Assembly: GCA_020247055.1 (NCBI GenBank)
Contig: JADCJL010000070.1
Location: 1-45,883 of the forward strand
Reading direction: 5' to 3'
Length of the DNA: 45,883 bases
Source of the DNA: Acidobacteriaceae bacterium
GTDB lineage: Bacteria; Acidobacteriota; Terriglobia; Bryobacterales; Bryobacteraceae
The notes beneath the pieces were generated by a model that ran no database searches, was not told the origin of the DNA, and saw only the letters and a program-made list of their open reading frames with translations. Below, one piece after another: positions 1 through 45,883 of this stretch (positions are counted from its first letter, which is position 1; each line of letters starts with the position of its first letter). Position numbers and translations under genes: made by a program.

Positions 1-1047
1 ATTGTGGTCGTCGTGGCGGCAGGGAACCTCGGGCGCACCGAGTCTTTGCGAAATCAGAGAAGACAAGTGTATCGGATCGATGGATACGGCACCATCGGTT
101 CGCCAGGCAACGACCCTTATGTCATTACCGTAGGGGCGGCCAATGACAAATTGACCTACTCCCTCGCCGACGATGTACTGGCTTCCTACAGCTCCAAGGG
201 CCCTACCGCCATTGACCGGATCGTTAAACCGGATTTGGTCGCCCCCGGCAATTGGGTCTCCGGCACCCGATCCGAGGGGGGCTCTCTCAACCTCGGCCCT
301 CCATCGAAAACACTCAGCGACGTGCTGAGCAATATCCCCAGCGAGGCTGCCGCCTGCCTATCAACCGGGAGCGCGTACAATCTTCCGCCCGTTTGGTGCA
401 TGCATATCTGGTATACCGGAACCGTGCCGATAAGCGTAAATACCGCGAACACCGGGCCATATATCCGGCTCAGTGGCACCAGCTTCTCCGCCCCGCTGGT
501 CTCCGGAGCCGCCGCGCTCCTCCTGGCCAAGACGCCCACCCTCTCCCCTGATGCCATCAAAGCACGGTTGATGAAAACGGCCCGCAAAAATGTCTTCCCC
601 GCCTCGACGACGTTTCTCTATACCAACCCCGCCCGCACCCAAGTCGTCAGGCCCGACCTGTTCACCGTCGGTGCCGGCTATCTGGACATCGCCGCCGCCA
701 TGAACAATACCAACCCGGTAACCGCTGGCAAGTTCGCCCTCTCCCCGACGGCAAACCCTTCGACGACGGGCTGCCCCAGCGGTCGGACCACGTGCATCAG
801 GGTAACGCACCCCGCTAATTCGCTCTTCACCACCTCCACGACCGCCACTTGGGGCTCTTCGCTGCTCTGGGGCGACTCCGTCCTCTGGGGTGACTCCGTT
901 GTCTGGGGCGATAGCCTCGTCTGGGGAGACAGGACCAGCAGTGGCTACAGCCTCCTCTGGGGTGACTCGGTCCTTTGGGGCGACTCCGTTCTCTGGGGCG
1001 ATACCTCCCTGTTCCCCTTCTCTGTCCTGGAAAACGGCGACAAATAA
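1..1047 (+). CDS. S8 family serine peptidase (subtilisin-like), 3' part
   Basis: The reading frame is open from base 1, so the gene begins upstream; the catalytic Asp and His regions are outside the window. The oxyanion-hole segment VVVAAGN opens the fragment and the nucleophile motif GTSFSAP is complete, with Ser encoded at 481-483. Together these identify the C-terminal half of a subtilase, a secreted or cell-surface endopeptidase. After the catalytic domain come about 60 residues of linker and a tail of WGDS-type hexapeptide repeats. The stop is TAA at 1045-1047, followed by a strong hairpin. Third codon positions here favour C on the top strand, unlike the G-rich plus-strand genes further right. 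The family call is secure; substrate and location are inferred. Confidence 0.93.
   Translation: MVVVVAAGNLGRTESLRNQRRQVYRIDGYGTIGSPGNDPYVITVGAANDKLTYSLADDVLASYSSKGPTAIDRIVKPDLVAPGNWVSGTRSEGGSLNLGPPSKTLSDVLSNIPSEAAACLSTGSAYNLPPVWCMHIWYTGTVPISVNTANTGPYIRLSGTSFSAPLVSGAAALLLAKTPTLSPDAIKARLMKTARKNVFPASTTFLYTNPARTQVVRPDLFTVGAGYLDIAAAMNNTNPVTAGKFALSPTANPSTTGCPSGRTTCIRVTHPANSLFTTSTTATWGSSLLWGDSVLWGDSVVWGDSLVWGDRTSSGYSLLWGDSVLWGDSVLWGDTSLFPFSVLENGDK
847..1010 (+). repeat. 18-bp coding repeats, WGDS hexapeptide tail
   Basis: About eight copies of a six-residue unit, (L/V)WGDS(V/L), run in frame at the C-terminus of the subtilase. They are interrupted once by RTSSGYS after the fourth WGD. At the DNA level the unit resembles CTCTGGGGCGACTCCGTC with synonymous differences between copies. 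Trp/Gly/Asp repeats of this kind occur at the ends of other bacterial subtilases; a role in anchoring or folding is a guess. Confidence 0.85.
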
Positions 1048-1068
1048 CCTGCTGTCGAGCAGCAAGAA

Positions 1069-1109
1069 CAGCCACAGCGGCCCACCCAACCGGGGGGCCG
1101 CTGTGGCTG
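1069..1109 (+). terminator. Hairpin after the subtilase gene
   Basis: A perfect 15-bp inverted repeat, CAGCCACAGCGGCCC (1069-1083) and GGGCCGCTGTGGCTG (1095-1109), encloses an 11-base loop and starts 22 bases after the stop codon. There is no T tract, so it may stabilise the mRNA end or terminate weakly rather than act as a classical intrinsic terminator. Confidence 0.6.
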
Positions 1110-1397
1110 CTTACCGCACCCATCCCCCCGCACCCATCCCCTCCCGCCCCTCTACCGGGTTTCCCTCTCGTAGCCCGCTTCTTGGAAAGACGGGACACCT
1201 CCTCGCGCATCCCTACAAGCGTTAACGGAAGGAGTGCCGACTCCCCTCTCGCACCGGCTCAGGCGGGAGTTTGGCCATCTGCAGCCAACGGAAGAGCGTT
1301 TGCTGGAGCCATGCGACCGGCAACAGAGCAGATCGACGCCGACCATGTTTGTACTAGCAGTTGCCTGGAGCGCAATACTGTGCAATCTTTTTTAGAC
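1110..1397. other. Non-coding spacer, nothing recognised
   Basis: No ORF here has convincing codon use or family resemblance. The frames crossing it are opened by high GC content and by the adjacent repeat array, whose 44-bp unit is not a multiple of three. Confidence 0.5.
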
Positions 1398-1661
1398 CCG
1401 CGCACAACGGCCTCGCTTCGGCCTGTGCGCTTTTTGGGGATCCGCGCACAACGGCCTCGCTTCGGCCTGTGCGCTTTTTGGGGATCCGCGCACAACGGCC
1501 TCGCTTCGGCCTGTGGGCTTTTTGGGGATCCGCGCACAACGGCCTCGCTTCGGCCCGTGGGCTTTTGGGGGATCCGCGCACAACGGCCTCGCTTCGGCCT
1601 GTGCGCTTTTGGGGGATCCGCGCACAACGGCCTCGCTTCGGCCTGTGCGCTTTTGCGGAAC
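1398..1661. repeat. Six tandem 44-bp terminator-like repeats
   Basis: Copies start at 1398, 1442, 1486, 1530, 1574 and 1618 and are almost identical. Each contains GCGCACA, then GGCC-TCGCTTC-GGCC, then TGTGCGC, which can fold into a two-part stem with a 2-base bulge. A run of four or five T and a G run ending in GGATC follow. Copies three and four differ in the 3' arm (TGTGGGC, CGTGGGC). A degenerate seventh start (CCCGCGCAACG) follows. The shape is that of an intrinsic terminator for plus-strand transcripts, repeated six times. Confidence 0.85.
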
Positions 1662-2041
1662 ACCCGCGCAACGTAGAGCGGCTGCGCGGAGTTCCGGAAG
1701 GCGCGGCCGCCGGTGATCGAAATGCGGGTGGAAGCCTGGCCGCGGGTCGATGGACGGATCCGGTGGGCGAAGGGGTTTATGCAGGGACGGGGGAGAGGAG
1801 AAGTTACTCGCCGCCGGAGTTAGGAGATTGGTCGGTGGGGACAACATGGGTGGAGCGGAGCCCGGTTCGGCTGGCGTTGGCTGCGCACGGGGAGCGGGGA
1901 CACGGCGGGGGCTGAGTGTGCGGGAGATGCAGCGGGTGGGGACCCTGTCCTGGCGACCGGCTGATCGCGATAGTGGGGGACGGGGCGCGGCGGCCGAGGT
2001 TTGCAGAAGACCACCGTGGCGAACTCCAGGAGGGGGCGGGG
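1662..2041. other. Non-coding spacer after the repeat array
   Basis: This G-rich sequence lies between the repeat array and the end of the lipoprotein gene. I see no supported gene, no clear promoter and no RNA gene in it. Confidence 0.5.
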
Positions 2042-2470
2042 TTACCGTACGATCCGGCCGAAGAGCTGGCCACCGCGGCCGGGGCCGAGCCAGGTGCCGG
2101 CGTACTGATCCTGGTAGAGCACGACACGCGCCGAGTATGGCCCTCCGGGCAGGGCTACACCGGTGAGCTGGATCATCGGGGTGTCGCCCGCCCATTCGAT
2201 GGTGACCGGTACCGGCAGCGGCCACTCCCGTTCGCCCAGCTTCATGCGCGTGCGGAGCAGCCAGGTGTGGCCGGCCAGCTTCGTCATGCCGTCGATGGAG
2301 TAGCGCTCTTCGGCCGAGAGGCCCGGCTTTTTCCAGGTGGTGGAATGGCCCACGAGCGCCGCCCCGTTGAGCATGGCCGTCAGTTGGGCATCCAACTGTT
2401 GCTGCGGCGTGGCGACGCGGCTGGCCCCGCAGCTGGTCAGGATCAACAAAACGCCCAGCAGTTTGTTCAT
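2042..2470 (-). CDS. Small lipoprotein of unknown function
   Basis: The product has 142 residues and begins with a lipoprotein signal: Met-Asn-Lys, a hydrophobic stretch, then LILTSCG with the lipobox Cys near residue 14. It is therefore expected to be lipid-anchored in the envelope. The mature part is a single mixed alpha/beta domain with WAGDTPMIQLTG in the middle; I recognise no family. Its start overlaps the stop of the upstream MFS gene by four bases (ATGA), so the two are co-transcribed and translationally coupled, and a role linked to the transporter is possible. Confidence 0.75.
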   Translation of the reverse strand: MNKLLGVLLILTSCGASRVATPQQQLDAQLTAMLNGAALVGHSTTWKKPGLSAEERYSIDGMTKLAGHTWLLRTRMKLGEREWPLPVPVTIEWAGDTPMIQLTGVALPGGPYSARVVLYQDQYAGTWLGPGRGGQLFGRIVR

Positions 2471-3633
2471 GCCGGCATCCTAACCCGCCAGCAGGCCAGA
2501 CCCAAAGCGGCGGTCAACCCAGCCAGCACCCGGAACATGCCGTCGTAGGAGCCGGTCCGTTCGAGGGCCGCGGCGAGCAGAACGGGCCCTACGGCGGAGG
2601 CGATGACGGTCATCATCTGCGCCGCGCCCTGGATCCGGCCGAGTTCGACCCGGCCAAAGACGGAACTCCAGACGGAGAAGAAGACTACCGTCACGACGCC
2701 GCCGGCTACCCCCATCGCCACGCCGTAGCCGATGACCCCGGTTAGCGTGGTCACTTCGGGCAGCGCCGCCAGCGCGACGGCCAGCCCGCCCATACCCAGG
2801 CCCATCAGCCGCTGGATGGGCCAACGCATGGCCAGCCAGCCGCCGCCGAAGTTGGCGAGTAAGCCGAGCAGGGTGCTGACGACGAGGACCATCTGGTAGA
2901 CATTGGCGTCGAAGCCGCGCTGTTCGAGAATGGACTGATTGAACAGGGCGATGCCCGAATAGACGAGGCCGAACATGGCGCTGGCGAGTCCGAACACCCA
3001 GAAAGCCGGGGTGCGGAGCGCGTCGCGGAAGCGCATGCCGCCGGTGGCGCCGGCGAGTTCCGGTTCGGCGGGCGGGGCCTCGCGCACGGCGGCCCAGGCG
3101 AGCGGGGCGAACAGGGCGACGAGCACGCCGCCGACGCCCAGCCAGGCGGGTCGCCAGCCGTAGCGCAGGACGGCCTGGCCGACGGCGGGGAAGGCGGCGA
3201 TGAACCCGATGCCCACGAGCAGCGCGTAGATCCCCATGGCGAAGTTGATGCGGCGGGCGAACCACTTTCCGGCCACGGCCAGACTGACGACCGAAAGAGC
3301 GCTCTGGCCGAAGCCACGGGTGAGGGTGATGGTGACGGCCAGCACGGCGACGCTGGTGGCGCCGGCCATGACCAGCACGGTGAGTCCGAGCAGGAGGAGC
3401 AGGGCCGTCATGACGCCGCGGGCACCCCAACGGTCGACGAGGCGGCCGCAGGGGATGTTGCAGGCGGCGCCGAGCAGGGTGGCCCAGAGGTTGATGGTGG
3501 CGTAGGTGATCCGGTCGAGGCCGAAGTCGCGCAGGAGCGGTTCGGTGACGAGTCCCAACCCCTGCGTCCGCCCCGGCAGGGTGCCCACCATGGCCAACGC
3601 CGCCATGCCTAAAACGAGCCAGCCACGATCCAT
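2467..3633 (-). CDS. MFS transporter
   Basis: The product is 388 residues, the usual size for a 12-helix major facilitator. The N-terminus is GWLVLGMAALAMVGTLPGRTQ. The conserved loop between helices 2 and 3 is present as GRLVDRWGARG, and a second similar loop lies in the C-terminal half. It is an inner-membrane secondary transporter for an unidentified small molecule. The gene is the first of a two-gene unit with the lipoprotein. No ribosome-binding site precedes the ATG; instead TACGAT lies exactly six bases upstream, consistent with a leaderless mRNA. The family is secure, the substrate unknown. Confidence 0.9.
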   Translation of the reverse strand: MDRGWLVLGMAALAMVGTLPGRTQGLGLVTEPLLRDFGLDRITYATINLWATLLGAACNIPCGRLVDRWGARGVMTALLLLLGLTVLVMAGATSVAVLAVTITLTRGFGQSALSVVSLAVAGKWFARRINFAMGIYALLVGIGFIAAFPAVGQAVLRYGWRPAWLGVGGVLVALFAPLAWAAVREAPPAEPELAGATGGMRFRDALRTPAFWVFGLASAMFGLVYSGIALFNQSILEQRGFDANVYQMVLVVSTLLGLLANFGGGWLAMRWPIQRLMGLGMGGLAVALAALPEVTTLTGVIGYGVAMGVAGGVVTVVFFSVWSSVFGRVELGRIQGAAQMMTVIASAVGPVLLAAALERTGSYDGMFRVLAGLTAALGLACWRVRMPA

Positions 3634-3639
3634 GCAACA

Positions 3640-3645
3640 ATCGTA
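3640..3645 (-). promoter_or_regulatory. -10 element TACGAT, leaderless start
   Basis: On the minus strand TACGAT is followed by six bases (TGTTGC) and then the ATG of the MFS gene. Transcription would begin at or next to the start codon. No clear -35 element is visible. Confidence 0.45.
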
Positions 3646-3650
3646 GCCCA

Positions 3651-4016
3651 GTGCTTTGGACCATTCGCATGAGCGCCCTGCTCTACGCCGTTGTTCTGCT
3701 GCTCCGCCGCCGGCACCCCGGCGCGGCGCGGTGGCTTTCGGGGGCGGCGTACGTACTTTACCTGGCCCATGTTTACCTGGCGTTTGACCAGCGCTACGGG
3801 TGGAGCCACGCGGCGGCGTATGCCGAGACGGCGCGGCAGACGCGGGAGCTGTTTGGCCTGGACTGGGGCGGCGGCATTTACTGGAACTACGCTTTCACGC
3901 TGCTCTGGCCGCTCGATATTCTGTTTCCAGGCCGCGCGTGGTCGGGGTGGCTGCACGGATTTTTGATCTTCATGTTCGTGAACGGCGTTTTTGTTTTCGG
4001 CAAGTGGTGGCGGTAG
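3651..4016 (+). CDS. Small integral membrane protein, unknown
   Basis: The product has 121 residues from GTG at 3651 (an ATG at 3669 is possible) and three to four hydrophobic segments: about residues 8-18, 28-45, 75-92 and 98-115. It contains YVLYLAHVYLAFDQRYGW and ends in an aromatic, basic FGKWWR. The segment between helices two and three (SHAAAYAETARQTRELFGLDWGGG) is polar and would face one side of the membrane. It is divergent from the MFS gene with only 17 bases between starts, and its stop lies four bases from the end of the broken receptor gene. I do not recognise a family. Confidence 0.65.
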   Translation: MLWTIRMSALLYAVVLLLRRRHPGAARWLSGAAYVLYLAHVYLAFDQRYGWSHAAAYAETARQTRELFGLDWGGGIYWNYAFTLLWPLDILFPGRAWSGWLHGFLIFMFVNGVFVFGKWWR

Positions 4017-4020
4017 CGGC

Positions 4021-7000
4021 TCAGAAAGAGTATTTGAGGGCGAACTGGATCTGCCGGAGCTGGCTGGTGGAGCGGATGCGGCCGAAGGCGGCATTGGGGG
4101 CCGCGCCCTGGGTTCCCCACGCGGCCGAGGGGCGGCCCCAGGCGGGGTGGTTCGGGGCGTTGAACATCTCCATGCGGAACTGGAGGGTGTGGGCTTCGTG
4201 GATTTTGAAATCCTTCATGGCGGAGAAGTCGACGTTCCAGTTGGACGGGGCGCGGAGGGCGTTGCGGGCGCAGTTGCCGAACTGTCCGGCGGTGACGTTA
4301 GTGAAGGCTTCGCGGACGAAGTAGCGGTCCGGATGGGGCGTGCTTGCAACGGGGTTGACGCCGGAGACACAGTTGAGGCGGTTCGAGTGGGGGAAGCCGG
4401 CGCCCATGCCGGCGGAGTCCCAGGATTCGGGGTTGATGGGGGTGCCGCTTTGGAGGTTGGTGATGGTGGAGAGCTGCCAGCCGCCGACGACGGCGTCGGC
4501 GAGGGCGCTGTTGTTGAGCAGGCGCTGTCCTTTGCCGAAGGGGAGGTTGTAGAGGAGGGAGACGACGAGGCGCTGGGGCACGTCGAAGCCGGCGTAGGAG
4601 TAGTCGCAGGAGCGGCAGCGGGGGTTCATCAGGGTGAAGTCGGAGCCGGTGCCGCGAATGGCGGAGTTTTCGTCGAGGGCTTTGGACCAGGTGTAGCTGA
4701 ACATGGCGGTCATGCGGCTGGTGAGACGCTGGGTGAGTTTGGCGGAGAAGGCGTTGTAGTTGCCGATGCCGTCGCCGTTGAGGAACTGAATGCCGTGCCA
4801 TTCGGGATAGGGTTCGCGGGCGTCGAAGGGGGTGATGCCGGGGAGGGGGGCGTTGGCGTTGATGAGGTAGTTGATGCGGCGGCTGACGTTGCCGGTGTAG
4901 CCGACTTCGAGGACGGAGGATTCCGACAGGGTGCGCTGGACGTTGAGGAGGTACTGGAGGGAGTACGTGGTGCGGAGGTTGTTGTCGGCGCCCCAGGTGA
5001 GGCCGGGGGCGAAGCGGACGGGGAGTTGGGCGGTGTTGATGTAGTTGGAGTAGGAGAGGGTGGGGACGGCCTGGAGGTCGATGACGGGGTTGGCGCGGCC
5101 GCCGGCGGCGCGGCTCATATCGAAGATGGAGTTTTTGCTTTCCTGGGCGAAGAAGACGCCGCCGCCGGTGCGGATGGACCATTTGGCGGAGGGGCTATAG
5201 GCGATGCCGAGGCGGGGGGCGAAGTTATTGCGGTCGGTCGTGATGAGGCGGTTGCCGAGGCGGCCGTCGCGGGCGAGTTGGACGGGTCCGGTGAAGCGGA
5301 AGGCGAGATCTTCGTAGAAGTCGCCGGTGCCGGTGCGGACGAAGACGGGATGGAGGTTGGGGTCGGCGACGTTGGCGACGGAGGGGAGGGGCTGGCGGAG
5401 TTGGAAGTTGGGCTGGAGGCCGAACTTATCGAGGAGGGGTTGGGCGAGTTCGTAGCGGAGGCCGAGGCTGAGGGTGAGTTTGCGGGAGAGTTTGTAGGTA
5501 TCGTCGAGGTAGAAGGCGATTTCGCTGTTGCGGAAGTCGCCGCGGGCGAGGGCGACGGCGGCTTCGATGACGCTGGGGGCGCCGAGGAGGAGGTCGGCGC
5601 CGTTGTAGCCGCCGGCGAGGGTGTTGCCGTTGCCGGTGAAGGAGCCGTTGTGGGTGAAGCGGCCGCGGGCGAATTCGTTGCCGATTTGGAGGAACTGGTT
5701 GTAGCGGTATTCGCCGCCCATGCGGAGGGAGTGTTTGCCGATGATCCAGGAGAAGTTATTGACGGCCTGGTAGATTTTGTTGTCGATGGTGAAGGGGCCG
5801 TTGGCGTCGTTGCCGAAGCTGCTGAGGGTGCTGCCGGCCATGCTGATGTTGGGGACGCCCCAGGAGTTGGGGTCGGTAACTTTGATGGGGGTGTTGAGGC
5901 GTTCGTTGACGTTTTCGACGGCGGCGAGTTCCTGGCTGATGTTATTGAACAGGGTGTTGTAGCCGAAGCGGAATTCGTTGACTTTGGAGGAGGACAGGAC
6001 GCGGGTATTCGAGAGGACCCACTGGCCGGCGCGGGTGTAGAGGCCGGTGCCGTTCTTTTGGACGCCGGGGGTGATGGTGAGTTCGTCGGTCCAGGAGTAG
6101 CGTCCGAACCATTGGGAGTTGGCGTTTTCGTTGAAGTCGATGCGGCCGGTGAACTGGTCCTTGTCGACGGGGGTTTTGGCGGTCCACTGGTGGTTGCGGT
6201 TGGGGAGGCCGGTTTGGGGGAGGTTGGGGAGGGGGGCGAAGTTATCGATGAGGTATTTGGCGCCGGGGTTGATGCGGGAGGCGGGGATGCGATTGCCGGC
6301 GAAGGGGGTGGAGGTGACGGTGAAGCCGGAGAAGTCGCCGGCGCGCATTTCGGGGGTCATGGTGGTGAAGAAGCTGGGAACGGAGCGGCGGGATTTGAAG
6401 CCTTCGTAGTTGGCCATGAAGAAGATGCGGTCTTTGCCGTTGAAGAGTTTGGGGATGACGATGGGGCCGGAGAGGGTGCCGCCGTACTGATTCTGGCGGT
6501 AGGGGGCTTTGAGGGGGGCGGTTTGGGTGGGGCTTTCGGGATCCTTGAAGAAGTAGGGTCGGGCGTCGGGTTTGTCGTTGCGGAGGAACTCGAACAGGGC
6601 GCCGTGGTATTGGTTGGAGCCGCCTTTGGTGGAGACGTTAATCTGGCCGGCACCGCGGCCGAATTCGGCGGGGTAGATACCGGTTTGGACCTTGAACTCC
6701 TGGAGGGCTTCGACGGAGGGGAGGACGATGTAGAGATTGAAGTTGATGTCGGTGTTGGTGATGCCATCGAGGGTGTAGTTACTCCAGGCGGAGCGGGCGC
6801 CGCCTAGGCGGCCTGGTTGAAGCCGATATTCACATAGGGGGAGAGTCCGACGAGGCTAAAGAAGTTTCGGCCATTGAGGGGAAGTTCCGTGATGCGTTTT
6901 TGTTCGATGACGGAGCCGACGGTGGCGTCTTCGGTAGAGAGCAGAGGGAGGCGGCTGGAAACTTCGAAGACTTCGCTGACCTAGCCGATTTCGAGGTTGA

Positions 7001-7274
7001 AATCGACGCGGGCGGCTTGCTGGACCTGGAGTTCGACATTGGCGCGGCTGGCGGATTTGAAGCCGGGTTTTTCGGCTTTGACTTCGTAGAGGCCGGAGAC
7101 GAGGGCGGGGATGGAGTAGACACCGTCTTCGTTGGTGGTGGCGTTGCGGACGCCGTTGGTGGCGGTATTGCGGACGGTAATTGCCGCACCGGCGACGACG
7201 TCTCCAGTTAGGGAGCCGAAGGTTTGTGCCGAAAGGGAGGCAGTAAGAAGAAGGCAGGCGAGGACAAGACGCAT
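4021..7274 (-). pseudogene. Oar-type TonB-dependent receptor, broken gene
   Basis: From ATG at 7272-7274 the frame encodes a signal peptide (MRLVLACLLLTASLSAQ) and a carboxypeptidase-regulatory-like beta-sandwich, then meets TAG at 6981-6983 after FNLEIG. Reading on in the same frame gives [14 protein letters not shown] and [12 protein letters not shown], the expected plug region, up to a second TAG near 6806. A single-base frameshift around 6812-6820 then restores [15 protein letters not shown], and the frame stays open to 4021. The C-terminal block alone (from Met at 6417) has 798 residues and ends in ALKYSF, the aromatic terminus of an outer-membrane barrel. The intact paralogue at 13884-17303 shows the expected layout. 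The codons otherwise look functional, so the gene is recently inactivated, programmed, or affected by sequencing error. Confidence 0.8.
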
Positions 7275-7352
7275 GGTAACTCTTCGGGTTGGACTTCTTG
7301 ACTTCGTGATTCTACACAAAGTGTTTGTCCGGTGCGGAGGATAGGCGCTGCG

Positions 7353-9194
7353 TTAGCGAACCGGAATTTCGAGCGCGTTGCTTTCGCTGCCGCCGGCGGT
7401 GACGGTGAGCTTGACCCAGCCGTGGACGGGAGGGACTTGAAAGTTGATCTGGTTGACGCCCCAGAGGCCGGGCGCGAGGCCGGCGAATTGGACCGTTGCC
7501 GCGAGGCCGCCGACGCGGACGAGGACCGGGGATTCGAGGGTGGACAGGGGGATGGCGGCGGCGCGCTGGCCGTAGGCGGGCGGTTGGCTCACCTTGCCGA
7601 GGCCGGTGCCGTAGAGGGAGAGCCACTCGCCGGGGATGGCCGGGTGGGTTTCGTCGACCAGGGCGCCGTCGGCGTGGACGGCGGCCGCCAGGAGGCGGGA
7701 ATCTCTGGGGACGGAGAACAGGCCGGGGGCGGCGGGCCGGGCGGTGAGGGTGGCGGAGAGTTCGCCGGCGGGGGTGCGGATGGCCAGGGGGCCGGTGGGC
7801 GGGGCGTCGGCGGGGAGTTGGGCATTGAGTTGGAGACGCGAGGCGTAGAGGAGCCCGACGGGTTTACCGGCGAGCGTGACGCTGGCGTCGGCCAGATCCC
7901 AGGGCAGGATGGCGCCGCTGGCGGCGGCTTCGCCTACCGACAGGTTCCACCCGAGCAGCGAGATGAGGCCGCCGGGGGCGACATCGGGTGTGAAGGAGGC
8001 GGCGTTGACGATGCCGGATGGGAGGAGGAGGGGGGTGGCGGTGAGGGTGGTGAGGTCGAACTGCTCTCCGCGGGCGTCGATGGCCTGGATGGTCAGGCGG
8101 CGGGGGTCGGCCTGGATGCGGAGGAAGTGGCTGGCGCCCGCGTTGTGGACGACAAACGGGGCGTCGCCTGGGGGGTAGAGCTGGGAGCCGCCGCCGCCTG
8201 TCGTGACGTAAACCGTTCCGGCGGGGCCAGGGCTGAACTGGCCGTAGCGCCGGGCCTGGGTGCGCTGGTAGATATGTTCGTGGCCGGCGAGTACGAGTTG
8301 CACGCCGTGGCGCTCGAGGATGGGGGTGATGTGGCGGGCGACGAGGGCGCACACCGGATCGTGAAGCTTGGCGGCGGAGGTGGGGAAGGGGGGGTGGTGG
8401 ACGGCGACGATGCGCCAGGGCTTGCGGGTGGCGGCGAGGTCCTGTTCGAGCCACTGCAGCATGGCGCCGCTGCCGGCGAGAGCGGCGAGGAGGGAGTGGT
8501 TCGTGTCGAGGACGGTGAAGTGGACGGGTCCCCAATCGAAGGAGTAGTAGCGGCCCTGGCCGCCGGCATCGACGGTGCCGGTGGGGACGCGGAAGAGGGT
8601 GCGGTAGGCGAAGGCATCCTGGAACTCGTAGTCGTGATTGCCGGGGACGGGGAAGAGGGCCATGCGGGTGAGCAGATCCGGGTAGATGGCAAAGAACGCT
8701 TCGGCGAACTGGCGGAAGGTGCCTTCCCAGTAGGCGAGGTCGCCGAGGTGAAGGGCGAACTGGGCGGGTTCGCGACCGAGCAGGGCGGCGAGTTGGCGTT
8801 GGGGCGGGCCGCCGTCGCCGCTGTCGCCGAAGACGACGAAGTTTGCCGTTTGCTCGCCGGGTGTTTGAAACGAGAGGGGGCGGCTGGGGTTGACGGGGAG
8901 GCCGTCGAGGGTGACCTGGTAGCGGTGGGTTTGGCCGGGGGGGAGGTTGAGGAGCTCGGCGCGATGGAGGTAGAGCGGGGCGGGCAGGTGGGAGGCGGCG
9001 GGGGAGATGGTTTCGACGATGGAGGGCACGGGTACGCCGTCGGGCAGGAGCCGGACGGCGCCGGCGCCGGTGCTGCCGAGCGTGGCCCATTGGACGACGG
9101 CGCGGTGCGGCGAGACGTCCTGCACGTAAGGCCCGAGCCAGGGCTGGGCGGGGAGGGGGAGGGCGAGGCAGAGGGTGAGGAGGGGGAGGCGCAT
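7353..9194 (-). CDS. Secreted purple-acid-phosphatase-like metallophosphoesterase with Solibacter C-terminal domain
   Basis: The 613-residue product has a signal peptide (1-17) and a fibronectin-III-like N-terminal domain typical of purple acid phosphatases (about 18-112). A calcineurin-like phosphoesterase domain follows with all metal motifs: GDSGDGG at 123-129, LGDLAYW at 150-156, PGNHDYE at 184-190, HHPPF at 266-270 and GHEH at 304-307. It should hydrolyse phosphomonoesters outside the cytoplasm using a dinuclear metal centre. From about residue 393 (GIVNAASFTPDVAPGG) it carries the roughly 215-residue Solibacter C-terminal domain, a beta-rich module on many exported proteins of this group. 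It lies three bases after the CotH-like gene and is probably co-transcribed with it. Confidence 0.9.
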   Translation of the reverse strand: MRLPLLTLCLALPLPAQPWLGPYVQDVSPHRAVVQWATLGSTGAGAVRLLPDGVPVPSIVETISPAASHLPAPLYLHRAELLNLPPGQTHRYQVTLDGLPVNPSRPLSFQTPGEQTANFVVFGDSGDGGPPQRQLAALLGREPAQFALHLGDLAYWEGTFRQFAEAFFAIYPDLLTRMALFPVPGNHDYEFQDAFAYRTLFRVPTGTVDAGGQGRYYSFDWGPVHFTVLDTNHSLLAALAGSGAMLQWLEQDLAATRKPWRIVAVHHPPFPTSAAKLHDPVCALVARHITPILERHGVQLVLAGHEHIYQRTQARRYGQFSPGPAGTVYVTTGGGGSQLYPPGDAPFVVHNAGASHFLRIQADPRRLTIQAIDARGEQFDLTTLTATPLLLPSGIVNAASFTPDVAPGGLISLLGWNLSVGEAAASGAILPWDLADASVTLAGKPVGLLYASRLQLNAQLPADAPPTGPLAIRTPAGELSATLTARPAAPGLFSVPRDSRLLAAAVHADGALVDETHPAIPGEWLSLYGTGLGKVSQPPAYGQRAAAIPLSTLESPVLVRVGGLAATVQFAGLAPGLWGVNQINFQVPPVHGWVKLTVTAGGSESNALEIPVR

Positions 9195-9197
9195 GGG

Positions 9198-11063
9198 TTA
9201 TGGCTGCTCGAGGAGGGGGAGTGGGATGGACGCGGCGGTCTCGCCGTCGAAGTAGAGTTTGAGGACGGCCCGGGCGGGGGCATCCGGCGGCACGATGAAA
9301 TTCACCTGTTGGAGACCGACCCAGCCGGGCGCGGGGCCAGCCCACAGGATGGTGGCCGGATGGCCGGAGACCGAGGCGGTGAGGCGGGTGGCGGGCTGTT
9401 CGGCGGCGGAGAGCCAGAGGCCGGTGCCGAATGCGGCGAGGATCTCGCCCGGGGAGGCGGGGGCCTGCTCGGAGACCGGGCCTCCGTAGGCGTGCAGCAG
9501 ACCGGCGACGCCGCCGGCGGCGGGTTGGACGAGGACCATGAGCCAGTTGGAGCAGTCGGCGCCGCGGGTGAGCCGGAGCGGGGTGGGCCCGAGGCGGAGC
9601 GCGTCGGGCACGACGAAGACAACGCCATCGGGACCGACGGAGAGGAGGCTGGCCGGGCCGGCGCTGGTCTCGAGGGTGAAGCCGGCGAGCGTGGCGGGCA
9701 GCGGACGGCGGAGGGCGAACACGGTGGCCGCCAGGGGGAGAGGGACCGCGACGCGGGCCAGCGCCCCGGGGACGAGGGCCGCCTGTCCGCTCAGCAGATT
9801 GACGATGCTGGTTGGCTCGAGGGGCCAGGCGGGCTCGCCGGCGTCGACCTGTGCTTCGACGATCGCGCGGCGGCGGAGGGCAAAGGCGCGCAGGCTGGCG
9901 ACGCTTTCCTCAAACATGGCGATGGTGCAGGCTCCGATGCCCCCCGGGGCACCCTCGACGCGGCAGAGCCGGACGGGATCGTCATAGACCGCCAGGCGGA
10001 TCTGCTGATAGATTCTTTCGACTTCCTGCCGCAGCCAACCGTCTTCGCCGCCGAGCGCGGCGGCCGATTGGCGCAGGGCGTCCTCGAACCGGCGCCGCCA
10101 TGCCGGGAACTGGAGGGTGCGGCGGAACAGCGTGTTCTCCGCGGTCTGTTTGAAGACCGGCCAGTTTTCGTCGGTGAAGGCGCCGTCCTGGTCCCAGACG
10201 AGGGGCAGGGCGGGGCCGCCCGCCGCGGGGCGGTAGAGATAGAAGTTATTCATGCCGTTGCTGCCGAGCAGGCCGTCCCATTCGGCGAGGACGGCCTCGG
10301 CGGCAGCGTGGGCGAGGAAGGCGGGAAGGTCGACCACCTGGCCGGCCTCGGCGAGGAACCGGGCATCGGGCGCTTCGTTGATGGTGCGGACCATGTCGAC
10401 AATGCCGGCGGCGGTGGCGGGGTCGTGGGTGCGGGTTTTGGGTTCGAACGGGAGGGGCAGGTAGGCGTCGGGATCGGGGCCACGGAATTCGAATCGGAAG
10501 GGGGGCGAGGTATAGCCGAGTTGGTAGAGGAATCCAGTGTCCTCTCCGAACCTGGTGGCGAGGAAGCGTTCGTCGATGGGTTCGACGAGCAGGTAGAGGC
10601 CCACGTATTCGTCGTTGACGTAGAGGCGGGCGTGGGCTTCACGGGAGTAGGGCAGGCCGGCGCGGCGGAAGAGGGCTTCGGCGAGCCGTTCGCGCATCAT
10701 GGAGGCGTCCTGGTTGAGGTTACGCAGGACGAGGGATTTGAGGCCGAGAAAGCGCTGGTTGGTCGCGTAGCGGGAGAAATCGAGGCCGATGCTAGGCTTG
10801 ACGGGCGAGCGGCTTTGGCTGCCGCGGGAGCGCATTCCGATGTTGGGGACGGAGACGCCGTTCCAGGCGAGGTCGCAATGATAGTAGGTGTTGTCGAGGT
10901 AGTTTTCGTGGATGGCGGCCCAGTCGGCGGGCGCGATGCGGATGCGGAGTTCCTGGAGAACGGTATCGTCGAAGAGGGCATCGAGGTCCTGGGCGGTGAG
11001 GCGGGCGAGGGGCAGGAGTGGCGCCGTCAGGATCAGGAGCCAGGAGAGAACAGGCCGGGGCAT
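9198..11063 (-). CDS. CotH kinase family secreted protein
   Basis: From ATG at 11061-11063 the product has 621 residues. This start follows a strong AAGGAGG with suitable spacing; an in-frame GTG two codons earlier overlaps that site and is less likely. After a signal peptide come the CotH hallmarks: QELRIRIAPADW, IGMRSRGSQS, SLVLRNLNQDASMMRERLAE, YVGLYLLVEPID and, around residue 290, NNFYLYR plus the catalytic-type VWDQDGAF. CotH proteins are atypical protein kinases, so phosphorylation of an exported protein is the likely activity. The last 200 residues resemble a divergent Solibacter C-terminal domain (WVGLQQVNFIVPPDAP). The phosphatase-like gene follows after three bases, giving a kinase-like plus phosphatase-like exported pair. 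Confidence 0.88.
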   Translation of the reverse strand: MPRPVLSWLLILTAPLLPLARLTAQDLDALFDDTVLQELRIRIAPADWAAIHENYLDNTYYHCDLAWNGVSVPNIGMRSRGSQSRSPVKPSIGLDFSRYATNQRFLGLKSLVLRNLNQDASMMRERLAEALFRRAGLPYSREAHARLYVNDEYVGLYLLVEPIDERFLATRFGEDTGFLYQLGYTSPPFRFEFRGPDPDAYLPLPFEPKTRTHDPATAAGIVDMVRTINEAPDARFLAEAGQVVDLPAFLAHAAAEAVLAEWDGLLGSNGMNNFYLYRPAAGGPALPLVWDQDGAFTDENWPVFKQTAENTLFRRTLQFPAWRRRFEDALRQSAAALGGEDGWLRQEVERIYQQIRLAVYDDPVRLCRVEGAPGGIGACTIAMFEESVASLRAFALRRRAIVEAQVDAGEPAWPLEPTSIVNLLSGQAALVPGALARVAVPLPLAATVFALRRPLPATLAGFTLETSAGPASLLSVGPDGVVFVVPDALRLGPTPLRLTRGADCSNWLMVLVQPAAGGVAGLLHAYGGPVSEQAPASPGEILAAFGTGLWLSAAEQPATRLTASVSGHPATILWAGPAPGWVGLQQVNFIVPPDAPARAVLKLYFDGETAASIPLPLLEQP

Positions 11064-11184
11064 GGGCACCTCCTTGCGTGGGCAGTGGTCTCGCGGGGTA
11101 GAGTCCGGACGGGGGCGGGGGTGTTACCGGGACGCGCGGCGGGCGATTCGGTATGGTAGAGGACTGGAACGGGAGGATGGCGCA

Positions 11185-12603
11185 GTGGATAAGAAGATGG
11201 GAACGGGAGGACGGCGGCAATTCCTGCGGGCGGCGTCGTCACTAGCCGCCGGGGCGGCGTTACCGGCCGTGGAGGAGCGGCCGAATATCCTCTACATCCT
11301 GACGGACCAGCAGCACTGGAACATGATGAGCTGCATGGGCAACCCGTGGGTGAAGACGCCGGCGATGGATAGCCTGGCGGCGGAGGGGGTGCGGTTCGAA
11401 CTGGCTTACGCTTCCAACCCCGTGTGCATGCCGGCGCGGACTTCGATGATGTCGGGCCGCTATCCGAGCCACTTTGCGATGCGGGACAACGGGCCGGCAC
11501 AGGTGCCGGAGAGCGCGCTGCCGCAGATGCTGGGGCACGTGTTCCGGCGGGCGGGATACCGGACGGCGTTTGGGGGCAAGACGCACTGGCCGCGCCCGAT
11601 GACAGCCGAGAGCATTGGCTTTGAGACGATTACCCGGGATGAGCGGGACGAGTTGGCGCGGCGGGCGGCGGATTTCCTGCGCGAGAAGCATACGCAGCCG
11701 TTTCTGCTGGTGGCTTCCTTCATCAATCCGCACGATATCTGCTACCTGGCGATTGATGCGTACACGAAGGCGAACCAGTTGCCGGCGATGCATCCGAAGT
11801 CGGTGGTGGAGCGGCAGCGCGTGGCGGAGGCGCTGGAGCGGCCGGCGGGGGTAGCGGAGGCGGAGTTTTGGGGGCGGTACTGTCCGCCGCTGCCGGCCAA
11901 CCACGGACCGACGAGGCAGGAGCCGGCGGCGCTGGGCAAGTATGGCAGCTTTCGGGGCTACGTCCGGAAGCACTGGAAGGAGCAGGACTGGCGGATGCAC
12001 CGGTGGGCGTACGGCCGGCTGACGGAGCGGGTGGACGCCGAGATCGGGAAGGTGCTGGCGGCGCTGCGGGAGACGGGGCTGGACCGGAAGACGGTGGTGG
12101 TGTTCGCGAGCGACCACGGAGACATGGACGCGGCGCACGGGTTTGAGCATAAGAGCCTGCCGTATGAAGAGTCGGCGCGGGTGCCGTTTGTGGTGTCGTG
12201 GAAGGGGCGGACGGCGGCGCGGGTGGACCGGCGGCATTTGGTGTCGTCGTGCGTGGATCTGATGCCGACGCTGTGCGACTACGCGGGGATTACGCCGCCG
12301 GCGGGGCTGCCGGGGCGGAGCGTGCGGCCGCTGGTGGAGCGGGGCCGGGCGGCGGGTTGGCGGGAGGAGGTGGCGATTGAGTGCGGGGATTCGCGGACGA
12401 TCCGGAGCCGGCGGTATAAGTATTCGGTATTTGCGGGCGGGGAGCCGCGGGAGATGCTGATTGACCTGGAGCGGGACCCGGGGGAGATGCGGAATCTGGC
12501 GGGGGAGGCGCGGTTTGCCGGGGTGCTGGCCGACCACCGGCGGCGGCTGCGGGCGCGGGTGGAGGAGTTGGGGGATGAGTTTGGGCGGGAGTTAGTGGGT
12601 TGA
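11185..12603 (+). CDS. Cysteine-type sulfatase, Tat-exported
   Basis: I place the start at GTG 11185, eight bases after GGGAGG (11171-11176); this gives 472 residues. Positions 9-25 (GGRRQFLRAASSLAAG) form a twin-arginine signal. The sulfatase fold follows: PNILYILTDQQH with a metal-binding Asp at 41, and the maturation motif CMPAR at 81-85, whose Cys is converted to formylglycine. FASDHGDMD and HGFEHKSLPYEES lie in the middle, and a C-terminal sub-domain completes it. It hydrolyses sulfate esters, perhaps on sulfated glycans, in the periplasm. No formylglycine-generating enzyme is seen in the window, so maturation must come from elsewhere. It heads a plus-strand series with the propeller-like protein, receptor and RraA-like protein. 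Confidence 0.92.
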   Translation: MDKKMGTGGRRQFLRAASSLAAGAALPAVEERPNILYILTDQQHWNMMSCMGNPWVKTPAMDSLAAEGVRFELAYASNPVCMPARTSMMSGRYPSHFAMRDNGPAQVPESALPQMLGHVFRRAGYRTAFGGKTHWPRPMTAESIGFETITRDERDELARRAADFLREKHTQPFLLVASFINPHDICYLAIDAYTKANQLPAMHPKSVVERQRVAEALERPAGVAEAEFWGRYCPPLPANHGPTRQEPAALGKYGSFRGYVRKHWKEQDWRMHRWAYGRLTERVDAEIGKVLAALRETGLDRKTVVVFASDHGDMDAAHGFEHKSLPYEESARVPFVVSWKGRTAARVDRRHLVSSCVDLMPTLCDYAGITPPAGLPGRSVRPLVERGRAAGWREEVAIECGDSRTIRSRRYKYSVFAGGEPREMLIDLERDPGEMRNLAGEARFAGVLADHRRRLRARVEELGDEFGRELVG

Positions 12604-12643
12604 GGGAGTAACCTTTGGGCGAAACGGAACATCCTTTCTAGAG

Positions 12644-12660
12644 CCGGCGAAGATCGCCGG
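12644..12660 (+). terminator. Short hairpin between sulfatase and next gene
   Basis: CCGGCGA (12644-12650), AGA, TCGCCGG (12654-12660) form a perfect seven-base stem in the 72-base gap after the sulfatase. There is no T run. It could attenuate transcription or protect mRNA ends. Confidence 0.35.
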
Positions 12661-12675
12661 AAGTCGAGGTCCCCG

Positions 12676-13824
12676 TTGCTTTCTCGTCTGTTGCTCAAGG
12701 TAATTGTTTGTGGCCTGCCGTTCGGGGTGGGATACGCGCAGAGCGTTCTGGTGCGGGCTGCCGCGCCGGTCTCCTACCCGGTGCCCATCGTGGACGGGAA
12801 CAGCCCCGGGGTTTGGGTGGACGGGATGCTGCGGGTGTACACGTCGACGGGCGACCCGCTGGCGATGATGGGTCCGAACCTGTTTCAGTTGTGGCAGACG
12901 GAGTCGCCGGAGGTTTTGCCGCGGGATCACTACCCGCTTTGGATCGAGTCGGTGTGGCGGGACGAGGACGGGACGATTTACGGTTGGTATCACCACGAAC
13001 CGGGGAGCGTTTGCAGTAGTGCAAAGCTGACGGCGCCGAAGATTGGCGCGGTGGTTTCCGAGGATGGGGGGCACACGTTTCGGGATCTCGGCATTGTGCT
13101 CGCAACGGGGTATGCGATGAACTGTAAGGCGGCGAACGGATTTTTCGCGGGGGGGCACGGGGATTTTTCGGTGATTGCGGACCGGGAGCACCAATACTTT
13201 TACTTCTTGTTTGGTAACTATAGCGGTCCGGTGGCGGAGCAGGGGGTGGTGATGGCGCGGATGGCGTTTGCGGACCGGCGGGATCCGGTGGGTGCGGTGT
13301 ATAAGTACCACGCGGGGGAGTGGCTCGAGCCGGGGGTAGGCGGGCGGGTGACGCCGATCTTTCCGGCGGTACGCTCCTGGGAGGGGAGCGTTACGGATGC
13401 GTTTTGGGGCCCGTCGGTGCACTGGAACAAGCACCTGGAGGCGTATGTGATGGTGCTGAACCGGTCCTGCTGTAAGTCGGGCTGGCCGCAGGAGGGGATC
13501 TATCTTTCCGATAACGACGATCTGAGCGATCCGCAGGGTTGGCGGCGGCCGGTGAAGATTCTGGACGCCAAGGCGATTGGATTTGCGCCGGGTTACTATC
13601 CGCAGGTGGTGGGGACGGAAGAGGGAGAGACGGACAGTCTGGTGGGGGAGAAGGCGCGTTTGTATGTGAAGGGTGTTTCGAAGTGGGAGATTGTGTTTAT
13701 CCGGGAGGAGGAGACGCCGGCGCCGCCGCCGGGGCCGCCCGATGATGATGACGATGTGGAGCCGGATTTGGACCCTGGCGCTCCGCGGATGGTGGTGCTG
13801 CCGCGGCGCGGGGCAGGCAAGTAG
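12676..13824 (+). CDS. Secreted beta-propeller-like (glycosidase-like) protein, unknown
   Basis: The product is 382 residues from TTG at 12676; no ATG fits the signal peptide (LLLKVIVCGLPFGVGYAQS). The mature part has blade-like units with Asp-rich turns: GVWVDGMLRVYTSTGD, WIESVWRDEDGTIYGWYHHE, IGAVVSEDGGHTFRDLGI, GGHGDFSVIADREHQYFYF and WGPSVHWNKHLEAYVMVLNR. The pattern resembles five-bladed glycoside-hydrolase or sialidase-like propellers, but I cannot name a family. The tail has a proline stretch and DDDDD before a basic end. Its position between a sulfatase and a TonB-dependent receptor suggests a role in handling the same extracellular substrate. Confidence 0.75.
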   Translation: MLSRLLLKVIVCGLPFGVGYAQSVLVRAAAPVSYPVPIVDGNSPGVWVDGMLRVYTSTGDPLAMMGPNLFQLWQTESPEVLPRDHYPLWIESVWRDEDGTIYGWYHHEPGSVCSSAKLTAPKIGAVVSEDGGHTFRDLGIVLATGYAMNCKAANGFFAGGHGDFSVIADREHQYFYFLFGNYSGPVAEQGVVMARMAFADRRDPVGAVYKYHAGEWLEPGVGGRVTPIFPAVRSWEGSVTDAFWGPSVHWNKHLEAYVMVLNRSCCKSGWPQEGIYLSDNDDLSDPQGWRRPVKILDAKAIGFAPGYYPQVVGTEEGETDSLVGEKARLYVKGVSKWEIVFIREEETPAPPPGPPDDDDDVEPDLDPGAPRMVVLPRRGAGK

Positions 13825-13883
13825 CGGGGCGGGGGACGATTGACACCAGTAAGAGCGGGTGATACCGTGCGCAGGACTCTGCC

Positions 13884-16800
13884 ATGCGTATTGCTACCGC
13901 TTTCCGTATTCTCCTGTTACTTGGCGCGATCGCCGGGCTTGCCGGGGCGCAAACCGCTTCCACCCAGATTCTGGGCCTGATTACGGACTCGACGGGTGCC
14001 GTGGTGCCAAATGCCACGGTGACGGCGCGGCGCGTCGAGACCGGCGATGTGCGCACAACGCGGTCGAACGAGACCGGTAACTACATTTTCCCGCTGGTTG
14101 ACTCGGGCACTTACGAGGTAAGCTGCGCGGCGACGGGCTTCAAGACGGAGTTACGGCGCGGGGTGACGCTCGAACTCAACCAGAAGGGCCGGATCGACTT
14201 TCAGCTGCAGGTGGGCCAGCAGGCGGAGACGATTGAGGTAACCTCGGCCGCGCCGCTGCTCAAAACCGAAGACGCGACGCTCGGCTCGGTGGTGGACAAC
14301 CGGAAGATCGTCGAGCTGCCGCTGAACGGGCGGAATTTCGCGCAGGCCGCGACGCTGATGCCGGGGGTGGTTTACGGCACGGCGCGGATGGGCATTGACG
14401 GGCAGCAGACGATCGGCACGCGGGCGATGCCGGGGCAGATGGTGGGCATATCGGCCAACGGGCAGCGGGACGCGAACCAGAACATCACGCTGGACGGCGT
14501 GTCGGCAACCGACGGATTCAAGTCGGCGATGCTGTTTGTGCCTTCGATTGAGGCGATTGAGGAGTTCAAGATTCAGAGTGCGGTGTATTCGGCCGAGTAC
14601 GGGATGAACAGCGGGGCGCAGGCCAACGTGTCGATCAAGAGCGGGACGAACCTGTGGCACGGCACGGCGTTTGAGTTTCTGCGCAACAATGCGCTCGATG
14701 CGCGGGGATTTTTTCTGGCGCCGAATCAGGCGAAGAACAAGCTGCGCCGGAATCAGTTTGGCGGGGTGGTGTCGGGGCCGATCCGCAAGGATTACACGTT
14801 TTTCCTTTTCAACTACGAGGGGCGGCGGGAGCGGCGGGGGACGCCTTCGCGGACGACGGTTCCAACGCCGGCGATGCGGAGCGGGGACCTTTCCGAGATT
14901 CTGATTCCGGGCAACCGATGGTATCCGCGGGACGCCAATCCAGCGGCGACGCGGGCCATCCGGCTGCCGGGGGATAACCTGCCGTTCCCGGGCAACATCA
15001 TCCCCCGGAGCCTGCTGAACCCGGTTTCGCAGAACATTTTGACGGCGAAGAAGGGTTCGCCGCTGCCGGAGGGCGGCTTCATGCCGCTGCCGAATTTCGA
15101 TGCCGAGGCGAGGGCGGCGGGGTCGGTGCTGAACCTGACGGGAACCAACGATCAGGAGTTGGGCTCCAATCAGGTGCTGACGCGGATCGACCACCGGTTT
15201 GGCGACAATCACCGGATCTTCGGCCGGTATGTGCTGGTGCCTTCGCGGTGGCTGAACAATCCTCTGCTGCGAGTGAGTCAGTTTACGAGCGAGTTCCGGG
15301 CGCAGAACCTGGGAGTGGGGTACAACTGGATGATCAGTCCGCGAGTGTTCAACGACCTCCGGGTGGGCTACAACCGGATCCGGGCCAACCAGGTGGCGTT
15401 TCAGACAGGTACGGATTTTACGCACCGGGATCTGGGGCTGGACCTGCGGGTGAGCGGGGACGGCAATCGCACGCTAACGCCGCGCGAGGAGGGGCTGCCG
15501 AACATCAGCATCACGGCGTTTGCGGGGATTGGATCGGGGAACGTGACGTTCAACACGAACGAGACGTCGGAGGTGGCCGATTCGATGTCGGTGAACCGGG
15601 GCAAACATAACTTCAAGTTCGGCGGGCAGTGGCGGTGGAGTCCGGTGGTGAACGAGGCGTCGAACCTGCCGCGGGGGCAGATTACCTTCTCGCCGGACAT
15701 CAACGGGGTGCCGGATGCGATGGCCGCGTTTTTGTTGGGGATTCCGCTGAATGCGAACTCGGCCGAGGGTGTGCCGACCAACGACATGCACCAGAACAAG
15801 TTTGGCCTGTACTGGCTTGACGACTACAAGGCAACCGCGCGGCTGACCATCAACTACGGCGTGCGCTATGACTGGTACGGCGCGGTGACGGACGCCAACG
15901 GGCGGATCCGGAACCTATCGTTCGCGGGGCGCGACATGCGGACCGTGAATGGGGTGGCCTATCCGATGCTGGTGCCGAATCCGCTCGACAAAGGCGCGCT
16001 TTACGACATCAACGCCCGGCAGATCATGCCCCGCCTCGGGATTGTCTACCGGTTTGGGGAACGCACGGTGCTGCGCATGGGCTCCGGGTTGTTCTATTCG
16101 CCGCAGCAGACCAACAATTTCAATATTCTGGGGTTGAATCCGCCGTTCTCCGGTTCGACCGTGTTCCAGAACGACCGGACGCGGCCGACGGCGACCATTC
16201 AGAACCCGTTTCTCGGCTCGCCCGTAGGCGCGGGGCCGGCCGCGCTGGTGATGCTGGGGTTCACGAAGGCCGACCGGGACAACCGGTCCATGTATCTGAA
16301 CAATAAGATCTGGCAGTGGACGACGGAGATTGAGCGCAGTTTCGGGCAGAACTTCGTGACGGGCATTGCCTACGTCGGCAGCGCGGGGTCGCACCTCGAT
16401 ATGCCGGTGCAGAACTGGAACAATCCGGATCCTGGTTTGGGGGCCGTGCAGAACCGGCGGCCGGTGCCTTTCTACGTGGATTCGCGGACACCTGGGCAGT
16501 TGCTGGCGCTGGGGACGGTGCGGCGATTGGAGTCCTGGACCAACTCGAACTACCATGCGCTGCAGATGCGGGCCGAGAAGCGGTATGCCAAGGGTTTGAC
16601 GTTCAACGCGAGTTTCAACTTTCAGAAGGCGATGTACATCGGTTACGGCGTGAACGAGGGTGGGCCGTACGGCAACAGCTTCACGCAGGACCCGCGGGAC
16701 CGGCTGGCGGATTACGGGCGGTCGCAGATTGATCAGCGCTTCCGGTTGGTGTTTTCGCATATCTGGGAGATCCCGTGGCTGCGGAATGCCAAGGGTCCGG

Positions 16801-17303
16801 CGGGTTGGGTGTTGGGGGGCTGGGCGGTGAACGGCATTGTTCAATTGACCTCGGGGCTGCCGGTTACGGTGGCGCAGAACGGGGATGCGCAGAACACGGG
16901 ACCGTCGTCGTTTCAGCGGCCGCACGTGGCGGCGGGCAAGAGCGTAGGGCGGGTGTGGGAGAACCGGACGATCGACCGGTGGTTCGACACGTCGGCGTTT
17001 GTGCGGTCGAAATGCGATGGGTGCGCGGGCGAGGGGATTTACCTGGGGCCGAAGGGGTATGGCAACGCCGGGGTGTCGCTGTTTGATGCACCGGGGCAGA
17101 AGACGTGGGACTTTGCGCTGTTCAAAGAGTTTCGTCCGCGGGAGGGGCACCGGATTCAACTGCGCTGGGAGGCGTTCAATTTTACGAACACGCCGCAGTT
17201 CGCGGCGCCTTCGCGGACGCTGGGGGCGGCCGATTTCGGGCGGATCAATGGGACGGTGGTGAACAACCGGGAGATGCAGTTGGGGTTGAAGTACCTGTTT
17301 TAA
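13884..17303 (+). CDS. Oar-type TonB-dependent outer-membrane receptor
   Basis: The 1139-residue product has a signal peptide (1-22) and a carboxypeptidase-regulatory-like domain (about 26-112, GLITDSTGAVVPNATVTARR). A plug follows ([52 protein letters not shown]), then a long beta-barrel ending in QLGLKYLF with terminal Phe. Oar-like receptors import large or complex substrates across the outer membrane using TonB energy. AGGA at about 13873 serves as ribosome-binding site. Unlike the paralogue at 4021-7274 this gene is intact. It lies between the propeller-like protein and an RraA-like protein in the same direction, so these may share a function. Confidence 0.93.
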   Translation: MRIATAFRILLLLGAIAGLAGAQTASTQILGLITDSTGAVVPNATVTARRVETGDVRTTRSNETGNYIFPLVDSGTYEVSCAATGFKTELRRGVTLELNQKGRIDFQLQVGQQAETIEVTSAAPLLKTEDATLGSVVDNRKIVELPLNGRNFAQAATLMPGVVYGTARMGIDGQQTIGTRAMPGQMVGISANGQRDANQNITLDGVSATDGFKSAMLFVPSIEAIEEFKIQSAVYSAEYGMNSGAQANVSIKSGTNLWHGTAFEFLRNNALDARGFFLAPNQAKNKLRRNQFGGVVSGPIRKDYTFFLFNYEGRRERRGTPSRTTVPTPAMRSGDLSEILIPGNRWYPRDANPAATRAIRLPGDNLPFPGNIIPRSLLNPVSQNILTAKKGSPLPEGGFMPLPNFDAEARAAGSVLNLTGTNDQELGSNQVLTRIDHRFGDNHRIFGRYVLVPSRWLNNPLLRVSQFTSEFRAQNLGVGYNWMISPRVFNDLRVGYNRIRANQVAFQTGTDFTHRDLGLDLRVSGDGNRTLTPREEGLPNISITAFAGIGSGNVTFNTNETSEVADSMSVNRGKHNFKFGGQWRWSPVVNEASNLPRGQITFSPDINGVPDAMAAFLLGIPLNANSAEGVPTNDMHQNKFGLYWLDDYKATARLTINYGVRYDWYGAVTDANGRIRNLSFAGRDMRTVNGVAYPMLVPNPLDKGALYDINARQIMPRLGIVYRFGERTVLRMGSGLFYSPQQTNNFNILGLNPPFSGSTVFQNDRTRPTATIQNPFLGSPVGAGPAALVMLGFTKADRDNRSMYLNNKIWQWTTEIERSFGQNFVTGIAYVGSAGSHLDMPVQNWNNPDPGLGAVQNRRPVPFYVDSRTPGQLLALGTVRRLESWTNSNYHALQMRAEKRYAKGLTFNASFNFQKAMYIGYGVNEGGPYGNSFTQDPRDRLADYGRSQIDQRFRLVFSHIWEIPWLRNAKGPAGWVLGGWAVNGIVQLTSGLPVTVAQNGDAQNTGPSSFQRPHVAAGKSVGRVWENRTIDRWFDTSAFVRSKCDGCAGEGIYLGPKGYGNAGVSLFDAPGQKTWDFALFKEFRPREGHRIQLRWEAFNFTNTPQFAAPSRTLGAADFGRINGTVVNNREMQLGLKYLF

Positions 17304-17321
17304 GGGGTGGGGTGAGACGGA

Positions 17322-17327
17322 TACAAT
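17322..17327 (+). promoter_or_regulatory. -10 element TACAAT before the RraA-like gene
   Basis: TACAAT lies nine bases before ATG 17337, so the mRNA would have a leader of only two or three bases. No -35 box is obvious. It gives the RraA-like gene its own promoter within the cluster. Confidence 0.45.
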
Positions 17328-17336
17328 AGGGCCAGT

Positions 17337-18083
17337 ATGGTTTCCCGCTACAAAATACTGATTGTCTCGGCCGGGCTTTGCGGCCTGCTGGGTCTGGGTT
17401 TTCAAGCCGCGCAGAAGGCTCCGGCGAAGGATCCGCTGCTGGCGGGCTACGAGGTGGCCACGGTGGCCGCGGTGGCCGACGCGGTGGACCAGATTACGGG
17501 CCAGCGGGGGTATATGTCGCACGACATGCGTCCCAGGACGGTGACGGCGCGGGTGGTGGGCCGGGCGGTGACCGCCTATCTCGAACCGGCGACGCCGGAG
17601 AAGGCGACGCCGGCGCTGTCGACGGCGCAGTCGACGGCGATGATCGATAACGCGAACCCGGGCGAAGTGGGGATTATCGTGATCAAAGATGGTCTGGATG
17701 TAGCAGGGATTGGCGGCCTGATGGCGACGGCGGCCAAGGTGCGGGGCATGGCGGGGGTGGTGGTCGATGGCGGGGTACGGGACATCAAAGAGGTGCGGAG
17801 TCTGGGCTTCCCGATCTACGGGCGAAGCGTGGTGCCTTCGTCGACGGTGAGCCGTTACGCCGGGGTGTCGCGGAACGTGCCGGTGCAGTGCGGGGGGGTA
17901 GAGGTGAAGCCGGGCGACATCATCGTGGCGGACGAGGACGGGGTGGTGCGGGTGCCGCAGGCGCGAGCGGCGGAGGTTTTGCAGCGGGCGCGGGAGATCG
18001 ACGAGCGGGAGACGAAGATGTTGCCGTTTATCCGGCAGCATAAGGCGTTGAGCAAGGCGGTGGCCGTCTTCAATCGAATTTAG
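17337..18083 (+). CDS. Exported RraA-like / HMG-CHA aldolase family protein
   Basis: The product has 248 residues. Residues 40-240 match the RraA/4-hydroxy-4-methyl-2-oxoglutarate aldolase fold: VADAVDQI, IIVIKDGLDVAGIGGLMATA (113-132) and VVVDGGVRD with Arg148-Asp149, the metal and pyruvyl-binding pair, then PGDIIVADEDGVVRVP. Family members cleave or decarboxylate oxaloacetate-like acids, or act as RNase E regulators. This one carries an N-terminal hydrophobic signal (about 6-24), which points to the periplasm and away from RNase regulation. In the usual GELMAT/GDLMAT segment the acidic residue is Gly here. A metabolic role on products imported by the adjacent receptor is possible. Confidence 0.85.
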   Translation: MVSRYKILIVSAGLCGLLGLGFQAAQKAPAKDPLLAGYEVATVAAVADAVDQITGQRGYMSHDMRPRTVTARVVGRAVTAYLEPATPEKATPALSTAQSTAMIDNANPGEVGIIVIKDGLDVAGIGGLMATAAKVRGMAGVVVDGGVRDIKEVRSLGFPIYGRSVVPSSTVSRYAGVSRNVPVQCGGVEVKPGDIIVADEDGVVRVPQARAAEVLQRAREIDERETKMLPFIRQHKALSKAVAVFNRI

Positions 18084-18190
18084 GGGAAAAGGGGCGCTAA
18101 TTGGAAAGAATTTTGCCTTAGTTGCCTTAGGGTTTAATTTTGACGGGCGGCGGATACACCCGCGGGCGGGTATCGCCGATAGAAGATTGT

Positions 18191-18538
18191 ATGAGGAACA
18201 GGCGTTTCGAGCCTAGATTAATGTGCGCGGACCTGATTGAGGTTCGCTGGAACGATGCTTCCGGCCGTCCGGAAAGCTGTGTGGCCAACCTCGAAGACAT
18301 ATCTGCCTCCGGCGTATGTCTGCAGATAGAGGTAGATATTCCTCTGAACACGAAGATCACCATGAGCGGCCCGAAGGGCGATTACGTGGGACAGGTCCGG
18401 TATTGTGTTTACCGGGAGATCGGGTTCTTTGTGGGAATTCATTTTGACGCGGGCAGCAAGTGGTCCCGCCGCCATTTCAAGCCGATGCATTTGTTTGATC
18501 CGCAGCGACTCGTTCCGGCCAACGGGCCGGAGCGGTAG
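18191..18538 (+). CDS. PilZ domain protein
   Basis: From ATG at 18191 the product has 115 residues and is a single PilZ domain. RRFEPR near the N-terminus supplies the Arg pair, and LEDISASGVCLQ supplies the (D/N)xSxxG half of the cyclic-di-GMP site. VGQVRYCVYREIGFFVGIHF completes the barrel. It probably binds c-di-GMP and signals to motility, polysaccharide or secretion machinery. An earlier TTG (18140) would add residues unlike PilZ proteins. TAGAAG lies five bases before the ATG and could be a -10 of a leaderless start. Upstream TTGCCTTAG occurs twice (about 18113-18130). Confidence 0.85.
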   Translation: MRNRRFEPRLMCADLIEVRWNDASGRPESCVANLEDISASGVCLQIEVDIPLNTKITMSGPKGDYVGQVRYCVYREIGFFVGIHFDAGSKWSRRHFKPMHLFDPQRLVPANGPER

Positions 18539-18754
18539 CTTAGGGCAGTTTCGTATCGGCGTATTGCCAAGCGCTTGGGAGTTCCTGCTCGACAAACGCG
18601 AGGCTTTCGTTTCTGCCCAGCAACCGCAACGCCTCTTTTTAGCCACGCAGTGATCGTCCATTGCGCGGATTTCTTTCAAGATCCAGGCGAGAGACAGCTC
18701 CCGCCTAGGTAGCTCTGTTGGTGAGTAGGAGCGCTTCCCCGAGATTTTCCCGGG
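18539..18754. other. Spacer without recognised gene
   Basis: This stretch lies between the PilZ gene and the TPR-gene relic. Short frames on both strands show no family resemblance. Nothing is supported. Confidence 0.4.
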
Positions 18755-19123
18755 TCAATCGGCCGGCTTCTTGTAGGCGAGGGCATCTTCGAGTTGGACG
18801 ACTTTCTGCGCGTGGCGGATTTCGTCCGGGGTGTAGCGGCGGGCTTGGGCGATGCGGGCCTGGAGATCGACCTGGACGACTTCGAGGATCTGCCTGGCGG
18901 GGTTGAGCATGGTGAAGGCAGCGGCGGGGGCGGGTTGGAAGGAGGCGGGTGGGGCGGTCGATGGGCTGCCAGGCGTGGGCTGCGCGGTCGGGTAGGGTGG
19001 GCGGATGGGAGTTGGGGCTGAGGGATAGGCGATTCCCCAGTGGGCCATGGGGGAGGCGGGGTCGAGTTCGGCGGCGCGGTCGCCGTGGAAGGCGTCGAGA
19101 AGGGCGAGGCCCTGGTGAAGAAG
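18755..19123 (-). pseudogene. Relic of a tetratricopeptide-repeat protein gene
   Basis: The frame runs from a TAG at 19124-19126 to TGA at 18755-18757. It reads LLHQGLALLDAFHGD, AAELDPASPMAHWGIAYP, then a proline-rich stretch, then ILEVVQVDLQARIAQARRYT and VVQLEDALAYKKPAD. In full-length TPR proteins of this type the segments (F/H)HG..., AxLDPxxAMAHWGIAYAxGP and AVxxEDALAYDEPPDWYY are separated by several hundred residues. Here they are fused with the middle missing and the ends lost. No start codon with a ribosome-binding site is present. It is best read as a decaying remnant after internal deletion; recognition rests on remembered motifs. Confidence 0.6.
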
Positions 19124-19228
19124 CTATGGCGCGGACCGGGAGAAGGGAGCAGCGGCTGGGGCAGGCGCGAGGTGATTGCCCCGCGCCCGATGGGGGGGTA
19201 TGATGGGCGCGAACTGCTGAGGAGGCGC

Positions 19229-20770
19229 ATGGATTACCCCATCTTGAAGCATCTGGACGTATTGATTGGACTGGCGGTGGTGATGCTGCTGAGCTCGACG
19301 GTGGTGGCGGCGGCGACGCAGCTGGCGCTGAATGTATTTTCGGTGCGGGCGCGTTTTTTGCAGACGGCGATGGAAGAGTTGCTGCGGCAGGTGGCGCCGG
19401 GGTTGAGCCCGGAGGACGTCCGGGAGATTGGGGGGGAGCTGTTTAGGAATCGGTTGCTGGCGCCGCGGCGGTGGTTTTTCAGTAGCAGGGCCGAGGCGGT
19501 GACGCGGGAGGAGCTGGTGCTGTGCCTGCTGGATATGGCGGCGGGGCGGAGCGGGTTGGCGGGCAAGCCGGACGTGGCGCAGAAGTTGCGGGCGGCGATG
19601 GGGGAGGGCGGCATCGGAAGTCCGGTGGCGGTGGCGCGGCAGGTTTATCAGCTGATGCTGCGGTATGAGCGGGAGGCGCCGCAGGCGGCGGCGCAGGTTT
19701 GGCGGTCGAGCGCGGTGATGGACGGGGCGGCGAGCGACTTTACGGCATCGCTGTTTGCCTGGTACGACAACACGACGGCGCGGGCGCGGGAGCAGTTTTC
19801 GATGGGGGCGAAGGTGGCGGCGTCGGTAGTGGCGCTGTTGTTCTGTTTTGCGGTGCAGCTCGATTCAGTGGATCTGCTGCGGCGCTTGTCGCAGGATGAG
19901 AAGCTGCGGGCCGCGGTGGTGGCGCGGGCGGATACCGCCAAGGCGATGTATGAGCGCAAGGAGTTGGACGGGGCGGCGGCGCAGGCGAAGATGGACGCGG
20001 CGGTGGCGGAGCTGCGGGACCCGAAGGTGGCGGTGATTCCGGACCATTTTCTCTGGGAGGGGGTGGCGCAGGTGGTGGTCGCCCGGACGCAGCTGACGGC
20101 GGGCGCGTATCAGTTGGAGGTGGGGAAGGCTTCGTTTGCGGTGGCGCTGGCCGGGGACGGGGACGGATTTGCCGGTGCGGTGCGGAGCAGCGGAGCGCCG
20201 GTGGCGGTATACCAGGACAAGGACGGAGTCCGGCTGGTGGCGGGGAGTGCGGGGGTGGAACGGCTGCGTCTCGCGCGGGAGGGGGCGGCGGTAGGCAGGG
20301 CGGAGCGGGGCATCGATTGGGCGGGTTTGGGGGTGCGGTGGCCGGGGGTGTTGCTGTCGTGGATTCTGCTGAGTTTGGGCGCGCCGTTCTGGTATGACGT
20401 GCTCAAGAAGGCGCTGGCGCTGCGGTCGCTGCTGGTGAACCGGACGGAGGAGGAGACGGCGCAGCGGCAGGCGGACCAGCGAGGGGCGGGCGCGAGCGGG
20501 GGGCTGGCGGCGCGGCCGGGTTTCGACTCGACAGTACAGGGGACGCCGGACGCGGTGACGCTGGCAAAGCCGACGCCGCTCTACCTGGGAGCGCCGGAGC
20601 GGGGGGCGGGGGTGGCGCGGGTGATGCCGGAGGGCTGTGTGATCAACGTGGTGGGATGGGTGCGGGGAGAGAGCGTGGCGACGGCGGCGGGGGCGAACAT
20701 CGACAAGTGGTACAAGACGATGGAGGGGGAGTATTTCTGGGCCGGGGACGCGGAGCCGCCGGTGGCTTGA
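19229..20770 (+). CDS. Integral membrane protein of unknown function
   Basis: ATG at 19229 follows TGAGGAGG closely, giving 513 residues. Hydrophobic segments are near residues 10-35 (VLIGLAVVMLLSSTVVAAAT), about 205-222 (AASVVALLFCFAVQLDSVD) and about 375-395 (WPGVLLSWILLSLGAPFWYD). Between them lie soluble helical regions (EELLRQVAPGLSPEDVREIG; WYDNTTARAREQFSMG). The GAPFWYDVLKKALALRS motif after the last helix recurs in an uncharacterised family of bacterial membrane proteins. The C-terminal 130 residues include a disordered stretch and a beta-rich module ending EYFWAGD. Function unknown. Confidence 0.8.
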   Translation: MDYPILKHLDVLIGLAVVMLLSSTVVAAATQLALNVFSVRARFLQTAMEELLRQVAPGLSPEDVREIGGELFRNRLLAPRRWFFSSRAEAVTREELVLCLLDMAAGRSGLAGKPDVAQKLRAAMGEGGIGSPVAVARQVYQLMLRYEREAPQAAAQVWRSSAVMDGAASDFTASLFAWYDNTTARAREQFSMGAKVAASVVALLFCFAVQLDSVDLLRRLSQDEKLRAAVVARADTAKAMYERKELDGAAAQAKMDAAVAELRDPKVAVIPDHFLWEGVAQVVVARTQLTAGAYQLEVGKASFAVALAGDGDGFAGAVRSSGAPVAVYQDKDGVRLVAGSAGVERLRLAREGAAVGRAERGIDWAGLGVRWPGVLLSWILLSLGAPFWYDVLKKALALRSLLVNRTEEETAQRQADQRGAGASGGLAARPGFDSTVQGTPDAVTLAKPTPLYLGAPERGAGVARVMPEGCVINVVGWVRGESVATAAGANIDKWYKTMEGEYFWAGDAEPPVA

Positions 20771-20773
20771 GCT

Positions 20774-21694
20774 TCAGCCGCGGGTGAGGGCGACCGGGGG
20801 GGCGAAGTGGTCGCGGCTACGGCTGGCGTTCCGCGAAGCCATCCAGCGGAGGGCGTAGGCGGTGCGGGGGTCGGTGACGGCATCGGGGCGGCCGAGCGCG
20901 CTGCCCAGTTTGTTGGGAACGACTTCAAGGAAAAAGTGGGCGCCGAGGTCGCGGTAGTAGTCGAGATCGACTTCGAGAATGTTTCCTTCGTGGAAGGTGA
21001 GTTCGAGGTTGGCTTCGTGGTAGCGGATTTCCTTGAGATTATCGTCGCGGTCGAAGGTGACCGGCTTGAGGAGGGAGTGGGCGGATTCGCTGGTGAGCGC
21101 GTGGCGTAGGGCGGGGGTGACGTGGGCGAAGAAGCGGTCGCGATAGATGCCGCGGCGGGTGGCGGGTCCGGCGGGTCGGGGCGCTACTTCGATCCGTTGG
21201 ATGTGTTGCAACAGGTCGGTTTCGAGTTCCGACTGCAGGGAGCGGAGCGCTTCGATGCCGTTATAGAGGCAGAGGAGCGGCAGGCCGGATTCGCAGGCGA
21301 GTAACTGTTCGTAGGCTTGGGGGAGGTTGTCCGCCTTTAGTTTAGCGGCGAGGACGGGGTCTGCGCCCTGCAGGCGGCTGAGGGTCGGGTACTCGAACTC
21401 GACGGTGGGGCGCTTGGGGACGAGCATGAGGTGCACGTCGTGGTTCTTGCCGGGCGAGACGCGTTGGAAGGCGCCGGCCTGCTGATGGTCTTTGGCGGAG
21501 ACGATGATCTGGAAGGTGTTGTCCGGTCCGTCGTCGAACGGGAGTTCGGAAAAGCGGACGATGGAGCCGGAGAAGAAGCCGCTGCGGAGGGTTCTGGCGC
21601 GGCCGTTGCGGATGGTGATGAGGCGGTCGCCCGGGGCGGAGAACAGGCGGCGGGCGCCATCGTAGAGATGCACCGAGAGCGAGCAGAGAGCCAT
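20774..21694 (-). CDS. Hypothetical protein, 306 residues
   Basis: From ATG at 21692-21694 the protein begins ALCSLSVHLYDGARRLFSAP, a beta-rich opening (residues 1-110) with HDVHLMLVPKRPTVEFEYP, followed by a mostly helical middle. The end has alternating strands (ILEVDLDYYRDLGAHFFLEV). There is no signal peptide or membrane segment, so it is cytoplasmic. I do not recognise a family. The gene ends three bases from the membrane-protein gene and is divergent from the pentahaem cytochrome gene. TATACT lies ten bases before the ATG and no ribosome-binding site is seen. Confidence 0.75.
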   Translation of the reverse strand: MALCSLSVHLYDGARRLFSAPGDRLITIRNGRARTLRSGFFSGSIVRFSELPFDDGPDNTFQIIVSAKDHQQAGAFQRVSPGKNHDVHLMLVPKRPTVEFEYPTLSRLQGADPVLAAKLKADNLPQAYEQLLACESGLPLLCLYNGIEALRSLQSELETDLLQHIQRIEVAPRPAGPATRRGIYRDRFFAHVTPALRHALTSESAHSLLKPVTFDRDDNLKEIRYHEANLELTFHEGNILEVDLDYYRDLGAHFFLEVVPNKLGSALGRPDAVTDPRTAYALRWMASRNASRSRDHFAPPVALTRG

Positions 21695-21704
21695 GACAGG
21701 GGCC

Positions 21705-21710
21705 AGTATA
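21705..21710 (-). promoter_or_regulatory. -10 element TATACT, near-leaderless start
   Basis: TATACT on the minus strand is ten bases before the ATG of the 306-residue hypothetical protein. The predicted leader is about three or four bases and cannot hold a ribosome-binding site. Confidence 0.4.
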
Positions 21711-21733
21711 TCGCTGGTGGCCGTGGCGGGGGA

Positions 21734-21739
21734 TACAAT
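21734..21739 (+). promoter_or_regulatory. -10 element TACAAT, leaderless start
   Basis: TACAAT is followed by six bases (GGGGGC) and then the GTG at 21746 that starts the pentahaem cytochrome. The spacing places +1 at the first base of the codon. This also supports the GTG over the ATG five codons later. Confidence 0.5.
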
Positions 21740-21745
21740 GGGGGC

Positions 21746-22156
21746 GTGACGTGGCGAGTGATGGTCTTCCTGCTGGGCGCCGGTTGGCTGGGTGCGGAGC
21801 CGTTTTCGCATCAGCGCCATGCGGCGATGAAGCTCCCGTGCACGGCGTGCCACGCAACGGCGGAGACGCAGGCGCAGGCGGGCATGCCGGCCCTGGCGCG
21901 TTGCCAGACGTGCCATGCGGAGATGACGGCGCTGCCGCCGCGGTCGCCGCGGGTGTACCGGGTGAAGGACTTTGTGGCGTTTCCGCACGGGGCGCACGCG
22001 GAGGCCAAGGTGGGTTGCGCGACCTGCCACGGGGAGGTTTACACCGCCGCCAAGCTGAAGCTCGAGCGGCCGGTGACGATGGCGGCGTGCGTGGCCTGCC
22101 ACAAGGAGCGGAAGGCCACGGTTGCCTGTAACGTCTGCCACGAGTTAGGGCAGTAG
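21746..22156 (+). CDS. Pentahaem c-type cytochrome (c3/c7-like)
   Basis: The 136-residue product has a short signal peptide (RVMVFLLGAGWLGAEP) and five CxxCH haem sites: CTACH, CQTCH, CATCH, CVACH and CNVCH. Distal His residues occur in FSHQRHAAM and FPHGAHAEA, as in class III cytochromes with bis-His haems. It should be a periplasmic electron carrier of low potential. Its stop abuts the stop of the convergent PQQ-dehydrogenase gene with no bases between. The TACAAT-N6-GTG arrangement indicates a leaderless transcript. Confidence 0.9.
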   Translation: MTWRVMVFLLGAGWLGAEPFSHQRHAAMKLPCTACHATAETQAQAGMPALARCQTCHAEMTALPPRSPRVYRVKDFVAFPHGAHAEAKVGCATCHGEVYTAAKLKLERPVTMAACVACHKERKATVACNVCHELGQ

Positions 22157-24010
22157 TTACTTGATGGTCATGCCGTTGAGCGGTTCGCCGCCGGCGGGCA
22201 GGGGCGCGGCGCCGGGTTTGAAGCCGTTCGATTCGAGAATGTAGGCGACAATGCTGGCGTAGGAGTCCGCCGGGAGGGAGGCGGGAGCCGCCGGCGGCAT
22301 GGTTTTCTGCGATTTGTCGAAGAGGGCGCGGACGGTGCGGCCGGCCCAGTTGCGCTGGAAGTATTCGCCGCCGAGCGGGGTGCCGAAGGTGCCGTTAGTG
22401 AGGGTGCTGCCGTGGCAGACGGCGCAGTTGGAGTTATAAGCGGCCTTGCCGGCTTCGACCTGAGCGGCGGTGAACTGCGGGGGGACGCCGCCGGGGGCGG
22501 CGATGGGGGCGGCGGCCGGTTCGGGTTGGGGCGCGGCTTTGGAAACAACGGGCTCTTCGGCTTTGCCGGTGCCTTCCCCGGTGTAGGTGAAGGCGAGGAT
22601 GGAGCCTTTATCGAGCATGGTGCGGGTGGTGCCGCCGGAGGCGGATTCAGCGAGGCCGCCCGGGTCGGTGGCGATGTAGATGGTCTTGCCGTCAGGGTTT
22701 AGGGCGGTATCGCGGAAGCGGTTTTCCGATTGGAAGTAGCGGAAGAGGTAGCCGGATTTGGACTGGCCGTTCGGCTTGAGGGGAACGACGTAGAGAGAGC
22801 CGCGCTTGAGGGTGGTGACGAGGAGAACGGGGTCCCAGCCGGGGATGCCGGCGCCTTTGGCGGCGTAGTATTCGACGCTCGAGACGGCCACGGTGGGCCA
22901 GCAGATGAAGTCGATGCCCTGGCAGCGGGGGTCGGCGAAGTTGTAGCCGGTGGGGACGGTGAAGAGGGTGGCGAGGGGATTCTCCATCTTCTTCTTGAAG
23001 GCGGATTCGGGGGCGCGGGGGACGGAGGGGTGGATGGCGAGGTCGCTGAAGCGGAGCTGGGAGCAGGGCGGATTGGCTTCGGCCCAGCGGGCGAACTCGT
23101 AGGCCTTATTGTCGCGGAGACCGACGACGTGGGGCCAGCCGTAGTTGCGGCCGGGCTTGAGGATGTTCACTTCGTCGTCGGTTTTGGGGCCCTGTTCGGC
23201 GGAGTAGAGGGTGCCGTCGGGGCTGAAGTCGAGGCCTTGGGGGTTGCGATGGCCGAGGGTAAAGACGTGGCTCACGAGGCCGTCGATTTTGGGGTTGTCG
23301 GCGGGGATGGAGCCGTCGAGATTGATGCGGAGGGATTTGCCCTGGTAGGCGACGTAGTCTTTGGCGGCGAGCTCCTGGCGGGTGGGGAGGCGTTGGGAGA
23401 GGACCGGGAAGCAGAAGTTGCCGAGCTGGTTGTAACCCTGATCGCCGAGGGTGAGGTAGAGTTTGCCGTCGGGGCCGATTTTGAGGCGGCCGGCGACGTG
23501 GTCGTTACCGGCGGGGAGGCCGGCGATGACGGTTTGGGGGTTGGTCAGTTTGCCGTCGGCGGCGGAGTAGGAGAGCCGGACAATTTTGCCGTAGAAGTGG
23601 AGGTAGGGGCTGCGGGGATCGGTGACGGTGGGGTCGGCGGGGAGGGAGGTGTCGATGTAGGTGTAGAAGACGTAGACGGAGTCGTTGCCTTTGTTTTTGA
23701 GCAGGTCGGGGTGGAGAGCCATGCCGAGGAGGCCGTCCTGTCCGCCGGGGGCGGCGACTTCGGGGAGGGTGGCGGCGAGCTTGCGCTGGCCGGTAGCAGG
23801 GTCGACGCGGGAGATCTGTTTGCCGGTGCGTTCGGTGACCCAGAGATGGTTATCGGGGCCCCAGGTGATCTCCCAGGGTCCGGCGAGACCGGTGATGACG
23901 GTGGCTTTCTTGAACTGCTTGGGGCCGCGGATGACGGTTTCCGGGCCGTCCTGGGCGGAGAGCTGGCTCAGCAGCAGGGCGGGAAGGAGGAGGGTGGCTC
24001 TGAAAGACAT
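22157..24010 (-). CDS. PQQ-type sugar dehydrogenase fused to cytochrome c
   Basis: The product has about 617 residues from ATG at 24008-24010 (a GTG at 24017-24019 is possible). A signal peptide is followed by a six-bladed glucose/sorbosone-dehydrogenase propeller: GLAGPWEITWGPDNHLWVTE, GQDGLLGMALHPD, GNDHVAGRLKIGPDGKLYLT, HRNPQGLDFSPDGTLYSAEQ and PGRNYGWPHVVG. A proline/alanine linker leads to a C-terminal cytochrome c domain with CAVCH and a Met ligand in KTMPPAAP. Such fusions oxidise sugars or alcohols in the periplasm and pass electrons to the attached haem. It lies nine bases downstream of the DUF1080 gene and is probably co-transcribed with it. Confidence 0.9.
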   Translation of the reverse strand: MSFRATLLLPALLLSQLSAQDGPETVIRGPKQFKKATVITGLAGPWEITWGPDNHLWVTERTGKQISRVDPATGQRKLAATLPEVAAPGGQDGLLGMALHPDLLKNKGNDSVYVFYTYIDTSLPADPTVTDPRSPYLHFYGKIVRLSYSAADGKLTNPQTVIAGLPAGNDHVAGRLKIGPDGKLYLTLGDQGYNQLGNFCFPVLSQRLPTRQELAAKDYVAYQGKSLRINLDGSIPADNPKIDGLVSHVFTLGHRNPQGLDFSPDGTLYSAEQGPKTDDEVNILKPGRNYGWPHVVGLRDNKAYEFARWAEANPPCSQLRFSDLAIHPSVPRAPESAFKKKMENPLATLFTVPTGYNFADPRCQGIDFICWPTVAVSSVEYYAAKGAGIPGWDPVLLVTTLKRGSLYVVPLKPNGQSKSGYLFRYFQSENRFRDTALNPDGKTIYIATDPGGLAESASGGTTRTMLDKGSILAFTYTGEGTGKAEEPVVSKAAPQPEPAAAPIAAPGGVPPQFTAAQVEAGKAAYNSNCAVCHGSTLTNGTFGTPLGGEYFQRNWAGRTVRALFDKSQKTMPPAAPASLPADSYASIVAYILESNGFKPGAAPLPAGGEPLNGMTIK

Positions 24011-24028
24011 GATGTTCACGGGATTCGA

Positions 24029-24982
24029 TTACTTGGGGGTGGAGACGGTGATGTTGCGATAGCGGATGACGCCGTAGTGGTCGCCCTGGAGGAAGAAGGG
24101 GCCGGGTTCGGCTTCGTTGCTATCGAGGGCGCCGCCGGTGGGGCCGGGGATTTCAACGTTGTCGTGGTAGAGCTTGCCGTCGCGGAGGACGGTGACGCGG
24201 CGGCCGACGAAGGTGACGTCGAACGACGTCCACTTGCCGAGGTTGAGCGGGACGCTGGCCGGGGGCGGGTAGTGGCTGTAGATGGCGCCCATTTCGTGGT
24301 CGGGCAGTTTGCCGCCTTCGGTGCCGACCTGAATTTCGTAGCGGCCGCGGAGGTAGATGCCGCTGTTGCCGTGGTCGGGGCAGTTGACTTCGATGTGGAG
24401 TTTGAAGTTCTGGAATTTTTCGGTGGTCTTGAGGTTGGCGGCGCCGGGGCCGCGCTGGCCTTGGGTTTGCGGGTTGTCATTGACGAGTTCGCCATCGCGG
24501 GCGACCCACTTGTTGTTATTGACGTTGCCGATGGGTTCCCACCCGGTGAGGTCTTTGCCGTTGAACAGGGGGCGAGGTTCCGTCCAGGCCTTGGGCATTT
24601 TACGGTCGAGCTTGGGGGCGCGGACGGCGGCGAGTTTGGGGCCGTCTTCGGCGCCGCGTTTCTCGACGCCGGCGAGCTGATTCTTGGCCGGGGAGGTCAG
24701 TTCCCAGCTGATGGCGGGCGCGCGGCCGGCGGCGGCTACGGCCACCGTGAGTTTGTTGCCGGCGATGGTGGCGCCGAGGATCGGCTTCCAGCCGCCCCCG
24801 CGGGGTTGGACGCGGCCTTCGAGTTTGCCGTCCTTTTCGACGAGTTCCATCCATTGCGGCCAGGGCTTGCCGGTGGCGGGGGTGACGGTGAAGTCCCAAC
24901 GGCCGAGGAAGGGCTTGGCGCCGGGGACGGCGGCGGGAGCAAGGGTCGCGGCGAGGGCGGCCAGCAGGAGCAGCTTGTGCAT
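24029..24982 (-). CDS. DUF1080 (3-keto-disaccharide hydrolase-type) exported protein
   Basis: The 317-residue product has a signal peptide (1-18), an N-terminal beta-sheet region (GRWDFTVTP) and a DUF1080 concanavalin-like domain from about 135: PLFNGKDLTGWEP, WVARDGELVN, FKLHIEVNCPDHGNSGIYLR, YEIQV, GKWTSFDVTFVGRRVTVLRDG and GPFFLQGDHYGVIRYRNI. Members of this domain family hydrolyse 3-keto-glucosides or bind glycans. Being upstream of a PQQ sugar dehydrogenase suggests a joint role in oxidised-sugar metabolism. The ATG is preceded by TACAGT at six bases with no ribosome-binding site. Confidence 0.9.
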   Translation of the reverse strand: MHKLLLLAALAATLAPAAVPGAKPFLGRWDFTVTPATGKPWPQWMELVEKDGKLEGRVQPRGGGWKPILGATIAGNKLTVAVAAAGRAPAISWELTSPAKNQLAGVEKRGAEDGPKLAAVRAPKLDRKMPKAWTEPRPLFNGKDLTGWEPIGNVNNNKWVARDGELVNDNPQTQGQRGPGAANLKTTEKFQNFKLHIEVNCPDHGNSGIYLRGRYEIQVGTEGGKLPDHEMGAIYSHYPPPASVPLNLGKWTSFDVTFVGRRVTVLRDGKLYHDNVEIPGPTGGALDSNEAEPGPFFLQGDHYGVIRYRNITVSTPK

Positions 24983-24988
24983 GATTCC

Positions 24989-24994
24989 ACTGTA
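24989..24994 (-). promoter_or_regulatory. -10 element TACAGT, leaderless start
   Basis: On the minus strand TACAGT is followed by GGAATC and the ATG of the DUF1080 gene, giving the six-base spacing seen at several other starts here. Confidence 0.45.
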
Positions 24995-25003
24995 TCCCGG
25001 ACG

Positions 25004-26005
25004 CTAGCGGCGGAAGACGGGCTGGGTCCAGGCGGAGTGTCCGAAGGAGGAGTCGATGCGGGCGCGGACGTACTTTTCGGCGCCGGTGAACCTGTATTCG
25101 GGGATGGCGTCGAAGCTGGTGGCGAGCACTTTGCCGCCGTCGCCGAGGAAGGTGGTGGTGAACTTTTCCGTGTCGCGGACGTCGATTTCGATGCGGTAGG
25201 AGGCGGGGGTGATCTGGACGTCGAGGAGATTGACGCCGGAGCTGGCGTAGAAGTCCCCGCGGGCGAGAGCGTCGGTGATGGCGGCGGCGGAGAGTTCCGT
25301 GGAACGGACGACGACCCAGCCGCGGCCGGGGTTGGAGTACTCCTGGCCGGTGCGTTTGAAGACGTGGGCGTCGTCGACGCTGATGCCGTAGAGGCGCTGG
25401 CCGCCGGTGAGGAGTTCGTCCCACATCCGGTCGAGCGAGGGAGCGCCGCCGCCGCCGTGGTTATTCACGGTGGGGTGGCCGTTGTAGACCTCGAAGTGGG
25501 TGAGGCCGTTGATGCCGAGCATGTCGCGGGCGGTGATGGCCCAATGAAAGTTGGGGTGATTGACGGAGGGGAGGGCCTGGGCGCCGCGGATGTGGGCGAC
25601 GTTACGCCGGATGGTTTCAGCGACGGAGGCGCCGTGCTGGGCCTGGAGTTCGCGGGTGAGATTGAGGGCGTTGATGTGGATGGGTTTGGTGAGGTACTTG
25701 TCGGTGAGCTCTTCGGCGGGCAGGAGCAGGAATTTTTCTTTGGCGCCCAGGGTGGCGTTGAGGGCAGCGACGTCGGTGAGGTGATTGTGGTCGGTGAGGG
25801 CGAGGAAATGGTAGCCGTGTTCTCGGTACCAGGTGGCGACTTCGAGGGGCGTAGAGTCACCGTCACTATTGAGGGTGTGGGTGTGGAGGTTGCCTTTGTA
25901 CCAGCGGGGTTTGCCGGCCTCCCAGGGAGGGCGGACCTGGGTGAGGGCGATGGCGGCGGCGAGTACGGCGAACATGGTGAGGCGAGTGACCCAAACGAAA
26001 CGCAT
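25004..26005 (-). CDS. Exported PHP-domain metal-dependent phosphoesterase
   Basis: The 333-residue product has an N-terminal hydrophobic signal (about 8-22). The PHP fold begins at GNLHTHTLNSDGD (first metal His pair), then ALTDHNHLTDV, LLLPAEEL, SVNHPNFHWA, FEVYNGHPTVNNHGGGG and GISVDDAHVF, which together supply the metal ligands. The last 70 residues form a beta-sandwich (VNLLDVQITPASYRIEIDVR). PHP enzymes cleave phosphoesters with two or three metals; the exported ones are of unknown substrate. It is divergent from the S1/P1 nuclease with 47 bases between starts. TAAACT lies seven bases before the ATG. Confidence 0.88.
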   Translation of the reverse strand: MRFVWVTRLTMFAVLAAAIALTQVRPPWEAGKPRWYKGNLHTHTLNSDGDSTPLEVATWYREHGYHFLALTDHNHLTDVAALNATLGAKEKFLLLPAEELTDKYLTKPIHINALNLTRELQAQHGASVAETIRRNVAHIRGAQALPSVNHPNFHWAITARDMLGINGLTHFEVYNGHPTVNNHGGGGAPSLDRMWDELLTGGQRLYGISVDDAHVFKRTGQEYSNPGRGWVVVRSTELSAAAITDALARGDFYASSGVNLLDVQITPASYRIEIDVRDTEKFTTTFLGDGGKVLATSFDAIPEYRFTGAEKYVRARIDSSFGHSAWTQPVFRR

Positions 26006-26012
26006 GGAGGCC

Positions 26013-26018
26013 AGTTTA
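26013..26018 (-). promoter_or_regulatory. -10 element TAAACT, leaderless start
   Basis: TAAACT is separated from the PHP gene ATG by seven bases (GGCCTCC). It is back to back with the promoter of the nuclease gene. Confidence 0.45.
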
Positions 26019-26040
26019 TCGTTTTGGGGGCGGGTGCTGG

Positions 26041-26046
26041 CATACT
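26041..26046 (+). promoter_or_regulatory. -10 element CATACT, leaderless start
   Basis: CATACT is followed by six bases (GGGCCT) and the ATG at 26053 of the nuclease gene. The first position departs from TANNNT, so this is one of the weaker examples. Confidence 0.35.
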
Positions 26047-26052
26047 GGGCCT

Positions 26053-26814
26053 ATGCGCTTGATGCTGGTGTTGGCTTTGGTGAGCGGTTCGTTGTTTGGC
26101 TGGGGGAAGACGGGTCACCGGGTAACCGGGCAGATTGCGGAGAACCATCTTTCGGCCAAGGCCAAGAAGGCGATACAGGAGTTGCTCGGTGGCGAGTCGC
26201 TGGCCGAGGCGGCCAACTGGGCGGACGAGATCCGGTCCGATCCGGCATGGAAGAAGTCGGACCCGCTGCACTATGTGAACATTCCCGACGGGGTGTCCTA
26301 CGACGACGCGAGGAAGAGTTCGGCGGGCGACGTGATTACGGCGCTGCGGCAGACGGAGGCGACGCTGCGGAACAGGCGGGCGCCAAAGCGGCAGCGAGTG
26401 GAGGCGTTGAAGTTTTTCCTGCACTTCGCGGGCGATCTGCACCAGCCGCTGCACGCGGGCAAGGCGGACGACCTGGGCGGCAATCGCGTCTCGGTGCGGT
26501 GGTTTCGGGGCAACGAGTCGACCAATCTGCACACGGTGTGGGACAGTGCGCTGATTGATCAGGAGCAGTTGTCGTTCACGGAGTGGGCGCGTTTTCTCGA
26601 CCGGGCATCCGCGGCGCAGGTGAAGGAGTGGCAGGCGGCTTCCTATACCGACTGGATGGACGAGTCGCGGCGGGCGCTGCCGCAGGTGTACGATTTTCCG
26701 CGGGATCTGCCGCTGAGCTACCCGTATGTCTACCGGAACATGCCGCTGGTGAAACAGCGGCTGCTGCAGGCGGGGGTGCGCATCGCGGGTGTGCTGAACC
26801 GCATTTTTGAGTAA
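26053..26814 (+). CDS. S1/P1-type zinc nuclease
   Basis: The 253-residue product matches the trinuclear-zinc S1/P1 nucleases. A short signal peptide ends just before Trp17, whose backbone amine would bind zinc in the mature enzyme, followed by GKTGHR with His22. Then come EAANWADEIR, LHYVNIPDG, LHFAGDLHQPLHAGK, GGNRVSV and STNLHTVWDS. The enzyme cuts single-stranded DNA and RNA outside the cytoplasm, probably to scavenge phosphate and nucleosides. Length fits bacterial homologues. No ribosome-binding site is seen; a -10-like hexamer lies six bases before the ATG. Confidence 0.93.
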   Translation: MRLMLVLALVSGSLFGWGKTGHRVTGQIAENHLSAKAKKAIQELLGGESLAEAANWADEIRSDPAWKKSDPLHYVNIPDGVSYDDARKSSAGDVITALRQTEATLRNRRAPKRQRVEALKFFLHFAGDLHQPLHAGKADDLGGNRVSVRWFRGNESTNLHTVWDSALIDQEQLSFTEWARFLDRASAAQVKEWQAASYTDWMDESRRALPQVYDFPRDLPLSYPYVYRNMPLVKQRLLQAGVRIAGVLNRIFE

Positions 26815-26824
26815 AGGTTGGCGG

Positions 26825-26830
26825 TAGGTT
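26825..26830 (+). promoter_or_regulatory. -10 element TAGGTT, leaderless start
   Basis: TAGGTT is followed by CCGTTG and then GTG at 26837, again six bases. This favours GTG 26837 over the adjacent TTG 26834 as start of the S41-like gene. Confidence 0.4.
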
Positions 26831-26836
26831 CCGTTG

Positions 26837-27757
26837 GTGCTGCGTTACTCTCTGCTGGGATTGCTGGCGTTGTGGCTGCTGGTAGACCGCGACTTTCTGC
26901 TGGTGGCGCCGGCGGTGCGGCGGGTGCAGGAGGCGGCGGCGGCGGACCTGGAAGCGCGGTACGTGGACCGGGCGCGGGCGCCGGGTTTGGGGGCGTGGCT
27001 GCGGCGGCGGCGGCCGGAGTGGGTAACGGTGGGGCCGTGGCTGGCGGCGCGGCTGGGCGAAGAGCTGCGGGCGCAGAGCGGGGACCGGCCGTTTGGCTTC
27101 CGGTACGGCTGGACGGCCGCGGCGCTTTCGCCGGTGGACAACGCCACGGCGCCGCCGCCGACGGCGAGGGAGCTGGCCGAGGATGCCGCGGACGGGTACG
27201 GCATCGGGCCGGTGATCGTGGAGGAGGGCCGGGCGACGGTGGCGGTCCGGCGCTTTGGCTGGGAGGAGGCAGGCGGCGCGGCGGTGAGCGGGGTTTTCCG
27301 GCAGGCGGCGGGGGCGCGGGAGTTGGTGGTGGACCTGCGGGAGTGCCGGGGGGGCGTGGCGGGAACGGCGCTCTTGTGGGCGAGTTATCTGTTTCCGGTG
27401 CAGGTGCACTGGGCGACGTTGCGGTACCGGGGGTTTACGGAGGAGTATTGGACGCTGCCGCGGGTGGAGGGGCCGCGCTTCGGCGGACCGGTTACGGTTT
27501 GGGTGGGGCCGGAGACGATGGCGGCTTGCGAGGGCTTCGCTTACCACTTGCAGGCGCGGGGCCGGGCGGTGGTGCGGGGGGAGCGGACAGCGGGCGCGGC
27601 CCACTATGCGGCGCGGCGGCAGGTGACGGAGCACTTTGCGATGGAGTTGCCGGAGGCGCGGGTGGAGGATCCGGTAACCGGGGGGAACTGGCAGGGCGGC
27701 GGGGTTCGGCCGGATGGGTCCGGGCCAGGGGGTGGGCCTGATCGTAGACGGCCATGA
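26837..27757 (+). CDS. S41-type peptidase homologue lacking the catalytic serine, C-terminally altered
   Basis: The product has about 306 residues with an N-terminal membrane anchor or signal (LLGLLALWLLVDRDFLLVAP). From about residue 140 it follows the interphotoreceptor-retinoid-binding-protein branch of S41: ELVVDLRECRGG, VTVWVGPET, EGFAYHLQARGRAVVRGE, RTAGAAH and NWQGGGVRPD. The usual T-x-S-A-A-E nucleophile segment reads T-M-A-A-C-E; the Ser position is Ala (GCG at 27521-27523), so it is probably catalytically dead. The family normally continues after GVxPD, but here the sequence turns into low-complexity GSGPGGGPDRRRP and stops inside the convergent xerC. A deletion at about 27718-27725 probably removed its end. 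Confidence 0.75.
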   Translation: MLRYSLLGLLALWLLVDRDFLLVAPAVRRVQEAAAADLEARYVDRARAPGLGAWLRRRRPEWVTVGPWLAARLGEELRAQSGDRPFGFRYGWTAAALSPVDNATAPPPTARELAEDAADGYGIGPVIVEEGRATVAVRRFGWEEAGGAAVSGVFRQAAGARELVVDLRECRGGVAGTALLWASYLFPVQVHWATLRYRGFTEEYWTLPRVEGPRFGGPVTVWVGPETMAACEGFAYHLQARGRAVVRGERTAGAAHYAARRQVTEHFAMELPEARVEDPVTGGNWQGGGVRPDGSGPGGGPDRRRP

Positions 27758-28574
27758 GGTCGTGCAGCGAGACGCGGGTGTAGCGCTGGGTGGTGGAGAG
27801 TTGGGCGTGGCCGAGGAGTTCCTGGATGGAGCGGAGGTCGGCGCCGTCGCTGAGCAGGTGGGTGGCGTAGGCGTGACGGAGAGTATGGGGGTGGAGGCTG
27901 GAGTCGCCGTGGGCGAGGAGACCGTATTTTTTGACGAGCAGTTGGACGCTGCGGGCGGTGAGACGGGTGCCGCGGCGGTTGACGAACAGAGCATTCTCTT
28001 TTGCCGCGCGGACGGAGAGGTAAAGGTCGAGCGCTTCGGCGGCTTTCGAAGCGTAGGGCACGAGGCGTTCCTTGCGGCCCTTGCCGCGGACGCGGAGCCA
28101 GCGTTCGGCGCGGTCGAGGTCTTCGAGGTTGAGGCCGACGCACTCGCTGACGCGGAGGCCGCAGCCGTAGAGGAGTTCGAGGATGGCGTGGTCGCGTTCG
28201 GGCTGGTCCTGTTCGATGACGGCGACCATCTGCTCTTCGGTGGGAACGGCGGGGAGGGTTTGGGGGAGTTTGGGGGCGAACAGGAGCTTGGCGGGGTTAT
28301 TGGTGTGCCAGCGCATTTGGAGGCCGTACTGCAACAGGCTGCGGACGGCGGCGATCTTTTTGCGGAGGGTGGCGGGGTGTTGCTGGTGGCGATAGAGTTC
28401 AGCGAGCCAGCCCCGGAGGTGGGGCAGATGGATGGATTCGAGGGCGGTGGCGGGGCCGAGGTGGGCGGTGAGGCCGGCGAGGGCGATGCGGTAGGTTTCG
28501 ATGGTTTTGGGCGAGGCGTTGGTGCGGAAGAGGAAGGTGAGGTACTCGGCAACGGCCTGTTCAAGGGTGATCAT
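27492..28574 (-). CDS. xerC: Tyrosine recombinase XerC with abnormal C-terminal extension
   Basis: The product has 360 residues; the family is about 300. The N-terminal SAM-like DNA-binding domain (1-100) is followed by the catalytic domain with GCGLRVSE (Arg), RGKGRKERLVP (Lys), HPHTLRHAYATHLL (His-x-x-Arg), LGHAQLSTTQRYTRV (His and the nucleophile Tyr). XerC resolves chromosome dimers at dif with XerD. The normal end is about AVYDQAHPLAR (near 27724). The next 75 or so residues are proline- and alanine-rich and antisense to the S41-like gene, so the native stop has been lost. The start overlaps the trmFO stop by four bases, a linkage also known in other bacteria. Confidence 0.9.
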   Translation of the reverse strand: MITLEQAVAEYLTFLFRTNASPKTIETYRIALAGLTAHLGPATALESIHLPHLRGWLAELYRHQQHPATLRKKIAAVRSLLQYGLQMRWHTNNPAKLLFAPKLPQTLPAVPTEEQMVAVIEQDQPERDHAILELLYGCGLRVSECVGLNLEDLDRAERWLRVRGKGRKERLVPYASKAAEALDLYLSVRAAKENALFVNRRGTRLTARSVQLLVKKYGLLAHGDSSLHPHTLRHAYATHLLSDGADLRSIQELLGHAQLSTTQRYTRVSLHDLMAVYDQAHPLARTHPAEPRRPASSPRLPDPPPAPPATPSQSAPSPAAAPHSGPRPLSAPPAPPPGPAPASGKRSPRKPPSSPAPPKP

Positions 28575-29899
28575 GCGGGGACCGGCGCGAGGTATTCGTC
28601 GAGGGCCGCCGTGGCGCGACGGCAGACTTCGGCGTGACGCGCTTTTTTGTCTTTGCGGAGGGCCTTGCGGGTGGGCTCGTCGAGGGCGGGGAGAAGATCG
28701 AAGGTGATGTTGGCGGGCTGATAGTGGCGGGGGTCGGCGCCGGTGATGTAGTGGAGCAGGGAGCCGAGGGCGGTTTCGCGCGGCAGGGGGCGCGGGGCGG
28801 GGTTGACGGCGAACTGCCCGGCGAGCAGGCCGGTGGCGATGGATTCGACGTAGCCTTCGACGCCGGAGATCTGGCCGGCGAAGTAGATGCGGGGTTCGGC
28901 GCGGAGCTGGAGGAAGTGGTTGAGCAGGGCGGGAGCGTTGATGTAGGTGTTGCGATGGATCTGGCCGTAGCGGAGGAAGACGGCGTTTTGCAGGCCGGGA
29001 ATCATGCGGAAGATGCGGGCCTGTTCGCCAAACTTGAGAGAGGTTTGGAAGCCGACGAGGTTATAGCTGTCGGCGCGGAGGTTTTCCTGGCGGAGTTGAA
29101 CGGCGGCGTAGGGCCAGCGGCCGGTGCGGGGATCATCGAGGCCGGTGGGCTTCATGGGGCCGAAGCGGAGGGTGTGGGGGCCGCGGCGGACGATCTGGTC
29201 GATCGGCAGGCAGCCTTCAAAGTAGGGGGTGTTGTCTTCGGGGATGTGCGGTTCGTAGCTCTGGGCTGCGAGCAGGGCGGCGATGAAGGCTTCGTATTCG
29301 GCTTTGTTGAGGGGGCAGTTGACGTAGTCGGCCGAATCGTCCATGGACTTGCCGTAGCGGGAGGCGCGAAAGGCGATGGAGTAGTCGATGGATTCGGCGT
29401 CGACGATGGGGGAGATGGCGTCGTAGAAGTAGAGGCGGTCGGCGCCGGTGAGCCGGGCGATGTCCTGGGCGAGGGGGTCGGAGGTGAGGGGGCCGGAGGC
29501 GATGATGACGGTGCCGTCGCCGGGGACGCGGGTGATCTCTTCGCGGCGGATGGTGATGCGCGGGTGGGTGGTGAGGCGATCGACGATGAACTTCGAGAAG
29601 ACCTCGCGGTCGACGGTGAGGGCCTGGCCACCGGGGACGCGGGCGGCGTCGGCGGCGGCCAGGAGCATGCTGCCGAGGCGGCGGAGTTCCTGTTTGAGCT
29701 GGCGGGGGGCGGAGTTTTCGGCCTCGGATTTAAGGGAGTTGGAGCAGACGAGTTCAGCGGGCTGGTCGGTCTGGTGGGCCGTGGTGGACTTATGGGGCCG
29801 CATTTCATAAAGCACGACCTCGCGGCCGGCCTCGGCGACCTGCCAGGCGGCTTCCGAGCCGGCAAGGCCGGCGCCAATGACGATAACGGGACTGCTCAC
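28571..29899 (-). CDS. trmFO: Methylenetetrahydrofolate-tRNA-(uracil-5-)-methyltransferase TrmFO
   Basis: From GTG at 29897-29899 the product is 442 residues, normal for TrmFO. The FAD-binding motif is VIVIGAGLAGSEAAW at the N-terminus. Family signatures follow: YEMRPHKSTTAHQT, ELVCSNSLKSE, GGQALTVDRE, CPLNKAEYEAF, FEGCLPID, GPMKPTGLDDPRTGR, LKFGEQ and AGQISGVEGYVES. It forms 5-methyluridine-54 in tRNA using methylenetetrahydrofolate and FADH2 in the cytoplasm. The start overlaps the stop of the response-regulator gene (GTGA), and TACAATAGAGTCGTG places a -10-like hexamer six bases before the GTG, so it may also have its own leaderless transcript. Confidence 0.95.
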   Translation of the reverse strand: MSSPVIVIGAGLAGSEAAWQVAEAGREVVLYEMRPHKSTTAHQTDQPAELVCSNSLKSEAENSAPRQLKQELRRLGSMLLAAADAARVPGGQALTVDREVFSKFIVDRLTTHPRITIRREEITRVPGDGTVIIASGPLTSDPLAQDIARLTGADRLYFYDAISPIVDAESIDYSIAFRASRYGKSMDDSADYVNCPLNKAEYEAFIAALLAAQSYEPHIPEDNTPYFEGCLPIDQIVRRGPHTLRFGPMKPTGLDDPRTGRWPYAAVQLRQENLRADSYNLVGFQTSLKFGEQARIFRMIPGLQNAVFLRYGQIHRNTYINAPALLNHFLQLRAEPRIYFAGQISGVEGYVESIATGLLAGQFAVNPAPRPLPRETALGSLLHYITGADPRHYQPANITFDLLPALDEPTRKALRKDKKARHAEVCRRATAALDEYLAPVPA

Positions 29900-31269
29900 G
29901 ACTCTATTGTACGAGCCAGGCCGTGCTTCTCCATGCGATAGATGAGGGTTTTCCGGCTGATGTCGAGGTACTTGGCGGCGTGGGTTTGGTTCCAGTCGCA
30001 TTTTTCTAGCGCCTTGAGGATAAGCTCTTTTTCGACGTTCTCAAGGGAGATGCCCGTGGTGGGGAGGTCGAGTTGGAGGGCTCCGGGGACCGTGCCGACG
30101 GCGGCGAGTTTGGGCGGGAGGTCCTCAAGGGTAACGTTGTTTGAACGGGCGAGGACGGCGATGCGTTCGAGGATGTTTTCGAGCTCGCGGATGTTGCCGG
30201 GCCAGCGGTAGCCCTGGAAGTGGGGGAGCAGCGCCGGGGGGAAAACGAGATTGGGCCGGTTGACGCGCTGCTTGGCGCGATCGAAGAAGAAGTTCACGAG
30301 GTCGGGGATATCGCAGGGGCGTTCGCGGAGGGGGGGCAGTTCGAGGGGGATGACGGCGAGGCGGTAGTAGAGGTCCTCGCGGAAGGTGCCGTCTTCGATC
30401 ATGGCCGCCAGGTTGCGATGGGTGGCGGCGACCAGACGGACGTCGACGCGCGTGGGTTCGGTGGCGCCGAGCTTTTCGATCTCGCGTTCCTGGATGACGC
30501 GGAGGAGTTTGACCTGGAGTTCGGGCGGCATTTCGCCGATTTCGTCGAGGAAGAGAGTGCCGCCGTGGGCCATTTCGATACGGCCTTTTTTGTGGGCGAT
30601 GGCGCCGGTGAAGGATCCCTTGATGTGGCCGAACAGTTCGCTTTCGAGGAGTTCGCGGGGGATGGCGCCGCAGTTGATGGCGACGAAGGGATGGTCGCGG
30701 CGGGGAGAGTTGAAGTGGATGGCCTTGGCCAGGAGCTCTTTGCCGGTACCGGTTTCGCCATTGATAAGAACGGTGGAGTCGGTTTGCGCGGCGCGGCCGG
30801 CGACGTCGAGGACGTAGAGGAGATTCGGGGACCGGCCGATGATGTTTTCAAAGCCGTACTTGGCCGAGACCGACGAGCGGAGGGTTTGGACCTCCTCGCG
30901 AAGGCGCTGGGTTTCGAGGGCGCGGGCGACGGTCATGAGCAGGTCGGTGGATTCGACCGGTTTGGTGAGGTAGTCAAAGGCGCCGGACTTCATGGCGTCG
31001 ACGGCGGATTCAACGGAACCGTAAGCGGTGAGGAGAATGACGGGGGTGCCGGGAGCGTCGGCTTTGATGCGCTTGAGGAGATCCAGCCCGGAAAGACCGG
31101 GCATCATGAGGTCGGAAACGACAAGGTGGAAGGGCTGGCGTTCCAGGGCGGCGATGGCTTCTTCGGCGCAGACGGCGCAGGTGACGCGATAGGAGGCAGC
31201 CTCGAGGCGAAGCTGCATAATGCGGCGGAGTGAGACGTCGTCTTCGACGAGAAGGATAGACGGGATCAT
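29896..31269 (-). CDS. NtrC-family sigma-54-dependent response regulator
   Basis: The 457-residue product has a receiver domain (1-115: VEDD, phospho-acceptor Asp53 in VVSDLMMPG, Lys103 in LTKP). A sigma-54 activator AAA+ domain follows (about 140-370) with Walker A GETGTGKE at 171-178, the sigma-54-contact loop GSFTGA at 218-223 and Walker B TLFLDE at 238-243. It ends in a Fis-type helix-turn-helix (NQTHAAKYLDISRKTLIYRM). It activates transcription by RNA polymerase-sigma-54. Its start overlaps the histidine-kinase stop by four bases, so the pair is cognate. A strong -24/-12 promoter about 1.5 kb upstream, facing away, is a likely target. Confidence 0.95.
   Translation of the reverse strand: MIPSILLVEDDVSLRRIMQLRLEAASYRVTCAVCAEEAIAALERQPFHLVVSDLMMPGLSGLDLLKRIKADAPGTPVILLTAYGSVESAVDAMKSGAFDYLTKPVESTDLLMTVARALETQRLREEVQTLRSSVSAKYGFENIIGRSPNLLYVLDVAGRAAQTDSTVLINGETGTGKELLAKAIHFNSPRRDHPFVAINCGAIPRELLESELFGHIKGSFTGAIAHKKGRIEMAHGGTLFLDEIGEMPPELQVKLLRVIQEREIEKLGATEPTRVDVRLVAATHRNLAAMIEDGTFREDLYYRLAVIPLELPPLRERPCDIPDLVNFFFDRAKQRVNRPNLVFPPALLPHFQGYRWPGNIRELENILERIAVLARSNNVTLEDLPPKLAAVGTVPGALQLDLPTTGISLENVEKELILKALEKCDWNQTHAAKYLDISRKTLIYRMEKHGLARTIES
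29906..29911 (-). promoter_or_regulatory. -10 element TACAAT inside the regulator gene, before trmFO
   Basis: TACAAT lies in the last codons of the response-regulator gene and is followed by AGAGTC and the trmFO GTG. Codon constraints (Arg-Thr-Ile-Glu-Ser) could produce this by chance, but the spacing matches the other leaderless starts. Confidence 0.4.
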
Positions 31270-32330
31270 GATTGCTTCTCCTGGCTGGTGGGGAGTTCGA
31301 CGAGGAATTCGCTCCCGTGGGGTTCGCGGCCTTCTGCCGTGATGCGGCCGTGGTGGGCGGCGACGATCTGGGCGGTGACGGCCAGGCCGAGGCCGGTGCC
31401 GTCGGGCTTGGTGGTGACGAACGGATCGAAGATGCGGTCGCGTTTATCGGGGGGGATGCCGGGGCCGGTGTCGGCGACGCGGATACGGACCACGGTGGGC
31501 GTGGCTTCGAGGGAGAAATCGACGGAGCCGCCGGTGGGCATGGCCTGGATGGCATTCATGGTGAGGTTCAGGAAGACCTGGGTGAGCTGTTCGCCATCGC
31601 AGTAGAGGGGGACCCGCGAGGCGGGCGGGGCGAAGCGGAGATCGACTTGATTTTGCCGAGCGCTCGGGGTGGCGAGGGCGATCACGCTGCCGAGGAGTTC
31701 GCGGACATCGGAGTGGCGGAACTCGGGCGGCTGGGGCTTGGCGTAATTGAGGAGGCCGGCGAGGAGGCGGCTGAGGCGGCGGGACTCTTTGCGCAGGATG
31801 CTGGTCATCTCCGAACGGAGTGCGGGTGCGAGATCGGTATCGAGCATCTCCGCGGCGCCTTCGATGGAGGCGAGGGGGGTACGGATTTCGTGGGCTAGGC
31901 TGGCGGCGAGCTGCCCGGTGGCGGACAGGCGCGCGGCGCGGCGGAGGTTTTCCATGCTGTCCTGGAGCTGCTGGTAGGCGAGGCTCAGTTCGCGGGTAGT
32001 CTGCTGGAGCAGGATGCGTTTGCGCCGTTCACGGTCGGCGAGGATGCCCATGATGCATCCGATAAGGAAGAGGTCGACGGCTTCGACCATGGCCTCTTCG
32101 CTGTGGTCAGCCGGGAGATAGAGAGCCGTGGCGGCCAAGGCGGCGACCAGACTGCCGCGCCAGCCAAACCAGAGCGCCGCCATGACGATGGGGAGGAAGA
32201 GGAGGTAGCGAAGAATCTTTCCGACAAAGGGAAGGCTACCGGGGGTGAGGTTAAACGCGACGACGATGGAGGCCAGGACGAGGCTGACGGCGATCGCCTG
32301 GAGGCGCCGGGCTTTGCGTTCAAGAGGCAT
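31266..32330 (-). CDS. Membrane-bound sensor histidine kinase
   Basis: The 354-residue product has three or four N-terminal membrane segments (about residues 12-27, 38-56, 58-74, 84-97). A short coiled coil (about 100-135) follows, then a HisKA domain with His147 in SLAHEIRTPLASIEG. The HATPase domain has the N box QVFLNLTMNAIQAMP (Asn259), G1 DTGPGIP and F/G2 FDPFVTTKPDGTGLGL. There is almost no periplasmic domain, so it probably senses a signal in the membrane. It phosphorylates the adjacent NtrC-type regulator. The upstream small gene overlaps its start by 11 bases. Confidence 0.93.
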   Translation of the reverse strand: MPLERKARRLQAIAVSLVLASIVVAFNLTPGSLPFVGKILRYLLFLPIVMAALWFGWRGSLVAALAATALYLPADHSEEAMVEAVDLFLIGCIMGILADRERRKRILLQQTTRELSLAYQQLQDSMENLRRAARLSATGQLAASLAHEIRTPLASIEGAAEMLDTDLAPALRSEMTSILRKESRRLSRLLAGLLNYAKPQPPEFRHSDVRELLGSVIALATPSARQNQVDLRFAPPASRVPLYCDGEQLTQVFLNLTMNAIQAMPTGGSVDFSLEATPTVVRIRVADTGPGIPPDKRDRIFDPFVTTKPDGTGLGLAVTAQIVAAHHGRITAEGREPHGSEFLVELPTSQEKQS

Positions 32331-32721
32331 TTGCTGATGGCTTGGGGCCTGACGCTTTTCGGGCAGGATGCCGGAATTGGGGCAGCTTCCATCCCTTCGA
32401 TTTGAGGGCGCGAACGAGGCGGGCGGCGAGGCTGGGGCGGTGCAGATGAAGGAAGGTCTGGCCGTCGACCTCGATCAGTTGAAGCGGTACGGAAGCGAGA
32501 AAAGCATCTTGCGGGGAGCGCCGGACTTGTTCGGTAAGTTGCACAGGCTCAAAGACTAAGATGGCACGATTGGGGGGGACAATGGCGCCCACGGCGGAGC
32601 GGACATCGTAGGCAATATCCCACTCGGAGGCGATCTCCAGTTTGGCATCCGACAGGGCGGCATGGATGGTAGTGACGGCTTGGCGAAGCGGACAAGGAAG
32701 AAACAATTCGCGGCTGCGCAT
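32320..32721 (-). CDS. Small protein of unknown function, first gene of the two-component operon
   Basis: The 133-residue product has an alpha/beta N-terminal domain: LRQAVTTIHAALSDAKLEIA, then VGAIVPPNRAILVFEPVQL and VPLQLIEVDGQTFLHLHRPS. This strand-helix order is loosely like DUF302 domains, but the match is weak. A basic, low-complexity tail (FRHPARKASGPKPSA) ends it. It has no signal peptide. It overlaps the histidine-kinase gene, so it may act in the same signalling pathway. The start ATG lies inside one arm of an inverted repeat shared with the divergent sigma-54 promoter region. Confidence 0.65.
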   Translation of the reverse strand: MRSRELFLPCPLRQAVTTIHAALSDAKLEIASEWDIAYDVRSAVGAIVPPNRAILVFEPVQLTEQVRRSPQDAFLASVPLQLIEVDGQTFLHLHRPSLAARLVRALKSKGWKLPQFRHPARKASGPKPSANAS

Positions 32722-32761
32722 GCCAAAAGACGTGCATTTCGAACGCCACTAAGTTTGGCAT
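32720..32761. repeat. Inverted repeat ATGCCAAA / TTTGGCAT in the divergent promoter region
   Basis: ATGCCAAA at 32720-32727 and its exact complement TTTGGCAT at 32754-32761 are 26 bases apart. The right arm overlaps the -24 box of the sigma-54 promoter and the left arm contains the start codon of the divergent operon. It may be an operator joining the two transcription units. Confidence 0.5.
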
Positions 32762-32771
32762 GGTGTTTGCA
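32756..32771 (+). promoter_or_regulatory. Sigma-54 (-24/-12) promoter
   Basis: TGGCATGGTGTTTGCA matches the sigma-54 consensus TGGCAC-N5-TTGCW, with GG and GC separated by exactly ten bases. The start point would be near 32782, leaving a leader of about 29 bases with AAAGGAG before ATG 32811. The gene for an NtrC-type activator lies in the divergent operon, so the regulator and its probable target adjoin. Confidence 0.8.
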
Positions 32772-32810
32772 TATAGGGCAAGTGTGCCGAGAGCACAAAG
32801 GAGAATTTCA

Positions 32811-33227
32811 ATGAATTTGAACCGAGTTATGTTCACCCTCTCTCTGACCCTCGCTCTGGCAGTGGGCGCGCAGGGCAGTATGAGCACCGTGGCCGAGAAG
32901 GCGCGGGCCGCTAAGCAGCATGCCACGGAGATCGAGGCCATGCTGAAGACCAAGAACATCGATGCAGCAAAGGTGGCCGAGAAGGCCAGCCTGTTGCACA
33001 ATCATGCCGTGGAGATTCATCAGACGGTGTCGTCGATGGACAACAAGAGTGCGGAAGTCGCCAAAGTGGAAGAGGCGGCGCGGATCATGAAGGTGCTGAC
33101 CGAAACCAAGCTGAACCTGGCGAAGAACGCGACGGCAAAGGATCGCGATGCCCTGCGGGCCTCGGCCAAGAACCTGGCGATCCGGGCCGAGCAGATCGCG
33201 AAGACCGCCGCTCGAATTGGCGGTTAA
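32811..33227 (+). CDS. Small secreted helical protein, probable sigma-54-dependent target
   Basis: ATG 32811 follows AAAGGAG (32797-32803). The 138-residue product has a signal peptide (FTLSLTLALAVGAQG) and an almost wholly helical, Ala/Lys/Glu-rich mature chain. It has two His-containing related stretches, ARAAKQHATEIEAMLK and ASLLHNHAVEIHQTV, separated by KTKNIDAAKVAEK, suggesting an antiparallel helical bundle. No Cys or haem motif is present. It is expected in the periplasm or outside the cell. I recognise no family. The consensus -24/-12 promoter and the neighbouring NtrC/histidine-kinase pair indicate inducible expression, for example under envelope stress or nutrient limitation. Confidence 0.8.
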   Translation: MNLNRVMFTLSLTLALAVGAQGSMSTVAEKARAAKQHATEIEAMLKTKNIDAAKVAEKASLLHNHAVEIHQTVSSMDNKSAEVAKVEEAARIMKVLTETKLNLAKNATAKDRDALRASAKNLAIRAEQIAKTAARIGG

Positions 33228-33260
33228 CCTTGGCGGCGCAAGGTCGCATCCAACCGGGTA

Positions 33261-33292
33261 CGCCCTGCGCGGGACGAATCCCGCGCAGGGCG
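33261..33292 (+). terminator. Perfect 14-bp hairpin after the secreted protein gene
   Basis: CGCCCTGCGCGGGA (33261-33274), loop CGAA, then TCCCGCGCAGGGCG (33279-33292). It sits 33 bases after the stop and 36 bases before mutS2. The stem with a tetraloop is very stable, but no T run follows, so termination may be factor-assisted. Confidence 0.6.
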
Positions 33293-33328
33293 CTCCGGAC
33301 GGTACCCTAGAAGAAGTTGAAGAGCTTC

Positions 33329-35704
33329 ATGGGTCCCGGTAGTCTCGAACTGTTAGAGTACGCTTCGCTCAAGGAAATTGTCGGCCGCCACATCTCCTCT
33401 GCCGCCGCCCGGCGGCTGCTCGATGAGCTGGCTCCGTCCACGGATCGCGCGGGGCTTGAAGCGGCGCTGGCCGAAGTGGCCGAAGCGATGCGGTGGCTCG
33501 AGGAGGCCAACTCCCCGGGCAACGCCGCCAAGGGTTCCGCCGTGCGCTTTACCGGCCTTCCCGACGTGGAGGAGGCGGCCGCGCGGCTTCGCATTGAGGG
33601 CGCTGGGCTCGACGGCCGCGAACTCTACGATTTGATGCAGTGGCTCGAGCGGAGCGGAGACATGCGCGCCGCCATCTTCCTGGTGGTTGATCGCTACCCG
33701 CTGCTGGCGCGGCGCGCGCAGAAGCTTGGCGATTTTCGCAGCGTGCTGCGCGAGATCTCGGGCAAGGTACTGCCGGACGGCTCACTGGCCGACGATGCCA
33801 GCGTGGCGCTACAGCGGCTGCGGCGGGGGATGAGCCGGCAGAAGGAGCAGATTCAGTCGTCGCTCGAGAAGTTTCTGCGGCAGCATCGGGACGAAGGGGT
33901 GCTGCAGGACGAGTACGTGACGATTCGCAATGATCGTTTCGTCGTGCCGCTGGTGGCCGGACAGCACAAGAAGGTGGACGGGGTGATTCACGCGGCCTCC
34001 GGCACCGGCGCGACGTTGTTCGTCGAGCCGATGGAGACGATTCAGCTCAACAACGAGTTGGTCCGGATGACCGAGGAGGAGATGCGCGAGGTGCATCGCA
34101 TTCTCGGCGAACTGACCGCGGCGCTGCGCACCCATGCCGGCTCGATCCGGGATTCGATCGCCACCATGGCGAACCTGGAACTCACCTTCGCCAAGGCCCA
34201 GTTGGGCGGGGTGATTCCGCGGTTTGGTGAGGCGCTGCGCCTGGTAGAGGCGCGGCATCCGATTCTGGCGGATGTGCTGCGCCGGGAGCGCCGGCGGCCG
34301 GTGCCTGTGTCGTTTGGCCTGGACCCGATCCACCGCACTCTCTTGATCACCGGCCCGAACACGGGCGGCAAAACGGTGACGATGAAGACGGCCGGGTTAC
34401 TCGCTCTGATGGCGCAGTCGGCGATGCCCGTGCCGGCGCGCGAGGCCGAGTTTCCGGTGTTCCAACAGATTCTCGCCGACATTGGCGACAACCAGTCGAT
34501 AGCGGAATCGCTCAGTTCGTTCAGCTCGCACATCCGCCATGTCTCCGAGATGCTCGAGCAGGCAACGCCGGATTCGCTCGTGCTGCTCGACGAACTCGGG
34601 CGCGCCACCGACCCCGAGGAGGGCGGCGCCCTGGGCATCGCGATTCTCGAGAAGTTCCGCGAGTACGGAGCGCTGACCATGGCTTCGACCCACCTGACGG
34701 CGCTGAAGATCTGGGGCGCCAACACGCCGGGTGTCATCCAGGCTTCGATGGGCTTTGACGATGCGACGCTGAAGCCGACCTACCTGCTGCAAACAGGCGC
34801 GCCCGGACGCAGCGCCGGACTCGCCATCGCCTCGCAGCTCGGCATGCCGGCTGCGCTGATTGAACGCGCCCGGCAGGCGATGACTGCGACGGAGCGGGAC
34901 ATTGCGGCCTTCATCGCGGAGCTGCACCGGCGGCTCGAAGAGGTGAACCGGGACAAGAGTGAACTCGAACAGCAGCGGACCGAGTTCGCGGTCGAAACGA
35001 CCCGGCGGCGGGAGGCAGCCGAGAAGGAGCAGGAGCGGAAGCTGCGCGAGGTGGAGCGGCGGAGCGAGGCGGCGATTGCGCAGTTTGAAGCGCAGGCGCG
35101 GGAGGCGATTGAGGGCGCCATGGCGGGCCTGGCAAGCAAGAAGGCCGCCGAGAACGCCCTGCGCAAGGTGGCGCGCACGCGGGCCGAACTCAAGGACGAG
35201 GTGGGCGCGCTGCGAGGCCCGGCCGGGGGCGCCGCGGCGCTGCCGCCGATTGTGGAGGGCGGCCGCGTGAAGCTGAAGGGTGTGCGCGAGATTGCGCGCG
35301 TCAAGCGCGTGCTTCCGCAAGGCGAGATAGAAGTAGTTATCGGCTTCATGAAGATGCGCATCCCGGTTGGCGATGTGCTGGAGGTCTTGCCGGCCGGCGG
35401 CGCGGACCCGAAGTTGCCGACCGGGGTGACCTTCCAGCAGGGGCCCGCCTACGAGACCGTGACGCGGGAGCTGAATCTGATCGGCAAGCGGGCGGACGAG
35501 GCGATGGATGAGGTGGACGCGTTCTTGGACCGGGCGGCGCTGGCGAGCGTCGACCGGGTGCGGATCGTGCACGGCCACGGCATGGGGATCCTGAAGCGGG
35601 CGGTGGCGGACCTGCTCAAAAAAAGTCCGCACGTGAATAACTTTTATCCGGCGACGCCGGCCGAAGGCGGGTCCGGCGCCACCATTGCGGAGCTGAAGAG
35701 TTAG
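33329..35704 (+). CDS. mutS2: MutS2 family ATPase/endonuclease
   Basis: From ATG 33329 the product has 791 residues, typical for MutS2; a TTG at 33317 is an alternative start. The core-lever region is at the N-terminus (SLELLEYASLKEIVGR) and the clamp and connector in the middle. The MutS ATPase has Walker A GPNTGGKT at 342-349, SSFSSHIRH and Walker B LVLLDELGRATDP. A long coiled coil (about 520-620) follows, then a C-terminal Smr nuclease domain with NLIGKRADEA and HGHGMG. MutS2 suppresses recombination and rescues collided ribosomes. The first Smr motif is NLIG instead of DLRG or DVRG. The stop overlaps the convergent bcp stop by four bases. Confidence 0.95.
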   Translation: MGPGSLELLEYASLKEIVGRHISSAAARRLLDELAPSTDRAGLEAALAEVAEAMRWLEEANSPGNAAKGSAVRFTGLPDVEEAAARLRIEGAGLDGRELYDLMQWLERSGDMRAAIFLVVDRYPLLARRAQKLGDFRSVLREISGKVLPDGSLADDASVALQRLRRGMSRQKEQIQSSLEKFLRQHRDEGVLQDEYVTIRNDRFVVPLVAGQHKKVDGVIHAASGTGATLFVEPMETIQLNNELVRMTEEEMREVHRILGELTAALRTHAGSIRDSIATMANLELTFAKAQLGGVIPRFGEALRLVEARHPILADVLRRERRRPVPVSFGLDPIHRTLLITGPNTGGKTVTMKTAGLLALMAQSAMPVPAREAEFPVFQQILADIGDNQSIAESLSSFSSHIRHVSEMLEQATPDSLVLLDELGRATDPEEGGALGIAILEKFREYGALTMASTHLTALKIWGANTPGVIQASMGFDDATLKPTYLLQTGAPGRSAGLAIASQLGMPAALIERARQAMTATERDIAAFIAELHRRLEEVNRDKSELEQQRTEFAVETTRRREAAEKEQERKLREVERRSEAAIAQFEAQAREAIEGAMAGLASKKAAENALRKVARTRAELKDEVGALRGPAGGAAALPPIVEGGRVKLKGVREIARVKRVLPQGEIEVVIGFMKMRIPVGDVLEVLPAGGADPKLPTGVTFQQGPAYETVTRELNLIGKRADEAMDEVDAFLDRAALASVDRVRIVHGHGMGILKRAVADLLKKSPHVNNFYPATPAEGGSGATIAELKS

Positions 35705-36156
35705 AGGGCGGCCAGCACTTCGGCGGCGTGTCCGGCGGGCTTGACCTTTTCAAAGATCTGTTTGATTTTGCCGTCCGGCCCGATGACGAAGGTGGTGCGC
35801 TCGACGCCCATGTAGGTTTTGCCGTACATCGATTTTTCTTTCCAGACGCCGTAGGCTTCCGCGCCGGCGTGTTCGAAATCGGCGAGAAGTGTGAAGGGCA
35901 GTTCGAATTTGGTTTTGAATTTCGATTGTGCTTTTTCGGCGTCTGGCGAGATGCCGATAATCACGGCGTCCTTGCCGGCGAAGGCGGCGGAGTGATCACG
36001 GAACTCGCAGCTTTCGGTGGTGCAGCCGGGGGTGTCGGCCTTCGGGTAGAAGTAGAGGACGACGGTCTTGCCTTTGAGGGCGGAGAGTTTGAAGGGGTTG
36101 CCTGCTTCGTCGGTTAGTTTGAGGTCGGGTGCTTTGCTGCCAACTTTAAGTGCCAT
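35701..36156 (-). CDS. bcp: Thioredoxin-dependent peroxiredoxin (Bcp/PrxQ)
   Basis: The product is 151 residues, normal for this family. The thioredoxin fold has the peroxidatic Cys45 in DTPGCTTESCEF and the resolving Cys50 five residues later, the PrxQ pattern. KTVVLYFYPKADTPG, GISPDAEKAQSKF and ERTTFVIGPDGKIKQIF are also present. It reduces hydrogen peroxide and organic hydroperoxides in the cytoplasm. The ATG lies inside the DUF2064 gene (11-base overlap), so both are on one mRNA. The gene is convergent with mutS2. Confidence 0.95.
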   Translation of the reverse strand: MALKVGSKAPDLKLTDEAGNPFKLSALKGKTVVLYFYPKADTPGCTTESCEFRDHSAAFAGKDAVIIGISPDAEKAQSKFKTKFELPFTLLADFEHAGAEAYGVWKEKSMYGKTYMGVERTTFVIGPDGKIKQIFEKVKPAGHAAEVLAAL

Positions 36157-36748
36157 GGAAAAGGAGATGTTCGGTGCGGCCGTTTTGCGCCAGGAATTCG
36201 GCGATGCGGGCGAGGTCCGGCGCCTCATCGACGTCGAACCAGGCGGGCCCGAGGGCGACCGTAAGGCCGGCGGCTTCACAGGCGGCGACGGTGTCGGCGA
36301 GAGTGTGTTCCGTGGACCAGCGGACGCCGGCGAACATGGCGGGATGGGTGCGGCGGGCGGCGATGGCCCAGTAGCCGCCGTCGTCGGCCGGGGCGAGGGT
36401 AACGTCGGTATTGGTTGCCAGCATGGCGGCAATGTGGGCGTCGGGCACGGTGGGCGAATCGGAGCCGAGCAGCAGGGCCGGAAGGCGCGGCGCGAGGGCG
36501 TGGAGCATGCGGTCGCCGAGGTGGCCGGGGGATTGGAGGGCTTGAGAAACGTTTTCACGAAAAAAAATATCTGTGGGCGTATCGAGATGGAGTTCGACTT
36601 CGCCAAACCGGGGGAGCCGATCGAGCATCGTATGGACAAAGAGTTTGTGCAGTTCGACCGCGGCCCGGGTTCCGATGGCGGCGGCGAGCCTGGTTTTGAC
36701 GCGGCCCGGTTCTGGCGCTTTGGCGAAGAGCAGGATGACGGGACGCAT
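36146..36748 (-). CDS. DUF2064 / TIGR04282 family glycosyltransferase-like protein
   Basis: From ATG 36746-36748 the product has 200 residues. RPVILLFAKAPEPGRVKTRL is the family's hallmark N-terminus; LLLGSDSPTVP and LAPADDGGYWAIA carry the Asp residues of a GT-A-like nucleotide-sugar site; WSTEHTLADTVAACEAAG follows. Relatives include enzymes of arsenosugar and related glycosylation and are similar to CofC-type nucleotidyltransferases; the substrate here is unknown. TACAAT lies exactly six bases before the ATG, implying a leaderless mRNA. It precedes bcp in the same operon. Confidence 0.88.
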   Translation of the reverse strand: MRPVILLFAKAPEPGRVKTRLAAAIGTRAAVELHKLFVHTMLDRLPRFGEVELHLDTPTDIFFRENVSQALQSPGHLGDRMLHALAPRLPALLLGSDSPTVPDAHIAAMLATNTDVTLAPADDGGYWAIAARRTHPAMFAGVRWSTEHTLADTVAACEAAGLTVALGPAWFDVDEAPDLARIAEFLAQNGRTEHLLFHGT

Positions 36749-36754
36749 GAGCAG

Positions 36755-36760
36755 ATTGTA
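36755..36760 (-). promoter_or_regulatory. -10 element TACAAT, leaderless start
   Basis: TACAAT is followed by CTGCTC and the ATG of the DUF2064 gene. It is divergent from the cytochrome gene, whose own leader has AAGGAG. Confidence 0.5.
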
Positions 36761-36798
36761 GAATATCGGTTTAGATACTTTAAGGAGTTTGGGAATCC

Positions 36799-37110
36799 AT
36801 GAATTCACTGAAGCGTTTTTTTGCCCTGACCGCTCCGGCGGTGCTTTTGGCCGGATCGGCGATGGCGTTTGATGCCAAGAAGGGCCAGGAAGTATTCGAG
36901 AACTCGGCCTGTATGGGTTGCCACAACACCGACACGGACGAGAAGCGCGGCAATGCTCCGGCGCTGAAGGGTTTGTACAAGAAAGAGGGCATGACGGAGG
37001 CGAAGGTGATCGACAAGATCAAGAAAGGCGGAAACGGCATGCCCCCGTACGAAGAGCAGCTGGAAAAGGCGGATTTTGATAATCTGCTGGCGTATTTGAA
37101 GACGCTCTAG
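36799..37110 (+). CDS. Small monohaem cytochrome c
   Basis: The 103-residue product has a signal peptide (FALTAPAVLLAGSAMAF) and a compact class I cytochrome c. FDAKKGQEVFENSACMGCHN holds the CxxCH haem site, GNAPALKGLY follows, and GGNGMPPYEEQL supplies the distal Met. ADFDNLLAYLKTL is the C-terminal helix. It is a periplasmic electron carrier. AAGGAG lies 12 bases before the ATG. Divergent from the DUF2064 gene. Confidence 0.93.
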   Translation: MNSLKRFFALTAPAVLLAGSAMAFDAKKGQEVFENSACMGCHNTDTDEKRGNAPALKGLYKKEGMTEAKVIDKIKKGGNGMPPYEEQLEKADFDNLLAYLKTL

Positions 37111-37182
37111 CGGCCGTAAATGGCTGGGCGAGTTGACGTTGGGTCCGCTCGCCCGGTATTCTAGTGTTTGTTCGTTGTTCGC

Positions 37183-37260
37183 GACCCCATCGTCTAGCCC
37201 GGCCTAGGACACCGCCCTTTCACGGCGTCAACGAGGGTTCGAATCCCTCTGGGGTCGCCA
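37183..37260 (+). tRNA. tRNA-Glu (anticodon UUC)
   Basis: The acceptor arms GACCCCA and TGGGGTC pair fully, the discriminator is G and CCA is encoded (37258-37260). The T arm is GAGGG-TTCGAAT-CCCTC. The anticodon loop CTTTCAC carries TTC at 37219-37221. The first anticodon-stem pair (C27-U43) is mismatched. An AAAAC-ATTTT-GTTTT stretch follows as a possible weak terminator. Confidence 0.95.
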
Positions 37261-37277
37261 AAACATTTTGTTTTCGA

Positions 37278-37283
37278 TAGACT
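37278..37283 (+). promoter_or_regulatory. -10 element TAGACT before the DUF1549/DUF1553 gene
   Basis: TAGACT is ten bases before ATG 37294, predicting a leader of three or four bases. There is no ribosome-binding site in CAATGTCACC. Confidence 0.4.
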
Positions 37284-37293
37284 CAATGTCACC

Positions 37294-39849
37294 ATGTGGC
37301 CTTGGGTTTTTTTATTGGCGGCGGCGGTACCGGACTTCGACCGGGAGATTGCGCCCATTTTGGCGGCAAACTGCGCGCAGTGTCATAGCGGCAAGTCGCT
37401 GGCGAGTGGTTTTTCGGTGGAGAGCCGCGATGCGGTGGTGCTGGGCGGCAAGAAGCATGGGAAGGCAGTGATTGGGGGCCATCCCGAGGCAAGTCCGCTG
37501 ATTCAAATGGTGAAGGGCGGCCTGAGTCCGCAGATGCCGATGGGTAAAGTGCTGGCGGCGGAGGATGTGGCGCGGCTGGAGGCGTGGGTGAAGAGTCTTC
37601 CGGCGGAGAGATCGGCGGCGAAGCAGGAGTGGCGCTGGCCGTATGAGAAGCCGGTGAGGCCGGCGGGCCGTTCGGTGGATGAATTTATCGTCGCGAAATT
37701 GCAAGCGAAGGGCTTGGGCTTGGCACCGGAGGCGGACCGGCGGACGCTGGCGCGGCGAGCTTTTTTTGATTTGATTGGTTTGCCGCCGACGGCGGAGGAG
37801 ATGGCCGAGTTTGTGCGGGACGGCGATTTTCCGAAGCTGGTGGAAAAGCTGCTGGCCGACCCGCGCTACGGGGAGCGTTGGGGACGGCACTGGCTCGACC
37901 TGGCGCGGTACGGGGAGACGAGCGGCCTCGAAGGGGACGGGGCGATTGGCAATGCGTGGCGGTACCGGGATTGGGTGATCGCGGCGTTCAACCGGGATCT
38001 GCCGTACGACAGGTTCATCCTGGAGCAGTTGGGGGGCGGGGACGAGCATTCGAAGTCCCGCAACAACTACGCGCCGAACATTCAGGGGCACGTGCCGCTG
38101 GGGTTTCTGCGGCTGGCGCCGTGGGACCGTTCGAACCTGGTGGCCGATGAGGTGCGGGCGAACTATCTGGCGGAGGTGACGGCGGCGACAAGTTCCGTGT
38201 TTTTGGGTTTGACGGTGGGCTGCGCGCGGTGCCACGACCACAAATACGACCCGATTCCGCAGAAGGATTACTACCGGCTGCAGGCGTTTTTCAACACGGT
38301 GCAGGTGGAGAATGTGACGGTGCCGTACGCCGATGAGGATTTCGCGGAGAAGGCCAAGGCGAAGATCAAAGAGATTGAGGCGCGGTTGAAAGACGGTTCG
38401 GAGAAGGCGGCGCTGGACGCTTACGAGAAGGAGTTTTTGCCGAAGCTGGTGGCGCGGCGGCGGGAGTTGGCGGCGGGTAAGCCGGCGACGCTGGTGGATT
38501 TGCGGCTGGAGCTGCGGCGGAAGGAGAAGAGCCAGTTTTCGCGCGCCGAGCAGCGGGAGTACGCGCTGGTGAAGGAGGACGCCGACCGGACGGGCGACCC
38601 CGAGGAGAAGGCCGCGCTCGACGCGCTCGAGCAGAAGCTGATGGCGCGGCTGAAGCTGGACCCGGCGCGCTTCGAGGTGCTCGAGGTGGCGGATTTGCGG
38701 ACGGAGATGGCGAGCCGGCAATCGAAGGTGTTCAGCGAGGCGGAGCGCGAGCGGCACGCGGAGCTGACCGAGAGCCTGCAGGTTTGGCAGCGGCGGCTGG
38801 GGCGGTGGCAGCCGGTGGCGCTGACGGTGAAGAACGTGCCGGGGCCGCCGAACGGGCCGGCGATTGCGCCGGTGCGGGTGCTGCTGCGGGGCGACTACCG
38901 GCTGCCGGGCGAGGCGGTGGAGGCGGGCTTCCCGACGGCGTTTACGGGCAAGGCGGAGGCGGCGACGCTGGAGACGGACCGCTACCGGCAGTTTCCGACG
39001 CGGGGGCACCGGCTGACGCTGGCCAAGTGGATTGCGAGCAAAGAGAATCCGCTGACGGCGCGGGTGATGGTGAACCGGATCTGGCAGTACCACTTCGGGA
39101 CAGGGATTGTGGCGACGCCGAGCGACTTCGGGGTGAACGGCGAGCGGCCGACGCATCCGGAGCTGGTGGATTGGCTGGCGCACGAATTCATGGACAGCGG
39201 CTGGAGCATCAAGGCGATGCACCGGAAGATCATGCTTTCGGCGACCTACCGGCAGGGCGGGGAGAACGCGGCGTGGGAGAAGGACCCGGAGAACAAGCTG
39301 CTTTCGCGGTTTCCGCGGCGGCGCCTGGAAGGGGAGGAGCTGCGGGATTCGGTGCTGTACCTGAGCGGGCGGCTGAACGGGGAGCGGGGCGGGCCGAGCG
39401 TGTTTCCGCCGCTGCCGGCGGACCTGGCGGACTTTGCGCGCTACGGGCGCGGCGGGGCGGCGATGTGGGAGCCGAACGAACGGGACGAGGACGGGCGGCG
39501 GCGGAGCATTTATACCTTCCAGCGGCGGAGCATGCCGCTGCCGATGATGGCGGCGTTTGACGCGCCGGTGTTCAGCGAGAGCTGCGACCGGCGGAGCGCG
39601 ACGACGACGCCGCTGCAGGCGCTGGCGATGATGAACGGGAACCTGCTGCACGACGAGGCGGCGCATCTGGCCAAGCGTGTGGCGGCCGAGAGCGGCGACC
39701 GGGCGGTGCAGGTGAAGCGGGCGTTTGGGATTGTGCTGGGGCGGGCGCCGTCGGCGGCCGAGCTGGAGCGGTACACGAAGTTTAGCGGTGATTTGGCGGC
39801 GATTTGCCGGGTGTTGTTGAATGCGAACGAGTTTCTGTACGTGGAGTAG
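37294..39849 (+). CDS. PSD1 / planctomycete-type cytochrome c protein (DUF1549-DUF1553)
   Basis: The 851-residue product has a very short signal (MWPWVFLLAAAVP) and a planctomycete-type cytochrome domain with CAQCHSGK near residue 28. A DUF1549 block follows (SVDEFIVAKL, RRAFFDLIGLPPTAEEM, GERWGRHWLDLARYGETSG, GCARCHDHKYDPI, a second CxxCH), then a charged coiled-coil insertion (about 350-500) and the DUF1553 block (LAKWIASKENPLTARVMVNR, NEFLYVE at the end). Such proteins are nearly always paired with DUF1501 proteins and are thought to act at the cell surface or periplasm on polysaccharides or in electron transfer, without defined biochemistry. Confidence 0.92.
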   Translation: MWPWVFLLAAAVPDFDREIAPILAANCAQCHSGKSLASGFSVESRDAVVLGGKKHGKAVIGGHPEASPLIQMVKGGLSPQMPMGKVLAAEDVARLEAWVKSLPAERSAAKQEWRWPYEKPVRPAGRSVDEFIVAKLQAKGLGLAPEADRRTLARRAFFDLIGLPPTAEEMAEFVRDGDFPKLVEKLLADPRYGERWGRHWLDLARYGETSGLEGDGAIGNAWRYRDWVIAAFNRDLPYDRFILEQLGGGDEHSKSRNNYAPNIQGHVPLGFLRLAPWDRSNLVADEVRANYLAEVTAATSSVFLGLTVGCARCHDHKYDPIPQKDYYRLQAFFNTVQVENVTVPYADEDFAEKAKAKIKEIEARLKDGSEKAALDAYEKEFLPKLVARRRELAAGKPATLVDLRLELRRKEKSQFSRAEQREYALVKEDADRTGDPEEKAALDALEQKLMARLKLDPARFEVLEVADLRTEMASRQSKVFSEAERERHAELTESLQVWQRRLGRWQPVALTVKNVPGPPNGPAIAPVRVLLRGDYRLPGEAVEAGFPTAFTGKAEAATLETDRYRQFPTRGHRLTLAKWIASKENPLTARVMVNRIWQYHFGTGIVATPSDFGVNGERPTHPELVDWLAHEFMDSGWSIKAMHRKIMLSATYRQGGENAAWEKDPENKLLSRFPRRRLEGEELRDSVLYLSGRLNGERGGPSVFPPLPADLADFARYGRGGAAMWEPNERDEDGRRRSIYTFQRRSMPLPMMAAFDAPVFSESCDRRSATTTPLQALAMMNGNLLHDEAAHLAKRVAAESGDRAVQVKRAFGIVLGRAPSAAELERYTKFSGDLAAICRVLLNANEFLYVE

Positions 39850-39852
39850 GTT

Positions 39853-41238
39853 ATGACGAGACGGGATTGGTTGTTGCAGTCGTATCTGGGCCTGGGCGGG
39901 ATTGCGCTGGCGGGCCAGGAGAATCCGTTGGCGCCGAAGGTGGCGCACTGGCCGGCGCGGGCCAAGAGCTGCATCTTTCTGTTTCTCGAGGGCGGCGTGA
40001 GCCAGATGGACCTGTTTGAGAACAAGCCGGAGCTGGTGAAGCGGGCCGGGCAGCGGATGCCGCAGGCGGGGAACACGGACGGGGAGATTGCGACGTTTTC
40101 GGCGGCGCCGAACCGCATTATTCCGCCGGTGGCGCCGCTGCGGCAGTGGGGGCAGAGCGGGCGCTGGATTACGGAGTTGATGCCGGCGCTGGGGGGGGTG
40201 GCCGATGAGCTGGCGTTTATCCACGGGGTGAAGGTGGACAACAACAACCACGGGCCGGCGGTGTACCACACGCTGACGGGGAACCAGTTTCCGGGTTCGG
40301 CGAGCGTGGGGGCGTGGATGACGTACGGGTTGGGATCGGAGAACCGGGACCTGCCGGGGTTTGTGGTGCTGGGCGACCGGCGGGGCGCGACGATTGGCGG
40401 GGCGGGCGTTTGGGGCAATGGCTTCCTGCCGGCGGCCTACCAGGGGACGCTGTTCCGGAACGGGGACACGCCGATTGTGGACCTGAAGCGGCCGGCGGGG
40501 ATGAGCGAGGGGCAGCAGCGGGCCGAACTGGACCTGCTGCAGTGGCAGAACGAGCAGCACCGGGCGGGGCGGACGAATACGGGCGATCTGGAGGCGCGGA
40601 TCGCGGCCTACGAGCTGGCATTCCGGATGCAGGCCAAGGCGCCGGAGCTGGTGGATTTGAGCGGGGAGACGGCGGCGACGAAGAAGCTGTACGGGATGGA
40701 CGACCCGATTTCGGAGCCGTTCGGCCGGCAGTGTCTGCTGGCACGACGGATGGTGGAGCGGGGCGTGCGTTTCGTGATGACGCTGCACGGGGCCGGAGGC
40801 GACCGATGGGACGACCACGGGGACGTGAAGGGGCGGATTCCGAAGCACTGCAAGGAGGTGGACCAGCCGGTGGGCGGGCTGATTCAGGATTTGAAGGCGC
40901 GGGGGCTGCTGGATGAGACGCTGGTGGTGTGGGCGAGCGAGATGGGGCGGACGCCGTTTGACAACAACCTGGTGACGGACAAGCCGGGGCGGGACCACAA
41001 TCAGTATGGGCTGGCGGTCTGGATGGCGGGCGGGAACGTGAAGAAGGGCGCGACGTTTGGGGCGACGGACGACTTTTCGGTGCGGGCGGCGGGGAGCCCG
41101 ATTCCGGTGCGGGACGTGCATGCGACGCTGCTGCATCTGATGGGTTTGGAGCAGGACCGGCTGACGTACCTGCACGCGGGGCGGTACAAGAAGCTGACGG
41201 ATATTGGGGGGCGGGTGATCCGGGAGGTGCTGGCCTAG
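39853..41238 (+). CDS. DUF1501 domain protein
   Basis: The 461-residue product begins three bases after the DUF1549/DUF1553 stop. TRRDWLLQSYLGLGGIALAG is a twin-arginine-like signal. The sulfatase/alkaline-phosphatase-like DUF1501 fold is seen in CIFLFLEGGVSQMDLFENKP, VKVDNNNHGPAVYHTLTGNQ, VWASEMGRTP and GRDHNQYGLAVWMAGGNVK, which contain the expected Asp and His residues. The HGAGGDRWDDHGD segment is typical. The pair forms an exported two-protein unit of unknown substrate, frequent in Planctomycetes and Acidobacteria. Confidence 0.92.
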   Translation: MTRRDWLLQSYLGLGGIALAGQENPLAPKVAHWPARAKSCIFLFLEGGVSQMDLFENKPELVKRAGQRMPQAGNTDGEIATFSAAPNRIIPPVAPLRQWGQSGRWITELMPALGGVADELAFIHGVKVDNNNHGPAVYHTLTGNQFPGSASVGAWMTYGLGSENRDLPGFVVLGDRRGATIGGAGVWGNGFLPAAYQGTLFRNGDTPIVDLKRPAGMSEGQQRAELDLLQWQNEQHRAGRTNTGDLEARIAAYELAFRMQAKAPELVDLSGETAATKKLYGMDDPISEPFGRQCLLARRMVERGVRFVMTLHGAGGDRWDDHGDVKGRIPKHCKEVDQPVGGLIQDLKARGLLDETLVVWASEMGRTPFDNNLVTDKPGRDHNQYGLAVWMAGGNVKKGATFGATDDFSVRAAGSPIPVRDVHATLLHLMGLEQDRLTYLHAGRYKKLTDIGGRVIREVLA

Positions 41239-41276
41239 GCGCGGCCACGGACCGGGCGGCGGGCAGGGCCGATGCC

Positions 41277-41527
41277 TGGCTTCGTTTGTGATCGTTGTAT
41301 CTTATTGATAAAAAGCAACATCGGTTGATTCCGGAGCGAGAGAGTGGCTTCGTTTGCTCTGTTTTTCGTTCGCTGTATCTTATAGATAATAAGGGACTTC
41401 TGTTGCTTTTGGGGTAAAAAATGGCTTCGTTCGTCAATTATTTACTCGAAGGCGGTCGGGAGAATCGTAAGTGATTGATTTTAAAGAGCCGATTTCGACC
41501 TGAGGGGTAAAAAATTGGCTTCGTTCG
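41277..41527. repeat. Four dispersed copies of TGGCTTCGTTYG with AT-rich companions
   Basis: The core occurs at 41277-41288, 41345-41356, 41422-41433 and 41516-41527, spaced 68, 77 and 94 bases apart. Copies three and four are preceded by GGGGTAAAAAA. GTATCTTAT-W-GATA follows copy one (41297-41310) and copy two (41375-41388). This A/T-rich block differs from its surroundings. No coding function is apparent. Confidence 0.6.
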
Positions 41528-41745
41528 TTGATTTTGGTCCGAACGGGACGGCGGCGGCGCCTTTCGCCGGTTTGGCGGTGGGTTCCGGACAGAACCATTA
41601 TGGCGGCGGAGCGGGGCGGACGAGGGGGCGGGCGGCGGCATCCTGTTGCAATGGCGAGAGATGTTTTTTGGGAAGGCTTGGGAAAGGGGGGGATTGGGGC
41701 CCGGCGGGTTGGGGGAGATGTTTGGGGGCCGCGGCGCGGATGGCG

Positions 41746-41945
41746 CCGGGGCTCGAGGCCCTGGGCCACCGCGACGGGTGCGGCGGGCGCTTGCGTTTGG
41801 TTGGCTGGCGGGGTGGATGGCGGACGAGGGGCGGCGGTATGCTTCGGGGGATTGGGAGGCTCGCGGGGGTGTTTTGAGTTGGGGGGATGCGGTGAAGGGT
41901 GGTTGGCTGGCGGTGGGCCGGGGCTCGAGGCCCTGGGCCACCGCG
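41746..41945. repeat. 28-bp direct repeat, 172-bp period, G-rich tract
   Basis: A 28-base sequence beginning CCGGGGCTCGAGGCCCTG occurs at 41746-41773 and 41918-41945; following sequence is also related (GGCGGTATGCTYCGGG). A shorter degenerate trace lies near 42129-42160. Around it are several G runs (41680-41715 has five of three or more). It looks like a duplicated non-coding element. Confidence 0.55.
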
Positions 41946-42830
41946 GCGGGGGCGGCGGTATGCTCCGGGCGGATTGGGGGGCTGACCGGGGCGTTTGGTG
42001 GTGGGGGATGATGCGGCGGCGGGGTAAATTCGTGCGTTGGGGGCTTGGCCGAGGGGCGACGACGGGTTCGAGAGGTTTGCGCAGAGGGGAGCTGCGCTTT
42101 TCCCTGGCTGACATTCCTCCTGCCGGGGGACAATCCCAAGGGCCGGGGCACCACGGCGGCGGGACGGTTTGAGGGTTCGTTTGGCTTTGATTTCTTGTCT
42201 CCTATGGGGATTTTTTGCACCAACTTGCGCGGATTGGAGGGCGAAACGCCGGGCGGGGAGCGGTGCGGCGGGGCGATTGGGGAGAAGGCGGGTCGGACTT
42301 TTGGGCACAGGCCCCTAAAGCCCCCCTGAGTTTTTCCAACTGTGATGTCGTTTTGCCGGGCGTGCGGCCGAGTGGGGAGGGAGGCAGGATTGGCTGGTGT
42401 TGCGGTCTGTACTGGCCGGTCGAATGGTGAGGCGGATCGATCGGTGATGCGTCAGGAACTCATCTCCATCAGAGGAATGGCGACAGGGACGCGGCGGGCG
42501 CGGGCGGCGGTGGGCCGGGCCTGATGGGGGTCTGGCCATCGCCGACAGGGAGGGGGGGGCTCCGCCACGACTTGACGTATCCGTTATTGCGCTTCCTGCC
42601 GCCGATGGCGCAGGATTGGGAACGCTTTCGGGCATGGCGTGGACGGTCTTGTTCTGACACTGTTTTTGTAGTCTGGTCCTTGCATATCGCTCTGGGGTAT
42701 AGCTCCGGGTGTGGGTCGGGAAATTGCGGATTGCTCGATGGTGTTCCGTTTCGCGGGTCCTAAAGACGGCGTCTCCTTCCGTGGTCCATCTGCGGGATGG
42801 GGGGATTGGGGGTAATGGAAAGACGCTTAC
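41946..42830. other. Long non-coding, G-rich stretch
   Basis: Frames here are open only because of the composition and show no family resemblance on either strand. I see no RNA gene, promoter or mobile-element end that I can defend. It may be an eroded accessory region. Confidence 0.4.
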
Positions 42831-42903
42831 GAACGTCGTGGCCGCGGGCCTGAAGCGCCTCTACGATCGGCTTCGGAAGGCTCTCATCGGCGAGGAGGCG
42901 CAC
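42831..42903 (-). pseudogene. N-terminal fragment of a DUF5615 (PIN-like) toxin
   Basis: From GTG at 42901-42903 the frame reads VRLLADESLPKPIVEALQAR then GHDV, the first 24 residues typical of DUF5615 PIN-like proteins (M-R-F-L-x-D-E-N-x-P...RGHDV). It then runs into unrelated sequence. The stop of a preceding frame (ending HEYRAFPIPA) lies directly before the GTG, as in antitoxin-toxin pairs, so part of a DUF433-like partner may also remain. Confidence 0.5.
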
Positions 42904-42949
42904 CTAGGCTGGAATCGGGAACGCCCTGTATTCGTGGGCGAGATCTTGC

Positions 42950-43103
42950 CTTCAGCCTTTGGTCCGATCAACCAGATACGACGGCGAGCAAAGCTGAGCA
43001 GACGCTGAAAGTCAGCATCGGTCAACGCCTCAATCGCCGCACCGATCTCAGGGCGCGTTGCCGCTTCCTCTGTCGGAACCCGCTTGGCAGTCTTGAGGCT
43101 CAT
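42950..43103 (-). pseudogene. N-terminal fragment of a sigma-70-like protein
   Basis: From ATG 43101-43103 the frame reads MSLKTAKRVPTEEAATRPEI, then AAIEALTDADFQRLLSFARR and RIWLIGPKAEG. This resembles the start of short sigma-factor-like proteins that continue GR(T/D)HEDLLQEA. Here it breaks off at that point and joins the toxin fragment. Recognition is from motif memory only. Confidence 0.45.
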
Positions 43104-43323
43104 TGGCGTGTCTGGAACGATTCTACCGATTGGGCCTCCCGACCAGGTAATGCTCCAAGAGAGGCCCTGACTGACATACGAGGAAATTTTTCTTGGCGTG
43201 TCAATGGGAACCCGTAGCGGAGCATTACGAGGGTAGGAGCTACCTTGCCTGGTACTCCGGGGCATGGCTTGAACCTGCCATGCCGGGTTCATTCAAACAA
43301 CTCTTGGAGGTGATTGAAGAAAG

Positions 43324-43638
43324 ATGTATTCAAGGCGCAATAACACGACGAGAGAGGGTAACTCCTGCTCAGCTCAACAGATAGCGGCAGTCTGGCAGAA
43401 GGGACGCGTGGCGCCGGGCTATGACCCAAACGAGTTCCGCAAAGACTCCTGCGGGGCCTGGATGAAGCGATCTGATTACGGCCAGACAACCGGTTATGGA
43501 TGGGAGATCGATCACGTCAAGCCGGTGGGAGCCGGTGGCAGTGATGACCTGTCGAATCTGCAACCGTTGTTCTGGAAGAACAATCGGTTCAAGTCCGACA
43601 GTTGGCCTCAATGGTCATGTGCGGTTTCAGCGGCATAG
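43324..43638 (+). CDS. Small HNH endonuclease
   Basis: The 104-residue product contains IAAVWQKGRVAPGYDPNEFR, then KDSCGAWMKRSDYG, the catalytic GWEIDHVKPVGAGGSDDLSN, and LQPLFWKNNRFKSD. These are the beta-beta-alpha-metal elements of HNH nucleases (Asp-His, then Asn and Asn/His positions). GAAGAAAG precedes the ATG. Stand-alone proteins of this type occur in mobile regions and cleave DNA; no methylase or phage partner is visible next to it. Confidence 0.85.
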   Translation: MYSRRNNTTREGNSCSAQQIAAVWQKGRVAPGYDPNEFRKDSCGAWMKRSDYGQTTGYGWEIDHVKPVGAGGSDDLSNLQPLFWKNNRFKSDSWPQWSCAVSAA

Positions 43639-43674
43639 ACCGGCGGGAAGCGTGGCGACCGGCGTTTTCGGCAA

Positions 43675-43717
43675 GGATCAGCGCCAGCTAGATAGACACT
43701 GGTTGGCGCTCAGATCC
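43675..43717. repeat. Inverted repeat after the HNH gene
   Basis: GGATC-AGCGCCA (43675-43686) is complementary to TGGCGCT (43704-43710) followed by GATCC (43713-43717), with two unpaired bases. It lies between the HNH and parE stops and may be a bidirectional terminator-like stem or an element end. Confidence 0.4.
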
Positions 43718-43762
43718 ATTACGGCACATCTGGCTAAAATGCGCTGGAATGGAAAGGGCTGA

Positions 43763-44074
43763 CTACAGCTTCCGTTTCCCAGTCAGACTGGGCACATCGC
43801 GGCTACCGCGAAAGATCGAAAGGATCTCCAGGGGGTTGGTCTGTGGCTTATAGAGAATCAGGTAGTCCCGCATCGGCCAGAACAGAATGGGCCGATCTTC
43901 GGCCAGGTCCTCTCGAACGTGGCCCGCTCCGGGTGTGCGGGCTAGAAACCGGAACGCTTCTACGAACTCAAAAAGCATCTGCCTGGCAACCCGGTGGCCA
44001 GCCTCTTCGAGGTAGTAGTCTCGAATGTCGGCCAAGTCCTCCTGGGCCGCAGGCATAAGGATGTACCGGCTCAT
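43763..44074 (-). CDS. ParE/RelE-type toxin
   Basis: The 103-residue product has the ParE/RelE fold: YILMPAAQEDLADIRDYYLE, GHRVARQMLFEFVEAFRFLA, PGAGHVREDL, ILFWPMRDYLILYKPQTNPL and EILSIFRGSRDV. It would poison gyrase or ribosomes until neutralised. The start overlaps the antitoxin stop by four bases (ATGA), the usual antitoxin-first order. Confidence 0.92.
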   Translation of the reverse strand: MSRYILMPAAQEDLADIRDYYLEEAGHRVARQMLFEFVEAFRFLARTPGAGHVREDLAEDRPILFWPMRDYLILYKPQTNPLEILSIFRGSRDVPSLTGKRKL

Positions 44075-44340
44075 CCGGCTTTGCGCCTGGTCCCAGTCTC
44101 CAGGTCTTCAATCAACCCTTGCATGAACTCTTCGCCGTCAGCACCCTCGCCTCGGGTCGACTCGGCCAGGGCGCGATCCATACGGCTACGGAGCTCCTGG
44201 ATTTGGATGGCACGAAGCTCATCCCGTTGTTCCATGAGCCGGAGCGCTTCACGGACAACTTCGCTGGCTGAGTTGTAGCGTCCAGACTGCACCTTGGTTT
44301 GAACAAGCTGCTCCAGTTCGGGGGTCAGATGAACGTTCAT
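44071..44340 (-). CDS. ParD-type antitoxin
   Basis: The 89-residue product has an N-terminal ribbon-helix-helix (NVHLTPELEQLVQTKVQSGR, then YNSASEVVREALRLMEQRDE) and an acidic C-terminal tail that would wrap the toxin. It represses its own promoter in such systems; a TGTCCA/TGGACA inverted repeat overlaps the -35 box upstream. Confidence 0.92.
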   Translation of the reverse strand: MNVHLTPELEQLVQTKVQSGRYNSASEVVREALRLMEQRDELRAIQIQELRSRMDRALAESTRGEGADGEEFMQGLIEDLETGTRRKAG

Positions 44341-44364
44341 GAAGTCTCCTGTGGTTCTGACCCA

Positions 44365-44401
44365 AGACTACCGGGTATGTCCAGATCTGTCAATGTTGGA
44401 C
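44365..44401 (-). promoter_or_regulatory. parDE promoter with overlapping operator
   Basis: On the minus strand TTGACA (44389-44394) and TAGTCT (44365-44370) are 18 bases apart. The inverted repeat TGTCCA (44378-44383) and TTGGACA (44395-44401) flanks the -35 region and is a good candidate ParD operator. Confidence 0.55.
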
Positions 44402-44437
44402 AAGCTGGCGAACGAAGACGGCGGCGGCGACGGAGTA

Positions 44438-44551
44438 GCCCTGTGGAAATGACGCGCGGTGGAAAACGAGGAAAACCGAACGGCGGCTTCCCCTCGATTT
44501 CCACCGCGCTTGGAAATCGCCGACCCCGCGATTCCCACATTCCCACAGGGC
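44438..44551 (+). ncRNA. Candidate structured RNA or hairpin element (three-way junction)
   Basis: Three nested helices fit together. P1 pairs GCCCTGTGGAAATG (44438-44451) with CATTCCCACAGGGC (44538-44551), one mismatch in 14. P2 pairs GCGCGGTGGAAA (44454-44465) with TTTCCACCGCGC (44498-44509), perfect, extended by CGAGG (44467-44471) with CCTCG (44492-44496). P3 pairs GGAAATCGC (44512-44520) with GCGATTCCC (44528-44536), one mismatch, loop CGACCCC. A terminator-like hairpin follows on the plus strand at 44577. It could equally be a transposable hairpin element; strand is inferred. Confidence 0.5.
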
Positions 44552-44576
44552 CGACGACTCGGCCTGCCTCAACCGC

Positions 44577-44598
44577 TGCGCCCTCCGGGCGCATTTAT
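44577..44598 (+). terminator. Hairpin TGCGCCC-TCC-GGGCGCA followed by TTTAT
   Basis: A perfect seven-base stem (44577-44583 with 44587-44593) with a three-base loop is followed by TTTAT. It resembles a short intrinsic terminator for plus-strand transcripts and lies 26 bases after the structured element. Confidence 0.5.
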
Positions 44599-44859
44599 GA
44601 ACGAAATTCCTTGCGCCATTCGGGCGAAATAGATGATAAAACAGCTTGTTCTGACTCGACTCTCCATTGGCCGGTTTTGGGGTGACCGCCGAGGCTCCTG
44701 AGTCCCTTATCGCGAGCCTGCAAAGCTCGGCAGCCCCTGAAGCCCCTGAAGATTCAAGCAGATCCGATTTTCGGACCATACGCCCGAAATCGCCTGAGCG
44801 TTGGGGACGTCTGGCCGGTCAGGATCCGGGGAGATATCTTTAGGAAGGGAGAAATCTGA
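44599..44859. other. Spacer before the AbrB/MraZ-like gene
   Basis: No gene is supported. A near-repeat CAGCCCCTGAAGCCCCTGAAG lies at about 44731-44751. Promoter motifs for the following gene are not clear. Confidence 0.4.
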
Positions 44860-45204
44860 ATGGAAAAGCCAATGCCCGTTGGAATGCAGGAGAGCCGGGT
44901 GGACCAAAGGGGAAGGCTTATACTACCGGCAGACTTTCTACAAACGATGAAGCTTCACCCGGAGTGGTTCATCGAGCATGTCGAGAATGGAGTTCAACTG
45001 CATACCTCGCCTCAAAGCGGGGAACCAGTGGAAGTTGACCCGGATGGGCGGATGCTGATTCCTCCATCGCTCTGTACGCAGTTTAAGGGCCGCACGGTTC
45101 AGCTGATTTGGGTGAATGGAAGGATCAAGGTGATCCCGCGAGGATCACGCAGCGGCGGCGACCGATGCTGGGACTCAGGAGCTTTGAGTCAGCGACCATT
45201 GTGA
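44860..45204 (+). CDS. AbrB/MraZ-like DNA-binding protein, altered C-terminus
   Basis: GGAAGGGAG precedes ATG 44860. The 114-residue product has two swapped-hairpin-like units: SRVDQRGRLILPADFLQTMK (about 12-31) and VEVDPDGRMLIPPSLCTQFK (about 65-84) followed by VQLIWVNGRIKVIPR. Two such units in one chain resemble MraZ more than single-unit AbrB. Such proteins bind promoter DNA. The last 20 residues (GSRSGGDRCWD...) lie in a transposase relic read in another frame, so the native C-terminus has probably been replaced. Confidence 0.65.
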   Translation: MEKPMPVGMQESRVDQRGRLILPADFLQTMKLHPEWFIEHVENGVQLHTSPQSGEPVEVDPDGRMLIPPSLCTQFKGRTVQLIWVNGRIKVIPRGSRSGGDRCWDSGALSQRPL

Positions 45205-45317
45205 TCAGCGATATCGAACTGGCGCAGCAAATCAAGAAGGGGCAATTCAATACGGGTAAGCTGGGCGGGTCAGCCGCGACGATGCCGGAGATCTGGCAAG
45301 CCGCCTTGGCTGCGTGA
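45165..45317 (+). pseudogene. C-terminal relic of a DDE transposase (IS6-like)
   Basis: The frame reads MLGLRSFESATIVISDIELA and QQIKKGQF before a Gly-rich end and EIWQAALAA. The pattern GxKSFxSAxxxxxGIELxxxIRKGQF is typical of the end of IS6/IS240-type transposases. Related codons extend upstream (about 45130, ARITQRRRP). The catalytic Asp and Glu regions are absent. It marks an eroded insertion sequence; the exact family is uncertain. Confidence 0.6.
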
Positions 45318-45397
45318 TCGGAGTCGGGGCCGATCGAGACGTCGGCAGCGACCGAATTTGTCCCAACGCGGAGTTTGCACCAGAGCCGTCAGGAGAA

Positions 45398-45676
45398 TCA
45401 AGCTGCGTGACGAGGCAACACTTCCTTTTCGATCCGGTTGCCAAGCGCATCCTCGGCGGCCGCCAGATCGTACTTCGCCTGTAGGTTCACCCACATCTGA
45501 GCCGAGGTGCCGAAGTACCGTGCCAACCGAAGTGCGGTATCCGCAGTGATCCCACGCTGTCCCTTGATGATGCCGCCGATGCGATTGGCCGGTACGCGCA
45601 GCGCCGTGGCAAGGGAATTTGCTGTTAAGCCAGCTTCCGCCAGCAGGTCACGCAATACCTCGCCCGGATTGTTAGC
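45398..45676 (-). pseudogene. HigA-family antitoxin, 5' end missing
   Basis: The frame contains NNPGEVLRDLLAEAGLTANS, LATALRVPANRIGGIIKGQR, GITADTALRLARYFGTSAQM and WVNLQAKYDLAAAEDALGNR, the HTH-XRE fold of HigA antitoxins. The family signature (N/H)PGE(V/I)L lies before the only near start (TTG at 45653-45655), and no ATG or GTG precedes it, so the start is lost or an unusual codon is used. No higB toxin gene adjoins. The stop is TGA near 45398. Confidence 0.7.
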
Positions 45677-45682
45677 GGTCTC

Positions 45683-45701
45683 CAGAAAACGTAGTTTTCT
45701 G
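45683..45701. repeat. Palindrome CAGAAAAC-GTA-GTTTTCTG
   Basis: Perfect eight-base arms around GTA lie directly at the upstream edge of the truncated higA. It could be an operator, or the end of the element that removed the 5' part of the gene. Confidence 0.5.
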
Positions 45702-45799
45702 AGCGTGTGGCCGGTTTGGGGCTGGCAACATCATCCGCGCCGCAGGCGCGAAATCATCTTTCCGGTAAGTCTGAATTCACGTATCATCGGTGATCTGCC

Positions 45800-45883
45800 A
45801 TGCCCAATCACGAGACGGAGGAGCCCCTTCGCTTTCGGCGTTGCCACAATTCGGAATGCAACGCCCTGTTTACGATTTGCCCG
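45800..45883 (+). CDS. N-terminus of a Cys-rich zinc-ribbon protein (transposon-associated type), partial
   Basis: From ATG 45800 the 28 visible codons read MPNHETEEPLRFRRCHNSEC then NALFTICP, running off the window. Proteins starting with RC-x4-C-x-A-LF-x-I-C normally continue with CDRGQRYC and a basic region and sit next to transposase genes. TATCAT at about 45782 is a possible -10. Function unknown. Confidence 0.6.
   Translation, partial: MPNHETEEPLRFRRCHNSECNALFTICP

Follow-up and report, generated by a model that had tools for sequence, protein, structure and literature searches.

The closest described system is ZraPSR (HydHG) of Escherichia coli and Salmonella. It pairs a membrane kinase with a regulator of the NtrC family and has divergent sigma-54 promoters, one for the kinase/regulator operon and one for a small protein of the periplasm. 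In Salmonella, ZraR drives the divergent sigma-54 promoters of zraSR and zraP (PMC4987338). A second paper describes ZraR as the activator of the chaperone ZraP, with later work treating ZraSR as a response to envelope stress that zinc activates (PMC7657598). The locus analyzed here appears to follow this plan, and it lies on contig C327 of a Bryobacteraceae genome of 6.56 Mb in 358 contigs, within a 45,883-nucleotide stretch of DNA that we call the window. An earlier note on this DNA had held the system to be undescribed, a claim that, as to plan, yields to the ZraP/ZraSR precedent (PMC4987338). The likeness of the divergent promoters to those of ZraPSR is one of motifs, and there are several differences: the regulator reaches 402 bits on the ZraR equivalog model against a cut-off of 760, and the kinase 189 bits on that for ZraS against 479; the small protein matches no ZraP-type family; the kinase has no sizeable periplasmic domain; the operon is headed by a gene for a DUF302-fold protein; and the two sigma-54 sites are set 7 bases apart.

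Other comparators are the LTXXQ periplasmic chaperones CpxP, Spy and ZraP, which resemble the window protein in being small, exported and helical and in their stress-type control. The window protein, however, has no such match at E up to 1, a threshold at which HMMER filters drop most weak matches, and its four-helix model finds no match in the PDB by Foldseek at E 0.001 or better. Within the same bacterial family, the pairs associated with CusCBA/Czc-type RND operons are alike in having a related kinase and regulator, a divergent target and GG-N10-GC in 7 of 8 cases, but their target is an RND efflux operon, whereas that predicted in the window is a small four-helix protein. Literature searches on back-to-back divergent sigma-54 promoters, on sigma-54 in Bryobacteraceae and on CusCBA with sigma-54 enhancer-binding proteins found nothing, and those on sigma-54, two-component systems and efflux in Acidobacteria, on DUF302 two-component systems and on sigma-54 overlapping-divergent copper regulators gave, by title, no paper on this module.

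Organization of the locus

A predicted sigma-54 (-24/-12) promoter, TGGCATGGTGTTTGCA, is located on the plus strand at 32756..32771, where it fits TGGCAYRNNNNTTGCW at 16/16 positions with the exact GG-N10-GC spacing that had been claimed for it, and it ends 39 bases ahead of the gene for a 138-residue exported protein. The GG-N10-GC has the TGGCAY/TTGC context, and sigma-54 itself is encoded in the genome (PF04552, 192 bits); at the level of sequence, the proposal of a sigma-54 promoter for an exported helical protein finds support, as does its coupling, within the genus, to the adjacent kinase and regulator. When the window was scanned with up to one mismatch there were 2 matches against a shuffle mean of 0.90, and 20 of 100 shuffles reached 2, so that this count, being at chance level, is no evidence. 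The perfect pattern occurs four times in the whole genome and the backwards pattern once; the other three perfect sites suggested no shared regulon.

On the opposite strand a second sigma-54-type site that the earlier note overlooked, TGGCGTTCGAAATGCA at 32733..32748, faces the kinase operon, keeps GG-N10-GC and scores 13/16. The two 16-mers are arranged back-to-back with 7 bases between them (32748 and 32756).

The minus-strand operon had been described as consisting of a histidine kinase and a regulator with GSFTGA, both of which stand on domain matches, but its first gene is a third, small one (32320..32721, minus strand), passed over at first reading and overlapping the kinase frame. Its 133-residue product has a predicted DUF302 fold: a profile of 12 relatives (alignment A2) matches TT1751 (1j3m) at E 2.6e-7, and an AlphaFold2 model (mean pLDDT 83) matches 1j3m at E 1.5e-7 and the DUF302 structure 1q9u at E 1.3e-5. 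Pfam alone gives no match for the window protein and a match in 2 of the 12 relatives, one of them above cut-off; by profile and modeled fold together, the family is related to DUF302. Relatives are also found upstream of the kinase in other genera, where tblastn places them at L091 and L092, and alignment, with identities near 25%, places them at L096 and L106.

The kinase (31266..32330, minus strand) has HisKA (PF00512) and HATPase_c (PF02518) domains and is predicted from hydropathy to be a membrane protein, with hydrophobic segments at residues 7-36, 33-65 (where the second window is marginal) and 79-100; hydropathy indicates no sizeable periplasmic domain, these segments all lying within residues 7-100. 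The regulator (29896..31269, minus strand) is of NtrC type, with a receiver (PF00072), an AAA+ domain whose GSFTGA is a GAFTGA-type loop (PF00158) and a Fis-type helix-turn-helix (PF02954). The end of its gene, at 29896-30001, overlaps the longest listed trmFO frame, and in the genus loci trmFO is either the immediate neighbor of the regulator gene or some 2 kb distant from it.

The small exported protein

The small gene (32811..33227, plus strand) starts with the ATG at 32811, preceded by AAGGAG at 32798-32803, the clear Shine-Dalgarno sequence that had been reported, while a longer frame from 32760 begins within the promoter. The N-terminus of the product is hydrophobic over residues 6-22 and of export type, consistent with the signal peptide previously proposed, which would span about residues 1-22. 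The predicted mature protein of about 116 residues has 26 Ala, 14 Lys and 4 His and a pI of 9.7, and the former description of it as His-rich was overstated. Comparison of the window gene with five relatives gave dN/dS values of about 0.03 to 0.23, which indicate that it is under purifying selection. In the AlphaFold2 model (mean pLDDT 82, pTM 0.75, below 50 only at residues 1-20) the protein forms a four-helix bundle, with helices at residues 24-46, 52-74, 81-104 and 109-136. Designed bundles and cytochrome b562 variants came up as weak Foldseek matches, which are no evidence of kinship.

Against Pfam, NCBIfam and PDB sequences the protein has no match near a curated cut-off, the best being to NCBIfam at 0.0066, where it scores 15.5 bits and the cut-off is 185. 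For a set of 17 relatives the strongest family match is DUF1490 at 5.1e-4, in one member, and no ZraP-type family appears for them among the matches listed (25 of 38 families). The nearest named records, 95 and 96% identical, are from metagenome-assembled Bryobacteraceae/Acidobacteria. Helix 2 carries H-x-H-x4-H in 8 of the 12 clade members (the window, L027-L030 and L033-L035), and the motif is incomplete in L031, L032, L036 and L037. It is absent from the printed family rows outside the clade, 8 of which align full length; the printed set excludes the fragment L038 and anything scoring worse than E 1e-8. On these alignments the motif was gained once, at the level of the clade.

An inverted repeat, TGTGC-N5-GCACA (32783..32797, plus strand), lies where the small-gene mRNA is predicted to begin, and may be a stem-loop or a regulator site. 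It is kept as a repeat, with other letters, in a second sub-clade; its folding z-scores are -0.4 to -1.8 in five of six sequences and -3.0 in one. A dyad search of 15 regions recovered GTGC-N5-GCAC in six (five of one sub-clade, and L170), with shuffles giving at most 4, and recovered the promoter dyad as well, and found no regulator site common to both sub-clades. Since the recognition helix of the regulator hardly varies whereas the leader repeat does, an RNA stem-loop is favored. A 14-base perfect inverted repeat, CATGCCAAA/TTTGGCATG, lies in the gap between the small gene and mutS2 (33261..33292) and is a possible terminator or boundary; among the loci aligned it is found in the window and L027 only.

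Conservation within the genus

The genus set comprised 19 genomes, and 13 of them carry the kinase at a threshold of E 1e-60. The small gene is present in 12, all among those 13, and six of the seven genomes without it have no kinase orthologue at that threshold; the thirteenth kinase genome, G012 (58% complete), has a truncated relic of the small gene. With damaged copies included, the small gene is divergent from the kinase and regulator in 11 of the 12 genomes having it, and the search for the first operon gene succeeded at 10 of the 11 divergent loci (all except L036). Of 13 loci that have the small gene or a remnant of it, 12 keep the plus-strand GG-N10-GC, scoring 16/16 in eight, 15 in two, 14 in one and 11 in one; at the remaining locus, L032, the small gene is interrupted by an in-frame stop. 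On the minus strand GG-N10-GC is kept in 13 of 14 loci, in sites that are weaker across the genus (11 to 13 of 16), and here the exception, L031, has operon scraps only. At L062, where the kinase and regulator are broken, both sites are kept in weak form. The background frequency is 1.75% for GG-N10-GC at a fixed position and 3.1% for a score of at least 12 anywhere in a 15-position range, with the proviso that the loci are not independent trials, because the genomes are related. It had been suggested that homologues be checked for linkage to the kinase and regulator and for -24/-12 boxes, and nearly all those of the orthologous clade retain both.

A split in G017 and decay in G011 are more telling than the counts. 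In G017, the operon contig (L061, G017:C26) carries the first gene, kinase, regulator and trmFO, with homology ending between the promoters, and this copy retains the minus site TGGTGCCCCAAATGCA. The other contig (L031, G017:C2) carries the small gene with its own site TGGCAAGGTGTTTGCA, and the operon-side site there, TGGTGCTCTAGATACA, has lost its GC; decayed kinase scraps lie beside the small gene on this contig. In G011 the small gene has an in-frame stop and its promoter has lost the GG. Three genomes, G006, G011 and G012, have a damaged small gene, and since the kinase and regulator frames are open in G006 and G011, it would be dispensable in those two genomes; the regulator probably has other targets there. 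Assembly error is a possible source of the damage. In G012 the operon is broken as well, yet its site retains GG-N10-GC.

The small-protein family beyond the genus

With a profile of the 17 relatives, members of the small-protein family came up in 50 of the 237 genomes that represent the taxonomic family. Among 396 genomes drawn from the phylum, for which the cut-off was stricter and the scoring covered 9 candidates in each, 2 had a member, one of them being the window's own genome. In some genera the family occurs in two or three close copies (L125, L126, L131-L134, L136). Among the outside-clade loci read, several of whose flanks are short contigs, a strong kinase/regulator match near the small gene is seen only at L045 (G059), L115 (about 4 kb away) and L128. 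In G059 the kinase, regulator, small protein and DUF302-fold relative are together in another order, with a site of 13/16, while G179 has the kinase clade and no small gene at E 0.001.

This distribution bears on whether the small protein serves chiefly to regulate the kinase by feedback, in the manner of ZraP or CpxP, rather than as an effector. Within the genus the clade's small gene is found only alongside this kinase, which speaks for such a role, but at most of the loci read outside the clade the family member is not accompanied by a kinase of this kind, and the kinase offers no outer domain of any size for the small protein to bind, which makes a mainly regulatory role unlikely.

An upstream scan anchored on the profile, which covered 58 rows at 49 outside-clade loci with paralogues included, found a site of at least 14/16 in 1 row, against 2 in the backwards control, and one of at least 13 in 11 rows against 6; there is thus no general enrichment of sites outside the clade, and no site of at least 14 was found before the small genes read in G040, G261 and G262. 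Within the clade, sites of at least 14 were found in 10 of 12 rows and in 0 of 12 controls. The two missing are L032 and L035, the latter being missed because of its damaged start and scoring 14/16 in the comparison of genus loci. The earlier note would have given up its proposal if homologues were found without the two-component genes or the motif, which is the case for the wider family, where 57 of 58 rows have no site of at least 14/16; its notion of a self-contained system fits the kinase clade and does not extend to the small-protein family.

The near-chance frequency of sites of at least 13 outside the clade, together with the chance-level one-mismatch count in the window, might be taken to mean that the plus-strand site resembles a sigma-54 promoter by accident. 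Given the rarity of perfect sites in the genome, and a contrast of 10/12 to 0/12 that holds down to about 36-41% protein identity, an accidental resemblance is very improbable.

A member of another genus, G178, has a perfect 16/16 site, TGGCACGAGGCTTGCT, in locus L123 (2802-2817; context TTTGGCAC), about 73 bases before the start of its small protein. Its kinase and regulator are encoded on another contig (L091) and belong to the same clade as those of the window, suggesting that the promoter stays even where the linkage does not. The L123 small gene is likely a trans target of the kindred G178 regulator.

A near-symmetric element

The two motifs of the window together make up a near-symmetric element, TGCA-N8-GCCA-N7-TGGC-N8-TGCA, and this raises the alternative that the minus motif is one half of a regulator-binding dyad and that the operon is transcribed from another promoter. 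Sigma-54 transcription starts about 12 bases after the GC, and at that distance the first operon gene (32320-32721) would be nearly leaderless, which, like the persistence of the minus site at L062 beside a broken operon, would suit a binding element better than a promoter. In G017, by contrast, the minus half stays with the operon when severed from the other half, and the copy parted from the operon has a minus half without its GC, while the unlinked small gene of G178 is preceded by a plus site without mismatch, and just upstream of it no minus site scores 12 or more. We consider a dyad half rather unlikely on this evidence, and continue to read the minus site as a putative operon promoter, acknowledging that its weak match and the near-leaderless first gene may count against this part of our explanation.

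Kindred kinase/regulator pairs and efflux operons

Kinase matches were found in 76 of the 237 family genomes, and 20 loci were taken near the top of the list, not at random. In seven of these (L152, L153, L155, L156, L157, L168 and L170) the kinase/regulator pair is divergent from genes for an outer-membrane efflux protein, an adaptor and an RND pump, and in an eighth pump locus, L154, only the outer-membrane gene was called. The three L152 proteins match an OEP, a CusB-type adaptor with a heavy-metal-binding domain and a CusA/CzcA pump in the libraries, the pumps of L152 and L157 matching CusA/CzcA above cut-off; the remaining pump-operon proteins are named by resemblance. An SLT lytic transglycosylase gene lies between the kinase and the efflux operon, on the kinase strand, at L155 (2733-3557) and, by resemblance, at L156.

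In a stretch that begins 300 bases upstream of the called start of the first pump gene and ends 120 bases downstream of it, seven of the eight pump operons have a GG-N10-GC site of at least 13 facing that gene, five of them at least 14, compared with one of eight in the backwards control on either strand; three of these sites lie after the called start, which is itself uncertain. The pump-linked kinases are 44-46% and the regulators 60-67% identical to those of the window, and there seems to be a family of sigma-54 efflux regulators in Bryobacteraceae. In both trees (36 rows each, midpoint-rooted, with long branches flagged in the kinase tree) the small-protein-linked rows fall in one clade of 18 rows, with support of 100/98 and 100/100, and the pump-linked rows fall outside it. 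This clade is made up of 13 small-protein-linked rows (12 genus loci, including the split G017, and G059) together with L091, L092, L162, L171 and L098.

The divergent arrangement of these kindred pairs and CusCBA-type efflux operons makes stress from metal or at the envelope the likeliest signal, and the pump-linked kin together with the clade-specific His motif point toward metal. The same circuit might instead respond to envelope or membrane stress unrelated to metal, its small protein serving as a holdase or spacer with incidental histidines. Such a signal would accord with a kinase that has no outer domain of size, with the absence of the His motif from the printed family rows outside the clade and with the recasting of ZraSR as a zinc-activated envelope stress response (PMC7657598). 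It sits poorly with the position of the kin pairs beside CusCBA-type operons, and we regard it as possible, though somewhat doubtful.

A probable ZraPSR-like stress module

Our preferred reading, which we hold to be probable, is that the locus is a ZraPSR-like stress module in which a kinase acts through its regulator on two sigma-54 promoters to produce an exported four-helix protein. It draws on sequence features and models, namely the two motifs conserved with their genes, the linkage, the purifying selection, the export-type N-terminus, the predicted folds and the kinship with efflux-linked pairs. From these we infer a signal, activation by this regulator, metal binding or chaperone activity, and feedback. 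The kinase, which has no large outer domain, would sense a change at the membrane or in the periplasm, the likeliest being a surplus of metal or the harm that this does to the envelope, and would phosphorylate the NtrC-type regulator, which would in turn activate sigma-54 polymerase at the two back-to-back promoters. One promoter would raise the operon for the DUF302-fold protein, kinase and regulator, amounting to positive autoregulation, and the other would make the exported four-helix protein, whose task in the periplasm would be to bind metal or misfolded proteins, and which may also dampen signaling.

A bolder form of this proposal is that, in this genus, both outputs fire from one symmetric element and that the overlapping promoters exclude each other, so that the element would act as a bidirectional switch, with autoamplification on one side and effector production on the other, within a Bryobacteraceae family of short-sensor sigma-54 two-component systems that has swapped its outputs between CusCBA pumps and a lineage-specific four-helix exported protein. 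The exclusion is suggested by how large the footprint of sigma-54 polymerase is relative to the 7-base spacing, and this joint reading is speculative and, taken whole, rather improbable. If the module is as proposed, its two sigma-54 promoters, facing away from each other at very close quarters, would offer a natural test case for promoter exclusion.

As judged from motifs, linkage and conservation, the locus is a real, conserved sigma-54 module, one with a known plan and an effector that is not. If the ZraPSR-like reading is true, the ZraPSR plan would have been built more than once, here with an unrelated effector, and an unnamed family of exported proteins in an abundant soil phylum would gain a regulatory handle.
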